Part shown: one piece after another, positions 1-64,000 of the stretch
Numbering within the stretch: position 1 is the stretch's first letter
Layout of the letters: each line of letters opens with the position of its first letter
From: Natronococcus sp. AD-5
Lineage (GTDB): Archaea > Halobacteriota > Halobacteria > Halobacteriales > Natrialbaceae
Assembly (NCBI RefSeq): GCF_030734285.1
Contig: NZ_CP132294.1
Location: 2,294,001-2,358,000, forward strand
Reading direction: 5' to 3'
DNA: 64,000 nucleotides
The notes under the pieces: model-generated
What the model was told of the DNA's origin: nothing
Seen by the model: only the letters and a program-made list of their open reading frames with translations
Databases searched by the model: none
Translations under genes and position numbers: made by a program

Positions 1-815
1 GCGTCGCGCTCGTCGAACTCCCGAGCGCAGGCGCCGACGACGCTGCCGTCGTCCCGCGCCAGCGTCCACTGCCAGCTTCCGTCGCGGTCCTCGTAGAGCC
101 GGAACGCCGACGTCGTCAGCTCCATCAGGCCCGCGGAGCTGATCTTGGACCGGACGCGCTCGATTTGTTCCCTCGTCTCCGGTTGTGTTACGGCGCTGTC
201 AGTACCCTCCGCGAGCGCCGTGAGGTGAAGGACGTGCCACTTCCAGTCGCCGTTTTCGTCGCGGAAGACGGCGAACTGGGCGCCTTCCGCGGTATCTCCG
301 GTCAGGATAGCGGGGTCCTCGGACGAGCCTTCCTCTTCGACGAACATACCCTTCCGCCCGGTCACCACCGGAACGAGCGCGGTTACGCCCGCGATGATCG
401 CGATCCCGGTCGTGTAGACGGCGATCACTTCGGCGTCCATTCCCATCCCGCGCTCCCGCCAGTTCGCCGGGTACAGCGCGCCGTACGATGCGACGCCCGC
501 GAGCGAGATGAACAGGCCGACGACGCTGGCCTGGATCCCTCGCTTTCGTACCGGAAGCATCAATCCGATGCCGAACAGACAGAGCGCGAGTCCCGTCGCC
601 GCGGCGACGCCGGCGACCCTGATTAGCGTGTCTTCCGTCGTCGAGCCGTCTACGACCGCGTATCCGACGACGAACGTAAAGACGCCGGCGGAGCCGACGA
701 TGTAGCCGAGAATGAACAGCCAGTAGCCGTACACGTCCTTTCTCGAGTCCGGTTCGCCGACGTAGTGTTCGTAGAGCCGATACAAGTTTCGGTGAAAGTC
801 ACTTATTGAAGACAT
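1..815 (-). CDS. Membrane protein with HVO_2922/DUF1508-like C-terminal domain (partial)
   Basis: The reading frame opens with ATG at 815 and runs off the left window edge without a stop, so the C-terminus is missing. Four hydrophobic segments are visible at about residues 31-56, 64-88, 95-115 and 127-152. After them, from about residue 180, come two copies of a short motif, AVFRDENGDWKWHV and later AFRLYEDRDGSWQW. These resemble the beta-strand repeats of the YegP/HVO_2922 family. The family has no defined enzymatic role; the architecture suggests a soluble domain tethered to a four-helix membrane anchor. A TATA box lies about 35 nt upstream of the ATG. Function unknown. Confidence 0.75.
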   Translation of the reverse strand, partial: MSSISDFHRNLYRLYEHYVGEPDSRKDVYGYWLFILGYIVGSAGVFTFVVGYAVVDGSTTEDTLIRVAGVAAATGLALCLFGIGLMLPVRKRGIQASVVGLFISLAGVASYGALYPANWRERGMGMDAEVIAVYTTGIAIIAGVTALVPVVTGRKGMFVEEEGSSEDPAILTGDTAEGAQFAVFRDENGDWKWHVLHLTALAEGTDSAVTQPETREQIERVRSKISSAGLMELTTSAFRLYEDRDGSWQWTLARDDGSVVGACAREFDERD

Positions 816-845
816 TCCAGACTTACTCGATAACTGAAACGGGTC

Positions 846-853
846 CTAATAAA
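846..853 (-). promoter_or_regulatory. TATA box of the partial membrane protein gene
   Basis: Reading the minus strand, TTTATTAG sits about 35 nt before the ATG at 815. This fits a short-leader haloarchaeal promoter. Confidence 0.45.
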
Positions 854-1085
854 GATCGGGATCTCGTGTATTTATCTAGCGTCTCCGATCTCGGACGGCG
901 TCGAGACGGCTCGAGCGAGGCGACGCGCCGATCGAGACCGGAGGCCCTGTCAGCGAGTTCGCTCGAGAGGCGATACGGAGCGCTACCGATGAACGGAGAG
1001 AGCCACGGCTTCCGGACGCGAAACCAGCTCTCTCACACACGGGTACGAAAACGATACCGACGCGGACGGCGGAGCGGAACCCGAC

Positions 1086-1913
1086 TCACTTGAGCACCGC
1101 GCCGGCCGGATGGGTCGCACAGACCGACGGGTCGTAGCCGGCCTCGGACAGCCCGGTTCCCAGGGCGAAGACGGTCTCGCCGAGCATGGCCATCGACGCC
1201 TGGCCGTCGACGGCCGCGACGTCCTCGATCGCCGCCTCGACGTCGGGAGTCAACAGCTCCGCCTCGCGGGCGAACTGCCGCGAGGCGTACAGCAAGGAGA
1301 GCAGCGTCGGCTCGTCGACGATCCGCGACAGCGCCGTTTTGCCGGCCGCCGAGAGCGCCTCGGTGTCGCCCGCGAGCACGTCCGCCGTCGAGAGTTCGCC
1401 GAAGGTGACGTACTCGACGCGCGCTCGAGCGGGAATCGCGTCGAGCTCGTTGACCTGCGGACCGCCCGGCTCGAGCCGGATCGGTACGCCGCCCTGCGCC
1501 TGGGCGACGACGTCGCCGAGACCGGTCCCGGCCTGCACTTCGGCGCCGTGGGCGATGGTCACCAGCTCGTTTCGCGAGAGCTTTCGCTCGAAGACGTGGT
1601 TCGCCGCGAATGCGGTGCCGAGCGCCGTCGCGCCCGAGACGCCGAAGCCGGCGCCCAGCGGGAGATCGGACTCGGCTTCGACGCGGGCCGGCGCGTCGAG
1701 CGTCTCGAGGACGGTCGTTACCGGATCGATTTCGATCGGGTCGCCGTCGAGCACGACCGTCGGTTCGGTCGCGGGTTCGACGGTGACCTCGACGCCGTCG
1801 GTGAGCGTCAGTCCTGCACCGCGTGAGCCGGCCTTCGTCGGGTCGTCGTCCGGATGAGCGCTGAAAAAGCCCGTGATGTGTCCCGGAACGAACGCCGTCG
1901 CCTCCTCGCGCAT
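1086..1913 (-). CDS. Pantoate kinase (GHMP family)
   Basis: A 275-residue GHMP-type kinase. It phosphorylates pantoate to 4-phosphopantoate, the archaeal alternative to the bacterial pantothenate branch of CoA synthesis; its usual partner is phosphopantothenate synthetase, which is not in this window. The opening FVPGHITGFFS and the glycine-rich loop LPLGAGFGVSGA (from about residue 84) are characteristic of the archaeal family, and the length is typical. The start is supported by a TATA box at 1938-1945, about 27 nt upstream, so the mRNA is probably leaderless. The gene stands alone between two unrelated neighbours. Confidence 0.9.
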   Translation of the reverse strand: MREEATAFVPGHITGFFSAHPDDDPTKAGSRGAGLTLTDGVEVTVEPATEPTVVLDGDPIEIDPVTTVLETLDAPARVEAESDLPLGAGFGVSGATALGTAFAANHVFERKLSRNELVTIAHGAEVQAGTGLGDVVAQAQGGVPIRLEPGGPQVNELDAIPARARVEYVTFGELSTADVLAGDTEALSAAGKTALSRIVDEPTLLSLLYASRQFAREAELLTPDVEAAIEDVAAVDGQASMAMLGETVFALGTGLSEAGYDPSVCATHPAGAVLK

Positions 1914-1937
1914 TACGCACAGGGTTGCCGCTCGCCC

Positions 1938-1945
1938 GATATAAC
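1938..1945 (-). promoter_or_regulatory. TATA box of pantoate kinase
   Basis: GTTATATC on the minus strand, centred about 28 nt before the start codon at 1913. Confidence 0.55.
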
Positions 1946-2020
1946 GTTGCAGGTTCCGTCCGGAATCGGTGGCACAGACAGGGTCGTGGTTTTTCCCTTC
2001 AGAACGCCCAGTATCACCCG

Positions 2021-2113
2021 ATGAGCGGACAGTCCGGGGACGCAGCGAGATCGAACGAGGACGGGGAGTCCCGGCGGTCGGCCGGCCGGAGGCTCGAGAG
2101 CGGGTGCGACTGA
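2021..2113 (+). CDS. Possible 30-residue leader ORF
   Basis: ATG at 2021 opens a 30-codon frame that ends with TGA three bases before the ATG of the beta-propeller gene at 2117. A T-rich stretch about 25 nt upstream (around 1989-1996) could serve as a weak TATA box, which would make this the leaderless first ORF of the transcript. The peptide has no recognisable domain. It may be a coupling leader or simply untranslated leader sequence. Confidence 0.2.
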   Translation: MSGQSGDAARSNEDGESRRSAGRRLESGCD

Positions 2114-2116
2114 TCG

Positions 2117-3556
2117 ATGTCGACGGGCTCCGAACCCGAGAGTTTCGGCGCGTTCTTCCGACGGTACACGAAGACGTGGATGCACGCCGTCGCGACGGCC
2201 GGGCTCACCGCCTTCGGGATGCTCAGCGTCGTCCACCGCGGGTTCGTCGTCCTGGCGCTCGCCTGTTACGTCGTTCCGCCGATCGTCCTGTACCTCTCGC
2301 GAACTCGAGGAGGCGACGCGAGCGCGGATCGAACCGCCGAATCGATGTCGCCGACCGACGCGGCGCTGGCCGGACGCGACGACTTCACCGACGAATCGGC
2401 GTCCGAGCCCGGCCCGCCCGAGCCCGACGAACGCGCTCCGGAAACGTCGGGGCGCAAACCGACTCCGCCGGACGAAGCGGATCGCGAACCGACCGGGACG
2501 GCCGATAGCGACGGAGACCCGGCGGCGACCACCGGGACCCCGGACGACTCGGGGGACGATGTCGATGCCCGCGAGGAGCCGACGCCCGCGAGCAGTCCCG
2601 ACGCCGGGAGAACGGGCCCCGACCCGGACGACGCGCCGACGGACGGCGAACGCACCGATGCAGCAGCGGACGCCGAACCGCGCTGGACGACGGTCGCCGC
2701 GCCGACCGACGCGACGCTGCTCGACGCGGCGGTCACGTCGTCGGGTGCGATCGCCGTCGGCGACGGCGGACTCGTCCTCGAGCGCGGTCCCGACACCGAC
2801 GACTGGACGGTCGTCCTCGAGGACGGCCCCGCGGCGCAGGGGCAGACCCTGCGCGGCGTCGACGCGACGGACGACGGGGGGATCGCGTGGGTCGCCGGCG
2901 ACGGCGGCGGAGTCGGGCGGTTCGAGTGCTCGTCGGGTCGACACACGGATTACTCGGCGCCGAACGGTCGAACCGACAATCTGGCCGGGCTCGCCGTCGC
3001 GGGCTCGAGCGGCGACGAGACCGTCCTCCTGATCAACGGCTCGGGGGAGGTGATCCGCGGTCGCTACCGCGACGGAGAACTCGACTGGGACGAGCCCGTG
3101 AAACCGGGGAGCGGCTCGAGTCTGAGCGACGCGACCCTCGTCGACGCGTCGATCGGCTACTGCTGCGACACGAACGACGGCGTCTTCGAGACCGACGACG
3201 GCGGGCGGACGTTCGAGACGATCGGCCTCGAGGGCGCCGACGGCACGCTCACCGGGATCGCCGCGGCCGGCGAGGGCGACTGCCACGTCTGTACCGACGC
3301 GGGCGTCGTCCACCGGTTCGACGGTTCGACGTGGACGCCCGAACGGGTCAGCGAGACCGCGCTGTCGGCGATCGCCCGACTCGGCGACCGACTTACCGTC
3401 TGCGACGAGGGCGGCGCCGTCTACGAGCGATCCGGACCGACGGCCGAGTGGGAACGGGCCGACGCGGGCTCGAGCGCGGGACTCGAGAGTGTCGCCGTCG
3501 GCGCCGATCGATCGGTTGCGGTCGGCGCGGACGGCACCGTCGTCGAACGGCGGTAG
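2117..3556 (+). CDS. Membrane-anchored beta-propeller (YCF48/BNR-like) protein
   Basis: A 479-residue protein in three parts. The N-terminus (about residues 20-65) has two hydrophobic segments. A disordered, strongly acidic and proline-rich linker spans about residues 66-185. The C-terminal half contains repeated blades of the type 'DDGGRTFETI', 'AVGDGGLVLERG' and 'CTDAGVVHRF', typical of YCF48/BNR-like propellers. This shape suggests a propeller displayed on a long tether from the membrane. No catalytic residues are recognisable and its partner is unknown. The gene converges with the downstream universal stress protein, with only 11 nt between the two stops. Confidence 0.75.
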   Translation: MSTGSEPESFGAFFRRYTKTWMHAVATAGLTAFGMLSVVHRGFVVLALACYVVPPIVLYLSRTRGGDASADRTAESMSPTDAALAGRDDFTDESASEPGPPEPDERAPETSGRKPTPPDEADREPTGTADSDGDPAATTGTPDDSGDDVDAREEPTPASSPDAGRTGPDPDDAPTDGERTDAAADAEPRWTTVAAPTDATLLDAAVTSSGAIAVGDGGLVLERGPDTDDWTVVLEDGPAAQGQTLRGVDATDDGGIAWVAGDGGGVGRFECSSGRHTDYSAPNGRTDNLAGLAVAGSSGDETVLLINGSGEVIRGRYRDGELDWDEPVKPGSGSSLSDATLVDASIGYCCDTNDGVFETDDGGRTFETIGLEGADGTLTGIAAAGEGDCHVCTDAGVVHRFDGSTWTPERVSETALSAIARLGDRLTVCDEGGAVYERSGPTAEWERADAGSSAGLESVAVGADRSVAVGADGTVVERR

Positions 3557-3567
3557 CGCTCGGGCGG

Positions 3568-3987
3568 TCAGTCGGTTCCGTTTCGAATCGTGAGGACGGG
3601 TACCGACGAGTTTCGGACTACCTTTTCGGCCGTGCTTCCGAGCAGGACGCGACTGAGACCGCTCTTTCCGTGCGTTCCCATCACGATGAGATCCGCGTCG
3701 TGGGCCTCGGCGCACTCGACGATGCGCTCGTGGGGGGTGCCCTCGAGGACGTGCTCGTTGACCTCGAGACCCGCCTCCCGCGCCGCGTTCACGATGGGCT
3801 CGATCACCTCGCGCCCCTCGGCTCTGAGTTCGTCGGGATCGTCGCCGATGTCGCCCATGTCGGAGACGTCGACGACGTACACCGGATTGACCGTCGCGTC
3901 GTTCTGTCGAGCGATGTGGATGGCGTGATCGATCGCAGTTTCCGCACCGGGGCTGCCGTCCGTCGGAACGAGAACCTCGTCGTACAT
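3568..3987 (-). CDS. Universal stress protein (UspA family)
   Basis: A 139-residue single-domain Usp. The N-terminus YDEVLVPTDGS and the C-terminal nucleotide-binding signature GTHGKSGLSRVLLGS are both present, so an ATP-binding type is expected. An upstream in-frame start at 4032 exists, but the family begins at MYDEVLVPTD, so the ATG at 3987 is preferred. The gene lies downstream of, and in the same orientation as, the cation antiporter, 52 nt away. Co-transcription is possible, and Usp domains are often associated with transporters in haloarchaea. Confidence 0.9.
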   Translation of the reverse strand: MYDEVLVPTDGSPGAETAIDHAIHIARQNDATVNPVYVVDVSDMGDIGDDPDELRAEGREVIEPIVNAAREAGLEVNEHVLEGTPHERIVECAEAHDADLIVMGTHGKSGLSRVLLGSTAEKVVRNSSVPVLTIRNGTD

Positions 3988-4039
3988 CGCCAGCCGATAG
4001 GACGGGCCGCGCCGTAGGGGTTGTGCCGTCACACACAGA

Positions 4040-5275
4040 TTACTCCGCCGCGTCGGGCGTGGTCACCTCCTGCCGGAGGTCGGTCATCACCGGCGCCGCG
4101 GTGATTCCGTGGAGGACGATCGAGACGAGGACGGCGAACCCGACCACGGCCCAGACCGTCTCCGCACCGGTGAAGACGGCGTGGTTGATGCCGTAGGAGA
4201 GGTAGTAGAACGATCCGATCCCGCGAATGCCGAAGAACGCGATCGCGTTTCGCTCCGGCGGGTAGCCGGCGAGACCGATCAGGCCGGCGAGCGGCCGAAC
4301 GAGCAGTACCAGCGCGAGGGCGACGAGCGCGCCCTGCCACGTCAGCGCGTCGAACAGGCCGGTCGCGATCGCCCCGCCGAACAGGACCAGCAACATCGCC
4401 ATCACGAGCCGCTCGACGACCTCGGCGAAGTCGTGGAGTTGCTGGTGGTACTCGTGTTCGCGCTCGAAGCCGCGGATGGCGACGGCGCCGACGAAGACGG
4501 CGATGAAGCCGTAGCCGCCGGCGATTTCGGCGATGCCGTAGGAGACGAGCGTCGCCGCGAGCGCCTCGGCGCCGCCCATCGCCCGCGCCAGCTGCGTGCT
4601 CGCCGGGTACTGGAAGACGAACTTCGCGAGGAGGTGGCCGGAGAGCCACCCGACGAGGACGCCGACGCCGATCTTGTAGAAGACGTCGATCAGGACCCAC
4701 TCGACGATCCAGTTCTCGGGCGCCACCCCGACCGTCGCCGTCGCGATCGCGACGTAGGTGAACGGGAAGGCGAGCCCGTCGTTGAGCCCGGCCTCGGACG
4801 TGAGCGCGAACCGGACCTCGTCGCTCTCGCCCTTTCGCGGCGGATCGACCTGGACGTCGGCGGCGAGCACGGGGTCCGTCGGCGCGATGACGGCGCCGAG
4901 CAACATCGCGGCGGGGATCGTCAATCCGACCGCCCACCAGCCGAGGACGACCGCGGCGCCGATCGTCAGCGGCATCGTGATCGCCAGCAGTCGCCACGTC
5001 GACTTCCACCGCTTGAGCCCCGGCGGCCGATCGATTTTCAGGCCCGCGCCAATCAGCGCCACGATGACCCCCAGTTCGGTCAGCCGCTCGGAAACAGTTC
5101 CGTACTCGATCGGATCCGCAGCCGGAAGTCCGAGCGGGAGCGCGAAGACGACGACGCCGAACGCGACGTAGACGATCGGAAACGAAACGGGTCGGTTGTC
5201 GAGCAACCGGGGAAGCGCGACGGTTCCGAGAACTGCGAGGCCGACGATCACCAGCGCGATATCGTAGAGCACCAC
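4040..5275 (-). CDS. Cation:proton antiporter (CPA1/NhaP-like)
   Basis: A 411-residue integral membrane protein with about 12 hydrophobic segments. The core antiporter motifs are visible as GAVIAPTDPVLAADV (about residues 128-142) and SEAGLNDGLAFPF, in which the Asp residues would bind Na+ or H+. It probably exchanges Na+ or K+ for protons for pH and salt homeostasis. The ion specificity cannot be read from the sequence. The protein lacks a long cytoplasmic regulatory tail. The start is GTG at 5275, supported by an AT-rich TATA-like stretch at about 5291-5304. Confidence 0.88.
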   Translation of the reverse strand: MVLYDIALVIVGLAVLGTVALPRLLDNRPVSFPIVYVAFGVVVFALPLGLPAADPIEYGTVSERLTELGVIVALIGAGLKIDRPPGLKRWKSTWRLLAITMPLTIGAAVVLGWWAVGLTIPAAMLLGAVIAPTDPVLAADVQVDPPRKGESDEVRFALTSEAGLNDGLAFPFTYVAIATATVGVAPENWIVEWVLIDVFYKIGVGVLVGWLSGHLLAKFVFQYPASTQLARAMGGAEALAATLVSYGIAEIAGGYGFIAVFVGAVAIRGFEREHEYHQQLHDFAEVVERLVMAMLLVLFGGAIATGLFDALTWQGALVALALVLLVRPLAGLIGLAGYPPERNAIAFFGIRGIGSFYYLSYGINHAVFTGAETVWAVVGFAVLVSIVLHGITAAPVMTDLRQEVTTPDAAE

Positions 5276-5290
5276 CGGGTCGTCGGTTAC

Positions 5291-5304
5291 GATTCAAAAA
5301 ATAC
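5291..5304 (-). promoter_or_regulatory. TATA element of the antiporter gene
   Basis: TATTTTTTGAATC on the minus strand, centred about 24 nt before the start at 5275. Confidence 0.45.
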
Positions 5305-5391
5305 TCTGGGGTTGCAATTCCGCCCGTTTCGTGTCGGATGCACCGAGTTCCGGGTGTTCGCCGGATGGAGAGCGCTTTCTCGCGCCTTCGC

Positions 5392-6696
5392 CTACGGCGA
5401 CAGACGCTGGCGATCCCGCGGGAAGAGAACCGCTTCGCGGATGTTCTCGAGCCCGAGGATCGTCATGATCAGGCGCTCGCCGCCGAGGCCGAAGCCGGCG
5501 TGGGGCGGCATGCCGTACTTGAACATCTTCGTGTAGTACTCGAACTGCTCGGGGTCGAGGCCCTGCTGTTCAAATCCTTCGATGAGGGCGTCGTGGCGGT
5601 GTTCGCGCTGGCCGCCCGAAACCAGTTCCATCCGCGGGTGCATCAGGTCGAAGCCGGTCGAGAGCTGCTCGTTGTCGTCGTGGTCCTTGATGTAGAACGG
5701 CTTGATCTCGCTCGGCCAGTCGGTGATGAAGTAGTGGCCGCCGACGTCCTGACCCAGCGCCTTCTCGGCTTCCGTCGAGAGGTCGTCGCCCCAGACGAGC
5801 TGCTCGTCGAGTTCGCCCGTCGCGTTGATGCGCTCGATGGCCTCCTCGTAGCTGATGCGCGGGAAATCGCTCTCGGGAATTTCGAACGCCTCTTCGAGTC
5901 CGAGCGCCTCGAGCGCCTCGCTACAGTTCTCGTTCACCGCTTCGTAGGCGGCCCTGACGACGCCCTCGGCGACGTCCATGGCGTCGTCGGCGTCGCAGAA
6001 CGCGCCTTCGAAGTCGATCGAGGTCGCCTCGTTCAGGTGGCGCGGCGTGTTGTGCTCTTCGGCGCGGAAGATGGGGCCGATCTCGAAGACGCGCTCGACG
6101 TTGGAGCCGGCGATCAGCTGCTTGAACAGCTGCGGCGACTGGTTCATGAACGCCTCCTCGCCGAAGTAGGTGATCGGGAAGAGTTCCGTGCCGCCCTCGG
6201 TACCGGTGGCGACGATCTTCGGCGTGGTGATCTCCGTCGCGCGGAACTCCCGGAACGCCTCGCGGGTCGCGCGCAGGATCTCCGCGCGGATCTCGAAGAT
6301 CGCCTGGACTTCCGCTTTTCGCAGATCGAGAGTGCGGTTGTCCAGCCGGGTCGAGAGGTCGGCGTCGACCTTTCCGGACGGGTCGAGCGGCAGTTCGGGG
6401 TCGGCGGGGGCGACGACCTCGAGCGAGTCCGGCGTGATCTCGACGCCGGTCGGCGCGCGGGGCTCCTCCTCGACGCCGCCGGAGACCTTCACGACGCTTT
6501 CGCGCGAGACGCCGAGTCCGGTCTCGACGAGGTCCTCGTCCATCTCGTCTTTCTCGAACTTGATCTGGATCTTCCCGGTCGCGTCCCGGAGGATCAAGAA
6601 TGCGATGCCGCCGAGATCGCGAATCTCGTGGACCCAGCCGGCGACGGTGACCTCGTCGCCCGGCTCGGCGTCGGCAGTGTAGGTTCTGTCCTGCAT
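5392..6696 (-). CDS. aspS: Aspartyl-tRNA synthetase, archaeal type
   Basis: A 434-residue class IIb synthetase that charges tRNA with aspartate. Residues 1-100 form the OB-fold anticodon domain ([19 protein letters not shown]). Class II motif 2 is seen as [14 protein letters not shown], and motif 3 near the C-terminus as [11 protein letters not shown]. The compact length without a bacterial GAD insertion is the archaeal form. Some archaeal enzymes also charge tRNA(Asn), but discriminating character cannot be settled from the sequence alone. A TATA box lies at 6721-6727. Confidence 0.95.
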
Positions 6697-6720
6697 ACCC
6701 CCCGATTCCCGTCGGCGGAA

Positions 6721-6727
6721 CTTAAGC
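6721..6727 (-). promoter_or_regulatory. TATA box of aspS
   Basis: GCTTAAG on the minus strand, centred about 28 nt before the ATG at 6696. Confidence 0.4.
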
Positions 6728-6764
6728 GCAATCGTTCTGGGTCGGCGACGAACGAGCCGGGCTG

Positions 6765-6890
6765 CTATCGCTCGCGGACGGTCATCGGAATCTCGTTCTT
6801 CGGACGAGCGGTGATCGTCGCCATCAGGTCGAGATCCTCCGTCCCGGGGACGAGCTCGAGGTGGTAGTCCCGGTAGATCGTCGCGAGGGT
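6765..6890 (-). pseudogene. Cytochrome P450 C-terminal remnant
   Basis: On the minus strand a frame ending in TAG at 6765-6767 reads about 40 residues: [18 protein letters not shown], a short gap, then [14 protein letters not shown]. This matches the last 40 or so residues of haloarchaeal cytochrome P450s, where the final strand precedes a C-terminal M-x-V-x-x-R. Everything upstream (heme-Cys loop, ExxR helix, I helix) is absent. The sequence instead runs into a remnant of a regulator gene on the opposite strand. This is a decayed fragment, not a functional enzyme. Confidence 0.6.
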
Positions 6891-6925
6891 ACGAACACGA
6901 ACCCGGGCCCGGCCCCGCAGCAACT

Positions 6926-7102
6926 CTGACCGAGCGCCAACGGACGCTCTTCGAGGTCGCCGACCGCGAGGGCTACGACGAGGCGCCCCGCGAGACGACC
7001 CGCCGGGAACTCGCCGCGAGACCCGATCCCGCCTCGTCGACCGCCGGCGAACACCCCCAGCGCATCGAGTCGAAACCGGCCGCCGCCTACGCGGGTTCGA
7101 GG
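6926..7102 (+). pseudogene. Bat-type HTH_10 DNA-binding domain remnant
   Basis: The plus-strand frame from 6926 reads [19 protein letters not shown], then APRETTRRELAARPDPASST, then AGEHPQRIESKPAAAYAG. It aligns end to end with the HTH_10 domain of the bacterio-opsin-activator family (LTERQ...GYFEVPR...ELA..LGIS.ST.SEHLRR.E.KL). At several conserved hydrophobic helix positions Leu or Ile is replaced by Pro (RPDP, EHPQ, ESKP). Those prolines should break the recognition helix. No N-terminal sensor domain precedes it. It is a degraded C-terminal piece of a regulator gene. Confidence 0.6.
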
Positions 7103-7142
7103 GAATGCCCCCCTCGACCCCGTCGTCGGTCTCCCGCCTCGC

Positions 7143-7149
7143 TTTTATC
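7143..7149 (+). promoter_or_regulatory. TATA box of the sirtuin gene
   Basis: TTTTATC centred about 26 nt before the ATG at 7172; the transcript is probably leaderless. Confidence 0.5.
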
Positions 7150-7171
7150 GATTCGTCACGACCGTCTCGGT

Positions 7172-7966
7172 ATGGACGACCTCGAGACCCTCGCGGGCGC
7201 GATCCGGAGCGCGGACACCGCAGCCGCCCTCACCGGGGCCGGCATCTCGGCACCGTCCGGCGTGCCGACGTTCCGGGGCGACGACGGCGTCTGGGAGCAC
7301 TTCGACGAAGGGCAGTTCACCTACGGCCGGTTCCGGCGAGACCCCGAGGGATTCTGGGAGGATCGCCTCGACCTCCAGGAAGCGATGTTCGGCGAGGAGT
7401 ACGAGCCGAACGCGGCCCACGAGGCGCTGGCCGCGATGGAACGGGACGGTCACCTCGAGGCGGTTCTCACCCAGAACACGGACGGCTTGCACCGGGATGC
7501 TGCAGCCGCCGTTCGGGGCGACGAACCCGGCGATCCGAACGCGAAGGCGGACGGAACCGTCCTCGAACTCCACGGCAACGCCCGCCGCGTCAGGTGTGCC
7601 GACTGCGGCCGTCGCCGCGAGGGCGACCCGATCTTCGAGCGCGCCGCCGACGGCGAGCTCCCGCCGACCTGCGACTGCGGCGGCGTCTACAAGCCGGACG
7701 TCGTCCTCTTCGGCGAACGGCTCCCCGGCGCGGTCATCCAGCGTGCGCAGTCGCTGGCCCGCGAGAGCGACGCCTTCCTCGCGATCGGCTCCTCGCTCGT
7801 CGTCGAACCCGCCGCGTCGCTCCCTCGAGTGGCGGCCAGGAACGGCGCGACGGTCGGGATCGTCAACCTCGAGTCGACGCCGTGTGACGACGACGCCGAC
7901 GTCGTCCGTCGCGAAGACGTGACCGAGGTGCTCCCGGAGCTTCGGGGGCTCCTCGAGTCGAAATAG
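7172..7966 (+). CDS. Sir2-family NAD-dependent protein deacylase
   Basis: A 264-residue sirtuin that removes acyl groups from lysines using NAD+. The NAD-binding signature TGAGISAPSGVPTFRG, the catalytic TQNTDGLHRDA (with LHG further on) and the ELHGN motif are intact. A zinc ribbon is present as two cysteine pairs, CADCG and CDCGG. Length is typical of class III or U archaeal sirtuins. It stands alone behind its own TATA box. In archaea a known substrate is the chromatin protein Alba, but haloarchaeal targets cannot be inferred here. Confidence 0.92.
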   Translation: MDDLETLAGAIRSADTAAALTGAGISAPSGVPTFRGDDGVWEHFDEGQFTYGRFRRDPEGFWEDRLDLQEAMFGEEYEPNAAHEALAAMERDGHLEAVLTQNTDGLHRDAAAAVRGDEPGDPNAKADGTVLELHGNARRVRCADCGRRREGDPIFERAADGELPPTCDCGGVYKPDVVLFGERLPGAVIQRAQSLARESDAFLAIGSSLVVEPAASLPRVAARNGATVGIVNLESTPCDDDADVVRREDVTEVLPELRGLLESK

Positions 7967-8068
7967 CAGTCGAACGCTTCCGTCTGTAAACGACCGACGA
8001 ACGGGGCTGTGCGCTGGGCGACGAGATGCTGCGCTGAATAGAAGGCGCGTGTGCAGCATGGAGTGTCT

Positions 8069-8085
8069 TCCGACAAAAGGTCGGA
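8069..8085. terminator. Small hairpin between convergent genes
   Basis: TCCGAC-AAAAG-GTCGGA forms a perfect 6-bp stem with a 5-nt loop, between the sirtuin stop (7966) and the convergent 52-residue gene (stop at 8120). It may act as a shared terminator or 3'-end structure. Confidence 0.3.
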
Positions 8086-8119
8086 CTGGGGTATTCGATA
8101 CGGCGAGTGGGTGTCGACG

Positions 8120-8278
8120 CTATTCGTTCGAGGTGTTGTGCTGCGGTCGGAACCAATTACGCACGCGGTCGGAGAACGCCCCGATACTCAACCCTGCGAA
8201 GAACGTGAGGAGGCTCGGAACGAGTACCCAGAGGAGGTCGGGGTGTCCGTGACCGGTGTGCAGTATTACGTCCAACAT
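8120..8278 (-). CDS. 52-residue small membrane protein
   Basis: Minus-strand ATG at 8278 to TAG at 8120. The peptide starts MLDVILHTGHGHPDLLWVLV, followed by a hydrophobic span (PSLLTFFAGLSIGAF) and a basic/polar tail (SDRVRNWFRPQHNTSNE). One transmembrane helix with an N-terminal His/Asp-rich tip is expected. The good codon pattern, single clean helix and position between intergenic regions suggest a real gene, though no family is recognised. A weak TATA-like CAATACTG lies about 20 nt upstream. Confidence 0.55.
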   Translation of the reverse strand: MLDVILHTGHGHPDLLWVLVPSLLTFFAGLSIGAFSDRVRNWFRPQHNTSNE

Positions 8279-8514
8279 CGAGTGACGTCTTCAGTATTGA
8301 CGACCCTCAATCTGCCGGTTCCGAGAAACGCTCGCTTCGCTGTACGGTGCTCGCCGCGTAACAGTCGACCTAGCCCTGCCGAGCGGAAATTACCGAAGGC
8401 ACCGCGATAGAGACTCCGCTGTACGTAGTAGCTGCTTTTGCCAGCTATCGGTGAGATCGATCGCCGCTCCGTTACCTGCACGACACGCACGTAATCCGTC
8501 GACGGAGTTGATCG

Positions 8515-8721
8515 TCAGTCCGTGCCGTCGACCGAACTCGCGAGGTCGCCGACGAGGAGGTCCTCGCAGACGGCCGGCGGCATCGGCCTGCAGAGGGAGT
8601 CGCTCGAGTCGATCGCGTGACCCGTTTCGACGAAGTGTTCGATCGCCAGTTTCGACCGTTCCGCTTCGGTGAGCCCGTCTTCGACGCTCGCGAACCAGTC
8701 GCAGTTAAGACAGTACTTCAT
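8515..8721 (-). CDS. Conserved-looking 68-residue cysteine-containing protein
   Basis: A 68-residue acidic protein starting MKYCLNCDWFASVEDG. The CxxC pair at residues 4 and 7, plus Cys at about 44 and 52 and a mid-protein His (EHFVETGH), could bind zinc. Small CxxC proteins of this kind are abundant in haloarchaea and mostly lack an assigned role. It follows the HalOD1 gene by 10 nt in the same direction, so the two are probably one transcript. Confidence 0.7.
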   Translation of the reverse strand: MKYCLNCDWFASVEDGLTEAERSKLAIEHFVETGHAIDSSDSLCRPMPPAVCEDLLVGDLASSVDGTD

Positions 8722-8731
8722 CGACGCCGCG

Positions 8732-8989
8732 TCAGGGCCTCCGTTTCGGCTCGACCGTTACGTCGCCGTCGCTATCGACGGCGATCCGTTTCCTGTCGTA
8801 GGTAAAGGTCACGCGACCGGCACGAGGCCCGCCACCGGCGGTCGGTTCGAAAAGCGAATTCAACGCCGTGGGATCGAGGCTGTGGTACAGCGGCGGCGAC
8901 AGTTCCGTCGGATCGACCCCCTCGTGATCCGCGATCTCGCGAGCGACCCTGACCGACAACGGTTCGTCGTTGGAGGGCTGGGAGTTCAT
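8732..8989 (-). CDS. HalOD1 output-domain protein
   Basis: An 85-residue protein consisting almost only of a HalOD1 domain, recognised by VRVAREIADHEGVDPTELSP-PLY and the C-terminal VTFTYDRKRIAVDSDGDVTV. HalOD1 is a haloarchaeal output domain linked to signal transduction, often found behind receiver or PAS domains; here it is alone. A TATA box at 9011-9020 gives a nearly leaderless start. It forms a short operon with the CxxC protein downstream. Confidence 0.85.
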   Translation of the reverse strand: MNSQPSNDEPLSVRVAREIADHEGVDPTELSPPLYHSLDPTALNSLFEPTAGGGPRAGRVTFTYDRKRIAVDSDGDVTVEPKRRP

Positions 8990-9010
8990 TATCAGTGGAA
9001 GTCCGTCGCG

Positions 9011-9020
9011 CTGTATAAGA
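9011..9020 (-). promoter_or_regulatory. TATA box of the HalOD1 operon
   Basis: TCTTATACAG on the minus strand, about 26 nt before the ATG at 8989. Confidence 0.5.
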
Positions 9021-9123
9021 ATGACGGACAGTATCAGTTCGGTATATTAGCGACGAGCAGGGGTCGAAGGCGGGTCACGAACGACGAGGGATCGTCTCGG
9101 CTCGAAGCGAGCACCGTCGCTCG

Positions 9124-9822
9124 TCAGGCGTCGTTGGCCGCCTCGACCGTCTCGCGGAGAGCGTCGACGCCCTCGTCGTGTGCGAGGTCGCCGACGACGA
9201 TGACGTCCGCGTACTGGGCCATCGCGTAGGCCGAATCGTAGTCGCGGACGCCGCCGCCGTAGAACAGCGTCGACTCGTCGACGGCCTCGCTCGCGGCCTC
9301 GACGACGCCCTCGTCGCCGAGCATGCCGGAGTACTCGACGTAGACGATCTCCTGGCCGAACATCCGCTCGGCGACTTTCGCGTACGCCGCGACGTCGTCG
9401 GCCCCGAGGTCGCAGTCGGCCTCGGTGAGCGTCGCGACGTCGGCCTCGGGGTTCAGCACGATGTAGGCCTCGGTCGTCGTCCGGTCCCAGTCGACGTCGT
9501 CGATCCGGACCCACTCCTTGTGCGCCTCGGTGATCCAGAACGGCGAACCCGCGTTGAACACCGTCGGGATGAAGTAGCCCTCGAGCGCGTCGTTCTCGAC
9601 GACGACGCTGGGGTTCGACGGCTCCTGGTAGAGCGGGACGTCGTGTTCGGCGCAGGCCTCGATGACCGCGGTCATGTTTTCCTCGGTCATCCCCATCGTG
9701 CCGCCGATCTCGACGGCGTCGGTCCCGGTCGCACAGAGGTCGCCGAAGGTGACGCCCTCGGGGAGCTCTTTGTCCGGATCCAGCTTGAGAACGTGATTCC
9801 AATCGGCCCAGGGAGCAGTCAT
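9124..9822 (-). CDS. Phosphoglycerol geranylgeranyltransferase (GGGP synthase)
   Basis: A 232-residue TIM-barrel prenyltransferase that joins sn-glycerol-1-phosphate to geranylgeranyl diphosphate, the first ether bond of archaeal lipids. The haloarchaeal (group I) features are visible: [11 protein letters not shown] at the start, [21 protein letters not shown] and [12 protein letters not shown], which hold the phosphate groups. A longer in-frame extension exists, but the family begins at [10 protein letters not shown], so the ATG at 9822 is used. A methyltransferase gene lies 68 nt upstream in the same direction. Confidence 0.92.
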
Positions 9823-9890
9823 ACCGCCCCGTTTCCCGACAACCGGCAAAAACGCTACGAAACGACCGGCGGCCGGCGATCCGACGTCGG

Positions 9891-10649
9891 CTACCGATCC
9901 GCGATCCAGACCATCTCCTGGCTCGAGTCCTCGAGCGGGTCGTACTCGAAGCCGCCGTAAACCGTCCACGACGAGAACGACGACTGCCGGAAGAGCAGTT
10001 CGAACTCGCGCCTCGAGACGAGCGCGATCGGCGCGTCGCGCTCGAAGATCCGCTCGCCGTCGCTCGCGAGCACCACCGATCGAATGCGGGCCAGTTGCTC
10101 GACCTCGTCGACCAGTTCCGTCATCGTCCGGTACGTGTGCGTCTCGCCGTCGACCTCGACCGTCGTCTCCTCCCACTCGCCGTAGCCCTCGCAGATCACC
10201 TCGAAGTTCGGCGTGAAGACGTTGAGCGCGAGCCGACCGCCGGGCGCGAGCGCGTCGTGGATTCGCTCGAGCGCCGCCAGCTGATCCGCGACCGTCGTCA
10301 GGTGAAGAAACGCGCGGAACGGGACGATCACGAGGGCGTACTCCCGATCCGGCCGGAACGAGGTGACGTCGGCTTCCCGAACGCTCGGATCGAGTCCCTC
10401 CGCGGCCGCGTTCTCGCGGAGTACCTCGAGCATGCCGGTCGAGACGTCGATGCCGTCGGCGTCGATACCGGCGCGGAGCAGTTCCAGGTAGACGCGGCCG
10501 GTGCCGCAGCCGACCTCGAGGACGGGACCGTCGGCCTCGCGGGCGAGGTCGAGGTAGAACGGCGCGTCCTCCTCGACCACGCCGCCCTGTCGATCGTAGG
10601 CGGCGTCGTAGAACGCCGCGAACCGGTCGAAGTACTCGGACGGATCCAT
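9891..10649 (-). CDS. Class I SAM-dependent methyltransferase
   Basis: A 252-residue protein with the class I Rossmann motif [16 protein letters not shown] at about residues 39-53 and the acidic SAM ribose-binding GIDVS following it. Motif II/III is seen as [14 protein letters not shown]. The substrate is not identifiable. The second half is beta-rich ([14 protein letters not shown]) and typical of small-molecule or ubiquinone-like methyltransferases. It is divergent from the sensor kinase gene, sharing a 167-bp promoter region. Confidence 0.85.
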
Positions 10650-10779
10650 ACGAAACCTGTCGAGACGGCGATCAAAAGTGTATCCCCGGTTTGTGACGGA
10701 GACGCAACCCGGTTCAGGTGACGGGTCGAAATCGCGTCGTCGACACCGGTCGTCGCCGTTCGCAGGAGTATAGATCGTG

Positions 10780-10797
10780 CGCCGGATTTATCCGGCG
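10780..10797. promoter_or_regulatory. Perfect palindrome over the histidine-kinase TATA region
   Basis: CGCCGGAT-TT-ATCCGGCG is an 8-bp perfect inverted repeat with a 2-nt centre. The AT-rich core GGATTTATCC is at the right distance (about 24-33 nt) before the ATG at 10817 to be the TATA box. A dimeric regulator bound here would block or recruit the basal factors. The regulator is unknown. Confidence 0.45.
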
Positions 10798-10816
10798 AGG
10801 AACTATTTGCTGAAAC

Positions 10817-13800
10817 ATGAACTATCGGGGGGAACCGACGGACGAAACCACCCGACCGGACGGCACGGTAGCGGCGACGCGACAGTGGTTCCAGGCGCTC
10901 GTCGGAGCCGCCGACGGCGGAGTCTACCAGCTCGACGCGGACGAGACCGTCGTCGCCGTCTCCGACGAACTCCTCGAGATCACGGGATACGCGAACGAGG
11001 AACTCCTCGGCGAGCACGTCTCGGAACTGTTCGTCGACGGTGACGGCGATCGACTCGAGCGCGAAATCGGCACGGGGCTCGCGGTCGACGCCGACGAGAC
11101 GCTCGGCGTTTCGCTCGAGGCGGCCGACGGGGGCGTCGTCGACTGCAGCCTACGGACTCAGAGGGTCGTCGACGCCGGGACGTACCGGGGAGCCGTCGGC
11201 GTCGTTCGCGACCGAACCGAGCGCGACCGGCCGGAACGCGAGCCGCGCGAGCGCGATCAGGAACGCGAACTCGAGCGCGAGCGCGGGCTGACCGACCGAC
11301 TCCTCTCGACCAGTCCGATCGGTATCCTGGTGCTCGACGCGAACGGCGACGTGGCTCGCGTAAACGAGCGCGCCAGGGAGTTACTCGGCTGTTCCGGCCG
11401 AGAGCTGGAGCGCTACGTGGGCGGAAACGAGCCGATCTACGACGAGGACGGCGACCGGATCGCCGTCGGGGACAACCCGTTCACGCGCACGCTCGAGACG
11501 GGCGAGCCGGTGTACGACCGCGTGCTCCAGGTCGAGCGCTCGGACGGCGACCGCCGCTGGCTCTCGATCGACGCCGCCTCGGTTCGAACCGACGACGGTG
11601 AGATAGATCGCGTCGTCGTTACCGCCAAGGACGTCACCGAGCTCAAACGACGGGAGCGGCGGCTCGAGCGGCGAACGGACGAGCTCTCGGCGGAACTCGG
11701 CGAGATTCTCGGCCGCGTTTCCGACGCCGTCTACGCGCTCGACGAGGAGTGGCGGTTCACGTACGTCAACGATCGCGCCGCGGAACTGCTCGGGCGCCCG
11801 GCCGACGAGTTGCTCGGCGAGGCCGTCTGGGACGTGTTCCCCGCCGCCGACTCGAAGCTGTTCGAGCGCTACCGCGAAGCGATGGAGGCCGAAGAGCCCG
11901 TCTCGTTCGAACGCTACTCCGAACCGCTCGGCATCTGGGCCGAAGTGACCGCCTACCCCTCCGAGACGGGGCTGTCGGTATACTTCCGCGACGTGACCGA
12001 GCAGAAAGAGCGCGAGCGTCGACTCGCCGAATCCGAGGAACGGTACAGAACCATCGCCGAACACTTCCCGAACGGCGGCGTCGGGATGTACGACCGCGAG
12101 CTTCGGTACACCCTCGTCTCGGGAACGATGTGGGACGAGATCGACGCGGATCCCGGGGAGCTGGAAGGGAACACCATCTACGAAGCGTACCCGTCGGACA
12201 TCGCCGCGGACATCGAGTCCGTTTTTCAGGCCGCGCTCGAGGGGGAGACCGGAAGCACCGTCACCGCGTTCGAGGGGCGGACGTACAGGATCTGGACGGC
12301 GCCGCTACGGGACGCGGACGGCGAGATCACCGCCGGCATGAGCTTCGCGCTCGACATCACCGAGCAGATCGAGCGCGAGCGCCGCCTCGAGGAATCCGAA
12401 CGCCGCTACCGCGCGCTCGCCGAGCACTTCCCGAACGGGATCGTGACCCTGTTCGACCACGACCTCGAGTACACGCTAGCGGCGGGGAAAGCGTTCGACC
12501 GCCTACCCGTCGAGCCGGCGGATCTCGAGGAGAACCGCTTGCGGGACGCCTGGGGCGATGACATCGCCGATACGTTCGAACCCGCGTACCGGACCGCGCT
12601 CGAGGGGGAGGAACGAGCGGTGGAAGTCGAGTACGCCGGACGGGAGTGGCTCGTGCGGGTGGTCCCGATCACGGACGACGACGGGAGCATCTCCGCCGGC
12701 ATGACGATGGTCCAGGACGTCACCGAGCGGAAGGAACGCGAGCGATACCTCGAGGACGCCAAGGCGCAGCTCGAGGCCGCGACCGAAGCCGGCGCCGTCG
12801 GCACCTGGGAGTGGCACGTTCCCGAAGACCGGTTCGTCGCCGGCGCCGCGTTCGCCGAGACGTTCGGCGTCGACCCCGACGCCGCGAGGGAGGGCGTCTC
12901 GCTCGAGCAGTTCGTCTCGTCGATCCACGAGGCCGACCGCGAGCGCGTCGAGCGAGAGATCGAAGACGCGCTCGAGTCCTGCGGCGAGTACGAGGAAGAG
13001 TATCGCGTCTGGAACCACGACGGCGAGCTTCGGTGGGTGGTCGCCCGCGGCCACGTCGAGTGCGACGAAGAGGGGAACCCGGAGACGTTCCCCGGTGCGC
13101 TCACGGACATCACCGAACGAAAACGCGCCGAACAGGAGCTCCAGCGGCACAAGCGTCAGCTCGAGACCCTGTTCGAACTGCTGCCGGTCGCCGTCGTCGT
13201 CGCGGACGCGGACGGTCGGCTCGTCGAGGCCAACGAAACCGCCAAGGAGATCTGGGGCGGCGACATCTTCGACGCGGAGACCGTCGCCGACTACGGCCGC
13301 TACGACGGGTGGTGGGCCGACACCGGCGCCCCCGTCGACCCCGAGGAGTGGACCATGGCTCGCGTCCTCGAGGGCGAAGAGGTCACCGAGCCGGACGTCT
13401 ACGAGGTCGAAACCGCCGACGGCGAGCGTCGCACCATCATGGTCCACGGCATGCCGGTCACGGACGCCCGCGGCGAGGTCCGCCGCGGCGTGATCACCCA
13501 GACCGACGTCACCGAACGCCGGGAGTACCAGCACAGGCTCGAGGAGACCGTGGAGATGCTCGAGACGACGAACGAGCGGCTCGAACAGTTCGCCTACGCG
13601 GCCTCCCACGACCTGCAGGAGCCGCTGCGGATGGTCTCGAGTTACCTCCGGCTCATCGAACAGCGCTACGGCGACGAACTCGACGAGGACGGCCGGGAAT
13701 TCCTCGAGTTCGCCATCGACGGCGCCGACCGGATGCGAAACATGATCGACGGCCTGCTCGCGTACTCCCGGATCGAGACGGCGGGCGAGCCGCTCGGGCC

Positions 13801-14248
13801 GATCGACCTCGAGGCCGTCCTCGACGACGTGCTCGCGGACCTCCGCGTCCGGATCGAGGAGTCGGACGCCGAGATCACCGCCGAGTCGCTCCCACGGGTC
13901 GAGGGCGACGGCGATCAGTTGCGACAGCTCTTCCAGAACCTGCTCTCGAACGCGATCACCTACTCCGAGGACGGGGCGCCGCACGTACGCGTCTCGGCCG
14001 AACGCCGGGAATCGAAGTGGGCGATCTCGGTCAGCGACGACGGGATCGGGATCGAGCCGAACGAGACCGACCGCATCTTCGAGGTGTTTCACCGGCTGCA
14101 CAGCCGCGAGGAGTACTCCGGCACCGGGATCGGACTCGCGCTCTGTCAGCGCATCGTCGAGCGCCACGGCGGCGACATTTGGGTCGACTCCGAGCCCGGA
14201 GAAGGGTCGACGTTCTCGTTCACGCTGCCGGCCGCAGACGAGGCGTGA
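10817..14248 (+). CDS. Multi-PAS sensor histidine kinase
   Basis: A 1143-residue cytoplasmic kinase with no transmembrane helix. About seven PAS/PAC units run through residues 15-905, each ending in a 'DVTE(Q/R)KERER' coiled linker. The dimerisation/phosphorylation domain follows with EQFAYAASHDLQEPLRM (His in SHDLQEP, about residue 935). The ATPase domain has N box NLLSNAITYS, G1 DDGIGIEP and G2 GTGIGLAL. PAS units 4 and 5 (about residues 408-525 and 528-645) share RYR-x-(I/L)AEHFPNG and look like a recent duplication. Ligand or redox inputs cannot be read. No response regulator lies next to it, as is common in haloarchaea. Confidence 0.92.
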   Translation: MNYRGEPTDETTRPDGTVAATRQWFQALVGAADGGVYQLDADETVVAVSDELLEITGYANEELLGEHVSELFVDGDGDRLEREIGTGLAVDADETLGVSLEAADGGVVDCSLRTQRVVDAGTYRGAVGVVRDRTERDRPEREPRERDQERELERERGLTDRLLSTSPIGILVLDANGDVARVNERARELLGCSGRELERYVGGNEPIYDEDGDRIAVGDNPFTRTLETGEPVYDRVLQVERSDGDRRWLSIDAASVRTDDGEIDRVVVTAKDVTELKRRERRLERRTDELSAELGEILGRVSDAVYALDEEWRFTYVNDRAAELLGRPADELLGEAVWDVFPAADSKLFERYREAMEAEEPVSFERYSEPLGIWAEVTAYPSETGLSVYFRDVTEQKERERRLAESEERYRTIAEHFPNGGVGMYDRELRYTLVSGTMWDEIDADPGELEGNTIYEAYPSDIAADIESVFQAALEGETGSTVTAFEGRTYRIWTAPLRDADGEITAGMSFALDITEQIERERRLEESERRYRALAEHFPNGIVTLFDHDLEYTLAAGKAFDRLPVEPADLEENRLRDAWGDDIADTFEPAYRTALEGEERAVEVEYAGREWLVRVVPITDDDGSISAGMTMVQDVTERKERERYLEDAKAQLEAATEAGAVGTWEWHVPEDRFVAGAAFAETFGVDPDAAREGVSLEQFVSSIHEADRERVEREIEDALESCGEYEEEYRVWNHDGELRWVVARGHVECDEEGNPETFPGALTDITERKRAEQELQRHKRQLETLFELLPVAVVVADADGRLVEANETAKEIWGGDIFDAETVADYGRYDGWWADTGAPVDPEEWTMARVLEGEEVTEPDVYEVETADGERRTIMVHGMPVTDARGEVRRGVITQTDVTERREYQHRLEETVEMLETTNERLEQFAYAASHDLQEPLRMVSSYLRLIEQRYGDELDEDGREFLEFAIDGADRMRNMIDGLLAYSRIETAGEPLGPIDLEAVLDDVLADLRVRIEESDAEITAESLPRVEGDGDQLRQLFQNLLSNAITYSEDGAPHVRVSAERRESKWAISVSDDGIGIEPNETDRIFEVFHRLHSREEYSGTGIGLALCQRIVERHGGDIWVDSEPGEGSTFSFTLPAADEA

Positions 14249-14249
14249 C

Positions 14250-15443
14250 TTAGATTCCCTGGCTCATCAGGTGACTGCGGAGCACGTCGGCCTCCTTGTT
14301 CCCCGCTCCGGTGTTGAGGATGACGACCGTCTCGTCGCCGTCGAACTCGCCGCGTTCGGCCAGCTCCCAGACGCCGCTCGCCGCCGCCGCGCAGGTCGGC
14401 GCCATCTCGAGGCCCTCGTGCTGGGCGACCTGGATCGCGGCGTCGAGGATCTCCGAGTCGTCGGTCGCGACGGCGCCGCCGTCGGTCTCGCGCAACGCCT
14501 CGAGGATCCACGGGCTCGCGCCGGGGTCGGGGATCTCGATGCCGCCGCAGATCGTGTCGGGGTTCTCGACCGGCTCGTGGACGTCGCCGCCCGCCTCGAA
14601 CGCCTCGACGATCGGCGCACAGCCCGACGCCTGCGCGGCGTAGAAGGCGGGCAGCTCGTCGGTCAGGCCGAGCTCCCGGAACTCCGTCGCGGCCTTGTAC
14701 ATCCCGACGAGGCCGACGCCGCCGCCGGTCGGGTACGAGATCGCGTCCGGCACCTCCCACTCGAGCTGTTCGACGATCTCGTAGAACATCGTTTTCTTGC
14801 CCTCGTGGCGGTACGGCGTGACGAACGTCTGGAGCGGGTACCAGTCGTCGTGTTCGGCGAGTCCCTCCTCGAAGGCCGCGCCGGCCTCGCCGATCCGGCC
14901 ACCGACGACGTTCATGTCGCCGCCGTGGACGTTCACCATCGCCTTGTTCGTGAAGCCCGATCGGGAGGGGAGGTAGACGTGCGACTCGAGGCCGGCCCGG
15001 CCGGCGTAGGCCGCGGCGGCCTGCCCGGCGTTGCCCGCCGAGGCGAGCGCGACGTCGGTCGCGCCGTGCTGGACGGCCGCCGTCACGGCGAGGGTCTGGC
15101 CGCGATCCTTGAACGTTCCCGTGGGATTGCGGCCCTCGTCCTTGACGAGGACGCGCTCGACGCCCAGTTCGTCGGCGAGTTTGGGACAGTCGACCAGCGG
15201 CGTCGCTCCCTCGTCCATCGTCACCGCCGACTCCCGGGTGAACGGTAGCAGTTCCTCGTAGCGCCACAGCGAGTCGAACGGCCGCGAGGCGATCGTCTCG
15301 CGGTCGAGGTCGATAGCGTCGTAGTCGTAGCTCGGGTCCAGAATCCCACCGCAGTCCGGACACCGGTGGCCTTCCGCGCCGGCGCCGACGGTCGATCCGC
15401 AGTCGACGCACTCGAGGCCGACGAAAGCGGCTGTCGTCTCCAT
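14250..15443 (-). CDS. thrC: Threonine synthase
   Basis: A 397-residue PLP enzyme that converts O-phosphohomoserine to threonine. An N-terminal zinc ribbon (CVDCGSTVG...CPDCGG) precedes the fold type II core. The PLP lysine lies in GTFKDRG, and SAGNAGQAAAAYA binds the cofactor phosphate side. YPTGGGVGLVGM is the second glycine-rich loop. The C-terminal NTGAGNKEADVL is typical of the family. The start MET-TAAFVGLECVDCG at 15443 is preferred over a long upstream extension that would read through the DUF4013 gene on another frame. It converges with the histidine kinase, one base between stops. Confidence 0.93.
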   Translation of the reverse strand: METTAAFVGLECVDCGSTVGAGAEGHRCPDCGGILDPSYDYDAIDLDRETIASRPFDSLWRYEELLPFTRESAVTMDEGATPLVDCPKLADELGVERVLVKDEGRNPTGTFKDRGQTLAVTAAVQHGATDVALASAGNAGQAAAAYAGRAGLESHVYLPSRSGFTNKAMVNVHGGDMNVVGGRIGEAGAAFEEGLAEHDDWYPLQTFVTPYRHEGKKTMFYEIVEQLEWEVPDAISYPTGGGVGLVGMYKAATEFRELGLTDELPAFYAAQASGCAPIVEAFEAGGDVHEPVENPDTICGGIEIPDPGASPWILEALRETDGGAVATDDSEILDAAIQVAQHEGLEMAPTCAAAASGVWELAERGEFDGDETVVILNTGAGNKEADVLRSHLMSQGI

Positions 15444-15505
15444 AGGAGTGTGTTCGCGGCCCGTGACTAATGGTTGTTCATCGGGTGCCGAGCGGCGGTC
15501 GCCGT

Positions 15506-16204
15506 TTAGACCGCGGGCCGCTCGGTCGGCGACTCTTCGTTCGGCTCGTCGACGGAAACGGGGTGGAGGTCCCTCCAGGTGCGTCCGATGACGTAGTACG
15601 CCGCGACGAGGGCGTAGAACGCGACGATGGCGCCCAGCGCGGTCCCGACGAACGGAACGGCGTTGAGGATCCCCGAGACGAACGAGCCGACGATGACGAT
15701 CCCGGCGGCCAGCAACCACCCGGTCGCGTACGTGCCGGTCGAGAGCACGGGACGAAGCGACTCGAGGTCGAACCCGGCGCCGATGCGCCGCTCCGCCGTG
15801 AAGTTGGCGAGCGCCGCGGGGGAGACGTACGCGGCCGCCACGAAAAGCGCGACGGTGAGCAGCCCGGCGAGGACGAATCCGGCCGCACCGATCGAACCCG
15901 GCGTTCCGCCGGTGGCCAACCACACGCCGCCGAACAGTATCCCGCCGACCACCACGGGAACGAGCGAGTACGCGAGAATGATCGCGAACGCCTTCGCCCC
16001 GTCGACGGTCAGCTCGCCCCACTCCTCGAAGACCGGAGCCTCGTCGTCGCCGCGCGAGGTTCGATCCAGCACTCGAACGATATACCCCCAGACGAGAAAG
16101 ATCGGGATCAGCAGGAAGCTGAACAGCAGGAGGACCCCGCCGATGATGCTCGTTTTCCACGCGTCGTCGCTGTTTTTCAGGTACTCGATTGCTTCGGATA
16201 ACAT
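15506..16204 (-). CDS. DUF4013 membrane protein
   Basis: A 232-residue protein with about six hydrophobic helices. The opening MLSEAIEYLKNSDDAWKTSI and the following LLIPIFLVWGYIVRVLDR-T are the hallmark of DUF4013, as is the EEWGEL motif after the first helix. The family is common in haloarchaea and methanogens and has no assigned biochemical function. It is in the same direction as thrC but 62 nt apart. Confidence 0.85.
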   Translation of the reverse strand: MLSEAIEYLKNSDDAWKTSIIGGVLLLFSFLLIPIFLVWGYIVRVLDRTSRGDDEAPVFEEWGELTVDGAKAFAIILAYSLVPVVVGGILFGGVWLATGGTPGSIGAAGFVLAGLLTVALFVAAAYVSPAALANFTAERRIGAGFDLESLRPVLSTGTYATGWLLAAGIVIVGSFVSGILNAVPFVGTALGAIVAFYALVAAYYVIGRTWRDLHPVSVDEPNEESPTERPAV

Positions 16205-16404
16205 CGTGTCTTCCTCGACCGACTGCCGTTGCTCACGACTCGATCGAGAGTCCGTACGCTCGGCAGCTATATAACCGTTCGTCGAGCCGAGAGGAGGTAA
16301 GCGACGAGAATAGCGCTATCGTCGAACGACGCGACGTCGGTCGGCGAGCGGTGGTCGCACCGCTCGAAGCGGAAACGGCGCGTCACGCGAAGAGCAGAGA
16401 GAGT

Positions 16405-16581
16405 TCAGTTGTCGCCGGTCTTCGACTGCCACTCGTAGTCGCGGCGCTTGGCGGACTTGCCGAAGCCGCACGACGAGCAGACCTTCTTTTTCGAATGGTA
16501 GGACTTCTCTCCGCAGCGACGACACTTGACGTGGGTCGTCTTGTTCTTCTTTCCTTGGCTCGGGGTTCCTGCACCAGTCAT
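16405..16581 (-). CDS. rpl37e: Ribosomal protein eL37 (L37e)
   Basis: A 58-residue basic ribosomal protein of the large subunit. The zinc-finger cysteines appear as CRRCG...CSSCG, with [19 protein letters not shown] typical of archaeal eL37. The ATG at 16581 overlaps the stop codon of the upstream lsm gene by ATGA, so translation is coupled. This lsm-rpl37e pairing is conserved widely in archaea. Confidence 0.96.
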
Positions 16582-16805
16582 GGAGTGATCGAAACGACGT
16601 TGTCGCCGCGTATAATCGTTGTGTCTTCGACCGGCGTCTCGTCTTCCACTTCGCGGTCCGCGACCATCGACACGTCCTCGAGCACGAGGTTCATGTGTTG
16701 ATCGTAGCCGGTGAGATCGCCGACGTACTCGTCGCCACTCTTGAGTCGTACGGTGACGCGTTCGCCGAGCGACGCCTCGAGGACGTCCAGCGGTCGTCCA
16801 CTCAT
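16578..16805 (-). CDS. lsm: Sm-like archaeal protein (LSm)
   Basis: A 75-residue Sm-fold protein that forms heptameric rings binding U-rich RNA. Sm1 is seen as [23 protein letters not shown] and Sm2 as [10 protein letters not shown]. The compact Sm2 with short linker is the haloarchaeal form. The frame could start nine bases further upstream, but [10 protein letters not shown] is the family start and lies 27 nt from a TATA box (16828-16836). It is the first gene of the lsm-rpl37e operon. Confidence 0.95.
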
Positions 16806-16827
16806 ACGAAACACCGCCAGTGATGGA

Positions 16828-16836
16828 CACTTAATC
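16828..16836 (-). promoter_or_regulatory. TATA box of the lsm-rpl37e operon
   Basis: GATTAAGTG on the minus strand, centred about 27 nt before the lsm ATG. Confidence 0.5.
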
Positions 16837-16940
16837 GTACCGGTCCCGACGTCTTCCTCGCCCGGACCCCGTCTCGAAGAGCGGAGCCTTCACACCCGTC
16901 CAAGCCAAACGGCTAAGTAGACGCTCGTTGACCCCCGGAT

Positions 16941-17255
16941 ATGGGAGAGAAAAAGTTCACGATCATCGAGTTGCATCTGGACGGCGACGCGCAGTTCGGC
17001 CCGCGAGCGATCGACGACGCGCTCCCGTTCGGCGAGAAGCGCGAGTCGGACGAACTCGCGGAAGGGATGGCCGAGGAATCGGACGACGAAGCGGCGGCCG
17101 CGGCCGAAGACGACTCCGGCGGTAGGGGCGCCGTCGGAGCCCTGATCGCGCTCGCCGTCCTGGCCGCGATCGGCGTCGCCGTCAAGAAGTACACCGGCGA
17201 CGAGGACGAGGACGAACTCCCGGAACAGGAACAACCCGACGTCATCGTCAACTGA
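16941..17255 (+). CDS. 104-residue single-pass membrane protein
   Basis: A small protein with a soluble N-terminus (MGEKKFTIIELHLDGDAQFG), an acidic Ala/Glu/Asp linker, one hydrophobic helix (about residues 60-80, ALIALAVLAAIGVAV) and an acidic tail. The pattern is common in haloarchaeal hypothetical proteins. A TATA-like GGCTAAGTAG lies about 27 nt upstream. No function can be assigned. Confidence 0.75.
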   Translation: MGEKKFTIIELHLDGDAQFGPRAIDDALPFGEKRESDELAEGMAEESDDEAAAAAEDDSGGRGAVGALIALAVLAAIGVAVKKYTGDEDEDELPEQEQPDVIVN

Positions 17256-17374
17256 TACCGGCTGCGACCGTCCAGAGGAGACGCCGAGATCGGTCGGCGA
17301 ATCCGACGCACGGACGTACGACGACGGTTTGATCGAGCCGAACCCTTTTGCGTCCGCCACTCGTACCGGGACGT

Positions 17375-18331
17375 GTGAATCTCTATCGTAGTGCCCGCGC
17401 CGTCGCCGGAGCGTCCGGGGACAGCGTGATCGACTGGCAGTCGGCCGCCGACGGTGCGAAGGCGGCGACCGAGCCCGGCTCGCTCGACCTCGGGCCCGGC
17501 GAGCGCGAGGCGTACGCTCGCGACGTGCGGGACGCCCGGGCCGCCGTCCGATCGATTTCCGGAGCCGACTTCGACGTCCCCGAGACGATCGAGATCCAGA
17601 ACCGCCACCACTGGATCGACGCCAACGTCGAGACGTTCGAACGGGTCATGGGCGCCCTCGAGACCCACACCGGGGCGTTCCCCGGCGTCGCGCGGACGAT
17701 CAACACGGGGACGATGACCGTCCTGCTCTCGTTCCTCGGACGGAACGTCCTCGGACAGTACGATCCGCTCTTGCTCGCGGAGACGCCCGACGACGACCAC
17801 GCGCTATACTTCGTCCGGCCGAACATTCTCCGAGCGGCCGAGGCGCTCGACGTCGACGCCGACCGATTCCGCCGCTGGATCGCCTTCCACGAGGTGACCC
17901 ACGCGGCCGAGTTCGGCGCGGCCCCGTGGCTCTCGACCCACCTCGAGACCCGGATGCGGGACGGGATCGCCGACCTGTCGGCGGGCTCGTTCAACAGGGA
18001 GGCCTTCCGCGAACTCGACGCGGCGATGACCGTCGTCGAGGGCTACGCCGAACTCCTGATGGACCACGCTTTCGACGACGAGTACGAGGACCTCCGCCGG
18101 AAGCTCGACGCCCGCCGGCAGGGTCGCGGCCCCCTTCAGAAGCTGTTCCGGCGGCTGCTCGGACTCGGACTCAAGGAACGCCAGTACGAACGCGGGAAGA
18201 ACTTCTTCGAACAGGTCGCGGCCGTCCGCGACCTCAAGACGGCGAGTCGGGTCTGGGACCACCCCGACAACCTCCCGACGCACGAGGAACTCGACGCGCC
18301 GGGGCTGTGGGTTCGCCGGATCGAGCGCTGA
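17375..18331 (+). CDS. Zinc-dependent metalloprotease (F420-biosynthesis-associated/DUF2342 family)
   Basis: A 318-residue zincin-like protein. The metal site is seen as IAFHEVTHAAEF (HExxH). Further signature parts are TINTGTMTVLLSFLGRNVLGQYDPLLL and the C-terminal EQVAAVRDLKTASRVWDHPDNLPT. The family is found in Actinobacteria and haloarchaea, both F420 users, but has no proven substrate. The GTG at 17375 is chosen because a TATA-like CCCTTTTG lies 28 nt before it; a TTG at 17348 would overlap that promoter. Confidence 0.85.
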   Translation: MNLYRSARAVAGASGDSVIDWQSAADGAKAATEPGSLDLGPGEREAYARDVRDARAAVRSISGADFDVPETIEIQNRHHWIDANVETFERVMGALETHTGAFPGVARTINTGTMTVLLSFLGRNVLGQYDPLLLAETPDDDHALYFVRPNILRAAEALDVDADRFRRWIAFHEVTHAAEFGAAPWLSTHLETRMRDGIADLSAGSFNREAFRELDAAMTVVEGYAELLMDHAFDDEYEDLRRKLDARRQGRGPLQKLFRRLLGLGLKERQYERGKNFFEQVAAVRDLKTASRVWDHPDNLPTHEELDAPGLWVRRIER

Positions 18332-18361
18332 AAGCGCCCTCGATCCCGTTGCGACGACGCG

Positions 18362-18583
18362 CTACTCGAGGATCCAGGACAGGTACCAGAGCAGTCCGCC
18401 GCCGGCGACCAGTCCGCCGAATACCGCCAGCCCGATCTCCGTCGGCGAGGCGTCGCCCTGGATCGCGATCAACCCGCCGGAGAGGCCGACCAGCAGGACG
18501 AACGCGATCGCGAGGCGGGTCGACGGCGTCGTCAGTACGCCGGTTCGCGAGGAACGGCCGCCGGGACGGGATCCGCGACTCAT
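18362..18583 (-). CDS. 73-residue two-helix membrane protein
   Basis: A basic N-terminus (MSRGSRPGGRSS) is followed by two hydrophobic helices (about residues 24-41 and 51-70) ending in WYLSWILE. Its ATG overlaps the stop of the NTF2-like gene upstream (ATGA), so the two are translationally coupled. No known family is recognised. Confidence 0.65.
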   Translation of the reverse strand: MSRGSRPGGRSSRTGVLTTPSTRLAIAFVLLVGLSGGLIAIQGDASPTEIGLAVFGGLVAGGGLLWYLSWILE

Positions 18584-18999
18584 AATTCGGCCGCCGTGCT
18601 GACGTGCATCGTCCGGAACAGCCACGCCGGATCGTCGGGCTGAGCCGCGCTCGAGTCCTTTTCCAGCGCCTCCCGGCGTGCCAGCGTTCCGCTCCAGCGC
18701 GTCTCGAAGCGGCGGTCCGTCTCCGCCTCGGTATCGGTCCAGGCCATCGTCACCTCGTCGGCGAAGGTGGCGTACGCGCCGTGCTCGGCGACCGTGAGCC
18801 GTTCGCTCTCGACGGTCCAGCCCTCGGTCGTGCCGGTCTGTTCCCGCAGCGCGTCCGCGACGGCGTCGTAGCCGAACAGGGCTTCGCTGATGCCGAACTT
18901 CGCGGTGGACTCGTCCTCGAGAAAGTACCGCTCGAGCGGGTCGCCACCGCGGAGCGCGTCGTAGTAGTCCCGGACGGCGGCTTCGGCAGTGTCACTCAT
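18580..18999 (-). CDS. NTF2-like (SnoaL/DUF4440-type) protein
   Basis: A 139-residue cone-shaped NTF2-like domain: AAVRDYYDALRGGDPLERYF, the middle GYDAVADALREQ and the beta-rich second half ending in WLFRTMHVS. Such domains may bind small ligands or act as dimeric scaffolds; catalytic residues are not evident. The start MSDTAEAAV at 18999 is preferred to a long unsupported extension. It is the first gene of a two-gene operon. Confidence 0.75.
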   Translation of the reverse strand: MSDTAEAAVRDYYDALRGGDPLERYFLEDESTAKFGISEALFGYDAVADALREQTGTTEGWTVESERLTVAEHGAYATFADEVTMAWTDTEAETDRRFETRWSGTLARREALEKDSSAAQPDDPAWLFRTMHVSTAAEL

Positions 19000-19330
19000 T
19001 CCTACCGTGGTCTGTCGGAGTCCGTTCCCAAAGGCCCACCGGACGCAAGCGCAGGTCGCTCGGAACCGGTCGGCCCGGTACGGCTCCCGTCGTCGGTCTG
19101 CGATCGAAGCCGCCTCGCGATCGCGGAGCGTTGCAGTTGCAGCCCAAACATCCAATGAAGGAGTTGTCCGGATTACGTATCGGAGCCGTTATAATGCCAG
19201 GGAACGCCGCCCATTTCCGGAACGGACGCGACGTATCGATCGATACCGCTGCCGCCCGCGAGGGCCGGAACCGCGGTGTCGAACGGCTGCTCCGCGCCGG
19301 CGCGGACCGTACGACCGCCGGGTCCGGACC
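19000..19330. other. Intergenic region between divergent genes
   Basis: About 330 bp without a convincing gene. A TATA-like CCGTTATAATG at 19187-19197 on the plus strand could drive the SRPBCC-ADH operon with a leader of about 110 nt. A plus-strand frame at 19131-19334 is not supported by composition. Confidence 0.4.
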
Positions 19331-20116
19331 ATGACCGCCGACCCTACGCACCGCTCGACGGACGAACGGTCGGAGATCAAGCGCGCGACGGCCGACGGGC
19401 GCTCGGAAACGAACGTCAACCGGTGGGAGCGAGCGGCGTCCGCGGCGCTCGGCGGCGCGCTCCTCGTGCGCGGTCTCAGGCGCCGCTCGCTCGGCGGCGC
19501 GGCGTCGGCGGCCGTCGGTGCCGGGCTGTTGTATCGCGGTGTGAACGGCCGCAGCCGCCTCTATCGGGCCCTCGGCGTCGATACCGCGGACGGTCGCGCG
19601 GAGCTGGACGCCGACGCGACGACCGGCAAACCGTCGGCGAAGCGCTCGATCACGGTCGGCGAGCCGGCCGAGGAACTCGACGAGTTCTGGCGCGACCCGG
19701 GGCAACTGAGCCGTATCCTCGGCGACTTCGCGTCGGTGTCCTCGATCGACGAGGACGGCCACCGCTGGCACGTTCGCGGGCCGCTCGACCGGCGCGTCGA
19801 GTGGCAGACGCAGATCGTCGAGGACCGTCCCGGCGAACTCCTGCGGTGGGAATCGCTCGACGGTGCAGTGGTTCCCCACGAGGTGACGATCCGGTTCGAG
19901 CCGGCGCCCGGCGACCGAGGAACGGAGGTCTCGCTCGAGATCCGGTACGATCCGCCGGGCGGTTCGCTGGGCGACGCGGCGATGGAACGCCTCGGCGTCG
20001 TCCCCGAGACGGTCGCCGGGGAGACGCTCCGCCGGTTCAAGAGCCTCGTCGAGACCGGCGAGATCCCGACGCTCGAGAAGAATCCGTCCGCTCGCGGCGA
20101 AGGGGACCTGGTATGA
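19331..20116 (+). CDS. SRPBCC-fold protein with N-terminal membrane segment
   Basis: A 261-residue protein. The N-terminal third has small Gly/Ala/Leu-rich hydrophobic stretches (AASAALGGALLVRGLRRRSLGG). The rest is an SRPBCC (START-like) domain: SITVGEPAEELDEFWRDPG, then WHVRGPLDRRVEWQTQIVED and EVSLEIRYDPPGG. The SRPBCC fold forms a hydrophobic cavity for lipids or aromatics. The stop codon overlaps the start of the downstream dehydrogenase by 4 nt, a pairing seen in many bacteria and haloarchaea that suggests joint handling of a hydrophobic or aldehyde substrate. Confidence 0.82.
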   Translation: MTADPTHRSTDERSEIKRATADGRSETNVNRWERAASAALGGALLVRGLRRRSLGGAASAAVGAGLLYRGVNGRSRLYRALGVDTADGRAELDADATTGKPSAKRSITVGEPAEELDEFWRDPGQLSRILGDFASVSSIDEDGHRWHVRGPLDRRVEWQTQIVEDRPGELLRWESLDGAVVPHEVTIRFEPAPGDRGTEVSLEIRYDPPGGSLGDAAMERLGVVPETVAGETLRRFKSLVETGEIPTLEKNPSARGEGDLV

Positions 20117-21282
20117 AAGCGCTGTGCTGGCACGACGTCAACGACCTGCGCGTCGACGACGTGCCGGAGCCCGAAGTCGTCAACCCCCGCGACGTCGTCC
20201 TGCGAGTGACGATGACGACGGCCTGCGGCTCGGACCTGCACTTCATCGAAGGCTACCTGCCCACGATGCGCGAGGGCGACGTGATCGGCCACGAGTTCAT
20301 GGGCGAGGTGGCCGAGGTCGGTCGGAAGGTCGAGAGCGTCGAGGAGGGCGACCGCGTGGTCGTCCCCTCGTTCATCGGCTGCGGCCGCTGTGGCTACTGT
20401 CAGGGCGACCTCTGGTCGCTCTGTGACAACACGAACCCGAACGCGGAGCTCCAGGAACCGGTGCTCGGCGACACGACCGCCGGCATCTACGGCTACACGC
20501 ACGCCTTCGGCGGCTACGCGGGCTCGCACGCCGAGTACGTGCGGGTCCCCCACGCCGACGAGAACTGCTTTCACGTCCCCGAGGAACTCGCGGACGAGCA
20601 GGCGCTGTTCGCCTCCGACGCCTGGGCGACCGGCTACATGGGCGCCGACTTCTGCGACATCGAGGAGGGAGACACCGTCGCCGTCTGGGGCTGCGGCGGC
20701 GTCGGACTGATGGCCCAGCAGAGCGCGCAACTCATGGGCGCAGAACGCGTGATCGGGATCGATCGCTTCGACGAGCGACTGCGACTCGCCGAACGCGAGG
20801 CGGGTTCCGAGACGATAGACTACACCGAGATCGACAGCGTCGTCGACGCCCTCCAGACGATGACCGGCGGCCGCGGCCCCGACGCCTGCATCGACGCGGT
20901 CGGGATGGAGGCCCACGGGACCGGGATCGCTCACGCCTACGACTACGCGAAACAGCAGCTGAAGCTGCACACCGACCGCGGCGAGGCGCTCCGGCAGGCG
21001 ATCGTCGCCTGTCGAAAGGGCGGCACGCTGTCGATCCTCGGCGTGTACGGACTGATGGACAAGTTTCCCCTGGGAATCCTCATGAACAAGGGGCTCACCG
21101 TCCGTACAGCTCAGCAGCACGGCCAGCGGTACGTTCCGCAGCTGCTGGAGCACGCCGCGGAGGGCGAGATGGATCCGTCGTACCTAGCGACCCACGAACT
21201 CTCGCTCGAGGACGCGCCGCGCGGCTACGAGCTGTTCAAGCACAAGGAGGACGGCTGCGTTCGGCCGGTGTTCACGCCCTGA
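20113..21282 (+). CDS. Zinc-dependent alcohol/formaldehyde dehydrogenase-like (MDR family)
   Basis: A 389-residue medium-chain dehydrogenase. Catalytic zinc ligands are seen in TACGSDLHF and GHEFMGEV; the structural zinc loop is CGRCGYCQGDLWSLCDN. The Rossmann loop is VWGCGGVGLMA. The extended form with AFGGYAGSHAEYVRVPHAD and the late GTLSILGVYG matches glutathione-independent formaldehyde dehydrogenase-like enzymes; the natural substrate is not certain. The ATG at 20113 overlaps the SRPBCC stop, so the two are coupled. Confidence 0.88.
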   Translation: MKALCWHDVNDLRVDDVPEPEVVNPRDVVLRVTMTTACGSDLHFIEGYLPTMREGDVIGHEFMGEVAEVGRKVESVEEGDRVVVPSFIGCGRCGYCQGDLWSLCDNTNPNAELQEPVLGDTTAGIYGYTHAFGGYAGSHAEYVRVPHADENCFHVPEELADEQALFASDAWATGYMGADFCDIEEGDTVAVWGCGGVGLMAQQSAQLMGAERVIGIDRFDERLRLAEREAGSETIDYTEIDSVVDALQTMTGGRGPDACIDAVGMEAHGTGIAHAYDYAKQQLKLHTDRGEALRQAIVACRKGGTLSILGVYGLMDKFPLGILMNKGLTVRTAQQHGQRYVPQLLEHAAEGEMDPSYLATHELSLEDAPRGYELFKHKEDGCVRPVFTP

Positions 21283-21343
21283 GATCGACGCGACATCCGG
21301 CGATCGTCGGCGTCACGCGCTGGACAGTCGGCCGACGCTCCGT

Positions 21344-21895
21344 TTACATGAAGCCCCGATCGACCTCGTCGGTCTCGATGAGGTCGTCGAGTTCCGCGTT
21401 CAGCAGCTCCTCGGCCTCCTCGAACTGCTCGGAGAGCTCCTCGAGTTCCTCGGGCCGGTCGTACTGGTCGTACTCCATCGGACCGAACGCGGGACTCTCG
21501 ACGGCCTCCATCACGTCGTCGAAGAGGTCCTGCGGCCGGGTCGGCGCGTCCGAGTGCGTCTCGAGCACCGTCTGGAGGCGCTTCGAGACGGTTTCGGCGT
21601 GGTCCTCGTCCTCGGGCGGGGACTGGACCGCGAAGCGGCCGCCGGAGTCGCGTTTCGGCATGAACGAGCCGATCTCGTCGTCGAGGCTGCGGGCGACTTT
21701 CGCGCCGACGCCGCGGACCTCGAACGGGTTCTTCGCGTAGGTCTTGAGGAAGAAGACGCCCGCTCGAGGGTGTGCGAGGTACATGTCTTCGCCGACCCCA
21801 CCGGCGCGGTCGCCCGCGACTGCGCGCCAGTCGTCAGGGTCCACGTTCCGCTCGGTGACGTCCTCGAGGATGTCCTGCCACTCGCGAATCCGCAT
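21344..21895 (-). CDS. Haloarchaeal conserved-looking protein of unknown function
   Basis: A 183-residue soluble acidic protein. It starts MRIREWQDILEDVTERNVD-PDDWRAVAG, has a compact middle (DMYLAHPRAGVFFLKTYAKNPFE) and ends with an acidic, helical tail likely to form a coiled coil (PEELEELSEQFEEAEELLNA). No domain is recognised. The ATG at 21895 is chosen because the upstream extension is low-complexity Thr/Arg and unlike haloarchaeal proteins. It is downstream of and parallel to the AI-2E permease. Confidence 0.7.
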   Translation of the reverse strand: MRIREWQDILEDVTERNVDPDDWRAVAGDRAGGVGEDMYLAHPRAGVFFLKTYAKNPFEVRGVGAKVARSLDDEIGSFMPKRDSGGRFAVQSPPEDEDHAETVSKRLQTVLETHSDAPTRPQDLFDDVMEAVESPAFGPMEYDQYDRPEELEELSEQFEEAEELLNAELDDLIETDEVDRGFM

Positions 21896-21971
21896 ACTCG
21901 AGGGTTGTATCGCGAATAGAATGAACGTATCGATTGAAACGAACGCCGCGGGTGCGACGCAGCCGGGTGCG

Positions 21972-22985
21972 TTACCGCGCGCCGGCCGGCTCGAGGTCGT
22001 CGTAGTGGTCATCGAACGTCTCGAGGACGACCTTGAACGCTCCGACGATGACCGGGCCGAAGAACAGCCCCATGAATCCCATGAGATACACGCCGCCGAT
22101 GACGCCGACGATGATGATGCTCGGATTCACGTCGGCGCGACCGACGATCAGGGGCCGGAGGAACTCGTCCGAGGTTCCCACGACGACCGCCCCGTAGACG
22201 ACCAGTGCGACGGCGGCGACGATCGATCCGGTGGCGGCCAGCCACACCGCGGCCGGCGCCCAGACGGCGAACGAGCCGATCAGCGGAATCAGCGAGAGCA
22301 GGATCATCACGAACGTCCAGAAGACGACGTTCGGAACGCCGGTCGCCAGCAAACCGAGTCCGGCGAGGACCCCCTGGACGATGGCCACGGCGACGTGGCC
22401 GACCAGCACCGCCCACGTCAGCCTGTCGAGTTCCGAGAAGAGCGTCTCCTGGACCTCCCGGGGAAGCGGGACGATGTCGCGCGTCCAGGCGAGCAGGCGG
22501 TGGCCGTCTTTCAACAGGAAGAAGAGGAGAAACGCCGCCAGTCCGATCCCGATCAGCGCGTGGACGACCGCGCTGAAGATGTCGGGTGCGCCGCCAAGCA
22601 GCCCCTCGGCGGCGCTCCGAGCGCCGTTGGTCGCCGCCTCGGCGATGTTCACGTCCCGGCCCGTGCGCTCGCTGATTGTCGTCTCGAGACGAGCGACGGC
22701 GGGCCCGCCGTTCTGGAGGCTCTGGGCGAACCGCACCAGGTCGGTCGCGATCAGTCCGATCATCACCACGAACGGGACGATGATCGCCAGCGTCGCCCCG
22801 ACGACTAGCGAGAGCGACGAGAGCGACGCGCCGATCCTCGGCTCGAGGCGCTTCTGGAGCGGATAGAGGACGTACGCGAGGAGGACGGCGAGCAACACGT
22901 ACTGGAGGAACGGCCACACGAGCGCGAGCGTCAGCAGGGACGAAACCGCGACGAGCAGGAGGTAAAAACCCTTGCTGACGTTCAC
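21972..22985 (-). CDS. AI-2E family transporter (PerM-like)
   Basis: About 337 residues with seven to eight hydrophobic segments in the AI-2E/UPF0118 arrangement: a helix pair at the N-terminus, a charged loop with 'GPAVARLETTISERTGRDVN', then the conserved C-terminal bundle containing SLIPLIGSFAVWAPAAVWL and VNPSIIIVGVIGGVYLMGF. The family name reflects one bacterial member that exports autoinducer-2. Others act as Na+/H+ antiporters, and haloarchaeal specificity is unknown. GTG at 22985 fits a TATA-like GAGTATG 27 nt upstream; GTG at 23030 would add 15 residues. Confidence 0.85.
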   Translation of the reverse strand: MNVSKGFYLLLVAVSSLLTLALVWPFLQYVLLAVLLAYVLYPLQKRLEPRIGASLSSLSLVVGATLAIIVPFVVMIGLIATDLVRFAQSLQNGGPAVARLETTISERTGRDVNIAEAATNGARSAAEGLLGGAPDIFSAVVHALIGIGLAAFLLFFLLKDGHRLLAWTRDIVPLPREVQETLFSELDRLTWAVLVGHVAVAIVQGVLAGLGLLATGVPNVVFWTFVMILLSLIPLIGSFAVWAPAAVWLAATGSIVAAVALVVYGAVVVGTSDEFLRPLIVGRADVNPSIIIVGVIGGVYLMGFMGLFFGPVIVGAFKVVLETFDDHYDDLEPAGAR

Positions 22986-23154
22986 CGGACGCTCAACTCC
23001 GGACCGGGCATACTCGACGTATCGCGTCACCGCGCAAAAGGACGCGGCCGGCAGGGTACGCCAGCAGTGCGTCGACTACGAAGCCCGTAACACTGTACCC
23101 GAATCGAAAGGAATACGATAGCTGACTCAACAGGATGAGTAACTTCGCTCTATC

Positions 23155-23400
23155 ATGGCTGTCCGACGACCCGGGGTTTTCGTGGAGTTGTTTCGTGCCG
23201 CACCGGCGAAAAGTACGCTGCTCGCGGTCGGACCGCTCGCTCTGGCGGCGGGACAGCTCGCGAACGGCTACGTCAACGACGTCTCGCCGGTCGTTTCGAT
23301 CTCATTCGCGGTGACGATGGTCGCGTTCGCGACCGTCGCGACGGACCATCACGCGGCCGAGCACCGACGGCGGCGGCTCGAGGCAGACCTCGAGCCCTGA
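23155..23400 (+). CDS. 81-residue two-helix membrane protein
   Basis: A small protein with two hydrophobic helices (about residues 19-39 and 46-64) and a basic C-terminal tail (HHAAEHRRRRLEADLEP). Divergent from the AI-2E gene. No recognised family. Confidence 0.6.
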   Translation: MAVRRPGVFVELFRAAPAKSTLLAVGPLALAAGQLANGYVNDVSPVVSISFAVTMVAFATVATDHHAAEHRRRRLEADLEP

Positions 23401-23529
23401 TCGTTTCCGCGAACGTCGGTAGCACGACGTCGGTACGACCGCACGACGTCTCGCCCGGCGTACCAGCTTTGAGACCGCAGGCTTACCGGAGATAATCACG
23501 CGGCTCGTTCGCGTACGGGAGGAGACCGC

Positions 23530-24510
23530 ATGAACGAGACGACCGTAGGACCGACCGGCCGCAGCCCCGTCGCGGGGTTCACACGGTGGTTCCTGCTCAG
23601 GGGAAATCGACTTCTGGTTTCGCTCGCCGTACTGCTCGGGATCGGTGCGGTGTTTTTCGTCGTCGGAGTGCTCGGTATCGCCACGGTGACCACGCCGTCG
23701 CGAGTCATGTGGTACCTCAACGGCGCCGTCAACGGGCTGTTGACGCTCGTTCCGATTTCGGTCGGCGTGAATCAAATCATCCTCTCCCACGAATTCGGGT
23801 CGATACAGGACCTCTACGAGCGCCGAACCGATATCACGAGCTTTCGAGAGCGCGTCGAAGAGCGAACCGACACCGCGGTGAGTTCACCCTACGCATCTAC
23901 CTTTTTCGAGACGCTGCTCTCGTCCGTTTCGGACGCTGCCGGGGCGCTTCAGCGCGGGCGCGATCGTTCGAAGGACGATCGGGCGACGGGGGAAATCGAG
24001 TCGATCGCCGAATCGGTCGTCGAACATGCAGATCGAGCGAACGATGAATTGGCAGCGAATGGCACGAGTATGCTCCAGACGCTCTTCGTCGTGCTCTCCT
24101 ACGATAACTCGCAGCAATTCCACGAGATACGACGGCTCCAAAACGAATTTCCCGACCGGGACGCGGAGACCGGAGAAGAGCTGCAACGGATCACCGAGCT
24201 GTTCGTCGAAATCGACGTCGCGCGACAGTTCCTCAAAACGGTGGTCGTCGAACGGCAACTGGCGTGCCTCTCCCGGCTCCTCATCTGTTCCGGCATTCTC
24301 GCAGTGACGATCGCCGTGGTCGGCATTTTCACCTATCGAGATCTCGCCGGTCTGGTGGTGCCGCGCACCCTGCTCGTGATTATTGCGGGGACGATAATCG
24401 TCGGAACGCTCGTCCCGCTCGTGATACTGGGCGCGTACATTCTCCGAGTGGCGACGATCGCCCGTTACACGGCAGCGTACGGGCCGTTTATCCCGGAGTC
24501 TAGCGACTGA
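23530..24510 (+). CDS. Four-helix membrane protein with large cytoplasmic loop
   Basis: A 326-residue protein. Helix pairs are at about residues 27-50 and 60-82, and again at 247-270 and 277-302. Between them sits a soluble helical region of about 160 residues (EFGSIQDLYERRTDITSF-RERVEERTD). A strong Shine-Dalgarno-like GGGAGGAG (23517-23524) six nt before the ATG decides the start, in contrast to the leaderless genes around it. The topology resembles haloarchaeal proteins of unknown function. No motif for transport or catalysis is seen. Confidence 0.72.
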   Translation: MNETTVGPTGRSPVAGFTRWFLLRGNRLLVSLAVLLGIGAVFFVVGVLGIATVTTPSRVMWYLNGAVNGLLTLVPISVGVNQIILSHEFGSIQDLYERRTDITSFRERVEERTDTAVSSPYASTFFETLLSSVSDAAGALQRGRDRSKDDRATGEIESIAESVVEHADRANDELAANGTSMLQTLFVVLSYDNSQQFHEIRRLQNEFPDRDAETGEELQRITELFVEIDVARQFLKTVVVERQLACLSRLLICSGILAVTIAVVGIFTYRDLAGLVVPRTLLVIIAGTIIVGTLVPLVILGAYILRVATIARYTAAYGPFIPESSD

Positions 24511-24658
24511 CTCGTCCGAACCGTCGCGACGGGCGATAGAAGGCGGCGTTTCGCGCGGCCGGGAGTCGGGACCGCCCGCCGGTCGGCGTACGAACACCGA
24601 ACGACGAATTCGATCAGGTCGCCGAAACGACGCTACGAACGGCCGTTAGGAGCGGGAG

Positions 24659-25186
24659 TTAGGGCGCTTCGGGGCCGGGTTCGGTCGCGACCGAACGCGC
24701 TTCCCGCGCTTCGTAGGCGTTGTACCCGGCCAGCCCCGCGACGAGCATACCGGAGACGAGCGTACTCCAGAAGGCGCTCGTCATCGCGAGCAGCGCGGGG
24801 GCGATGATCAACCAGATGCCGAGCAGTGCGACCATCGAGGCGACGCCGATGCTGAGCGGGGCGTCGTTCACCAGACGGTAGTAGTTGTACGAGCCGGCGA
24901 CGAAGACGACGGCGCCGACGAGGACGTTGTTCCAGAGCGAGGCCGCGCTCATATCGTAGACCAGCACCGAGAGCGCGACCCAGGCCCCGATCGCAGCGAC
25001 GATCGCGCTGATGAACGGCGTGTTCCGTCGACGCTCCTCGTTCGCGACCTGCGTGGAGTCGTCGCGCGGATCGCGCCCGCGGTCTTCCCGGTCGCCGGCA
25101 CCGGTTCCCGAATCCGTTTCGGCGGGCGTTCGACCCTCGGGCGCGTCGGGGTCCGGCCGACGGTCGTCACTGGTAGGGTCACTCAT
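24659..25186 (-). CDS. SPW-repeat membrane protein
   Basis: A 175-residue protein. The first 55 residues are hydrophilic and acidic. The remainder has four hydrophobic helices arranged as two repeats, each with a Ser/Ala-x-x-W core (AASLWNNVLVG and TSAFWSTLVSG), the SPW-repeat pattern found in haloarchaea and some bacteria. Function unknown. It is divergent from the nuclease-helicase gene. Confidence 0.78.
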   Translation of the reverse strand: MSDPTSDDRRPDPDAPEGRTPAETDSGTGAGDREDRGRDPRDDSTQVANEERRRNTPFISAIVAAIGAWVALSVLVYDMSAASLWNNVLVGAVVFVAGSYNYYRLVNDAPLSIGVASMVALLGIWLIIAPALLAMTSAFWSTLVSGMLVAGLAGYNAYEAREARSVATEPGPEAP

Positions 25187-25350
25187 AGCAGTTCACGGTT
25201 CGCCACGAAGTTCCAAAAGGGTCGCGACCGTTCCACTGGCAGAACTGTTGGCGCCGGGAGTAACGCGGGCTTACTCTCGAAACGGCGGCGGCAATCCCGT
25301 ACTGGTCCGCGACCGATAGCGTTTTTGACGCCTCGGCCGTGACGGTAGCC

Positions 25351-28023
25351 GTGGACGTACGCGGAACGGTCGCAGACGAGGTCGAGGTTCGTTCGGTGTC
25401 GACGAGCTACGGCGAGAGCCAGCTCGCCGAGGTACCGCTGGTGCTCGCGGACGATCGCGAGCCCACGACGGTCGTCTGCTGGAACAAGTGGACCGAGTCG
25501 GCCGAGCTGCTCGAGCCCGGGATGGAGCTGCTCGTCACCGACGCCGAGCGAGAGGAGTACCAGGGAAACACCCAGTACAAGACGACGGGCGACTCCTACG
25601 TCGTCGTCGAGCCGAGCTTCCTCGTGAACGTGACCGCCGTTCGGAACTGGACGGAGTGTCCCCGCCTCTACTACCTGAACAAGCTCTCCGGCGTCCCGCT
25701 GAACTACCCCGTCGTGAAAGGGACCCTCGTCCACGAGGTGTTCGGCGACCTCCTGCGCGGACGGGACTTGGAGGACGCCATCGAGGCCCGCGTCGACGAG
25801 CGCGGCCTCCAGCTCGGCCTCCTCGGCGAGTCGCCCGACGCCGTCGCGGACGACGTCCGGGAGAACGCGACGGCGATCGAAGGGTGGCTCGAGCAGGGTC
25901 GGCTAACCGAAGAGGACTCGTGGCGCTCGGAACAGCTGCTCATCAGCGAAACGTTCGGAATTCGCGGGCGGGCCGACGCCGTCCGGCGGGGCGCGCCGGT
26001 CGAACTCAAGACCGGGAAGAACCTGAAGAAGGAGCCCCGCTTCAAGGACAAAGTCCAGGCCGCCTGCTACGCGCTCTTGCTCGAGGAACACGGCGGCGAC
26101 GTCGACACCGGGACCCTGCTCTACACCAAGAACTCGGCGCTCGACCGCAACGAGGAGACCGGCGACCTCACCCCCGCGAAGGAGTTCTCGATGGGCGACG
26201 GCCTCCTGAAGTACGTCGTCCGCCTGCGCAACGAGATCGCGGCGGCCGAGATCGCCGGCGACGTGCCGACGGGGTACGAGGGGAACGCGAAGTGCGAGTA
26301 CTGCTTCGAGCAGGACACCTGCATGGTCGTCTCGGGTCGGCTCGACCAGGAGTCGAAGGCCGGTCAGATCGGCCAGCCGCTGCCCGCAGAAGAGCGCGAG
26401 TACTTCGAGCGGTTCTCCCGCGCCATCGAGGAGGAGCGACGCGAGGTTCACCGCGAGTACGCTAAGCTCTGGGAGCAGGACGCCCAGGAACGGGCCGACG
26501 ACGATCGCGCGCTGATCGACCTCGAGTTCGCGGCAAAACGGGAACTCGAGGAGGGCCGCTGGGAGCTCACGGCGCGCCGGACGGGCGGTGCGACGTCGAA
26601 GCTCCGGGAGGGTGATCTGGTGCTCGCGAGCGACGGCCACCCGGTTCGCGGTCAGTCGGAGCTCGCGCGGATCGAACGACTGGACGAGGAAGCGGTCGTC
26701 CTGACGGCCGACGAACCCGTCGAGGTGACTCGACTGGACGTCTACCCCTCGGAGCTGACGACCGACCGGCTGCTCGTCGCGCTCCACGACGTGCTCCTGA
26801 AGGGCGACGAGCGCCGCAAGGACGTCCTGTTCGGCCGCGCGGAGCCCGAGTTCGACGACGTCGAGGAGACGTTCATCGGCAACAACGCGGCCCAGAACGA
26901 GGCCGTCACGAAGGCCGTCGGCGCCCGGGATTGCGCGCTGATCCACGGCCCGCCGGGCACCGGCAAGACCTACACCATCGCCCGGGCCATCCGCGCGATG
27001 GTCGAGCGCGGCGAGCGCGTCCTGCTGTCGGCGTTCACCAATCGTGCGGTCGACAACGCGCTCGAGGCGCTGCTCGAGCAACTGGAGGACGTCGTCGACG
27101 ACGACCGAATCGTGCGTGTGGGCTCCGAGAGCGGCGTTCGGGACGACATGGAGCCGTACCGGCTCGAGCGCTCGGGCGACCCCGAGGAGCGAGTCGCCGA
27201 GCTACGGAACGCGCAGGTCGTCGCCGCGACGACCGCCACCTGCGGCTCCCGTGTCATGAAAGAGCAGTCCTTCGACGCCGCGCTGGTCGACGAGGCGGCC
27301 CAGCTCACGGAACCGGGAACCTTCGCGGCGATCAACCTCGCCGATCGGTTCGTCCTCGTCGGCGACCACGAACAGCTGCCGCCGGTCGTTCGCGCCGAGA
27401 ACGAACTCACCGAGTCGCTGTTCGAACGCCTCGTCGACCTCCACCCCGAGGCCGGCGTGATGCTCGACCGCCAGTACCGGATGAACCAGCGGATCCAGGC
27501 GTTCGCCTCGCGGGAGTTCTACGACGGGAAACTGCGACCCGCGGAGCCCGAGGTCGCGGCGCGGACGCTCGACGACCTCGAGGGCGTGACTCGCGCCGAA
27601 CTCCCCGAGACGCTGCGGGACCCCGTCGCGTTCGTCGACGTCGAGGGCGACGGCGGACGGTACACCGACGGCGAAGAGGCAGCGCGCATCGCCGACCTGA
27701 TCGACACCTACGAGGCGGCCGGCCTCGAGCGATCCGACATCGGCGTCATCGCCCCCTTCCGCGCCCAGGTGTCCGAGATCTCGAGTCGCGTCCCCGAGGA
27801 CGTCGCCGTCGACACGGTCGATCGCTTTCAGGGTTCGAGCAAGGAGGTCATCGTCGTCTCCTTTACGGCGACGGGAACCCTCGAGGGCCCCATCTTCGAG
27901 GACTACCGCCGGATCAACGTCGCGCTCACCCGGCCGAAACGGGCGCTGGTGCTCGTCGGCGACGGTCGGGCGCTCGCGTCCGACCCGGTGTACGGACGGA
28001 TGCTCGAGTGGGCGCGACGCTGA
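25351..28023 (+). CDS. Dna2-like nuclease-helicase (Cas4-like nuclease fused to SF1 helicase)
   Basis: An 890-residue fusion. An N-terminal OB-like region (about residues 1-95) precedes a Cas4/RecB-type nuclease with LVHEVFGDLL, GRADAV and ELKTGKNLK, and Fe-S cysteines in NWTECPRLYY and CEYCFEQDTC. The C-terminal half is a superfamily 1 helicase: GPPGTGKTYTI, DEAAQLTEP, GDHEQLPPV and the C-terminal RFQGSSKEVIVVSFT. Eukaryotic Dna2 has the same order and processes 5' flaps and resects DNA ends. The GTG at 25351 is preferred over one 12 nt upstream because a TATA-like CGTTTTTGAC lies 28 nt before it. Confidence 0.9.
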   Translation: MDVRGTVADEVEVRSVSTSYGESQLAEVPLVLADDREPTTVVCWNKWTESAELLEPGMELLVTDAEREEYQGNTQYKTTGDSYVVVEPSFLVNVTAVRNWTECPRLYYLNKLSGVPLNYPVVKGTLVHEVFGDLLRGRDLEDAIEARVDERGLQLGLLGESPDAVADDVRENATAIEGWLEQGRLTEEDSWRSEQLLISETFGIRGRADAVRRGAPVELKTGKNLKKEPRFKDKVQAACYALLLEEHGGDVDTGTLLYTKNSALDRNEETGDLTPAKEFSMGDGLLKYVVRLRNEIAAAEIAGDVPTGYEGNAKCEYCFEQDTCMVVSGRLDQESKAGQIGQPLPAEEREYFERFSRAIEEERREVHREYAKLWEQDAQERADDDRALIDLEFAAKRELEEGRWELTARRTGGATSKLREGDLVLASDGHPVRGQSELARIERLDEEAVVLTADEPVEVTRLDVYPSELTTDRLLVALHDVLLKGDERRKDVLFGRAEPEFDDVEETFIGNNAAQNEAVTKAVGARDCALIHGPPGTGKTYTIARAIRAMVERGERVLLSAFTNRAVDNALEALLEQLEDVVDDDRIVRVGSESGVRDDMEPYRLERSGDPEERVAELRNAQVVAATTATCGSRVMKEQSFDAALVDEAAQLTEPGTFAAINLADRFVLVGDHEQLPPVVRAENELTESLFERLVDLHPEAGVMLDRQYRMNQRIQAFASREFYDGKLRPAEPEVAARTLDDLEGVTRAELPETLRDPVAFVDVEGDGGRYTDGEEAARIADLIDTYEAAGLERSDIGVIAPFRAQVSEISSRVPEDVAVDTVDRFQGSSKEVIVVSFTATGTLEGPIFEDYRRINVALTRPKRALVLVGDGRALASDPVYGRMLEWARR

Positions 28024-28114
28024 GGAGGGGCGCCGGCGGACGGCCGGTTCCCGTCGTCGCGCTGCTGTCCTAACAGGAATCTTTACTATCCGGAATCGGC
28101 GAGAGTAACCGAAG

Positions 28115-28978
28115 ATGCGATTCGAAAACGAGAGCGCCGCGATCCGCGAGGCGTTTCCGACGGAGTACGCTGACCTCGCAATCGTCGTGACCGAACTCGG
28201 CGGACAGAGCGTACTCATGTTCCTGCTCGCGACGCTGTTCTGGCTCTCGAGGCGACGTCGGAACGCCCTCGTGATCGCGTACGCGCTCGCCGGCGCCTCG
28301 CTCCTGATCGCGATCAAAGCCGTCCTCGGACTCCCCCGTCCGCCCGCAGACCTCTTCCTCACGTCGCTCGAGTCCGATACCTACGGCTTTCCGAGCGGGC
28401 ACGCCTTCGCCGCCGTCGTCGTTTACGGCGGCCTCGTCTCCGCACACGACTGCGTCCGGGATTACCGAGTCGTCACCGCCGCCGGCGCGCTGATTCTGAC
28501 GATCTCGCTCTCGAGAGTCGTCCTCGGCGTCCACTACCTCGGCGACGTGATCGCCGGTGCTGCCGTGGGACTCGCGTTCCTCGCCGCGATGAACCGAGTA
28601 ACGCGCGGCGAGCCGCGGCGCGCGTTCGCCATCGCGGTCGCGGTCTCCCTGGCGGGGGTTCTCGTCGTCGGCGTCGCGGCCGAGTTGCTGCTCGGCCTGG
28701 GCGGCTCGATCGGCGGGCTCCTCGCGTCGAGCCGGCTCGAGCGACTGCCCGCGATCCGCTCGAAGGGGGAGGGCGTCGTCCTCGTCGTCGCCGGCAGCGG
28801 CTTCGTCGCCGCAGTGCTGGCGGTCGAATCGACCGTCGCGACGGTCGACGCGCTGCTCGTGCCGCTGTACGCCGTCCTCCTCGCAGGGATCCTGCTCGCG
28901 CCGGCCGCGGTCGGCCGACTCGAGTTCGGTACCCTCGAGTCCGGCGCGAGTCGATCGGACGAAAATGGAACCGCGTAG
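28115..28978 (+). CDS. PAP2-family membrane phosphatase
   Basis: A 287-residue integral membrane phosphatase with about seven helices. The three PAP2 signature motifs are complete: KAVLGLPRPP (K-x6-RP), PSGHAF and SRVVLGVHYLGDV. These hold the catalytic His pair and bind the phosphate. Likely substrates are lipid or prenyl phosphates such as dolichyl diphosphate recycled in N-glycosylation, but this is inferred from the family. A TATA-like ATCTTTACTATCC lies about 30 nt upstream. Confidence 0.9.
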   Translation: MRFENESAAIREAFPTEYADLAIVVTELGGQSVLMFLLATLFWLSRRRRNALVIAYALAGASLLIAIKAVLGLPRPPADLFLTSLESDTYGFPSGHAFAAVVVYGGLVSAHDCVRDYRVVTAAGALILTISLSRVVLGVHYLGDVIAGAAVGLAFLAAMNRVTRGEPRRAFAIAVAVSLAGVLVVGVAAELLLGLGGSIGGLLASSRLERLPAIRSKGEGVVLVVAGSGFVAAVLAVESTVATVDALLVPLYAVLLAGILLAPAAVGRLEFGTLESGASRSDENGTA

Positions 28979-29008
28979 CGTTATGTACCCCCGTCCGCAA
29001 GTTCGGAT

Positions 29009-29236
29009 ATGTCGCAGGACGTTCCGGTGCACGTAACCGATCTCCTGATCCTCGTCGTCGTATCGGTAGTCGGCGGATTTCTGCTCGCGGCCTGGACGCT
29101 GCCGCCGGCGCTCGCGTTCGACTTCGCGGTCTCCGTTCTGGCGGGAACGGTATTCCTGGCGTTCTTCCTGTTCATTCCGGTGATGGGGGTGCGCCTGTTC
29201 ATCGAGGAGCGCCGAGAAGACGAACGGTCGGGATAG
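29009..29236 (+). CDS. 75-residue two-helix membrane protein
   Basis: Two hydrophobic helices (about residues 10-32 and 38-64) and a charged tail (FIEERREDERSG). A TATA-like GCGTTATGTAC lies 27 nt upstream, supporting an independent leaderless transcript. No family recognised. Confidence 0.62.
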   Translation: MSQDVPVHVTDLLILVVVSVVGGFLLAAWTLPPALAFDFAVSVLAGTVFLAFFLFIPVMGVRLFIEERREDERSG

Positions 29237-29308
29237 TTGCGAGCGCGGTGTACGGGATCGATTGCCGAAATCACCCTCGTTTTTCACGATTGCGATCGAA
29301 CGCGACTC

Positions 29309-30574
29309 GTGAACGTTCCACTGGGATCCGGGGAGATCGACGTGCACCTCCCCGGGTGTAACGTAACGGTGGCCGAACCGCCGGGCAGCGAGCCCGTCGA
29401 CGTTCGCGCGGCCGCCGAGCGAGCGCTCGAGGAGCCGCTCGGCCCGCCGCTTTCGTCCCGCGTCGACCCGAACGACGACGTCGCGATCGTCGTCACCGAC
29501 GTCACGCGCAACGCGCCGGACGACGTATTGCTCGATGTCCTGCTCGAGCGCCTCGCGGCACTCGGCGTCGCTCGCGAGCAGCTTACGGTCGTCATCGGTC
29601 TCGGCCTCCACCGGCCGATGACCGGCGACGAGATCGAGGAGATGCTCGGTCCCCACGCCGACCTGGCGGTGAACCACGATCCGAAATCGGTCCGGGAAGT
29701 CGGGACCGTCGGCGAGGCGCCGTGCGCCTCGGGACGGAGCGGTGAAACCGCGAACGACGGCGTCACCGTCGAGATCGGCGAACCCGTAGCGGACGCCGAC
29801 GCGGTTCTTTCCACAGGCGTCGTCGAGCCCCACCAGTACGCCGGCTTCAGCGGCGGCGCGAAGACGGTCGTGATCGGCGCGGGCGGCGAGTCGCTGATCC
29901 GCTACACGCACGGCCCCGAGATGCTCGCCCGCGACGGCGTCCGCCTCGGTCGCGTCGAGGGGAATCCGTTTCGCGAGGCGCTGGACGAAGCGGGCGACCT
30001 CGCCGGGATCGACTTCTCGCTCAACCTGACCCACGGCCCTGCGGGCGTGCTCGGCGTCCGCGCCGGGGAGGGACGCCGGGTCGTCCGCGAACTCGCGGCG
30101 GTGGCTCGAGACGCCCTCTCCGTCCCGGTCGAGCGCGGGTTCGACGCCGTTGTCTGCGGCGTCGGCGCGCCGAAGGACGCGAACCTGTACCAGGCGACCC
30201 GCGGCGCGACCTACGTGGCGCTGGGCGATCGAAATCCCCTGAATCCGTCGGGACGGCTGGTCGTCCCCGCCGCCCTTCCCGAGGGAGCGGGCGAGGGAAC
30301 CGGCGAGCGGCGGTTCTACCGACGGCTCCGGGAGGCCGACGACGCCGAATCGCTGTACCGGGAGATGCGAAAAGGGTACGAACCCGGCGCACAGCGGGCG
30401 TTCGTCGTCGCGCGCGTCCTCCGCGATCACGACCTCGTCGTGACGAACAGCAAGGCTTCGGAGGTCGTCGAGGCGTGTCTCATGAGCGCCGAAGACGACG
30501 TCTTCGATGCGGTAGAACCCGGGAGCGACGTGCTCGTCGTGCCGGACGCGCTGAACACGCTGCTCGTCGAGTGA
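29309..30574 (+). CDS. LarA-like (DUF2088) lactate racemase-domain protein
   Basis: A 421-residue LarA-type protein. Bacterial LarA uses a nickel-pincer nucleotide to racemise lactate or related 2-hydroxy acids. Visible family features include VTDVTRNAPDDVLL, GLGLHRPMTGDE, VNHDPKS and VVEPHQYAGFSGGAKTVVIG. The catalytic-type His residues in the LHRP and EPHQY motifs are retained. No larB, larC or larE cofactor genes are nearby, so the substrate and cofactor remain open. A GTG start is supported by a TATA-like CGTTTTTCAC 27 nt upstream. Confidence 0.85.
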   Translation: MNVPLGSGEIDVHLPGCNVTVAEPPGSEPVDVRAAAERALEEPLGPPLSSRVDPNDDVAIVVTDVTRNAPDDVLLDVLLERLAALGVAREQLTVVIGLGLHRPMTGDEIEEMLGPHADLAVNHDPKSVREVGTVGEAPCASGRSGETANDGVTVEIGEPVADADAVLSTGVVEPHQYAGFSGGAKTVVIGAGGESLIRYTHGPEMLARDGVRLGRVEGNPFREALDEAGDLAGIDFSLNLTHGPAGVLGVRAGEGRRVVRELAAVARDALSVPVERGFDAVVCGVGAPKDANLYQATRGATYVALGDRNPLNPSGRLVVPAALPEGAGEGTGERRFYRRLREADDAESLYREMRKGYEPGAQRAFVVARVLRDHDLVVTNSKASEVVEACLMSAEDDVFDAVEPGSDVLVVPDALNTLLVE

Positions 30575-30623
30575 ACGACGACGACGTTCTCCGTCTCGCT
30601 ATCGGAGCGAACTGCGGGCCGGC

Positions 30624-30821
30624 CTACGTCGACGAGTAGTTCACTTTCCCCTCGTCTTCGCTCATCCGGATCCAGTACAGCCGGGTGTACGGCAGGTGGA
30701 TGTAACTCGCATCCTCGAGTTTGATTCGGATACCCTGGACCTTTCCCGAGTCCGTAATGTTGTCGGCGCCTATCGTTTCCTCGGCCGTTCCGTCCGGCCC
30801 CTCGTACGCGACTTTCGCCAT
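30624..30821 (-). CDS. 65-residue small beta-rich protein
   Basis: A compact protein starting MAKVAYEGPDGTAEETIG with the strand-rich core GKVQGIRIKLEDASYIHLPY and the tail TRLYWIRMSEDEGKVNYSST. Such small proteins are widespread in haloarchaea, with no assigned function. It is convergent with the LarA-like gene. Confidence 0.68.
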   Translation of the reverse strand: MAKVAYEGPDGTAEETIGADNITDSGKVQGIRIKLEDASYIHLPYTRLYWIRMSEDEGKVNYSST

Positions 30822-30946
30822 GGTGCTAGTTACGGATTAGGGCCGATAAGTGCTAACCACGCGCATTCGGGCCTCGACGCGGACGAGTACCGCGGTAGCG
30901 GGACCCCCGGCGAGGATTTACCGCCGACGGCGTGGTTGGGGGTGCC

Positions 30947-32098
30947 ATGATCGAACACCTCCGCGGCTACCGGCCGAGCGGTCGCGTCGCCGTCTGGATC
31001 GTCGTCGCAATCGCCATCACGTCAATCGTGACCGGCGTCGTCGCCATTCTCACCGAACCGGTCTTCGAAGGGGTAGGGCTGCTCGGAGACGTCCAGGCGG
31101 CGGCGGAGTTCAGCGGGACGGTCGTCGGCTTCGCACTGCTCGTCACCGCGTGGGGGATGCGCCGCGGCTACCGGCTCGCGTACGTCACCGCGGCGGCGCT
31201 CGTCTTCCTCGCTGCCGTTCACGGAGTCGCCCAGTTTCGACTCGTCTCCGTACCGCTTTTCGTCCTCTCGGTCGGCGGACTCGTCGTGCTCGTGTTCACC
31301 AGTAAGCGGTTCACGCGCTCGAGCGCGCTCGGTTCGACCCAGCTCGGCGCGCTCGTGGCCATCGTCGGCGTCTTCTGTTACGGCACCGCCGGCGCGTACG
31401 CGCTTCGGACGCAGTTCGACGAGATGCACACCGTCGTCGACGCGGTCTACTTCACCCTCGTCACCGCGAGCACGGTCGGCTACGGCGACATCCACCCGAT
31501 GACCGAGACGGCGCGCATATTCACCATCTCGCTCGTGGTGCTCGGTCCGACGACCGTCGGCGTGGCCGTCGGGAGCCTGTTCGCTCCGGCCATCGAAAAC
31601 CGGCTCTCCCAAGCCGGCCATCGGGCGACGACCGACGGATCGCGGTCCGAGAGGGGCGAGAACGAACGCATCGTCGTGCTCGGTTCCGACGAGCGGACCG
31701 CTCGGCTCGCCGGAGGACTCGCCGGGCGGGCGACGGTCACCGTCGTCACGAGCGAGGAGGGCACAGCGCATCGTCTCCCCGACGGCGTCGAGACGGTTGT
31801 CGGCGACCCGACCGAGATCGTCACCCTCGAGCGGGCCGCGCTCGACGCGTGCGACGCGGTTCTCGTGACGGCGGCCGGCGAGGGCGATCCCGCCGAGGCG
31901 TCGCTCGCCGCGCGAGCCGTCACGGACGCTCGAGTCGTAGCGCTCGCGGATCCGAACGCGAGCGCGCCGATCGGGGACGACGAGGCGGACGCGGTCGTCG
32001 ATCCCGAAGCGGCCGTGATCGACGCGATCGTCCGGGCGGCGCTCGGCTCCGACGAGTCGGCGGATCAGTCCTCGTCGGCGGCTTCCCACAGAGGATAG
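30947..32098 (+). CDS. Potassium channel-like protein with degenerate RCK domain
   Basis: A 383-residue protein. An N-terminal set of about four helices precedes the pore module, with pore helix YFTLVTASTVGYGDIHP carrying the K+ selectivity filter TVGYGD. The C-terminal 150 residues resemble an RCK/TrkA-N fold (IVVLGSDERTARLAGGLAGR) but lack the GxGxxG nucleotide loop, so NAD binding is doubtful. The start at 30947 lies 28 nt after a TATA-like GGATTTACC; a codon 15 nt upstream is less likely. The 3' end overlaps the convergent AIR-synthase gene by 34 nt. Confidence 0.86.
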   Translation: MIEHLRGYRPSGRVAVWIVVAIAITSIVTGVVAILTEPVFEGVGLLGDVQAAAEFSGTVVGFALLVTAWGMRRGYRLAYVTAAALVFLAAVHGVAQFRLVSVPLFVLSVGGLVVLVFTSKRFTRSSALGSTQLGALVAIVGVFCYGTAGAYALRTQFDEMHTVVDAVYFTLVTASTVGYGDIHPMTETARIFTISLVVLGPTTVGVAVGSLFAPAIENRLSQAGHRATTDGSRSERGENERIVVLGSDERTARLAGGLAGRATVTVVTSEEGTAHRLPDGVETVVGDPTEIVTLERAALDACDAVLVTAAGEGDPAEASLAARAVTDARVVALADPNASAPIGDDEADAVVDPEAAVIDAIVRAALGSDESADQSSSAASHRG

Positions 32099-33072
32099 AG
32101 GTCGTCCTGGATCGGGTCCGCGATCGTCTCGGAGCCGAGCTCGAGCGTGGGATCGCCAGTCGTTTCCGAGGCCCGTGACGCCTCGCCCACCGTTCCGATC
32201 TCGGCGGCCTCGAGGTCTGCCGACTCGAGCGCCGCGAGGCAGTCGTCGATCGCGTCCTCCGGGACGGTCGCGAGCAACGCGCCCGAGCCGAAGATCCGGA
32301 GCGGATCGGCGCCCGCCGCCTCGCACAGCGCCTCGGTTTCGGGGCGGACCGGCACCGCATCCCGGTCGACCTTGAGCCGCACGTCCGAGGCCCGCGCGAG
32401 TTCGAACAGGCCGGCCGCGACGCCGCCTTCGGTGGGATCGTGCATCGCGGTCGCGTGCTCGCGGAGGACGCGTCCGTCGGGGACGACGCTTATCTCCTCG
32501 AGGAACGTCGCCGCGCGGTCGCGGACGTCGGAATCGACGTCGAGGTCGTCGCCGAAGTCGGCCGCGAGGATGGCCGTCCCCTCGATCCCCGCCGCCTTCG
32601 TAAGGACGACCCCGTCGCCGGGCTCGGCGCCACCGGTCGGAACGAACGCGTTCGTCGAACCCATCGCGGTCAGGGAGACGAGCGGGCGCTCGAGCTGGTC
32701 GACGTACTCCGAGTGGCCGCCGACGATCGACGCGCCGACCTCCCGGGCGGCCGCGTCGAGGTCGTCGGTGATCGTCTCGAGCGGCGCGCTCGGATCCGGG
32801 AGCAGGATGACGGCGGTGAGCCAGCGGGGGTCGGCCCCGGAGGCGGCGACGTCGTTGCAGGCGACGTGCACGCCGAGCCGGCCGACCTGCGAGGCCGCGA
32901 GCGAGATCGGATCGGAGCTGACGACGAGCGTCCCCTCGTCGTCGGGCCAGGCGACCGCCGCGGCGTCCTCGCCGTCCGCGGGTCCCTGGATCACCGACTC
33001 ATCTTCGTTGGCGGTCCCCGTACGACCGAACACGTACGCGAGCAACTCCTCCGGCGGTACCTTTCCGGGCAT
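32065..33072 (-). CDS. AIR synthase-related protein (HypE/PurM fold)
   Basis: A 335-residue PurM-like protein. Family signs include the N-terminal VIQGPADGEDAAAVAW (ATP/phosphate-binding acid cluster), VACNDVAASGADPRWL, GGHSEYVD and MHDPTEGGVAAGLFELA, typical of HypE-like ATP-dependent dehydratases. No hydrogenase or other hyp genes are nearby, so it is probably an orphan with another role. HypE proteins end with a Cys that is carbamoylated; here the C-terminus is WEAADED without Cys, arguing against HypE function. Confidence 0.8.
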   Translation of the reverse strand: MPGKVPPEELLAYVFGRTGTANEDESVIQGPADGEDAAAVAWPDDEGTLVVSSDPISLAASQVGRLGVHVACNDVAASGADPRWLTAVILLPDPSAPLETITDDLDAAAREVGASIVGGHSEYVDQLERPLVSLTAMGSTNAFVPTGGAEPGDGVVLTKAAGIEGTAILAADFGDDLDVDSDVRDRAATFLEEISVVPDGRVLREHATAMHDPTEGGVAAGLFELARASDVRLKVDRDAVPVRPETEALCEAAGADPLRIFGSGALLATVPEDAIDDCLAALESADLEAAEIGTVGEASRASETTGDPTLELGSETIADPIQDDLYPLWEAADED

Positions 33073-33155
33073 ACAACGAACTGTGTCGATACGCGGCTTG
33101 TAGCTGTCGGCGGCGGTCGGATGCTCGAGGTCGGGCGGCGCGCTCGAGACGCCGT

Positions 33156-34166
33156 TCAGGATCGGTCCGCGTCCGGTGCCAGCGCCTCCATCGTCGCCTC
33201 GATCTCGTCGGCCTCGGCGCTGCGCGGGAAACTGACGGCGACCGCGTCGACGCCGTCGATCGCCTCGAATCGCGCGAGTCGGTCGCGCGCGGTCTCCGGA
33301 TCGCCCGCGGCGCAGAGGTCCTCGAGCAGCTCGTCGGAGACCGCCTCGAGCGCCCGCTTCCGGTCGTCCGACTGCCAGGCGTCGTGGATCGTCTCCGCTT
33401 CGTCGTAGCCCTGCCGGGCCAGCGCGTCGCGGTAGAACGTCCCCATCCCGCCGACGTAGAAGGCGGTGTGCTGGCGGGCGAGTTCCCGGGCGCGGTCGGC
33501 GTCCTCGAGCGCACAGCAGGTGACGCCGACGGTCGCCGCGACGTCGTCCGGCTCGCGGTCGCCCAGGTCGGTGCCGCGCTCGAGGTCCTCGAGGCGGTCC
33601 CGGAGTCCGTCGGGCGTGAGCATGATCGCGTGCCAGCCGTCGGCGAACCGGCCCGCGAGTTCGACCGCCTTCGGTCCCATCCCGGTCACTTCGATCGGCG
33701 GCACGGGATCGGGCGGATTACACCGGAGTCGAAAGCCGGCGAGCGAGAAGTGATCGCCGTCGTAGTCGACGGTCTCCCCCGAGAGCACCCGGCGGACGAT
33801 CTCGACGGTCTCGCGGGTGCGCTTGAGGGGGTTGCCGTACTCGAGGCCGTGCCAGTTCTCGATCACGACGGGACCGCTCGGGCCGAGGCCGAGCCGGAAT
33901 CGCCCGTCGGCGACCTCCTGCAGCGTCGCGGCGGTCTGGCCGAGTAGCGCGGGCGAGCGCGAGTAGGTGTTGACGATGCTGGTGCCGACCTCGACGCTGC
34001 CGGTTCGCTCGGCGATCGTGGTCAGGACGGTCACCGCGTCCCGGCCCCACGTCTCGGGAAGCCAGACGCAGTCGAACCCGCCCTCCTCGGCTCGCCGGGC
34101 GTACTCGGCCAGCGAGTCGACGCTCGGCTGGGCCGCGACCGGGAGGTGGACGTCCCTGTGGGTCAT
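33156..34166 (-). CDS. LLM-class F420-dependent oxidoreductase
   Basis: A 336-residue luciferase-like TIM barrel with VWLPETWGRDAVT, GTSIVNTYSRSPALLGQTAATL and GRFRLGLGPSGP. It belongs to the haloarchaeal branch related to methylene-H4MPT reductase-like enzymes that use F420. The substrate is unknown. The ATG overlaps the SDR stop by 4 nt, so both are translated from one mRNA; pairing with an SDR suggests two-step oxidation or reduction of one compound. Confidence 0.85.
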   Translation of the reverse strand: MTHRDVHLPVAAQPSVDSLAEYARRAEEGGFDCVWLPETWGRDAVTVLTTIAERTGSVEVGTSIVNTYSRSPALLGQTAATLQEVADGRFRLGLGPSGPVVIENWHGLEYGNPLKRTRETVEIVRRVLSGETVDYDGDHFSLAGFRLRCNPPDPVPPIEVTGMGPKAVELAGRFADGWHAIMLTPDGLRDRLEDLERGTDLGDREPDDVAATVGVTCCALEDADRARELARQHTAFYVGGMGTFYRDALARQGYDEAETIHDAWQSDDRKRALEAVSDELLEDLCAAGDPETARDRLARFEAIDGVDAVAVSFPRSAEADEIEATMEALAPDADRS

Positions 34167-34939
34167 ACCTCTGGCGACTCTTCGATGCGCGGCAGCCCCT
34201 GCGCGGTGATCGTCTCGCCGACGACGTACGAGGAGGCCGGACTCGCGAGGAACTGCGCGAGGTCGGCGATTTCCTCGACGGTTCCCATTCGGCGTTCGAC
34301 CTCGTTCCGGTCGACCTCGTCGGCCGAGACGCCCATCTGACTCTCGACGCCCGCCGTCGCGACGAAGCCGGGCGCGATGCAGTTGACGCGCACGTTATCG
34401 GACGCCCACTCGTAGGAAAGGGTCGTCGTCAGGTTCACGACGGCCGCCTTGGCGGCGCCGTAGTGGCTCATGTACGGCGAGCCCGTCTGTCCGGCGACGC
34501 TGGACAGGTTGATCACGATCCCGCCGTCCTCCTTCAAGTGTTCCGCGGCGGCCTGCGTACAGTGGTAGGTGCCGTGGACGTTGATGTCGACGATCGTCTT
34601 CCAGCCGTTCTCCGAGATGTCGTCGAAGGTGGCCATGAACGACGCGCCGGCGTTGTTCACCAGCACGTCGAGGCCGCCGAACTCCTCGACGGTCGCCTCG
34701 ACCATCGCCTCGACCGCCTCGCGGTCGGTCACGTCGCACTCGACGGAAAGCGCCGTGCCGGGGCGGTCGCTCCCGTTAATTTCCTCCGCGACCGGGTCGA
34801 CGTTGTCCTGCTCGCGCGAGCAGATCACGACGTCGACGCCGTCGGATGCGAACCGCTTCGCGATCGACTCCCCGATGCCGCTCGAGGCCCCGGTGACGAT
34901 CGCGACGTCGCCGTCGACGCTGAACCGGTCGGTACTCAT
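34163..34939 (-). CDS. Short-chain dehydrogenase/reductase (SDR)
   Basis: A 258-residue classical SDR with the nucleotide loop TGASSGIGESIAKRF, the NNAGAS structural motif, and the active-site triad Ser (NLSSVAG) and Tyr-x3-Lys (HYGAAKAA). It probably oxidises a hydroxyacyl or similar substrate with NAD(P). It is the first gene of a two-gene operon with the LLM enzyme. Its position next to hydroxy-acid and acyl-CoA genes suggests a role in beta-oxidation of hydroxylated acids; in the bacterial levulinate pathway an SDR plays an equivalent part. Confidence 0.9.
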   Translation of the reverse strand: MSTDRFSVDGDVAIVTGASSGIGESIAKRFASDGVDVVICSREQDNVDPVAEEINGSDRPGTALSVECDVTDREAVEAMVEATVEEFGGLDVLVNNAGASFMATFDDISENGWKTIVDINVHGTYHCTQAAAEHLKEDGGIVINLSSVAGQTGSPYMSHYGAAKAAVVNLTTTLSYEWASDNVRVNCIAPGFVATAGVESQMGVSADEVDRNEVERRMGTVEEIADLAQFLASPASSYVVGETITAQGLPRIEESPEV

Positions 34940-34973
34940 CGGCGATCACCCGCCTCCGCTGCGAACGTAGTTA

Positions 34974-34995
34974 CCATTGTAAGATACAGTAATGG
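34974..34995. promoter_or_regulatory. Inverted repeat CCATT-N12-AATGG with TATA-like core
   Basis: Located between the divergent SDR and alpha-hydroxy-acid oxidase genes. The minus-strand TATCTTAC inside it is about 43 nt from the SDR start. The core CATTGTAA recurs in front of the acyl-CoA dehydrogenase gene. Confidence 0.35.
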
Positions 34996-35107
34996 ATACG
35001 CAGACACTGTTAATAAAGATGGGTACGACCCCCGTACCGTTAAGGCGGTAGAAGGTTACTGTCACCGATACGCACACTCGAGCGGCGACCGCCGTTCGCA
35101 CAGCACT

Positions 35108-36292
35108 ATGACAGGAGAAGACACCAGATACGGGCCGGATCGACAGGAAGCGGTCTACCGACGAGGGATGCTCGAGGGCGATCCGCCGGAGTTTCCGGTC
35201 GCCTACGAGGACCTCGAGGAACGCGCCCGCGAGGAGCTCGGCGAGGAGGCGTTCGCGTACGTCGCGGGCGGCGCGGGCTCCGAATCGACGATCGAGGCGA
35301 ACGACCGCGCCTTCGACGGGTGGGAGATCGTTCCGCGCATCCTGCGGGACGTTTCCGACCGGGATCTCTCGGTCGAGCTGTTCGGGCGGGAGATTCCCGC
35401 ACCCGTCCTGCTCGCGCCGATCGGCGTGCAGTCGATCCTCCACGACGAGGCGGAACTCGCCGTCGCCCGCGCGGCGAGCGACGTCGGCGTGCCGATGATC
35501 TCGAGTTCCGTCTCCTCGTACACGATGGAGGAGATCGCCGACGAACTCGAGGCGCCGGGCTGGTTCCAGCTCTACTGGAGTTCCGATCGCGACGTGGCGG
35601 CCAGCTTCCTCGAACGGGCCGAGAACGCCGGCTTCGAGGCCGTCGTCGTCACCCTCGACACGCCGAAGATGGGCTGGCGCGAGCGCGACATCGAACTCGC
35701 CTACCTCCCCTTCCTCGAAGGTCAGGGGATACGGAACTACTTCGAGGACGACGCCTTCCGCGACCGGCTCGAGACCGACGACCCGTGGGCCGACCCGGAG
35801 GCCTCGCTCGAGTCCTTCATCGACCGCTTCGGCGACGCCTCGCTCACCTGGGACGACCTCTCGTTCCTGCGCGAGCACACCGACCTGCCGATTATCCTCA
35901 AGGGCGTGCTCCACCCGGACGACGCTCGACGCGCCGTCGAACGCGGGATGGACGGCGCGATCGTCTCGAACCACGGCGGCCGCCAGGTCGACGGCGCGAT
36001 CCCGGCGCTCGAGGCCCTGCCCGACGTCGTCGAGGCCGTCGGCGACGACGTCCCGGTCCTCTTCGACAGCGGGATCCGCCGGGGCAGCGACGCCGTCCGG
36101 GCGATCGCGCTCGGGGCCGACGCCGTCCTGCTCGGCCGACCCTACGCCTACGGGCTCGGGATCGGCGGCGAGGATGGCGTGCGATCCGTCCTGCGGAACT
36201 TCCTCGCGGACCTGGACCTGACCGTCGGACTCTCGGGCTGTGCCGGCATCGACGAGGTCGACCGGTCGACGGTCCGGCGGGCGGAGCGATGA
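35108..36292 (+). CDS. FMN-dependent alpha-hydroxy-acid oxidase (lactate oxidase-like)
   Basis: A 394-residue TIM-barrel flavoenzyme that oxidises L-2-hydroxy acids to 2-oxo acids. Family features: PAPVLLAPIGVQSILH near the FMN, GWFQLYWSSDRD, VTLDTPKMGWRERD, then the catalytic His in VSNHGGRQVDGAIPAL and LFDSGIRRGSD with LGADAVLLGRPYAYGL. Electron acceptor (O2 or a quinone) is not predictable. The stop overlaps the HAD start (ATGA), so an oxidase-phosphatase operon is formed. Confidence 0.88.
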   Translation: MTGEDTRYGPDRQEAVYRRGMLEGDPPEFPVAYEDLEERAREELGEEAFAYVAGGAGSESTIEANDRAFDGWEIVPRILRDVSDRDLSVELFGREIPAPVLLAPIGVQSILHDEAELAVARAASDVGVPMISSSVSSYTMEEIADELEAPGWFQLYWSSDRDVAASFLERAENAGFEAVVVTLDTPKMGWRERDIELAYLPFLEGQGIRNYFEDDAFRDRLETDDPWADPEASLESFIDRFGDASLTWDDLSFLREHTDLPIILKGVLHPDDARRAVERGMDGAIVSNHGGRQVDGAIPALEALPDVVEAVGDDVPVLFDSGIRRGSDAVRAIALGADAVLLGRPYAYGLGIGGEDGVRSVLRNFLADLDLTVGLSGCAGIDEVDRSTVRRAER

Positions 36293-37017
36293 GCGCGGAT
36301 CCGCGCTCCGGCGATCCCGACGCCCCCGAGGAGTGGGAGGCCGTCTTCTGGGACGTCGGCGGCGTCGTTCTCGACCTCGAGTCGGTCCGGGCCGCCCACA
36401 CCGCGTTCGTCGCGGACCTGCTCGAGCGCCGCGACGTCGACGCGACCATCGAGGAGGCGATCGCCGCCTGGCGCAGCGCCGTCGGCGATCACTTCCGCGA
36501 GCGCGACGGGACGGCGTTCCGGGCCGCCCGCGACGGCTACCACAAGGGCATCGAAGCGGTCGTCGGCGAGCCGATCCCGCGAGCGGAGTGGAAGCCGCCG
36601 TTTCGAGAGGCCGTCCGGTCCTCGATCGAGCCGGTTCCGGGCGCCGTCGAAACCGTCGAGCGACTCGCCGCTCGAGATCTCCACGTCGGCGTCGTCAGCG
36701 ACGTCGACGACGAGGAGGGCCGGTGGATGCTCGAGCAGTTCGGCGTCCGCGAGGCGTTCGACTCGATCACGACCTCCGAGGAGGTCGGTCGGACGAAGCC
36801 CGACCCCGCGATGTTCGAGACGGCCCTCGAGAAGGCCGGCGTCGCACCCGAACGGTCGCTGATGATCGGCGACCGGTACGAACACGACGTCGAAGGGGCC
36901 GCCGAGGCGGGGTTACACGGCGTCGCCTTCGGCGCCGAGGACGGCCCCGCCGTCTCGTACCGGATCGAGTCGCCGCTCGAGATCCTCGAGATCGTCGACG
37001 GCGAACGGGACGAGTGA
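36289..37017 (+). CDS. HAD-superfamily hydrolase (subfamily IA)
   Basis: A 242-residue HAD phosphatase. Motif I is seen as FWDVGGVVLDL (nucleophile Asp), motif II as VGVVSDVDD, motif III Lys in GRTKPDPAMF and motif IV as MIGDRYEHDVEG. The 'DxGG' variant is that of epoxide-hydrolase-N/YihX-like phosphatases, which is also the HAD type in mammalian ACAD10. The ATG overlaps the oxidase stop by 4 nt. The substrate is unknown; a phosphorylated hydroxy acid is a reasonable guess from the neighbourhood. Confidence 0.88.
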   Translation: MSADPRSGDPDAPEEWEAVFWDVGGVVLDLESVRAAHTAFVADLLERRDVDATIEEAIAAWRSAVGDHFRERDGTAFRAARDGYHKGIEAVVGEPIPRAEWKPPFREAVRSSIEPVPGAVETVERLAARDLHVGVVSDVDDEEGRWMLEQFGVREAFDSITTSEEVGRTKPDPAMFETALEKAGVAPERSLMIGDRYEHDVEGAAEAGLHGVAFGAEDGPAVSYRIESPLEILEIVDGERDE

Positions 37018-37202
37018 CGCGCGATCCCGTTCCGATACCGATAGCTGTTCGGTCGCTTGACTGTCGAATCGCGATAGAGGTCCCGTAACCTGTAAAATTC
37101 GGAGTGTTCAGGGCCAACTTCTTTTTATCCGCTGGGCGGACCAGTACGTGATCGCCACGGCGCCTCGGCGCGCGCGAATCGGACCGGAAACCGCTTCAAC
37201 CC

Positions 37203-38330
37203 ATGAGAACGACCAGTCAGGGCGTATCGCGGGTGACCATCCGTCGGTTCGAGCCCGGCGACCGAGCCGCGTTTCTGTCGCTGTACGAGACCGTGTTCGA
37301 ACGCGACCGTCGCACCGACTGGTTTCGGTGGAAGTACAAGGAGAACCCCTACGTCGATCACGTTCCGATCGTCGTCGCCGAGCACGACGGCGACCTCGTC
37401 GGCTGTCGGTCGCTGTTCGCCCAGGAAATGCGCGGACACGGAACGGTGCGGACGGCGTTCCAGCCGTGCGACACGATGGTCCACCCCGAGCACCGTCGCC
37501 GCGGGCTGTTCAGCCGGATGAACGAGCGGACCCTCGAGCGCTACACTGACGGCGGGCCGTCGTTCTTCTTCAACTTCCCGAACGAGGCCTCGATGCAGGG
37601 GAACCTCGACTGCGGCTGGCGCGAGATCGGAACGGTGCCGCTGTACTATCGGTTCCAGGATCCCGTCCGCGCCTTCGAGCGGTGGGCGGGCGACTCCGAA
37701 TCGACGAGCGGTTCGACGGATCGCTCGAGCGGAAACCGCGCGACGGCCGCGCTCTCGAGAGCGCTCGCCGACGCGATAGCGGGTTCGCACCGGGCGGGCG
37801 ACCGGCTCCTGACCCCCGACGCCGGCGTTCGAATCGTGCGCTACGAGACGCCGCCCCCCGAGACGCTCGAGCGGATCTATCGGCGGTCGATCCCCGACGC
37901 GATGCACACGAATCGGACCGAGGCGTTCTACCGCTGGCGGTTCGCCAATCCGGAGCACACCTACACGACGTACGTCGCGAAACGGGACGCCGCGCCGGTG
38001 GCCGCGCTCGTCGTCTCCGAGGTCGACGATCACGTCCGGATCGTCGAGACGCTCCCGCGAACGGTCGACTCCGAACTGGCGGCGCTCAACCGGTTGCTCG
38101 TCGCGGTGCTCTCCGAGTACGAGGATCGCAGTTACGTCACCGCGTTCGGCGAGACGCTGCCGACGCCGGTTCGCTACCGGTTCTACCCCGATACGCGGGC
38201 GCCCCTCTCGACGGTGATCCGACCGTCGGCGCGGACGCTGCTCGCGCGCGATATCGACGCGAAAAGTGCGGTCGAAAACAGTTCGGCCGCCGACTGGACG
38301 TTCTCGCGGCTCGACCTCGATACGACCTGA
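37203..38330 (+). CDS. GNAT-family N-acetyltransferase
   Basis: A 375-residue double-domain GNAT. The first domain has the acyl-CoA loop MVHPEHRRRGLFSRM (R-x-x-G-x-F/G), preceded by the beta strand VGCRSLFAQEM. The second half (from about residue 190) repeats an acetyltransferase-like fold, as in Eis-like proteins. A TATA-like CTTTTTATCC lies at 37121-37131, about 75 nt upstream of the ATG, leaving a leader. The substrate is unknown. Confidence 0.8.
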   Translation: MRTTSQGVSRVTIRRFEPGDRAAFLSLYETVFERDRRTDWFRWKYKENPYVDHVPIVVAEHDGDLVGCRSLFAQEMRGHGTVRTAFQPCDTMVHPEHRRRGLFSRMNERTLERYTDGGPSFFFNFPNEASMQGNLDCGWREIGTVPLYYRFQDPVRAFERWAGDSESTSGSTDRSSGNRATAALSRALADAIAGSHRAGDRLLTPDAGVRIVRYETPPPETLERIYRRSIPDAMHTNRTEAFYRWRFANPEHTYTTYVAKRDAAPVAALVVSEVDDHVRIVETLPRTVDSELAALNRLLVAVLSEYEDRSYVTAFGETLPTPVRYRFYPDTRAPLSTVIRPSARTLLARDIDAKSAVENSSAADWTFSRLDLDTT

Positions 38331-38354
38331 CGGGGAACCGCGGAACCGACCCGG

Positions 38355-39569
38355 TTAGCCGCGGAAACGCGTAACCGGGTCGAGTTCGTGTTCGTCGATA
38401 TCCTCGAAGGCGTCGCGGGCGATCACGCGCTTGTGGACCTCGTCGGCGCCGTCGACGATGCGGAACGCGCGGACGTTCTCGTAGAAGTCCGCCAGCGGCA
38501 GGTCCTTGCCGATCCCGTTGCCGCCGCAGCACTGGATCGAGAGGTCGACCGTCTCCTGGGCGACGTTGGCGGTGAACACTTTCGCCATCGAGACCGGAAC
38601 GCGGGCTTCCTTCCCCTCGCTGATCTCGCGCGCCGCGTGGCGGACCATCGTCCTGGCCGCGTGCAGTCGGGTCTCCGCGTCGGCGATCTCGTAGCGCAGG
38701 CTCTGTTTCTCGGAGAGCGTGCTGCCGAACCCCTCGCGTTCGCTCGTGTAGGCCTTCGCGACCTCGAGCGAGCGCTGGGCCATCCCGGAAAAGCGCATGC
38801 AGTGGGTGAGCCGCGCGGGGCCGAGGCGCTTCTGGGCGATGGCGAAGCCGGCGTTCTCGGCGCCCAGCAGGTTCTCCTCGGGAACGCGCACGTCGTCGTA
38901 AATGATTTCGGCGTGGCTCGCGCCCCGGAATCCCCCGCCGACGTGGGGGATGTCGCGCTGGTACTCGACGCCGTCCGCGTCGCTCGGGACGAGGAAGATC
39001 GAACACCCTTCGTAGGGGTGGGCGTCCCGGTCGGTCCGGGCCATCACCAGCAGGACGTCGGCCTCGCTACCCTGGGTCGTCCACCACTTGTGGCCGTTGA
39101 TGACCCACTCGTCGCCCTCTTTCTCCGCCGTGGTCTTGATCATCTTCGGATCCGAGCCGCCGCCCTGCATCGGCTCAGTCATCGAAAAGCCCGAGTGGAT
39201 CTCCGCGTCGACCAGCGGCTCGAGCCACCGCTCTTTCTGTTCGTCGGTGCCGGCCATCTCCAGGGTGTGCATGTTCCCCTCGTCGGGCGCGTCGACCCGC
39301 AGCGCCAGCGGTCCGAGCAGGCTGCGACCGGCCTCCTCGAACGCCGGCAGGACGTCGCGGAACTCGAGGCCGAGCCCGCCGTGCTCCTCGTCGATCTGCG
39401 GCGCGTAGAGCGCTCGCTCGCGCGCTTTTTCTCGCAGCTCCTCGACGGTATCGTCCGGGACCGGGCCGTTCCCGAGCCACTCCCGCTCGACCGGGATCAC
39501 TTCCTCGTCGACGAACTCGCGGACGTTTGCGGCCAGTTCACGCGCCCGATCGCTGTCGTGATACTCCAT
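38355..39569 (-). CDS. Acyl-CoA dehydrogenase, ACAD10/11 type
   Basis: A 404-residue flavoprotein. FAD/substrate signatures: SMTEPMQGGGSDPKMI, KWWTTQG and the C-terminal QCCGGNGIGKDLPLADFYENV. The end VDGADEVHKRVIARD carries the D-G-x-D-E-V-H motif characteristic of the ACAD10/ACAD11 subfamily rather than classical FadE. In that subfamily the enzyme acts on 4-phosphoryl-acyl-CoA, eliminating phosphate. It is divergent from the APH-like kinase gene, from a shared 163-bp promoter region. The start is supported by a TATA box 26 nt upstream. Confidence 0.9.
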   Translation of the reverse strand: MEYHDSDRARELAANVREFVDEEVIPVEREWLGNGPVPDDTVEELREKARERALYAPQIDEEHGGLGLEFRDVLPAFEEAGRSLLGPLALRVDAPDEGNMHTLEMAGTDEQKERWLEPLVDAEIHSGFSMTEPMQGGGSDPKMIKTTAEKEGDEWVINGHKWWTTQGSEADVLLVMARTDRDAHPYEGCSIFLVPSDADGVEYQRDIPHVGGGFRGASHAEIIYDDVRVPEENLLGAENAGFAIAQKRLGPARLTHCMRFSGMAQRSLEVAKAYTSEREGFGSTLSEKQSLRYEIADAETRLHAARTMVRHAAREISEGKEARVPVSMAKVFTANVAQETVDLSIQCCGGNGIGKDLPLADFYENVRAFRIVDGADEVHKRVIARDAFEDIDEHELDPVTRFRG

Positions 39570-39589
39570 GCTACCAGTTATGCGAACAT

Positions 39590-39599
39590 TGTAAAATAA
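39590..39599 (-). promoter_or_regulatory. TATA box and CATTGTAA core of the acyl-CoA dehydrogenase gene
   Basis: TTATTTTAC on the minus strand, centred 26 nt before the ATG at 39569. The same stretch contains CATTGTAA (plus strand), repeated before the SDR gene. Confidence 0.5.
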
Positions 39600-39732
39600 G
39601 GTTTCCGTCGTAACTATTTTCGTTAATCGGACCGGGAGTAGTACCGTACACGACTATGACGATCGGAACCCCCCTTCGAACGAATCGGGCCGTCTCGACC
39701 GGACAGCGGGTCGAACGCGCCAGCCTCGAGCC

Positions 39733-40794
39733 ATGACGGAGCGCTACTACGAGCGCCTCGTCGACGAGGACGCGCTGGCGGCGTACCTCGAGTCCCACCT
39801 GGGCGCGGCCGACGAGTACGAGATCGACCGCCACCAGGAGGGCCACTCCAACGAGACGCTGTTCGTCACCTGGGGCGACCGCGACCTGGTGATCAGACGA
39901 CCGCCGCCGGGCGAGACGGCCGACACCGCCCACGACGTCCTGCGGGAGTACCGGGTGACCGAGGCGCTGGTCGACACCGACGTCCCCGTCCCCGAGCCGC
40001 TGCTCGCCTGCGAGGACCACGACGTCATCGGTAGCGACTTCTACGTGATGGAGCGACTCGCGGGCGACGTGCTCCGGCTCGAGGAACCCGACCGGTTCGC
40101 CGAGCCCGAACACCGCGAGCGGATCGGCGAGGAACTCGTCGACACGCTGGCGGCGATCCACGATGTCGACTACGAGGACGTCGGCCTCGGCGAGTTCGGC
40201 TACCCCGAGAGCTACACCGAGCGCCAGGTCGAGCGCTGGGGGCAGCAGCTGATGTGGGCGTTCGACCGCACCGCGGACGAACGCGAAGTGCCGGACCTCT
40301 ACGAGGTCGGCGCGTGGCTGCAGGAGAACGTTCCCGACGACCACCCGCACGCGCTCGTCCACGGCGACTACAAGCTGGATAACGTGATGTACAGTCCCGG
40401 TACTCCACCGGAGCTGGTCGGCGTCTTCGACTGGGAGATGGCCACGCTGGGCGACCCGCGGGCCGACCTGGGCTGGATGCTCTCCTACTGGCGCGACGCG
40501 AAGGACCCCGACCCCGCCGTGCCGGAGCTCACGGCCGCCTTCATGGAACGGGAGGGGTACCCGACCCGCCGAGAACTGGTCGACCGCTGGGAGGAGCGGA
40601 CCGGCCTCGAGTTCGAGCGCGAGCAGTTCTACCGCGCGCTCGCGGTGTACAAGCTGGCCGCCCTCGGCGAGATGTTCTTCCGGCGCTACCTCGAGGGCAA
40701 CAGCGACGATCCGATGTACCCGCGGATGGAAGAACGCGTTCCGGCGCTGGCCGCGCGAGCGATGCGAATCATCGACGGGGAGGAGCCGCTCTGA
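39733..40794 (+). CDS. APH-like phosphotransferase (ACAD10/11 kinase-domain type)
   Basis: A 353-residue protein kinase-fold phosphotransferase. N-terminal HQEGHSNETLFVTWGDRDLVIRR matches the ACAD11 kinase domain. The catalytic loop is VHGDYKLDNVMY (HxD...N) and the metal-binding DWEMATLGDPRADLGW replaces DFG. In mammals this domain phosphorylates the 4-hydroxyl of 4-hydroxyacyl-CoA; bacterial LvaA does so with 4-hydroxyvaleryl-CoA. Aminoglycoside resistance is unlikely. The gene is followed directly by a MaoC hydratase (stop to ATG 1 nt), so the two are an operon. Confidence 0.9.
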   Translation: MTERYYERLVDEDALAAYLESHLGAADEYEIDRHQEGHSNETLFVTWGDRDLVIRRPPPGETADTAHDVLREYRVTEALVDTDVPVPEPLLACEDHDVIGSDFYVMERLAGDVLRLEEPDRFAEPEHRERIGEELVDTLAAIHDVDYEDVGLGEFGYPESYTERQVERWGQQLMWAFDRTADEREVPDLYEVGAWLQENVPDDHPHALVHGDYKLDNVMYSPGTPPELVGVFDWEMATLGDPRADLGWMLSYWRDAKDPDPAVPELTAAFMEREGYPTRRELVDRWEERTGLEFEREQFYRALAVYKLAALGEMFFRRYLEGNSDDPMYPRMEERVPALAARAMRIIDGEEPL

Positions 40795-40795
40795 C

Positions 40796-41248
40796 ATGCG
40801 CTACTTCGAAGACATCGAGGTCGGCGAAACGCGCTCGTTCGGCGAGTACGACGTCACGGAGGACGAGGTCGTCGAGTTCGCCGAGCGGTACGATCCCCAG
40901 CCGTTCCACGTCGACGAGGAAGCCGCGGCGGACAGCATGTTCGGCGAACTGGTCGCCTCGGGCTGGCACACCGCGGCGATGTCGATGCGGATGCTCGTCG
41001 AGGGCCCCGACGACGAGGACGGGTGGGCTTCGATGGGGTCGCCCGGCGTCGACGAACTGCGCTGGCACCAGCCGGTCAAGCCGGGCGATACGCTCTCGCT
41101 TCGAACCGAGGTCCTCGAGAAGCGCCCCTCCGAGAGCCGCTCCGACCGCGGCTACGTGAAGAGCCGACTCGAGACGTACACCCAGGACGACGAGCTCGTC
41201 ATGAGCTGGGTCGGGAACACGATCTTAGAGCGCCGCGACGACGAATAA
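40796..41248 (+). CDS. MaoC-family dehydratase
   Basis: A 150-residue hot-dog fold protein. RYFEDIEVGETRSF opens the domain and RYDPQPFHVDEEAA carries the hydratase Asp/His pair (D and H in 'D-P-Q-P-F-H'). It probably hydrates an enoyl-CoA to 3-hydroxyacyl-CoA. It is placed one base after the kinase gene, consistent with taking the enoyl product of the ACAD step. Confidence 0.88.
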   Translation: MRYFEDIEVGETRSFGEYDVTEDEVVEFAERYDPQPFHVDEEAAADSMFGELVASGWHTAAMSMRMLVEGPDDEDGWASMGSPGVDELRWHQPVKPGDTLSLRTEVLEKRPSESRSDRGYVKSRLETYTQDDELVMSWVGNTILERRDDE

Positions 41249-41308
41249 TTACCGTCGTTTGCTCTTCCTTGCCCCTCGCGTACGATATACGTAGATACGT
41301 CCCTTTCG

Positions 41309-41323
41309 TTAACATTGGTAACT
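41309..41323. promoter_or_regulatory. Near-palindrome GTTAACATTGGTAAC before the fused beta-oxidation gene
   Basis: It lies about 43 nt before the ATG at 41366, just upstream of a TATA-like GAGTTAAGG (about 41334-41340). It shares CATTG-TAA with the two motifs upstream and may be an operator. Confidence 0.3.
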
Positions 41324-41365
41324 CGGTTCGGTGGAGTTAAGGCCGTCCCGGCCGACCACACGGGC

Positions 41366-43324
41366 ATGTCATACGACACCATCGGCCGCGTCGCCGTGCT
41401 CGGCGCGGGAAACATGGGACACGGAATCGCCGAGGTGACCGCGATGGCCGGGTACGACGTCACCATGCGGGACATCGAACCGGAACTGGTCGAGGACGGT
41501 TACGAGGGGATCGCCTGGAGCCTCGAGAAACTCGAAGAAAAAGACCGCCTCGAGGAACCGGCCGACGAGATTCTCGACCGAATCGAGACCACGACCGACC
41601 TCGAGGCGGCCGTCGCCGACGCCGACCTCGTCGTCGAAGCCGCGCCGGAGAACCTCGAGCTGAAACACGATATCTTCCGGGATCTCGAGCGCTACGCCGA
41701 CGAGGACGCGCTGCTCGCGACGAACACCTCGAGCCTCCCGATCACGGACGTCGCGGAGGTCGTCGACGCGCCCGAGCGCGTGCTCGGACTGCACTTCTTC
41801 AACCCGCCGGTGAAGATGGACCTCGTCGAAGTCATCTACGGCGCCGAGACGAGCGGCGCCGCGGCCGAGGCCGGTTACGAGTGGGTCGAGTCGATCGACA
41901 AGACGCCGATCTACGTCCGCAAGGACGTCCGCGGTTTCGTCGTCAACACCATCGTCGGCCCCTTCATCGGCGAGCCGGCGTGGATGGTCTCCGAGGGCGA
42001 CGCCGACGTTCGCCAGGCCGACGCCGCGATGGCTCACGGGCGGGGCTACCCCATGGGGCCGTTCGAGCTCGCCGACCTGACCGGAATCGACGTCGGCTAC
42101 CACGTCCGCAAGGAGGCCGGCGACGACATCCCGCCGATCATGGAGGAGAAAGTCCAGGCCGAAGAATTCGGGAAGAAGACCGGGAAGGGGTTCTACGGCT
42201 ACGAGGAGGGTGACGGTCCCGACTACGAGCCCGGGGACGGCGAGGGGTTCGACACGCTTCAGGTCGAAGCGCGGATGATCAACCGCGCGGCCTACCTGGT
42301 CGGCGAGGACGTCGCGACGCCCGAGGCGATCGATATCGGCGTCCGTCTCGGCCTGGGCTTCCCGGAGGGGATCTGCCGTCGCGCGGACAAGATCGGCCTC
42401 GAGACGGTACTGGAGACACTCGAGACCCAACTCGAGGAGACCGGCGACGACCGGTTCGAGCCGCACTCGCACCTGCGAGAGCTCGTCGAGGAGGGGAAGA
42501 CCGGCGAGGACGCCGGCGCGGGCTTCCACGACTACGGCGGCGGGGAGGGGGGCCTCGACTCCTACCGCTACCTGAACGCCGAGATCGAGGACGGGGTCCT
42601 CGCGGTCGAACTCGACCGTCCGGAGCGGATGAACGCGCTGTCGGCCGACCTGCTCGAGGAGATCGACGACCTGTTCTCGACGGTCGACACTAACGAAATT
42701 CGGTGCGCGACGATCGAGGGGACGGGCGACCGCGCGTTCAGCGCCGGCGCGGACATCACCGGCTTCGGCTCGCTCGAGCCGACCGACGCGATGGACGTCA
42801 CGCCCGCCTTCGAGACGGTCAACGACTTTCCGCGGCCCGTGGTCGCGAAGATCGACGGCTACTGTCTCGGCGCCGGCCTCGAGCTCGCGCTCGCCTGCGA
42901 TCTCCGCCTGGCGACGAAACGGTCGTCGTTCGGCGCGCCCGAAATCGGTCTCGGGCTGATCCCCGGTGGCGGCGGTACGCAGCGGCTGCTGCGCGTCCTC
43001 GGCGAGACCCGCGCGAAGGAGCTGGTCTTCCGGGGCAACCACATCGACGCCGAGCGAGCCGCCGACTGGGGGCTCGCTAACCGGGCCGTCGACCGCGACG
43101 AGTTCGACGAGACCGTCGAAGCGTTCGTCGACGACCTGCGAAACGGCCCGCCGCTCGGGCTCGAGGTGGCCAAGAAGGTGATGAACCGGGGCGAGGACGC
43201 CAGCCTCGAGGCGGCGCTGGCGATGGAGAGCCAGGGCTTCGGCCTCCTGATCGGCACCGACGACGTGCGGGAGGGGACCGCCGCGTTCGCGGAGGACCGC
43301 GAGCCGGAGTTCGAGGGCGAGTGA
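41366..43324 (+). CDS. 3-hydroxyacyl-CoA dehydrogenase/enoyl-CoA hydratase fusion
   Basis: A 652-residue bifunctional beta-oxidation enzyme. Residues 1-390: dehydrogenase with NAD loop VLGAGNMGHGIAEV, LGLHFFNPPVKM, and two C-terminal helical lobes. Residues 400-652: crotonase fold with oxyanion site FSAGADITGFG and catalytic Glu in GAGLELALACDL and EIGLGLIPGGGGTQ. Both active sites appear complete. This orientation (dehydrogenase first) differs from bacterial FadB/mammalian TFP-alpha and is common in archaea. A MaoC protein follows one base after the stop. Confidence 0.94.
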   Translation: MSYDTIGRVAVLGAGNMGHGIAEVTAMAGYDVTMRDIEPELVEDGYEGIAWSLEKLEEKDRLEEPADEILDRIETTTDLEAAVADADLVVEAAPENLELKHDIFRDLERYADEDALLATNTSSLPITDVAEVVDAPERVLGLHFFNPPVKMDLVEVIYGAETSGAAAEAGYEWVESIDKTPIYVRKDVRGFVVNTIVGPFIGEPAWMVSEGDADVRQADAAMAHGRGYPMGPFELADLTGIDVGYHVRKEAGDDIPPIMEEKVQAEEFGKKTGKGFYGYEEGDGPDYEPGDGEGFDTLQVEARMINRAAYLVGEDVATPEAIDIGVRLGLGFPEGICRRADKIGLETVLETLETQLEETGDDRFEPHSHLRELVEEGKTGEDAGAGFHDYGGGEGGLDSYRYLNAEIEDGVLAVELDRPERMNALSADLLEEIDDLFSTVDTNEIRCATIEGTGDRAFSAGADITGFGSLEPTDAMDVTPAFETVNDFPRPVVAKIDGYCLGAGLELALACDLRLATKRSSFGAPEIGLGLIPGGGGTQRLLRVLGETRAKELVFRGNHIDAERAADWGLANRAVDRDEFDETVEAFVDDLRNGPPLGLEVAKKVMNRGEDASLEAALAMESQGFGLLIGTDDVREGTAAFAEDREPEFEGE

Positions 43325-43325
43325 G

Positions 43326-43763
43326 ATGGCCGTCTCGTTCGAGGACCTCGAGGTCGGCCACGGGGTCGTCACCCACTCGCGGACGATCACCGAGGCGGAC
43401 GTCCGCAACTACGCGGGCGTCAGCGGCGATTTCAACCCGCTGCACCTGAGCGAGGAGTACACCGCCGACACGCCGTTCGGCGAGCCGATCGCTCACGGCG
43501 CGCTCCTGTTCGGGATCGCGTCGGGACTCCTCTGGCAGTACCGCCACGAACGCCCCGAGACGATCGCCTTCTACGGGGTCGATTCGCTCCGGTTCACCGA
43601 ACCCGTCACGATGGGCACGACGGTTCACGCCGAATCCGAGTTGATCGAGAAGGAGCCCCGGGATCATCCGGTCGCGAACGGCGTCGCGCGCTACGAGACG
43701 CGGCTCGTCACCGACGAGGACGAGGTCGCGCTCTCCTGTGAGATGCTCACGCTTGTGAAGTAA
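43326..43763 (+). CDS. MaoC/(R)-specific enoyl-CoA hydratase-type protein
   Basis: A 145-residue hot-dog protein. VSGDFNPLHLSEEYTADT is the hydratase-2 motif (GD-x-NP-H). It could produce (R)-3-hydroxyacyl-CoA, the precursor of polyhydroxyalkanoate, or serve as a second hydratase in beta-oxidation. It forms an operon with the preceding fusion gene and is the last gene before the TnpB element. Confidence 0.88.
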   Translation: MAVSFEDLEVGHGVVTHSRTITEADVRNYAGVSGDFNPLHLSEEYTADTPFGEPIAHGALLFGIASGLLWQYRHERPETIAFYGVDSLRFTEPVTMGTTVHAESELIEKEPRDHPVANGVARYETRLVTDEDEVALSCEMLTLVK

Positions 43764-43814
43764 CGGGAGAGCGTCACGCAGGTTCACCGTCTTTTATCAG
43801 AATTCAAGGCGAAT

Positions 43815-43835
43815 ACCCCGGGGCTTGACCCCGGG
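43815..43835. repeat. Left terminal hairpin of the TnpB element
   Basis: CCCCGGGG, loop CTTGA, CCCCGGGG. The arms are themselves palindromic. It shares CGGGGCTTGACCCCG with the right end. Confidence 0.7.
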
Positions 43836-43898
43836 GATGAAGCCGCCACTCGGTGATACAAACCATTATGTAGACACATCTATAATCAAGAGACAGCG

Positions 43899-45140
43899 AT
43901 GGAACACAGTCACCGCTACCAAGCCTACCCGACACAAGAGGTAGCGGAAGGACTGGAATACCATCTGAACGTTCATCGCCAACTCTACAACCACATCCGA
44001 TGGGACTACGAAAACAGTCCTGAGGACGACAAACCGTCTGAGTACGACCAGAACAACAAACTCCCCGAGTGGAAACGTAAGTGGCCTGTGTTTAGCGAAC
44101 TGCACTCGAAAGCCGCACAAGCTACCGTCGCTCGTTTCCACCGCAATCTCTCGAACCTTCGCAAGAAGAAAGAGAAGGGATACAACGTCGGTCGTCTCAA
44201 GCGGCAAGCACCCACCGATTATCGAAGCGTGACGTACAACCAGTCCGGTTTCGACCTCGATGAAAAGAGGGGCCGCGACAGGTTTGCCTACGTGCGTTTC
44301 AGCAAAATCGGCTGGGTCAAAATCCGGTACCACCGCCCGATACCCGACCACGCCACCATCAAAGAAGTCACCTTCAAGAAGGAGACGACTGGCGAGTGGT
44401 TCGTTTCCTTCGGACTGGAAATCGACGAGGCTGACCTGCCAGAGAAACCCGGCGTGGACTCACTCGATGCGAGCAACAGCGTCGGGATCGACCTCGGTAT
44501 CCTCAACTACATCCATACGTCGGACGGGACAACCGTGGACTGGCTCGACCTCGAAGACGACTACGAGCGTCTGCGCCGCGAACAACGCAAGCTGTCGCGG
44601 AAGGAATACGGGTCGAACAACTACGAGAAACAACGCCAGAAGATCGCCAAGATCAACCGCCACATCCAGCGGAAGGTGCTGGACTACCAGCACAAAATCA
44701 CGACGTGGCTCGTCCGAGAATACGACGCCGTGTTCGTGGAAGACTTGGATGTGAAGGAGATGCTTGAGCAGCCACATACCGCTCGGAACAAGCAGGATGC
44801 GGCGTGGCGACAGTTCATCACACTCCTCGAATACAAGGCGGAGTTGTACGGCTGCCACGTCAAACAGGTCGAAGCACGAGGAACGACTAAAGAGTGCGCT
44901 CGGTGTGGTGTGGAGACAGCGAAACCCCTCTGGGTGCGTGAACACTCCTGTCCCTCGTGCGGATTCAAGACGGACAGGGACGCGAACGCGGTGATGAACG
45001 TGTTGCAGCGAGGTTTTTCTGAGTTAGGGCTGGGATGGCCCGAAGACACGCCCGTGGAGACTGTGACCGCTACGGACACGACTCAGTTTGAGTCCGTGTC
45101 TGCAAGTCACGTCGTAGAAACGGGAAGCCTCGGGGCTTGA
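43899..45140 (+). CDS. tnpB: RNA-guided nuclease TnpB (IS1341-type OrfB)
   Basis: A 413-residue TnpB, an ancestor-type of Cas12. The RuvC triad is intact: Asp198 in GIDLGILNY, Glu281 in VEDLDVKEM, Asp361 in TDRDANAVMN. The zinc ribbon is C333-x2-C336 and C351-x2-C354. Full length and no frameshift, so probably active. TnpB cuts DNA under guidance of an RNA made from the element's right end, promoting retention of the transposon. Codon usage is less GC-rich than the flanks, consistent with mobile origin. It sits between the beta-oxidation genes and the exported redox proteins. Confidence 0.93.
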   Translation: MEHSHRYQAYPTQEVAEGLEYHLNVHRQLYNHIRWDYENSPEDDKPSEYDQNNKLPEWKRKWPVFSELHSKAAQATVARFHRNLSNLRKKKEKGYNVGRLKRQAPTDYRSVTYNQSGFDLDEKRGRDRFAYVRFSKIGWVKIRYHRPIPDHATIKEVTFKKETTGEWFVSFGLEIDEADLPEKPGVDSLDASNSVGIDLGILNYIHTSDGTTVDWLDLEDDYERLRREQRKLSRKEYGSNNYEKQRQKIAKINRHIQRKVLDYQHKITTWLVREYDAVFVEDLDVKEMLEQPHTARNKQDAAWRQFITLLEYKAELYGCHVKQVEARGTTKECARCGVETAKPLWVREHSCPSCGFKTDRDANAVMNVLQRGFSELGLGWPEDTPVETVTATDTTQFESVSASHVVETGSLGA

Positions 45141-45156
45141 CCCCGAGGTGATTCAC
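44990..45156 (+). ncRNA. Probable omega-RNA (reRNA) region of the TnpB element
   Basis: TnpB guide RNAs derive from the 3' end of the tnpB gene plus the right end; overlapping transcripts of this type are known for IS1341-type genes in Halobacterium salinarum. Here the right-end hairpin at 45128-45148 would close the scaffold and the guide would start just after TTCAC, with TTTGTCGAATTCTTC as first guide bases. The left boundary is a guess. Confidence 0.35.
45128..45148. repeat. Right terminal hairpin of the TnpB element
   Basis: CCTCGGGG, loop CTTGA, CCCCGAGG: perfect 8-bp stem overlapping the tnpB stop codon. Confidence 0.75.
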
Positions 45157-45246
45157 TTTGTCGAATTCTTCAGCGCTAACGATGGAGTCGCCAAGAATGC
45201 CTGTCTCGACTAGTCGGTATCGCCATCGACGTTCTTGTTGGGAGAC

Positions 45247-46557
45247 TCACATCCTGGGATCGGGTCTCGGCAGCGCCCGATGCGTCCGCGGTGGAACGAG
45301 ATAGCTTCCCCAGTGGCGTACCCGGAGGTACTGGAGGATGCCGTTGCTCTGGCGCGGACCGAGTCCGTACCGGCCAAACTCCTCGCCGGCCATCGCCTCC
45401 CTCGCTCGCGTGAACTCGGACAGTTCCCGTTGGAGGGAGACGAAGTGGAGGCCGCAGACGTCGCCGTCGGTCGTATTAACGTCGCGCCGGAGCAACACCG
45501 GCTTCCCGTTTTCGCGCGCTCGAGCGAGCTTTTGAGCGTGTCCTACGACGCCCCTCTCACGAGCGTGGTTGTGGATCTCGTCGGTGACCGTCGTGACGCC
45601 GGTTTCGCTTCCGAGGCGTTCGCCGTACTCGCCGACTAACCCCCGCTCGGCGTGATCGGGGCTAAACATTCGCGCGACACGCTGTTCGTGGTCGCTCTCT
45701 TCGAACCAGACTTCGAGATCGAGCTCGATGGTCTCGAAGTGTTGGGTCGCTCCGCCGGCGAAGGCTCCGTCCCGAATCGTTACCCGATCCTCGGTCGCTT
45801 GACTCTCTCGAAAGCCCGAGCGAAAGCCCATGAAGAACGGTGCCTCCTCGGGCACCGGCTCGCCCTCCGGGATCCCGTCGAGACCGTTCTGTCGGTCGGC
45901 CGGAAGACCCGGTCCAACGAAACCCGTTCGACGGCTCGTCCGCTCGAAGACCGCGTCAAGCGACGCCGACATCGAGCGGCCGTTGAGGCGCTTCCGTTCG
46001 CCGAACAGGGCTTCTTCGGCGGCGAGCACCGCGGCGGCGTCGTCGCTCGCGAAGTGCAGTAGCCCGTCGTTCGCGTCGACTGTCACATCGCTCTCGGCAG
46101 AGAGCACGACGATCGGGCTCGGCTTCGGAAGGTCGACGGCATCGTCGAGTGACGCGTCGAATCGATCGAAGTACGCCGGGGTGTATCCCAGCGTGAAGAG
46201 GAGACCGGCACTGCTCCACTCTACGGCTCGCTCGACCTCGGTCAGAGCCGCCGCCACGGTTTCGCGGGCGGCGGCATTCGGCTCGCCCGACAGTGACAGG
46301 CTGAGGAAGATGTGGTGTTTGGGCGGTCTGACGTTTCCATCCTGATCCGTGGGCAGTGCATCGTTCCAGGCGTGTTGTCGGTCGGGGAGCGAAGCGGGCT
46401 CGGCTACGCCCTTCGGAGCGTTCAACGATGGTCTATCCTCGAGGCAGGCTGCGAGTGCAGCGCTTCCGCCGCTCGCGACCGCCGCGCGTATGAACGCCCT
46501 CCGTGAACGTTTCGATGTCTCACTGGAGCAGATATTAGTATCATTCTGAGTATACAT
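45247..46557 (-). CDS. Tat-exported predicted lipoprotein of the Dyp-type peroxidase fold
   Basis: A 436-residue protein. Residues 18-22 are the Tat motif SRRAF, followed by a hydrophobic stretch and a lipobox AALAAC with Cys38. The Dyp-type fold is supported by SLSLSGEP, TIELDLEVWFEE-SDHEQRV, KPVLLRRDVN (conserved Arg) and the C-terminal GLHFVSLQRELSEFTRARE. The heme ligand may be His329 or His331 in DEIHNHARERG. The usual GxxDG catalytic motif reads GFRSG (residues 244-248), with Ser in place of Asp, so peroxidase activity is doubtful. It is 10 nt downstream of the amine oxidase-like gene, in one operon. Confidence 0.75.
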   Translation of the reverse strand: MYTQNDTNICSSETSKRSRRAFIRAAVASGGSAALAACLEDRPSLNAPKGVAEPASLPDRQHAWNDALPTDQDGNVRPPKHHIFLSLSLSGEPNAAARETVAAALTEVERAVEWSSAGLLFTLGYTPAYFDRFDASLDDAVDLPKPSPIVVLSAESDVTVDANDGLLHFASDDAAAVLAAEEALFGERKRLNGRSMSASLDAVFERTSRRTGFVGPGLPADRQNGLDGIPEGEPVPEEAPFFMGFRSGFRESQATEDRVTIRDGAFAGGATQHFETIELDLEVWFEESDHEQRVARMFSPDHAERGLVGEYGERLGSETGVTTVTDEIHNHARERGVVGHAQKLARARENGKPVLLRRDVNTTDGDVCGLHFVSLQRELSEFTRAREAMAGEEFGRYGLGPRQSNGILQYLRVRHWGSYLVPPRTHRALPRPDPRM

Positions 46558-46567
46558 GTGTTCTACC

Positions 46568-48496
46568 TTAATATCCAGACAGCTGCAGTTGCAGCGATGT
46601 GACGAAGTTCGACATCCCCGAAGGGTACGGCATCTGATTGGTTGCCCCGATCATGAGCAGCCAGACGATGACCCGTTCTCCCTGAATGGGACGGCCATCG
46701 ACGTATTGGGCCGGATGGTACAGGTGAGAAGGGGTCTCCTCATCATACGCTCGGTGGGCGGTGTACTCGCCCGGCCCGATCTCCGTCTCGCCTCGTCGAA
46801 CGACGACGATCTCCACGTTATTCCGGAGGGGGACGTTGATCGTCTCCGTGCCGTCCGGGTTGCTGAATCGAGCAATCATCCCGGGTTCGGCTTCACGGTA
46901 GAACTCCTCCTCGGGTTCCGTCCACTCGTCACCATCGAAGAGTTCCACCGTCACGCCGTCTTCGGTGCCGGGCGTTACGTCGATCGCCTGGGTCGAAATG
47001 TAGTGTTGGACGACCGGCTCCTCGTAGGATCCGGTCTCACCGTACGTATCGGCGTTTTCGTCGACCTTTTGAACAAACCGAGTAACGAATCCCGGTCCGG
47101 TCCGCCGGAAAATCGGAGAAAACACACCGTCCTCGTAGAACTCGTAGGCGATGTCGTAGTTGTACGGTCCGAAACGAAGTCCGGAGTGAAAGTCGATGCT
47201 CCCCGGTCCGACCGCGCTGGGATGGTAATGACTCTTCAGCTGAAATCCGCTCGGCGTGTCACCGCGGGCCGGAAAGTCGAGTTTCGCGAGGAGTCCCGGG
47301 CCGCCGGAGTCCGTGCTGTGGACGTCCCAGAAGAGGAGGTCGCCGTTAAAGACGGTGTCGTCGTCGGGAAAGTACCACTCACGAGTGTTCCGACCCTCCC
47401 GCGGCGGCAAATAGTATCCCGTGTACGTGATCGGGGTGTTCATCGCCTCGAAGACGGGGCTATCCCGGTAGGACGCGGAAACGGTAACGCCCTGAATATC
47501 GGCGGGATCCCACTGGATGGTCCAACCGTCCTGCTCGAAGGATTCCTCGGGAGGTTCGACCCGGTGGTAGCCGTCGTTGGCCGTATAGTAAGGGCGCTGC
47601 TCTGTCGGCACGTCGGGGACGGCATCCAGCACCGACTCCGCGGCCGGCTCGATCGTCTCGACGATCTCGTAGAGCGGGTGTTCCACGGCGTGATCGAGGA
47701 TGGCGACGTCCACGATTACGGGCCGCTCCGGGTCTGAGGCGTCGATGAACGCGCTGATTATCCGTAGGCCGTCATCATCTTTCACGTGCATTACCGCGGT
47801 CGAGCCGTTGCCGTGACGGAGGTCCGCCTGTCCAAGACCGACATAGCCCCCCGCTCCGCCCTTCCACGAAGGATACCACTCCCGCTCGGTCATGTCCCCG
47901 AAGGCATCTTGGACCGGGTCGGTCTCGAGAATCGCCTGCCCGATCACCATCTGGTAGGGATCCTGGGTCACCGTCCAGGTGACGTCTTGGGGGTCGGTGA
48001 TTTCGAGGGCGACAATTTTGTCGCGGCGACGGTCGAGCAGTCCGTAGACGGTCTGGCGGTTCTCCGCTGTAATCTCGAACTCGGCTTCTTCGCCATCGGG
48101 GAATCCGTTCTCCTGAATGCTCAGCGAGGTCGGGCCCTGGATGCTGACCGTCTCCAAGTGGTTTGTGAGTACCTCGTACGCCTCGAACCCGCCGATCCAG
48201 TCGCCGACGAGATCGTTGACCGCCGGGTCCGTCAGCAGCGTCTCGATCGCCCGTCTCTTCCGGTAGGTGTGAATTCGCTCGTAGTTCTCGTTGTCAAACT
48301 GGCGTACCGAGGCGAAGTCGGCGGTATCCATCCGAAGTGCGGGGATCTCGGCCGCTAACGCCTTACCGTTCGGCTTCGAGGCCTCCGACGGATCTCTGTT
48401 TCGGCCAAAATCGCTACAGCCTGCTATAGCTGCGACACTGCCGCTGAGCGCGGCTAACTCCAAATATTTACGTCGCGAAACGTCCTCGTCGGACAT
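46568..48496 (-). CDS. Tat-exported predicted lipoprotein resembling copper amine oxidase
   Basis: A 642-residue protein with Tat motif SRRKYLEL (residues 8-15) and lipobox IAGC (Cys27). The C-terminal 400 residues resemble copper amine oxidase: GGYVGLGQADL, the TPQ-type site YNYDIA (Asn446, Tyr447, Asp448) and a late strand VIVWLLMIGAT. By spacing from Tyr447, the first copper ligand (+49) is Val496 and the second (+51) is His498. The third ligand position, usually T-H-x-P, reads T-N-Q-M-P (Asn620). Two of three copper ligands are therefore missing by this alignment. Start and promoter: TATA at 48517-48525 gives a leaderless start. Confidence 0.72.
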   Translation of the reverse strand: MSDEDVSRRKYLELAALSGSVAAIAGCSDFGRNRDPSEASKPNGKALAAEIPALRMDTADFASVRQFDNENYERIHTYRKRRAIETLLTDPAVNDLVGDWIGGFEAYEVLTNHLETVSIQGPTSLSIQENGFPDGEEAEFEITAENRQTVYGLLDRRRDKIVALEITDPQDVTWTVTQDPYQMVIGQAILETDPVQDAFGDMTEREWYPSWKGGAGGYVGLGQADLRHGNGSTAVMHVKDDDGLRIISAFIDASDPERPVIVDVAILDHAVEHPLYEIVETIEPAAESVLDAVPDVPTEQRPYYTANDGYHRVEPPEESFEQDGWTIQWDPADIQGVTVSASYRDSPVFEAMNTPITYTGYYLPPREGRNTREWYFPDDDTVFNGDLLFWDVHSTDSGGPGLLAKLDFPARGDTPSGFQLKSHYHPSAVGPGSIDFHSGLRFGPYNYDIAYEFYEDGVFSPIFRRTGPGFVTRFVQKVDENADTYGETGSYEEPVVQHYISTQAIDVTPGTEDGVTVELFDGDEWTEPEEEFYREAEPGMIARFSNPDGTETINVPLRNNVEIVVVRRGETEIGPGEYTAHRAYDEETPSHLYHPAQYVDGRPIQGERVIVWLLMIGATNQMPYPSGMSNFVTSLQLQLSGY

Positions 48497-48879
48497 TATG
48501 ACAGCGGTATGTCACCGCGATATAGTAGTCTTTGGTCGTTTCTCAAACTCGTTCGGGTATCTCGAGTTAACGGATCGGCTGGACGACTTGATGCAGACGC
48601 GCCTACCTCCCATCGCTCGATGAGCGAATTAAACTCGATAGTTCGTGCGGATCCGATGAACGCAAGTCACCCGTACAGTAAGCACCGTACTGACGTGCCG
48701 AATCACCGACACACGAACAGCGATGGATACAAGGCGCGTATTCAGCACGGTTCTCCCAGCGGCGTCGCTATTTGATAGAACGCTCAACGTGAGAGTCGCA
48801 GCGGTGAGTAACACGTTGAATTGTTCTCGAGTACGGACGCCGGAATGCAACTACCGGACACGTAACCGAAACCCGACGG
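48497..48879. other. Intergenic region upstream of the lipoprotein operon
   Basis: About 380 bp, noticeably lower in GC than the surroundings, with no convincing gene on either strand. Only the promoter of the amine oxidase-like gene is recognisable. The composition fits horizontally acquired or degenerate DNA. Confidence 0.45.
48504..48525 (-). promoter_or_regulatory. Promoter with inverted repeat of the lipoprotein operon
   Basis: TATA-like CTATATCGC at 48517-48525 (minus strand). Between it and the start codon is GCGGT-ATGTC-ACCGC (48504-48518), a 5-bp inverted repeat overlapping the expected transcription start. Confidence 0.4.
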
Positions 48880-49431
48880 CTACAAGTTCTCGCTCTCCTC
48901 GCGAAGATCCTCGTAGATCCGCGGGTCGGTCCGGAACTTGAGTACGTTGTGCACCGCCGAGTTTCGGATGTTGGCGATGACGTCGCCGTGCTCGGTGTAG
49001 CAGTCGTGAATCCAGCGGGAGACCTGTTCGCGGTCCCGGAACATCATGACCGTCTTCCACTGGTACTCGCCGTCCGAGAGGAAGAAGAAGAGCGTGTGCT
49101 TGTCCTCGCGGATGTGCTCCATCGCCGCGCGCCAGCCGTCGGCGAAGTTCTCGGTGTTGAACTTGAACTCGAACAGCGCGAAGATGTAGTACTCCTCGTT
49201 GGGGATGATCGCCTCCCGGAAGACGCCCTCGTTGCGCATCCGGCGGATCGATTCGCTGACGGTGACGTGGGAGACGTCGATGTCGTACCGCGACTCGAGC
49301 ACGTCCGTCAGCTCTCGAGACGAGAGCTGCGGATCCTCCGCGAGTTCGCAGAGGATCGCGATGTCGCGGTCTTTGAAGTCCCAGTTCGGCGGATCGGTAG
49401 CGGTCATACTGTCGTGGAGATCGTCGTTCAT
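48880..49431 (-). CDS. Lrp/AsnC-like winged-helix regulator
   Basis: A 183-residue protein. Residues 20-70 form a winged helix (FKDRDIAILCELAEDPQLSS, then HVTVSESIRRMRNEGVF). The remaining part is an alpha/beta effector-like region (YYIFALFEFKFNTENFADGW). The ATG at 49431 is preferred; a downstream MTATDPP start is possible. It is 8 nt downstream of, and parallel to, the alpha/beta hydrolase, so the two are probably one operon and the regulator may control the hydrolase. Confidence 0.8.
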   Translation of the reverse strand: MNDDLHDSMTATDPPNWDFKDRDIAILCELAEDPQLSSRELTDVLESRYDIDVSHVTVSESIRRMRNEGVFREAIIPNEEYYIFALFEFKFNTENFADGWRAAMEHIREDKHTLFFFLSDGEYQWKTVMMFRDREQVSRWIHDCYTEHGDVIANIRNSAVHNVLKFRTDPRIYEDLREESENL

Positions 49432-49439
49432 TGCAAACG

Positions 49440-50291
49440 TTACGTATTCCGTCCCGCGAGGAACTCGCGAAGTCGGTCTCGGTAGGCTTCGGAACGGTCT
49501 TCGGGAACCCAGTGGTAGGCGTCGGACAGCGGTGCGAGTTCGGCTCGCTCGAGGTCCTCGGCCAGCCGTTCGGCGTAGGAGTAGGGCTGCATAACGTCGT
49601 CTTCCCCCCACAGCAGCAGCGTCTCGGCGTCGATCGCCCCGTAGTCGAGTTCCGTCGTGTGGTTCGTGTTCGTCGCGACGGCGTTACGGACCAGCGACAC
49701 GTGCCCCTCGTCGGTCAGCCACGGCGCCTTCATCCCGTCGACGAACTCGGGATCGGCCGCCCCGTAGGCGCCGTCGACGAACGCCGACTCCAGCCGCCCC
49801 TCGAGCGCCGACCGGTCGAGGTCGGCCGTCTTCGGCAGTCCCAGGTTCGTGACGAACTCGACGGGCCAGGAGTCGTAACAGACCGCGTTCGAGAGGACGA
49901 GCTTCCCGACGGCGTCGGGGTTGTGCGCGGCGAATCGCAGGGCGACGCCGCCGCCGATGTCGTGGGCGACGAGCGAGACCGTCTCGAGGTCGAGTTCGGC
50001 GAGCAGCGACTCGAGCATCACCTCTTGCGCCCGGATCGACCGGTCGAAATCGTCGGTCATCGCGGAATTGCCGTAGCCGAGCAGGTCCGGGGCGATCGTC
50101 CGTCGCTCCGTCGCGATCGTCGGCACGACGTCGCGCCAGAGGAACGACCACGTCGGAATGCCGTGGAGGAAGACGACAGGCGGGTCGTCGCCGTCGGGTC
50201 CCGCCTCGTGGTACGCGACCTCGAGGTCGCGGCCGTCGACGGTCACGGTCGCCGTCGTCTGTCGCTCGCTCCACGTCTCGTGGTCGACCAT
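49440..50291 (-). CDS. Alpha/beta hydrolase with Asp nucleophile (haloalkane dehalogenase/epoxide hydrolase-like)
   Basis: A 283-residue alpha/beta hydrolase. VFLHGIPTWSFLWRDV is the oxyanion HGxP motif; the nucleophile elbow VAHDIGGGVAL carries Asp rather than Ser, as in haloalkane dehalogenases and epoxide hydrolases. A distal acid lies in LLLWGEDDVMQP and the His near the C-terminus in AYHWVPEDR. The substrate is unknown. The start ATG follows immediately after an in-frame TAG of a 46-codon upstream ORF. Confidence 0.85.
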   Translation of the reverse strand: MVDHETWSERQTTATVTVDGRDLEVAYHEAGPDGDDPPVVFLHGIPTWSFLWRDVVPTIATERRTIAPDLLGYGNSAMTDDFDRSIRAQEVMLESLLAELDLETVSLVAHDIGGGVALRFAAHNPDAVGKLVLSNAVCYDSWPVEFVTNLGLPKTADLDRSALEGRLESAFVDGAYGAADPEFVDGMKAPWLTDEGHVSLVRNAVATNTNHTTELDYGAIDAETLLLWGEDDVMQPYSYAERLAEDLERAELAPLSDAYHWVPEDRSEAYRDRLREFLAGRNT

Positions 50292-50432
50292 CTAGACGCC
50301 TCCGCGGGGATCCGCGAGCGATCGCTTCGCGTCTCGTTCCTCGGCGGCACCCGCGTCGCGCCCGCGGCGAGCAACCGGGCGGCGAGACGCTCGAACGGTG
50401 ATTCGTCGGTGCGTGTGCTTCCGGATCGTCAT
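50292..50432 (-). CDS. Possible 46-residue leader ORF ahead of the alpha/beta hydrolase
   Basis: Minus-strand ATG at 50432, TAG directly abutting the hydrolase ATG (TAGATG). The ATG lies about 27 nt after a TATA-like CTTTAC in the palindrome at 50439-50460, so it would be the leaderless first ORF. The product would be strongly basic (12-13 Arg), unlike normal haloarchaeal proteins. It may act as a translational-coupling leader rather than encode a stable protein. Confidence 0.3.
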   Translation of the reverse strand: MTIRKHTHRRITVRASRRPVARRGRDAGAAEERDAKRSLADPRGGV

Positions 50433-50438
50433 ACCCCC

Positions 50439-50460
50439 ACTTTACTTTCCAAGGTAAAGT
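50439..50460. promoter_or_regulatory. Palindrome ACTTTAC-N8-GTAAAGT
   Basis: Perfect 7-bp arms with an 8-nt spacer in the promoter of the hydrolase-Lrp operon. The arm next to the leader ORF is near-TATA in sequence, so a bound regulator (perhaps the Lrp-like protein of the same operon) could autoregulate transcription. Confidence 0.45.
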
Positions 50461-50528
50461 TCGTTTGGGGTAAACGGAACCGTTGTTAACCGATCGTCGG
50501 GACGGGCTCGACGTCGCCCCCGCCCTCG

Positions 50529-53345
50529 CTATTCCTCGGAAGCGAGCCCCCGCAACGCACCCTCGCCGATCTCCTCGAGCACGCGCTCGTGGAACGCCCG
50601 GAGGGCCGCGCTCTCGTCCTCCGCGAGGACGACGTCGCTCGCCGACAGCGTCGCCAGCCCGAACGCTCGCGGCGTCGGCGAGTCGAGCAGCTGGCGCTCG
50701 ACCGTCAACTCGCCGGAGCCGATCGCCGCGACGATGTCCTCGATCTCGTCGACGTTGAGTTTGTCCTCCAGGATCTCGCGGTACGTCTCCTCGATCACCG
50801 CGAACTCCTCGAGGTCCTCCGCGAAACCGAGGAGCATCTCGCTCGAGACCTGCTGCTCGCTGGCGGACTTCTCGTAGCCCTTGTATCGTTTGAGGATCAT
50901 CAGCGACCGGGTCGCGTTGATCCGGAAGTACCGCTGGAGCAGGTCCGTCCCCGAGAGGGCGGCGCGGAGGTTCTCGCGCACCCGGCCGGCCTCGAGGTCG
51001 TCGACGATTCCCTCGAGGTCGACCTTCCGGTTCAGCGGCATCGAGAGGACGAAGCCGTTGTCCGCGACGGCGACCTTAACGTTGGCCGTCGCCTCCTGCG
51101 CGCAGCGGTGGGCCAGCAGCCGGGAGAGCCCGTCGTTGACCTTTCGGCCGTAGTTCGAGTGGACGTAGTAGCGGCGCTCGTACTCCTCGCGGTCGCGCTC
51201 GACTTCGATGGCGAGCCGTTCGTCGGTGCTCGCGCTCTCCGCGCCCGCGTACCGAATCTGGTGGTCGAACAGCCGCGCGATCGCCCGCACGCTGTCGTCG
51301 TCCAGCGGAAACCCCCGCAGCCAGGCGCGCACTCGCGACGGCCCGCCCGCCTCGTAGTGCTCGAGCAGGTCGCGCTGGAAGGCGAGGATCTCGCAGCCGA
51401 GGTCGTAGGAGAGCGGGAGCCGTTCCGAGTACCACGAGGGGACGGTCGGCCGCGCGCTGGTGCGGTCGACGTACACCTTCGAGCCGCGGCGGTAGCGGTA
51501 CTCGAAGTGATCGCCGCCGAGGACGAAGACGTCACCCTTCTCTAAAGTGTCGAGGTAGTCCTCGTCTAACTGGCCGACCCACTCGTCGCTCGCGCGGGTG
51601 CGGACGTCGCAGGTAAAGGAGTCCGGGATCGTCCCGATGTTGGTCATGTAGATCACCCGGGCGAGGCGGCCGCGCTTGCCGATCAGGGGCTCGCCGACGG
51701 GGAACTCCTCGTAGTGGTACTCGCCGTCGGGCGGATCGTTCTCGTCGCGCCAGATCTTCGCGTAGACGTTCTTGTCCTCGAGGCCGGCGTACTCGGCGGT
51801 CAGGTACCGGACGAGCGACTCGTACTCCGACTCCGAGTAGTTCCGGTACGGGTACGATCGGCGGAGGATCGACCTCACCTCGGACTCGGGTCGAATCTCG
51901 GCGATCGCCATCCCGTAGACGTGCTGAGCGGCGACGTCCTGGGCGTTCTCGGGAATCGACACCGAGTCGACGAACCCCTCATCGGCCTTTTTGAGCATCA
52001 CGGCGCACTCGAGCAGTTCGTCCCGGTCCAGGGCGATCACTCGCCCCGTCACCGTCTGTCCGACGCGGTGGCCGGCGCGGCCGACTCGCTGGAGCAACGC
52101 GGCGACGGACTTGGGCGACCCCACCTGAACCACGAGGTCGACGTGGGGCATGTCGATTCCCAACTCCAGGGAAGTCGAGGACGTGACCACCTCGAGATCG
52201 CCGTCTTTCAGCCGCCCCTCGACGTCCTGGCGGACCTCCTTCGAGAGGCTACCGTGGTGACAGCCCGAGTTCGTCTCGTCGTAGGCGTCGAACCGCTCGC
52301 GGAGGTTGTGCAGGACGCGCTCGGCGCCCGAGCGCGTGTTCGTGAAGACGAGCGTGTTCGTGTGGTCCTGAACGTGCTCGTGGAGCATCCGGTAGAACCG
52401 GTCCTGGACGACCTCCCGGGACGCGTGTATCAGGTCGTCGGCGGGGCACTCGAGTTCGACGTCGAACTCGCGGGCGAAGCGGGCGTCGACGATCTTGTAG
52501 TCTCGGGGCGCGCCGCCAGGTTCCCGCTGCCCGACCAGGAACTCCGCAACCTGCGAGAGCGGCTCGATCGTCGCCGAACAGCCGATCCGCGTGATCTCGT
52601 GGTCGACCATCGCCTCGAGGCGCTCGAGGCTCACCGAGAGGTGCGTCCCTCGTTTGCCGCCCGCCAGCGAGTGGATCTCGTCGACGATGACGTACTCGAT
52701 GGTGCGAAGCTTCTCGCGAAACTTGGGCGAATTGAGGAGGATCGCCAGCGTCTCGGGCGTCGTGTTGAGAATGTGGGGCGTCTCCTCGAGCATCTTCTGG
52801 CGCTCGTGGGAGTCCGTGTCGCCGTGGCGGATGGCGTGGCGGATTTCGCCCATCTCCTCGCCGCCGGCTCGCGGGCGATCCCCGCTCTCACCTTCCGCGG
52901 CGCTGCGTGCCGCGCGATCGTCGACGATCGACTCGATTCCCTCGAGGGGCACCTCGAGGTTGCGGTGGATGTCGTTCGCGAGCGACTTCAGCGGCGAGAC
53001 GTAGAGGCAGTAGACGGAGTTCTCCAGACCGTCCGCGGACGCTCGATCCCGCCGGTAGAGCTCGTTGATGATCGCGGTGAACGACGCGAGCGTCTTCCCG
53101 CTCCCCGTCGGCGCGCAGATCAGCGTGTTCGTTCCCTCGTGAATCTTCGGAATCGCGCCCTCCTGGGGCGGCGTGAAGAAGCCGTCGTTCTCGGGAACGA
53201 ACCCGCCGAACTCCTCGAGCCACCACTCCTGGACCGCCGGCTCGAGCAGGTCGAAGACGTCGCGATCCTCGATGGGAGTGTCGTCGGGGTCGAAGGGAAG
53301 GGCGTCGTCTGCGACCGGCAACTCGAGACCGTCGTTCCCGTCCAT
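50529..53345 (-). CDS. lhr: Lhr-type DEAD/DEAH-box helicase
   Basis: A 938-residue superfamily 2 helicase of the Lhr core type. Helicase motifs: CAPTGSGKTLASF (Walker A), VDEIHSLAGGKRG (DEIH), GCSATIEP and the second RecA domain with NTRSGAERVLHNL and QRVGRAGHR. The winged-helix and Lhr-specific C-terminal region follow. Archaeal Lhr acts on forked DNA and RNA:DNA hybrids. ATG at 53345 is chosen over a GTG one codon earlier; a TATA-like CTTACATA is 27 nt upstream. Confidence 0.93.
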   Translation of the reverse strand: MDGNDGLELPVADDALPFDPDDTPIEDRDVFDLLEPAVQEWWLEEFGGFVPENDGFFTPPQEGAIPKIHEGTNTLICAPTGSGKTLASFTAIINELYRRDRASADGLENSVYCLYVSPLKSLANDIHRNLEVPLEGIESIVDDRAARSAAEGESGDRPRAGGEEMGEIRHAIRHGDTDSHERQKMLEETPHILNTTPETLAILLNSPKFREKLRTIEYVIVDEIHSLAGGKRGTHLSVSLERLEAMVDHEITRIGCSATIEPLSQVAEFLVGQREPGGAPRDYKIVDARFAREFDVELECPADDLIHASREVVQDRFYRMLHEHVQDHTNTLVFTNTRSGAERVLHNLRERFDAYDETNSGCHHGSLSKEVRQDVEGRLKDGDLEVVTSSTSLELGIDMPHVDLVVQVGSPKSVAALLQRVGRAGHRVGQTVTGRVIALDRDELLECAVMLKKADEGFVDSVSIPENAQDVAAQHVYGMAIAEIRPESEVRSILRRSYPYRNYSESEYESLVRYLTAEYAGLEDKNVYAKIWRDENDPPDGEYHYEEFPVGEPLIGKRGRLARVIYMTNIGTIPDSFTCDVRTRASDEWVGQLDEDYLDTLEKGDVFVLGGDHFEYRYRRGSKVYVDRTSARPTVPSWYSERLPLSYDLGCEILAFQRDLLEHYEAGGPSRVRAWLRGFPLDDDSVRAIARLFDHQIRYAGAESASTDERLAIEVERDREEYERRYYVHSNYGRKVNDGLSRLLAHRCAQEATANVKVAVADNGFVLSMPLNRKVDLEGIVDDLEAGRVRENLRAALSGTDLLQRYFRINATRSLMILKRYKGYEKSASEQQVSSEMLLGFAEDLEEFAVIEETYREILEDKLNVDEIEDIVAAIGSGELTVERQLLDSPTPRAFGLATLSASDVVLAEDESAALRAFHERVLEEIGEGALRGLASEE

Positions 53346-53348
53346 CAC

Positions 53349-53686
53349 CCTGGTCTGGGTGACGGCTATGTAAGAGGGTTTGGCCAGCGGAGTGAAAGTG
53401 AAGCACGAGTCCGAACAAGGGGCCTTCGAGAGCGGACCGGCTCCGCCGGCAGCTGCAAGCCCGGTGTATATGCTGTCGACCGGCGGGAGAGAGTTACGAG
53501 CCGGAGGCAGGACGAGTCGATACCGGACGATATCCCTCGTAACGCGCCGCCCGAGCGGAATCAGCTCCGTCGCGTCCGCGCGCTCGGTCCACCACCGACC
53601 GTCGGCTGGCCGCCGACCGTCCCGTCACTCGAGCGCACTCGAGTGACCGGCCGGTCGAGCTACGCAACTCCGCCCCTGAATGGCCC
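53349..53686. other. Intergenic region between divergent lhr and papain-like genes
   Basis: About 340 bp. Apart from the lhr promoter element near 53370 (minus strand) and a TATA-like GTGTATATGC around 53463-53472 (plus strand), nothing is recognised. No supported gene on either strand. Confidence 0.4.
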
Positions 53687-54613
53687 ATGTCCGGACTAAC
53701 CCGTCGCAATTTGCTCTGCGGACTCTCGCTCTCGGCCGGAGCGGGAGCCATGTCCGTCGCGGCGCGAGAGAGGTGGTTACCCGCTTCGAAGTCGAACTCC
53801 GCACCGGCCATCGACGGGGCGGGGTTCGATCCGGCCGTCGACGGATTCGGGTTCGACAACTACTCGACGCCGCCCGTTCCGCCGAAACCGGCCGAGTTCG
53901 TTTCAGAGGGCGACGTCCTGAGATACCTGACGGCCTACTGGGACACCGCGTTACGAGCGCAGTTGACGCTCCCGCTGAACGGCGGTCCCGAGCCCCGGAT
54001 TCGAGGGATCGCCGAACAGCTGTGCGCGAACGCCGACCGGCTGTTCGGCACGAAGGGATACTGTTACGGCATGGCAGCGACGGCGCAGTGGTACTTCGAA
54101 GAACCGGCCGTCGTTCCCGTCGATCGCGATTCGACGAGCGAGATCGTCCACGTGGACGACCCGCTCGAGGACGGGTCCGCAACGCCCGTGCGAGACGATA
54201 TCGAACTGTTCCACCGAGCGCAGTTTCTCAACGCCGACTCGTGGTTGCGACGGTGGCCGCTCCTTCGACCGGAGCGGATCGACTACCGATCACAGGAGCG
54301 CGAGCTTCGTGCCACGATCGACGAGTTCGGCTCGGCCGGCGTGACGATCAGCGGTGACAACGTACTCAAGGGCCACTACGTGCTCCTCTACGACTACGAG
54401 GCGACCGATACCGGCGTGACGTTCACCGCCTACGATCCGAACGACGACGCGGACGAGCACGCGGCGGAGGAATCGCGCACCATCGGGATCGACACGACCA
54501 GTTACGAACCGCTGATGGGATCGTACGACGAGGAGTACGATCGGTTCCTGTTCAACCCGGAGGATCGAGCCATCCGCGCTCGAGCCAGATCGAAAGCGAG
54601 ACGGACCAGGTAG
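53687..54613 (+). CDS. Tat-exported papain-like (Cys-His-Asp/Asn) protein
   Basis: A 308-residue protein. The N-terminus MSGLTRRNLLCGLSLSAG is a Tat signal (TRRNLL) and is followed by a processed acidic linker. The mature part has a papain-like arrangement: Cys126 in GTKGYCYGMAA at the start of the central helix, His230 in LKGHYVLLYDY and Asp250/Asn252 in FTAYDPNDD. The catalytic roles are inferred from order and spacing. It could be a cysteine peptidase, or an amidase/acyltransferase of the same fold. It stands alone, divergent from lhr. Confidence 0.68.
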   Translation: MSGLTRRNLLCGLSLSAGAGAMSVAARERWLPASKSNSAPAIDGAGFDPAVDGFGFDNYSTPPVPPKPAEFVSEGDVLRYLTAYWDTALRAQLTLPLNGGPEPRIRGIAEQLCANADRLFGTKGYCYGMAATAQWYFEEPAVVPVDRDSTSEIVHVDDPLEDGSATPVRDDIELFHRAQFLNADSWLRRWPLLRPERIDYRSQERELRATIDEFGSAGVTISGDNVLKGHYVLLYDYEATDTGVTFTAYDPNDDADEHAAEESRTIGIDTTSYEPLMGSYDEEYDRFLFNPEDRAIRARARSKARRTR

Positions 54614-54695
54614 ATCGCGCTCGCGTCACGACCCCGACGCCCGAGTCGCGAATCCGAACGACGCCGCCGCGAAGCGACGACTCCGCGGGTCGACG

Positions 54696-55757
54696 TCACG
54701 GCTCCGTCACGACCTCGACGCCACGCGTGTCGTACTCGGACATCGCCGCGAGCCGATCCGAGACGTCCTCGAGACCCACCCGTCGCGTCACCAGCTTTCC
54801 GGGCTCGAGTCGACCCGACTGGATCATTCGGAGCAGTTCGTCGTACCGGGAGGGCGGCATCCCCCGCGAGCCGACGAAGGTGACGTCCCAGCGGGTCATC
54901 TCGTCGATCGGCAGCGAGACCTCCCCGCGCTCGGCGTCGGTGGTCAGTCCGATCTGGACGTGGGTCCCGCGCGTTCGGAGACAGTCGAGACTGTTCCGAC
55001 AGGTTTCCGCGCGGCCGAGCGCGTCGACGGAAACGTGCGCTCCGCCGTCGGTCAGGGTCGCTATTTCGGCCGGAACGTCGACCTCGCCGCTCGCGTTCAC
55101 CGTCGCGTCGGCACCCAGGTCGGTCGCCATCGAGAGCGGTTCGTCGCGGACGTCGACCGCAGCGACGTTCGTCCCGAGCGCGGCGGCGATCTGGACGGCG
55201 GCGAGACCGAGGCCGCCGCAGCCGTGGACGGCGACCCGGTCGCCGGCCTCGAGATCGGCCCGGTGGGCTAACGCGTGGAAAGCCGTGACGTAGCGACAGC
55301 CGAGCGCCGCCGCCTCGACCGCGGAGACCCCTTCCGGGAGCGAGACCGCGTTGAAGTCGGCGTGCGGGACGTGAACCCGCTCGGCGAACGCTCCGGGGAC
55401 GCTCCCTTCGAAACCCAGCGCGTAGCCGTCTTCGCACACGTTGCCGTGCCCGTTTCGACACTGCGGACAGGACCCCTCGCCGAGGTTGAACGGGATCGCG
55501 ACGCGGTCGCCGACCGCGAGTCGCTCCACCCGGTCGCCGACTCGAGCGACCCGTCCCGCCGGTTCGTGGCCCAGGATCTGCCCGAGCGGGACCCGGTCGT
55601 CGGCCCACTCGCCGTGGCCCTGCCAGGCGTGCCAGTCGCTCCGGCAGATCCCGCAGGCTTCGACGTCGACGATAACGCCGTGTGCGGCGAGTTCGGGCGG
55701 ATCGACCGAGCGGATCGCGAGCGGTTCGCCGTAGGCTTCGAGTACTGCAGCGCGCAT
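54696..55757 (-). CDS. Zinc-dependent alcohol dehydrogenase (MDR family)
   Basis: A 353-residue medium-chain dehydrogenase. Catalytic zinc site: ACGICRSDWHAWQGHG and LGHEPAGRV. Structural zinc loop: CPQCRNGHGNVCED. Rossmann loop: VHGCGGLGLAAVQI. The motif WHAWQGHGEWA, with PLGQILGHEPAG, is typical of the haloarchaeal ADH branch. Substrate unknown. It is divergent from the MBL gene across about 90 bp. Confidence 0.88.
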   Translation of the reverse strand: MRAAVLEAYGEPLAIRSVDPPELAAHGVIVDVEACGICRSDWHAWQGHGEWADDRVPLGQILGHEPAGRVARVGDRVERLAVGDRVAIPFNLGEGSCPQCRNGHGNVCEDGYALGFEGSVPGAFAERVHVPHADFNAVSLPEGVSAVEAAALGCRYVTAFHALAHRADLEAGDRVAVHGCGGLGLAAVQIAAALGTNVAAVDVRDEPLSMATDLGADATVNASGEVDVPAEIATLTDGGAHVSVDALGRAETCRNSLDCLRTRGTHVQIGLTTDAERGEVSLPIDEMTRWDVTFVGSRGMPPSRYDELLRMIQSGRLEPGKLVTRRVGLEDVSDRLAAMSEYDTRGVEVVTEP

Positions 55758-55817
55758 ACGTACGGCTCCGACGCCGGCGAGTTAACTGTTGACGGACGCG
55801 GCCGGCGAGCAGCCAAC

Positions 55818-55823
55818 CTTATC
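55818..55823 (+). promoter_or_regulatory. TATA box of the MBL-fold gene
   Basis: CTTATC centred about 27 nt before the ATG at 55848; leaderless transcript likely. Confidence 0.5.
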
Positions 55824-55847
55824 GGGTGGGGCGTCCCAGAGGGGCGT

Positions 55848-56582
55848 ATGCGCGTCACCTTTCTCGGCACGGGCAGTGCGATGCCCACCGGCGAACGCTT
55901 CCAGACCGGTATCCTCGTCCAGGACGACGGCCGAACGCTGCTGGTCGACTGCGGCTCCGGCGTGCTCCACCGCCTGCAGCAGTCCGGCGTCGGCTACGAG
56001 AACGTCTCGACGGTCCTGCTGACGCACCACCACCTCGACCACGTCGCAGACTTGCTGCCGCTGATGAAAGCCCGCTGGCTCGCCGGCGAGGAGCACCTCG
56101 AGGTCGTCGGCCCTCGAGGGACCAAGTCGCTGCTCGACGACCTCCTCTCCGTTCACGAGTACATGCAGGGAAAACTCGATCTGCGAGTTCGCGAGGTCGT
56201 CCCCGGCGAGTTTTCGGTCGCGGGCTTCGACGTTTCGGCCTACGAGACGCGCCACTCGCTGCCGTGTCTGGCCTACCGCTTCGGCGATCTGTTCACCTTC
56301 AGCGGCGACAGCGAGGCGTTCGCCGGCCTGGCGAACTTCGCCGAGGAGTCCGCGATCCTGGCCCACGACTGCTCGTTCCCCGACGACGTCGACGTCTCGA
56401 ACCACCCGACGCCCGAAACCCTCGGCCGCGAGCTGGCGGGACGGGAGATCGGCCGCGTCTACCTCACGCACCTGTATCCCCACACCGACGGTCGCTACGA
56501 GGAGATGCTCGAGTCGATCGGCGCCCACTACGACGGCGACGTCCGGTTCGCCGAGGATCTCAAGACTGTTTCGGTCGAGTGA
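55848..56582 (+). CDS. RNase Z-like metallo-beta-lactamase fold hydrolase
   Basis: A 244-residue MBL-fold enzyme. MRVTFLGTGSAMPTGER and LLVDCGSG open the fold; the metal site is LLTHHHLDHVADLLP (HxHxDH); other ligands are His in ETRHSLPC, Asp in FSGDSEAF and His in YLTHLYPHTD. The short length lacks the tRNase Z exosite arm, so it may be a phosphodiesterase or arylsulfatase-like hydrolase rather than the tRNA 3'-processing enzyme. A TATA box 27 nt upstream fixes the start. Confidence 0.86.
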   Translation: MRVTFLGTGSAMPTGERFQTGILVQDDGRTLLVDCGSGVLHRLQQSGVGYENVSTVLLTHHHLDHVADLLPLMKARWLAGEEHLEVVGPRGTKSLLDDLLSVHEYMQGKLDLRVREVVPGEFSVAGFDVSAYETRHSLPCLAYRFGDLFTFSGDSEAFAGLANFAEESAILAHDCSFPDDVDVSNHPTPETLGRELAGREIGRVYLTHLYPHTDGRYEEMLESIGAHYDGDVRFAEDLKTVSVE

Positions 56583-56712
56583 ACTGTCGGGAACCGGCCC
56601 CGTGCAAGCCGTCGGTTCGACGTGAAAATATCGATAATTCAAGTAAACCGTTTGAACTCAACTGCACGGTCAGGGTATTCAATATCTTCTCGCGGAGTGG
56701 TCACACACCTCA

Positions 56713-56880
56713 ATGCCCGCCGACGATCGAAAGAAGGGAGTCGCGGTCTGTGACGAGTGTAAAGCGGTCTGTGCCGTCTGGGTGACGGACGATCGGGACG
56801 CGGTCCCCGTCAGTTCGAGGAGCGGTTGCGAGTGCCCCAAATCCGTGCTCCGCGTGCTCGACGCGGAAATGGTCGGGTGA
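56713..56880 (+). CDS. 55-residue CxxC zinc-finger-like micro-protein
   Basis: ATG at 56713 to TGA at 56880. The peptide contains VCDECKAVCAVWV and GCECPKSVL, that is Cys pairs C13-x2-C16 and C39-x-C41 (with C20), able to bind zinc. Haloarchaea encode many such small zinc-finger proteins, several implicated in regulation or biofilm traits. TATA-like TATTCAATATC at 56676-56686 is about 29 nt upstream and supports a leaderless gene. Confidence 0.65.
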   Translation: MPADDRKKGVAVCDECKAVCAVWVTDDRDAVPVSSRSGCECPKSVLRVLDAEMVG

Positions 56881-56881
56881 G

Positions 56882-56903
56882 CGCGAGGGTCCGAATCCTC
56901 GCG
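56882..56903. terminator. Hairpin between convergent genes
   Basis: CGCGAGG-GTCCGAAT-CCTCGCG: perfect 7-bp stem, 8-nt loop, directly after the CxxC gene stop and before the convergent NTF2-like gene stop. A bidirectional 3'-end structure is likely. Confidence 0.4.
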
Positions 56904-56939
56904 TCGGACGGCGCCGGGTTCGAAGACGATCGGCGATGC

Positions 56940-57389
56940 TCAACTCGCGTCCGCCGCTCGACCGAGATCCTCGAGCGGCGGAACGACCCCGAGTTCCTGG
57001 AACAGGCCGAGCGCGTCGTAGCTCGTCCACATCTCGACGATCTTCCCGTCCTCGACGCGATACATCTCCATTCCCGACACCGAAACGCGCTCGCCGGTCG
57101 GCTCCAGGCCCAGGAGCTCGCCCTCGTGCGTGCCGTGAGCGGTGTATCGTAGCGCCGCGATATCGTCCTCGGCGATCACGGTTTCGACCGTGTACTCCAG
57201 ATCGGGAAACGCCGCTCGGTAGGTTTCCACGTACTCCCTGTAGTCGTCGCGTCCTCGCGGTTCGTCGGCGGAGGACGGATCGTGCAGGACGAACGATTCC
57301 GCGAAGAGTTCGTCGATCGTCTCGAGGGATCCGTCGGTCCAGATCTCCTCCGGATCGCGCCGGACGAGTTCGTTGATTGGCGTGGTCAT
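56940..57389 (-). CDS. SnoaL-like ester cyclase-type protein
   Basis: A 149-residue NTF2-like domain: NELVRRDPEEIWTDGSLET, then FVLHDPSSADEPRGRDDYREYV and GTHEGELLGLEPTGERVSV-SGMEMYRVEDGKI. This is the SnoaL polyketide-cyclase pattern, where His and Asp in the cavity (LHDP) serve catalysis; the substrate is unknown. The start MTTPINELV at 57389 is preferred to an Arg-rich upstream extension. Convergent with the CxxC micro-protein. Confidence 0.84.
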   Translation of the reverse strand: MTTPINELVRRDPEEIWTDGSLETIDELFAESFVLHDPSSADEPRGRDDYREYVETYRAAFPDLEYTVETVIAEDDIAALRYTAHGTHEGELLGLEPTGERVSVSGMEMYRVEDGKIVEMWTSYDALGLFQELGVVPPLEDLGRAADAS

Positions 57390-57534
57390 GTGGTTCTCAC
57401 CGTCTCGTTGTCGTGTTCCCGCCGAGTCCGGGCGGCTGCTCGCGCGGACTCGATCCTCGAAACGGTTCGAAGGGCTACGACGGGTTGGCTTGTAAACCCG
57501 AGCCATCCGTGCCGTCGATGAGTCGCGGGTTCAT

Positions 57535-57565
57535 CTGTTAGTACCAAGTTAACAACAGCTATATC
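57535..57565 (+). promoter_or_regulatory. Promoter of the RND-TrmB operon with imperfect inverted repeat
   Basis: CTATATC at 57559-57565 is a TATA box about 33 nt before a short ATG ORF (57595). The imperfect inverted repeat CTGTT...AACAG (57535-57558) sits over the BRE just upstream, a plausible TrmB-family operator. Confidence 0.45.
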
Positions 57566-57594
57566 ACGACTCGTTAGTAATCTCCTCGCAACAG

Positions 57595-57642
57595 ATGACG
57601 ACGCCGTTCACGCCGACGGACTCGACGGGTGATCCCCGGTGA
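57595..57642 (+). CDS. 15-residue leader ORF overlapping the RND transporter start
   Basis: ATG at 57595, stop TGA at 57640-57642, overlapping the GTG start of the transporter (GTGA). Peptide MTTPFTPTDSTGDPR. It is positioned at the expected leaderless start relative to the TATA box. The GTG has no Shine-Dalgarno sequence, so the transporter may be translated by termination-reinitiation from this ORF. Confidence 0.4.
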   Translation: MTTPFTPTDSTGDPR

Positions 57643-60600
57643 GTCTCCCCGATCGCGTCGCCGGTGCGATCGCGGCGAACGCGAAGATCGTACTGCTCGC
57701 GCTGCTGTTGACGACCGCGCTGGTCGGTGCCGGAATGCCGATGATCGACGACGACTCGTCGCTCGATCAGTACGAGAGCGACTCGACGGAAGGAGAAGCC
57801 CTCGAGTACGCCCGGGAGAACTTCACGACCGGCGACGCCGAGAACACGACGACGGTTCAGTTGATCGTCAGGGGCGACGACGACGAGGTGCTCTCGAAGG
57901 ACTCGCTCATCTCCTCGCTCGAGTTCCAGCAAGAGATTCGTAACGACGAGTCGATCAACGCCACGCTCGCCGAGGACGATCCGATCGTCGGCGTCGAGAA
58001 CGTCGTGGCGACGACCGCGATCCGCGAGGACCAGGCCGCCGAGCTCGAGGAGCGAGGCGCCGAACTCGAGCAGCGCAGTGGGGACCTCGAACAGCGCGGC
58101 GAGGACCTCGAGCAGCGCGGCGAAGAACTCGAACAGCGAAGCAAGGAGCTCAACGAGACCGCAGACGAACTCGAGGCCGGGCTGAACGAGACCGTCGGAA
58201 TCGAGGCGGAGTACGCCGAGCTAAACGCCTCGTACGAGGCCGGAGATCTCTCCGAGGAAGAGTACGAACGGCGCTCGACCGAACTCGACGAGCAACTCGA
58301 GGACGTCTACGAGGAGACGACGAGCGACCTCACCGGCGAGCAGGCGGCGCAGTACGCCGAGGCGATCGACGGCGTGAGTGCGGTTCAGTCGGAGCGCGTC
58401 GAACTCGAGCGGGCGTACGAGGCGGGCGAGCTCTCCGAGGAAGAGTACGAACGGCGCTCGGCCGAGCTCGACGAGCAGTTAGAGGGCGTCTTCCTGCAGG
58501 GTACCCGGGGCGTCCTCGAGGACGAGTACGCACAGCTCGAGGAAGAGAGCGAGGACCTGGAAGAAGAGAGCGAACAGCTCGAAGCCGAGAGCGAGGAACT
58601 CGAGGAGGACTTCGAACGACTCGAGGACGACCGGGAGGACCTCGAGAACGCGGACATGCCGCCGCTCGACGAACAGATCGACCGGCTCGAGTCGATGAAC
58701 GAGTCGGAGTACGAGGAGACGCTCACGAGCGTCCTCGACGAAGACGGTGGCGCGGGCAGCGACGTAGCGCTTCGCCTGATGCCGAACTCCTACGACCCCG
58801 GTTCGACGAGCGCCGAGTCGCGAATGCTCTTCGTCACGCAATCGACCGACAACGGCGAGTTCCAGGGGCCGGACTCGGTCGACGCCGAGACCACGGAGAC
58901 CCAGCTCGAGTTGCAGGAGCTCGCGCAGTCCCAGGACGAGGAGATGCTCGTCTTCGGCTCGGGCGTCATCACCGACGAGATCGACCGCTCGATGGCCGAC
59001 AGTCTCGCGATCGTCGGTCCCCTCGCGCTCCTGTTCGTCGTCGTCGCGCTCCTGATCGCCTACCGCGACCCGCTCGACATCGTCCTCGGCGTCGCGGGTA
59101 TCCTCGCCGTGCTCGTCTGGACGTTCGGCTTCATGGGCTGGACCGGGATCGCGTTCAACCAGATGTTCGTCGCCATTCCCGTCCTGTTGATCGGGCTCTC
59201 GATCGACTACGCGATTCACGTCTTCATGCGACACCGAGAACAGCGCGAGGGAAGCGGGGAGACGGGAGACGTCCGCGGCTCGATGACCGTCGCGCTCGCG
59301 GGCGTCGGCGTCGCGCTCGTCTGGGTGACCGCGACGACGGTGATCGGCTTCCTCTCGAACCTCGTCAGCCCGATCGGTCCGATCCGCGAGTTCGGGATCG
59401 TCAGCGCGGTCGGCATCCTCGCGGCGCTGATCGTCTTCGGCGCGCTGATCCCCGCCGCGAAGGTCGCGATCGACTCCCGGCTCGAGGCCCGCGGCGTCGA
59501 CCGGCGCAAGCGGGCGTTCGGCACCGGCGGCGGCCGACTCGGCGACGCGCTCTCCGTCGGCGCGATCGCCGCTCGGAGGGCGCCGCTGGTCGTCCTCGTC
59601 GCCGTCCTGCTGGTGACCGCGGGCGGCGTCTACGGCGCGACGCAGGTCGACACCAGCTTCGAGCAGGACGACTTCCTCGCCGACGACCCGCCCGAGTGGA
59701 CCCAGAGTCTTCCCGAACCGTTCCAGCCGGGCGAGTACAGCGCGAAGGACGACCTCGAGTACGTCGACGAGAACTTCCAGCGCCAGGACTCGGAGGCGCA
59801 GTTACTCGTCAGGGGTGACGTAACGGACGACGAGACGCTCGAGCGGGTCGCGGCGACCGAGGAAGACGCCGCCGACGGCGACGTGGCGTACGTGCTGGCG
59901 AGCGGCGAGGCGGACGTCCGCAGCCCGCTCGCGACGATGGAGCGCGTCGCGGCCGAGAACGAGTCGTTCAACGAGTCGTTCGAGGCGGCGGATACCAACG
60001 GGGACGGCGTCCCCGACCGGAACGTCGAGCAGCTGTACGACGAACTCTACGAGGCCGACGCGGAGGCTGCGAGCGACGTCGTCTACAGGACCGACGAGGG
60101 CGAGTACGAGGCCGTTCGAATGGTCGTCTCGGTCGAGGGGAACGCTGCGAGCGAGGACACGACCGACGAGATGCGGACGCTCGCCGCCGACTTCGAGGAC
60201 GACGGGCCGTGGTCCGTCGTGGCGACCGGCGATCCGATCGTCAGCCACGTCGTCGAGCAGGACCTGCTCGATACGGTGCTCGAGAGCCTGCTGATCACGC
60301 TCGTGGCCTGTCTGCTGTTCCTGACGATCGCCTACCGGCTGACGGGCAACAGCGCGATCCTCGGCGCCGTAACCCTGCTTCCGGTCGCGCTCGCGGTCAG
60401 CTGGATCCTCGGGACGATGTACCTGATCGGGATGCCGTTCAACGTCCTGACCGGAATGATCACGAGCCTGACGATCGGGCTCGGCGTCGCCTACAGCATC
60501 CACGTGAGCGCCCGCTACACGCTCGAGCTCGAGCGCCAGGGCTCGGTCTGGGACGCGATGCACACGACGGTGACCGGCACGGGCGGCGCCTTGCTCGGCA

Positions 60601-60848
60601 GCGCGGCGACCACCGTCGGCGGCTTCGGCGTGCTCGCGTTCGCCATCCTCCCCGCGCTCAAACAGTTCGGGATCATCACCGCGCTGACGATCGTCTACGC
60701 GTTCCTGGCGAGCGTGATCGTCCTGCCGACGCTGCTCGTCCTCTGGACGCGCTACTTCGGCCCCGACGTCGCGTTCGAGTCGCGGCCGGCGCAAACCCCG
60801 ACCGCGAGCGACGGCGGACTACCCGACGAGGGGGGTGAGGATCGATGA
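57639..60848 (+). CDS. RND-family (MMPL-like) transporter with coiled-coil insertion
   Basis: A 1069-residue RND permease. Helix 1 at about residues 15-33; then a large external domain; helices in two blocks (about 448-640 and 876-1040) with the MMPL signatures VLLIGLSIDYAIHVFMRHREQ and TSLTIGLGVAYSIHVSARYT. Residues 134-345 in the first external loop form a Glu-rich coiled coil with two near-identical copies, 199-221 and 260-282 (EAG-D/E-LSEEEYERRS-T/A-ELDEQLE). It probably exports lipids or other hydrophobic molecules. The stop overlaps the TrmB start (ATGA). Confidence 0.9.
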   Translation: MSLPDRVAGAIAANAKIVLLALLLTTALVGAGMPMIDDDSSLDQYESDSTEGEALEYARENFTTGDAENTTTVQLIVRGDDDEVLSKDSLISSLEFQQEIRNDESINATLAEDDPIVGVENVVATTAIREDQAAELEERGAELEQRSGDLEQRGEDLEQRGEELEQRSKELNETADELEAGLNETVGIEAEYAELNASYEAGDLSEEEYERRSTELDEQLEDVYEETTSDLTGEQAAQYAEAIDGVSAVQSERVELERAYEAGELSEEEYERRSAELDEQLEGVFLQGTRGVLEDEYAQLEEESEDLEEESEQLEAESEELEEDFERLEDDREDLENADMPPLDEQIDRLESMNESEYEETLTSVLDEDGGAGSDVALRLMPNSYDPGSTSAESRMLFVTQSTDNGEFQGPDSVDAETTETQLELQELAQSQDEEMLVFGSGVITDEIDRSMADSLAIVGPLALLFVVVALLIAYRDPLDIVLGVAGILAVLVWTFGFMGWTGIAFNQMFVAIPVLLIGLSIDYAIHVFMRHREQREGSGETGDVRGSMTVALAGVGVALVWVTATTVIGFLSNLVSPIGPIREFGIVSAVGILAALIVFGALIPAAKVAIDSRLEARGVDRRKRAFGTGGGRLGDALSVGAIAARRAPLVVLVAVLLVTAGGVYGATQVDTSFEQDDFLADDPPEWTQSLPEPFQPGEYSAKDDLEYVDENFQRQDSEAQLLVRGDVTDDETLERVAATEEDAADGDVAYVLASGEADVRSPLATMERVAAENESFNESFEAADTNGDGVPDRNVEQLYDELYEADAEAASDVVYRTDEGEYEAVRMVVSVEGNAASEDTTDEMRTLAADFEDDGPWSVVATGDPIVSHVVEQDLLDTVLESLLITLVACLLFLTIAYRLTGNSAILGAVTLLPVALAVSWILGTMYLIGMPFNVLTGMITSLTIGLGVAYSIHVSARYTLELERQGSVWDAMHTTVTGTGGALLGSAATTVGGFGVLAFAILPALKQFGIITALTIVYAFLASVIVLPTLLVLWTRYFGPDVAFESRPAQTPTASDGGLPDEGGEDR

Positions 60849-61606
60849 CTCCCAACGAGTCCGAGGCCCTCGAGGCGTTCGAGCGGCTGGGACTCACCAA
60901 CTACGAGGCGAAGGTGTTCATCGGCCTGCACCGCATCGGTTCGGGGACCGCCCGGGACGTCGCCCGCGTGGTGGACGTCCCCCGGTCGCAGGTGTACAGC
61001 GTCGCCGAAAGCTTAGAGGAGCGCGGTCTGCTCGAGGTCCAGCAGTCCAGCCCCATCCGCTACCGGCCGGTACGCATCGAGGAGGCCCGGAACACGCTCG
61101 AGGAGCGGTTCGAGCGCGAGCGGGATCGGGCGTTCGACTACGTCTCGGCGGTCAAGCAGGAGCCGAACGGCGAGGAAACCCAGGAGGACATCTGGACGGT
61201 TCGCGGGCGCGACCGCGTCGGCGACCGCGTCGCCGACATTCTCTCCGCGGCCGACCGGCGGCTGCTGTTCGCAACGCGGCTTCCGGAACTCCTCACCCCC
61301 CAGATCGAACGGACCCTCGAGGAGCGCGCCGCCGCCGGCGTCAGCGTCGTCGCCATCAGTAGCAGCGCGGCGGTTCGCGACCGCCTCGACGCGCTCGACG
61401 GCGTGACGGTCGACGCGCCGCCGTCACACCGCGAGAGCGAGCAGCGATCGGGTCGGATCGCCATCGTCGACGACGACAGCCTGCTGTTGAGCGTCGTCGA
61501 CGACGACGGGAGCGAGACCGCGATCTGGAGCGCGGATTCGCTGTTCGCCTCCGTGTTGATCCAGATCATTGAGGCGAACGAGGAGACGTTCGAGAAGATG
61601 AACTGA
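60845..61606 (+). CDS. TrmB-family transcriptional regulator
   Basis: A 253-residue regulator. Residues 1-75 are a TrmB winged helix (AFERLGLTNYEAKVFIGLHR-IGSGTARDVARVVDVPRSQVYS). A coiled linker follows, and the C-terminal effector-like part contains VVAISSSAAVRDRLD, related to PLD-like or sugar-binding TrmB domains. It is translationally coupled to the RND transporter (4-nt overlap), suggesting a local regulator of that exporter, probably binding the repeat at 57535-57558. Confidence 0.88.
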   Translation: MTPNESEALEAFERLGLTNYEAKVFIGLHRIGSGTARDVARVVDVPRSQVYSVAESLEERGLLEVQQSSPIRYRPVRIEEARNTLEERFERERDRAFDYVSAVKQEPNGEETQEDIWTVRGRDRVGDRVADILSAADRRLLFATRLPELLTPQIERTLEERAAAGVSVVAISSSAAVRDRLDALDGVTVDAPPSHRESEQRSGRIAIVDDDSLLLSVVDDDGSETAIWSADSLFASVLIQIIEANEETFEKMN

Positions 61607-61646
61607 TCGACGCCGGTTTCGGCGACGGATCGTCCGAGCGTCCGGT

Positions 61647-62714
61647 TCACTCGAGTCGATACCGCAACAGCGCCGCGATCCCGCCGAGGTTCGACAGCTG
61701 TTGTCCGGGCGGAAACTCGCTCGAGAAAACCGTCACCTCGCCGCCTTTCTGTTCGGTCGTGCGGACGATCTCGTCGACGTCGATCGCCCACTCGCCGTCG
61801 GGGCCGCGTTCCTGACGGAGCCGATCGTCGAGGATCAGCAGCCGTTCGATCGCGCCGTACTCGGCGGCCTGCTGCACTTCGTCCGGGCCGTAGGCGGCCT
61901 TCGCGCCCTGCGCGATGCGCTGGGTGAGGTCGTCGATGTACTCGGCCTCGCTCTCGATCCGGGTCTCCTGCTGGACGTCGGCGACGGCGCCCCGCTTGAG
62001 GACCTCGTGGACGCCGCGGTCGCCGACGCTGGCCGTATCGACCATCGTGATTAGCTCCGCGACCTCGGGTTCGTTCTGCTCGATGTACTTGTAGGCGTCC
62101 TGCTTCGTGAAGCCGGGACCCGCGAGGATGATCGCGTCGGCGTCCTGTCGCTTGAGCACGTTCGCGAGTTCGGAGAACAGCTCCGACCGCTCGCGGGCGT
62201 ACTCGCCCTTCCCCGTCGGGCCGGTGATCGTCGCCCGCTCCTCGGTGCCGTACTGGGCGACCGTGTGGACGTGGGCTTGCCCCTCCTCGACGGTCGCGAT
62301 GGCGACGTCCGGGTTCTCGGTGGCCTCCTCGGCTTCCTCGAGGCGGACCTCCTGGTCGGGCTTGAACCGCTTCTCGATCGAGAGTTCGTCGCGGTCCTCG
62401 ACGTTCAGGGTGTGGTGAAAACCGAGCTGGTCCTCGCGCGAGCAGGCGACGATCTCGCCGCCGACGCGCAGGCGGTTGGCGAACTTGTGGAACTCGATAT
62501 CGTCGACGGCGATGGCGACCCACATGTGCTCGCGCTCGCCGCCCGTGTCGCGCATCTGATCGTCGTTGCGCTGGATCCGCCGGGTCGTGTCGCCCGCGAC
62601 GCGGTCGCCGGGCTCGAGGACGTACTGGAGGTGCCAGAGGTCGTCCACGCTCTCGGGGACGACGGTGAGCCGCTCGCGGCCGCCCTCGACCGATTCCCGG
62701 TCTTTAATCTGCAT
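61647..62714 (-). CDS. pelA: mRNA surveillance protein Pelota
   Basis: A 355-residue Pelota/Dom34 protein that rescues stalled ribosomes with aEF1A and aABCE1. Domain A (1-125, [22 protein letters not shown]) is Sm-like and enters the A site; the central domain ([20 protein letters not shown]) and the C-terminal eRF1-like domain ([26 protein letters not shown]) follow. No GGQ motif, which distinguishes it from aRF1. A TATA-like CACTTACC is 27 nt upstream, supporting the ATG at 62714. Confidence 0.94.
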
Positions 62715-62830
62715 GTGCAACCGTTCTCGAGGGGTCGGTAAGTGCGTGTCGTCTCTCGGCCTCGAGGGCGCCGGGAAAATCACCTGCGAACGACGTGCTC
62801 CGCCGGGACCCAAGCCCGGCGGCTCGGAAT

Positions 62831-63277
62831 TCAGGGCCGCATCCGATCGACGATCGCCTCGATCTCACCGTCAAACCGGAGGGACTCGAGTTCGGTGTCG
62901 AGATCCAGGGTAGCGAGGATCGCCTCGCCGGCGGGCTTTCGCCGGAGTTTGAGCGCGGTGATGAGGTACGACAGCCGGAGCAGTCGGAGCGCGCGATCGA
63001 CGTCGTCGGCGGAGTCGACCGTGAAACTCGTCCAGCCGCCGCCGGCGAAGCGGTGTTCGTTCGTTTCGCCGTCGGCGATCAGGCGATCCGCGACGCGCTT
63101 GGGGAAGTTGATATCGACGACGCGAGTGCCGTGCGTGTGACCGATCTCGCGTCCGTCGACCGTAAACTCGGCCGTTCCGAGCCGGTGGGGGCCGACGCCT
63201 ACGCCGGGCCACGACGAGACGGTTTCGACGAGTCTGCCGCCGGCGCGGTTCGCTTCGCCGGTCGGTGCTGGTGCCAT
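62831..63277 (-). CDS. DUF5519 (luciferase-domain-named) protein
   Basis: A 148-residue small protein. [22 protein letters not shown] and [19 protein letters not shown] are the signature of DUF5519, found in haloarchaea and actinobacteria. The database name 'luciferase domain' has no functional basis. The remaining sequence ([22 protein letters not shown]) is helical. The upstream extension is Arg/Ser-rich and not supported, so the ATG at 63277 is used. Confidence 0.78.
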
Positions 63278-63365
63278 ACGGAGAATAGGCGACTCGAGGG
63301 AATAAGGCTTCCAGCGGGTCGTAGCCGGACGATGCCGGCGGGACGCTGCGGCGCGAGTCGGCCGG

Positions 63366-63485
63366 TCAGTTGCGAAATTCCTCGAGTGTAGCTCTCGCCT
63401 TGTCGGCGGCGACCGCTTCGACCTCGTCGTTCGCGGCCCTGTAGACGATCGTCGCGGTGCCGAGTTCGGCCACACTGGGATCCAC
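63366..63485 (-). CDS. Possible 39-residue protein or gene remnant
   Basis: Minus-strand GTG at 63485 to TGA at 63366. The peptide (VDPSVAELGTATIVYRAAND then EVEAVAADKARATLEEFRN) has haloarchaeal composition. It may be a short gene or the tail of a frame-disrupted one. Low confidence. Confidence 0.3.
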   Translation of the reverse strand: MDPSVAELGTATIVYRAANDEVEAVAADKARATLEEFRN

Positions 63486-63611
63486 CGTGCGCGATCGGGA
63501 AGGCGCCGTCCCGGCAGTTGCGATCTTCCGCCGGAGCGGGTCGAACGGCTAGCGTGTGCGATTGCCATAGTTAGGCTCGTCCCGTATTGCCGTCGCGGGC
63601 CTACCGACGGT

Positions 63612-64000
63612 ATGAATCTCGGACACGTAACTCGGCTCGAAGACTTCGGAACGCGGTCGCTCGTAACCCACGCGATCATGGCGCTCTCGTTCGGCGGTGC
63701 GATCCTCGCGGGGCTGTTCATCGAGGGCGAACTGGGCGCGGTCTCGTTCGTCGCACTCCTCAACGTCACCGCGGGGGTGTGGATCGCCCAGTCGATCCAC
63801 TCCCTCGGCCACGGGACAAGCGGCGACTACGACGGCATCCTGAACGAAATCGTCGACCTCGCCGACACGAAGACCGCCCCCGGACTCGACACCGGTCGAC
63901 TGGCTCGCCTGCTCACGCTGATCGCAGCCGTGACGGCCGTGTCGCTGCTGACGTCGGCTCAGGTCCTGACAGGAGCGCTGTTCTCGATCGCCGTCGTCGC
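63612..64000 (+). CDS. Membrane protein, C-terminus beyond window (partial)
   Basis: The ATG at 63612 opens a frame that is still open at the right edge. About 130 residues are visible: N-terminal MNLGHVTRLEDFGTRSLVTH, helices at about 20-35, 45-62 and 99-130. The family is not recognised from this piece. The coding style (acidic loops, hydrophobic helices) supports a real gene. Confidence 0.6.
   Translation, partial: MNLGHVTRLEDFGTRSLVTHAIMALSFGGAILAGLFIEGELGAVSFVALLNVTAGVWIAQSIHSLGHGTSGDYDGILNEIVDLADTKTAPGLDTGRLARLLTLIAAVTAVSLLTSAQVLTGALFSIAVV

Follow-up and report, generated by a model that had tools for sequence, protein, structure and literature searches.

A kinase paired with an unusual dehydrogenase serves the breakdown of 4-hydroxy fatty acids in humans and some bacteria. 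Mammalian ACAD10 is a fusion of a HAD domain, a kinase and an acyl-CoA dehydrogenase (ACAD), and ACAD11 is a kinase-ACAD fusion. The pathway has been described in mammals and proteobacteria; archaea are not mentioned in the ACAD10/11 papers cited here. We asked whether a gene cluster from a haloarchaeal genome of 5.17 Mb, contained in a 64,000-nucleotide stretch analysed here as the window, encodes an unfused version of this system or a simple fatty-acid island. The cluster probably provides an unfused haloarchaeal route for entry of 4-hydroxyacyl-CoA into beta-oxidation and is best seen as a new archaeal form of an already described pathway.

Gene content of the locus

The genes considered are the following.

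33156-34166 (-), F420-dependent LLM oxidoreductase (569 bits on TIGR04024, above the cut-off); possible extra member
34163-34939 (-), SDR oxidoreductase (Pfam adh_short)
35108-36292 (+), FMN 2-hydroxy-acid oxidase, LldD-like (FMN_dh, 3e-126; 35108 is the best start)
36289-37017 (+), HAD-fold protein with motif I FWDVGG (Pfam HAD)
37203-38330 (+), GNAT gene between HAD and ACAD
38355-39569 (-), LvaC/ACAD11-type ACAD with C-terminal DGADEVH (PDB matches, residues, tree)
39733-40794 (+), APH-fold kinase with GHSNETLF and HGDYKLDNV (Pfam APH PF01636, E=2e-50)
40796-41248 (+), first MaoC-like hydratase (MaoC_dehydratas, 2e-19)
41366-43324 (+), fused 3-hydroxyacyl-CoA dehydrogenase/enoyl-CoA hydratase, 3HCDH-ECH (3HCDH_N, 3HCDH, ECH_1)
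43326-43763 (+), second MaoC-like hydratase (MaoC_dehydratas, 3e-27)

The genes named in the original prediction are all in place: the kinase with its motifs, the divergent ACAD with its DGADEVH terminus, the SDR, the oxidase, MaoC and the fused 3HCDH-ECH. The GNAT gene had not been named. Spacing is tight at several points. The SDR stop and the F420-dependent oxidoreductase gene overlap by four bases, as do the oxidase gene and the HAD start, and the kinase stop lies one base before the first MaoC gene. The F420-dependent oxidoreductase gene adjoins the SDR gene in several genera and may belong to the pathway, and the fused 3HCDH-ECH gene accompanies the kinase in many genera. The LldD-like oxidase is an optional member, missing from several related loci. 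Neither an acyl-CoA ligase nor a thiolase was found in the stretch examined, and a profile search returned no NCBIfam equivalog for kinase, ACAD or HAD.

Two neighbouring genes were also recorded. A LarA-like lactate racemase gene (Lar_N, 29309-30574, +) lies a few kb from the oxidase. Such a gene is also close by in L052, L053 and L063, a hint of a module for 2-hydroxy acids. Directly 3' of the cluster is a TnpB-like ORF (43899-45140, +), a close relative of which sits beside an LvaC-type ACAD in L100.

The dehydrogenase carries equivalents of the ACAD11 active-site residues

The best PDB sequence matches of the window ACAD are 4hr3 and ACAD11 (8v3u, 2wbi), which rank above MCAD. In ACAD11, R626, H634 and R637 are salt-bridge partners of the 4-phosphate, R631 is a conserved ACAD residue and D753 is the catalytic base (PMC12440821). 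Equivalents of all five are present in the aligned window ACAD (RxxxxRxxHCMR). Among haloarchaeal ACAD rows, those of R626, R631, R637 and D753 are found in 47/47 and that of H634 in 46/47, and all five residues are present in 79 bacterial homologue rows. Canonical ACADs and MCAD lack the signature: positions 626 and 634 differ, 637 mostly differs and 753 is mostly Glu. Departures also occur closer by. Four bacterial rows within the LvaC-type clade are without the full signature (R637 is Asn or His), and in the L096 ACAD (8855 onward) Pro replaces the phosphate-binding His634, the remaining signature being intact.

In a maximum-likelihood tree of 65 sequences, the window ACAD falls inside an LvaC/ACAD10/11 clade (support 98/98) that leaves the ordinary haloarchaeal dehydrogenases outside. 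The haloarchaeal LvaC-type ACADs form one clade (100/100), whose sister group (94/86) includes the ACAD of an lva-like Pseudomonas operon (L152, see below); ACAD11 belongs to the second main branch. The same picture emerged from a FastTree of 161 rows, where the two clades have support of 99 and 100. The haloarchaeal ACAD shares 33% identity with ACAD11 and 39% with the lva-like operon ACAD, and to our knowledge no member of the haloarchaeal branch has been assayed. Phylogeny had been put forward as a check able to overturn the original prediction; the window ACAD does not cluster with ordinary FadE, from which both the tree and the five residues separate it. Its assignment as a predicted 4-phosphoacyl-CoA phosphate-eliminating enzyme is thus well supported at the sequence level.

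L086, L087, L088, L090, L092, L093, L095 and L096 have a further LvaC-type ACAD, a paralogue of about 67-73% identity, which adjoins a different SDR (about 40%) and has no kinase nearby.

The L152 operon, from Pseudomonas peradeniyensis, comprises a divergent PrpR-like sigma-54 regulator, an APH kinase, a DUF6285 protein of 118 aa, an ACAD, an SDR and an AMP ligase. It was taken as lva-type because this gene order matches lvaRABCDE, whose composition is tabulated in PMC6692424. Published identities of LvaC to ACAD10 and ACAD11 are 62% and 56% (PMC11342911). The L152 operon ACAD is only 34% identical to ACAD11, a mismatch that bears on which branch holds the assayed LvaC, and another ACAD of the same genome reaches 58%. 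This second type, carried by nearly all 40 Pseudomonas genomes sampled, was examined as a candidate LvaC; the copy in L202 has neither a kinase nor an SDR nearby. The published range of 56-62% fits this kinase-less ACAD rather than that of the operon.

The kinase falls on the ACAD10/11 side

Compared by sequence with the PDB, the window kinase matches 9o56, 3dxp and the kinase domain of ACAD11 best. The catalytic Asp (D220) and Asn (N225) of ACAD11 and its CoA-contacting R176 have equivalents in 17/17 haloarchaeal kinase rows counted, whereas Ala stands at the R176 position in the L152 kinase. The alignment context also preserves an Arg next to the Glu of helix C, at a position counted two residues off the published R86. 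The kinase tree has two sides, separated at 100/99, with ACAD11, 9o56, 3dxp and the haloarchaeal kinases on one and the LvaA-like kinase of L152 with its relatives on the other. LvaB/DUF6285 occurred in 0/61 haloarchaeal genomes by a search that was positive in two control genomes. LvaA proper was rejected as the identity of the kinase on both grounds. For the kinase, the original label 'ACAD10/LvaA-type' is thereby refined to the ACAD10/11 branch. We regard the protein as a predicted 4-hydroxyacyl-CoA kinase of the ACAD10/11 type acting in the role of LvaA. As read from the phylogenies, the haloarchaeal system is thus a mixed pair, with its kinase on the ACAD10/11 side of one tree and its ACAD on the LvaC side of the other.

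L097, L098, L103 and L104 carry kinases of another haloarchaeal group (about 33-37% identity), which is sister to the main group; no LvaC-type ACAD was seen in these stretches.

Kinase and dehydrogenase occur together

Distribution was followed in 61 relatives, in 293 haloarchaeal genomes order-wide and in 148 genomes of the phylum. Among the 61 relatives, kinase and LvaC-type ACAD are present in the same 36 and missing from the same 25. Order-wide, 162 genomes have both, 130 have neither, none has the ACAD only and a single one, which is 78% complete, has the kinase only. As Fisher p-values ignore phylogeny, we also counted by genus: the kinase occurs in 50 and the ACAD in 49 of 87. The two genes are no more than 5 kb apart in 26/36 relatives and apart in 10/36. 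Co-occurrence persists in the latter, and the pattern cannot be put down to linkage alone. The SDR-HAD-ACAD-kinase-3HCDH/ECH synteny is seen again in other genera and families. With this recurrent synteny and the near-perfect co-occurrence of kinase and ACAD, the grouping is far beyond chance, and the system is widespread among haloarchaea (163/293 genomes) rather than special to the window.

Close matches in the phylum sample were confined to 8/148 genomes, all of the same order, with none outside it. Of 56 bacterial loci with an LvaC-type ACAD, 37 have an APH kinase no more than 4 kb away. The missing matches outside the order, together with the wide occurrence of the family in bacteria, suggest that haloarchaea acquired the system from bacteria.

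The SDR and the HAD protein

The SDR is a generic cSDR, and its 34% identity to the SDR of the lva-like operon is not diagnostic. It is present at 70% identity or more in 34/36 kinase-positive relatives. Its linkage points to a predicted interconversion of 4-keto- and 4-hydroxyacyl-CoA, the role of LvaD.

A close homologue of the HAD protein occurs in 27/36 kinase-positive and 0/25 kinase-negative relatives. Throughout the cluster HADs read, motif I is D-[IV]-G-G, so that the second Asp of DxD is missing; the nucleophile Asp and motifs II-IV are retained. The original prediction of a DxGG-type HAD phosphatase near the ACAD holds for the protein and its position, 1.34 kb away, and needs refinement as to the activity: a catalytic HAD phosphatase was rejected, the DxD of motif I being incomplete. 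On TIGR02253 the window HAD reaches 91 bits, against 35 on TIGR02247, and the homology seen with the ACAD10 HAD is at the level of the fold. An AlphaFold model computed from the single sequence had a pLDDT of 48 and was left out of the analysis.

Discussion

From the sequence features, tree positions, co-occurrence and synteny observed here we infer a set of reactions, their substrate and a role for the HAD protein. An acyl-CoA ligase encoded elsewhere would activate a 4-keto or 4-hydroxy acid, candidates being levulinate, 4-hydroxyvalerate or longer gamma-hydroxy acids, and the SDR would interconvert the 4-keto and 4-hydroxyacyl-CoA forms. The kinase would then phosphorylate the 4-hydroxyl group with ATP. 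The LvaC-type ACAD would bind the 4-phosphoacyl-CoA and, with FAD and the Asp base, eliminate phosphate and return the hydride, giving 2-enoyl-CoA, which the MaoC and fused ECH-3HCDH proteins could pass through ordinary beta-oxidation. The original proposal of an unfused archaeal 4-hydroxyacyl-CoA system, in place of a simple fatty-acid island, thus finds support in trees, residues and co-occurrence. If it is true, over half of the haloarchaea sampled have the pathway.

The same phosphorylation-elimination chemistry could act on another hydroxyacyl-CoA, such as a branched, isoprenoid or sterol side-chain compound or one with the hydroxyl on a different carbon. The clade is broad in bacteria, where catabolic loci of various kinds hold many LvaC-type ACADs, and two or more ACAD paralogues are frequent in haloarchaea. 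However, the phosphate-binding residues fit the 4-phospho substrate site of ACAD11, the ACAD10 study centred on 4-hydroxy substrates (PMC11342911), and growth of Haloferax mediterranei on levulinate (see below) favours the 4-hydroxy-acid label, which makes such a substrate improbable. Hardly credible is an ordinary beta-oxidation island in which a straight-chain FadE-like ACAD has, by chance, an unrelated APH-fold kinase for resistance or a small molecule as its neighbour. MaoC and ECH-3HCDH flanks are usual in fatty-acid islands, but a canonical FadE is excluded by tree and residues, the kinase belongs with those of ACAD10/11, and the two genes go together even where they are unlinked.

The HAD domain of ACAD10 has only one Asp of DxD and negligible phosphatase activity, and mutation of this remaining Asp raised kinase output (PMC11342911). 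This suggests, by analogy, that the haloarchaeal HAD partners the kinase in a regulatory or editing role, as a dedicated component of the phosphorylation/elimination step that most likely limits the kinase or its phospho-intermediate. Alternatively, the HAD protein might serve the SDR or the 2-hydroxy-acid oxidase, for instance as a repair phosphatase, and track the kinase through modules that travel together. Its gene is tied more closely to the SDR (23/27 within 3 kb) than to the kinase (20/27 within 10 kb) and overlaps the LldD gene in the window. Against this, all 116 genomes with the HAD order-wide are kinase-positive (116/163, vs 0/130 kinase-negative genomes), the two kinase-negative relatives that have the SDR are without the HAD, and LldD is absent from many HAD loci. 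We therefore consider a function outside the kinase step rather unlikely. Returning to a HAD that restrains the kinase, we entertain, tentatively and with more doubt than conviction, that haloarchaea put together a system of their own, taking a kinase of the ACAD10/11 type and an ACAD of the LvaC side, and independently added a crippled DxGG HAD as a kinase brake, the same solution as ACAD10 in animals. If the cluster works as proposed, it would open the puzzling HAD domain of human ACAD10 to study as a stand-alone protein, in a microbe amenable to genetics.

The cluster can be compared with several known systems. Like lvaRABCDE of Pseudomonas putida, it has separate genes for an APH kinase, an LvaC-type ACAD and an SDR, and the ACAD of the lva-like operon is closer to the haloarchaeal one than ACAD11 is. 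Unlike lvaRABCDE, it has its kinase from the other branch, lacks LvaB/DUF6285 in the 61 genomes and an adjacent PrpR-like sigma-54 regulator or ligase, and has gained a HAD partner. With ACAD10 it shares all three folds, a kinase on the branch of the ACAD11 kinase domain and a HAD without the second Asp of DxD (PMC11342911), whereas HAD, kinase and ACAD are encoded by three unfused genes, that of the ACAD on the opposite strand, and the window HAD scores low on TIGR02247, nearer TIGR02253, so that the likeness is one of fold and motif defect. Active-site residues of both ACAD11 domains recur in the haloarchaeal proteins, which differ from ACAD11 in being unfused, in their 33% ACAD identity and in the associated HAD. 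Loci of P. citronellolis (PMC6692424), Thermus and Deinococcus likewise combine a kinase, an LvaC-type ACAD and an SDR with a phosphatase-like gene nearby, but the latter has a histidine phosphatase fold, not a HAD fold.

Levulinic acid is a biomass-derived chemical used for the bioplastic PHBV. On plasmid pHME132 of H. mediterranei ATCC 33500 (L110), genes for 3HCDH-ECH, kinase (E6P09_RS18925), ACAD (RS18920), HAD (RS18915) and SDR (RS18905) stand in one row. DSM 1411 is the same type strain. H. mediterranei DSM 1411 grows in mineral medium with levulinic acid, reaching a maximum growth rate of 0.097 per h at 0.6 g/L from an inoculum taken from complex medium (PMC12455835). No gene assigned to this growth was found in the literature, as far as our incomplete search extended. 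The plasmid genes may explain it, the link being a correlation; if true, they are gene candidates for a published and so far unexplained phenotype. A CoA ligase is encoded about 5 kb from the pHME132 cluster.
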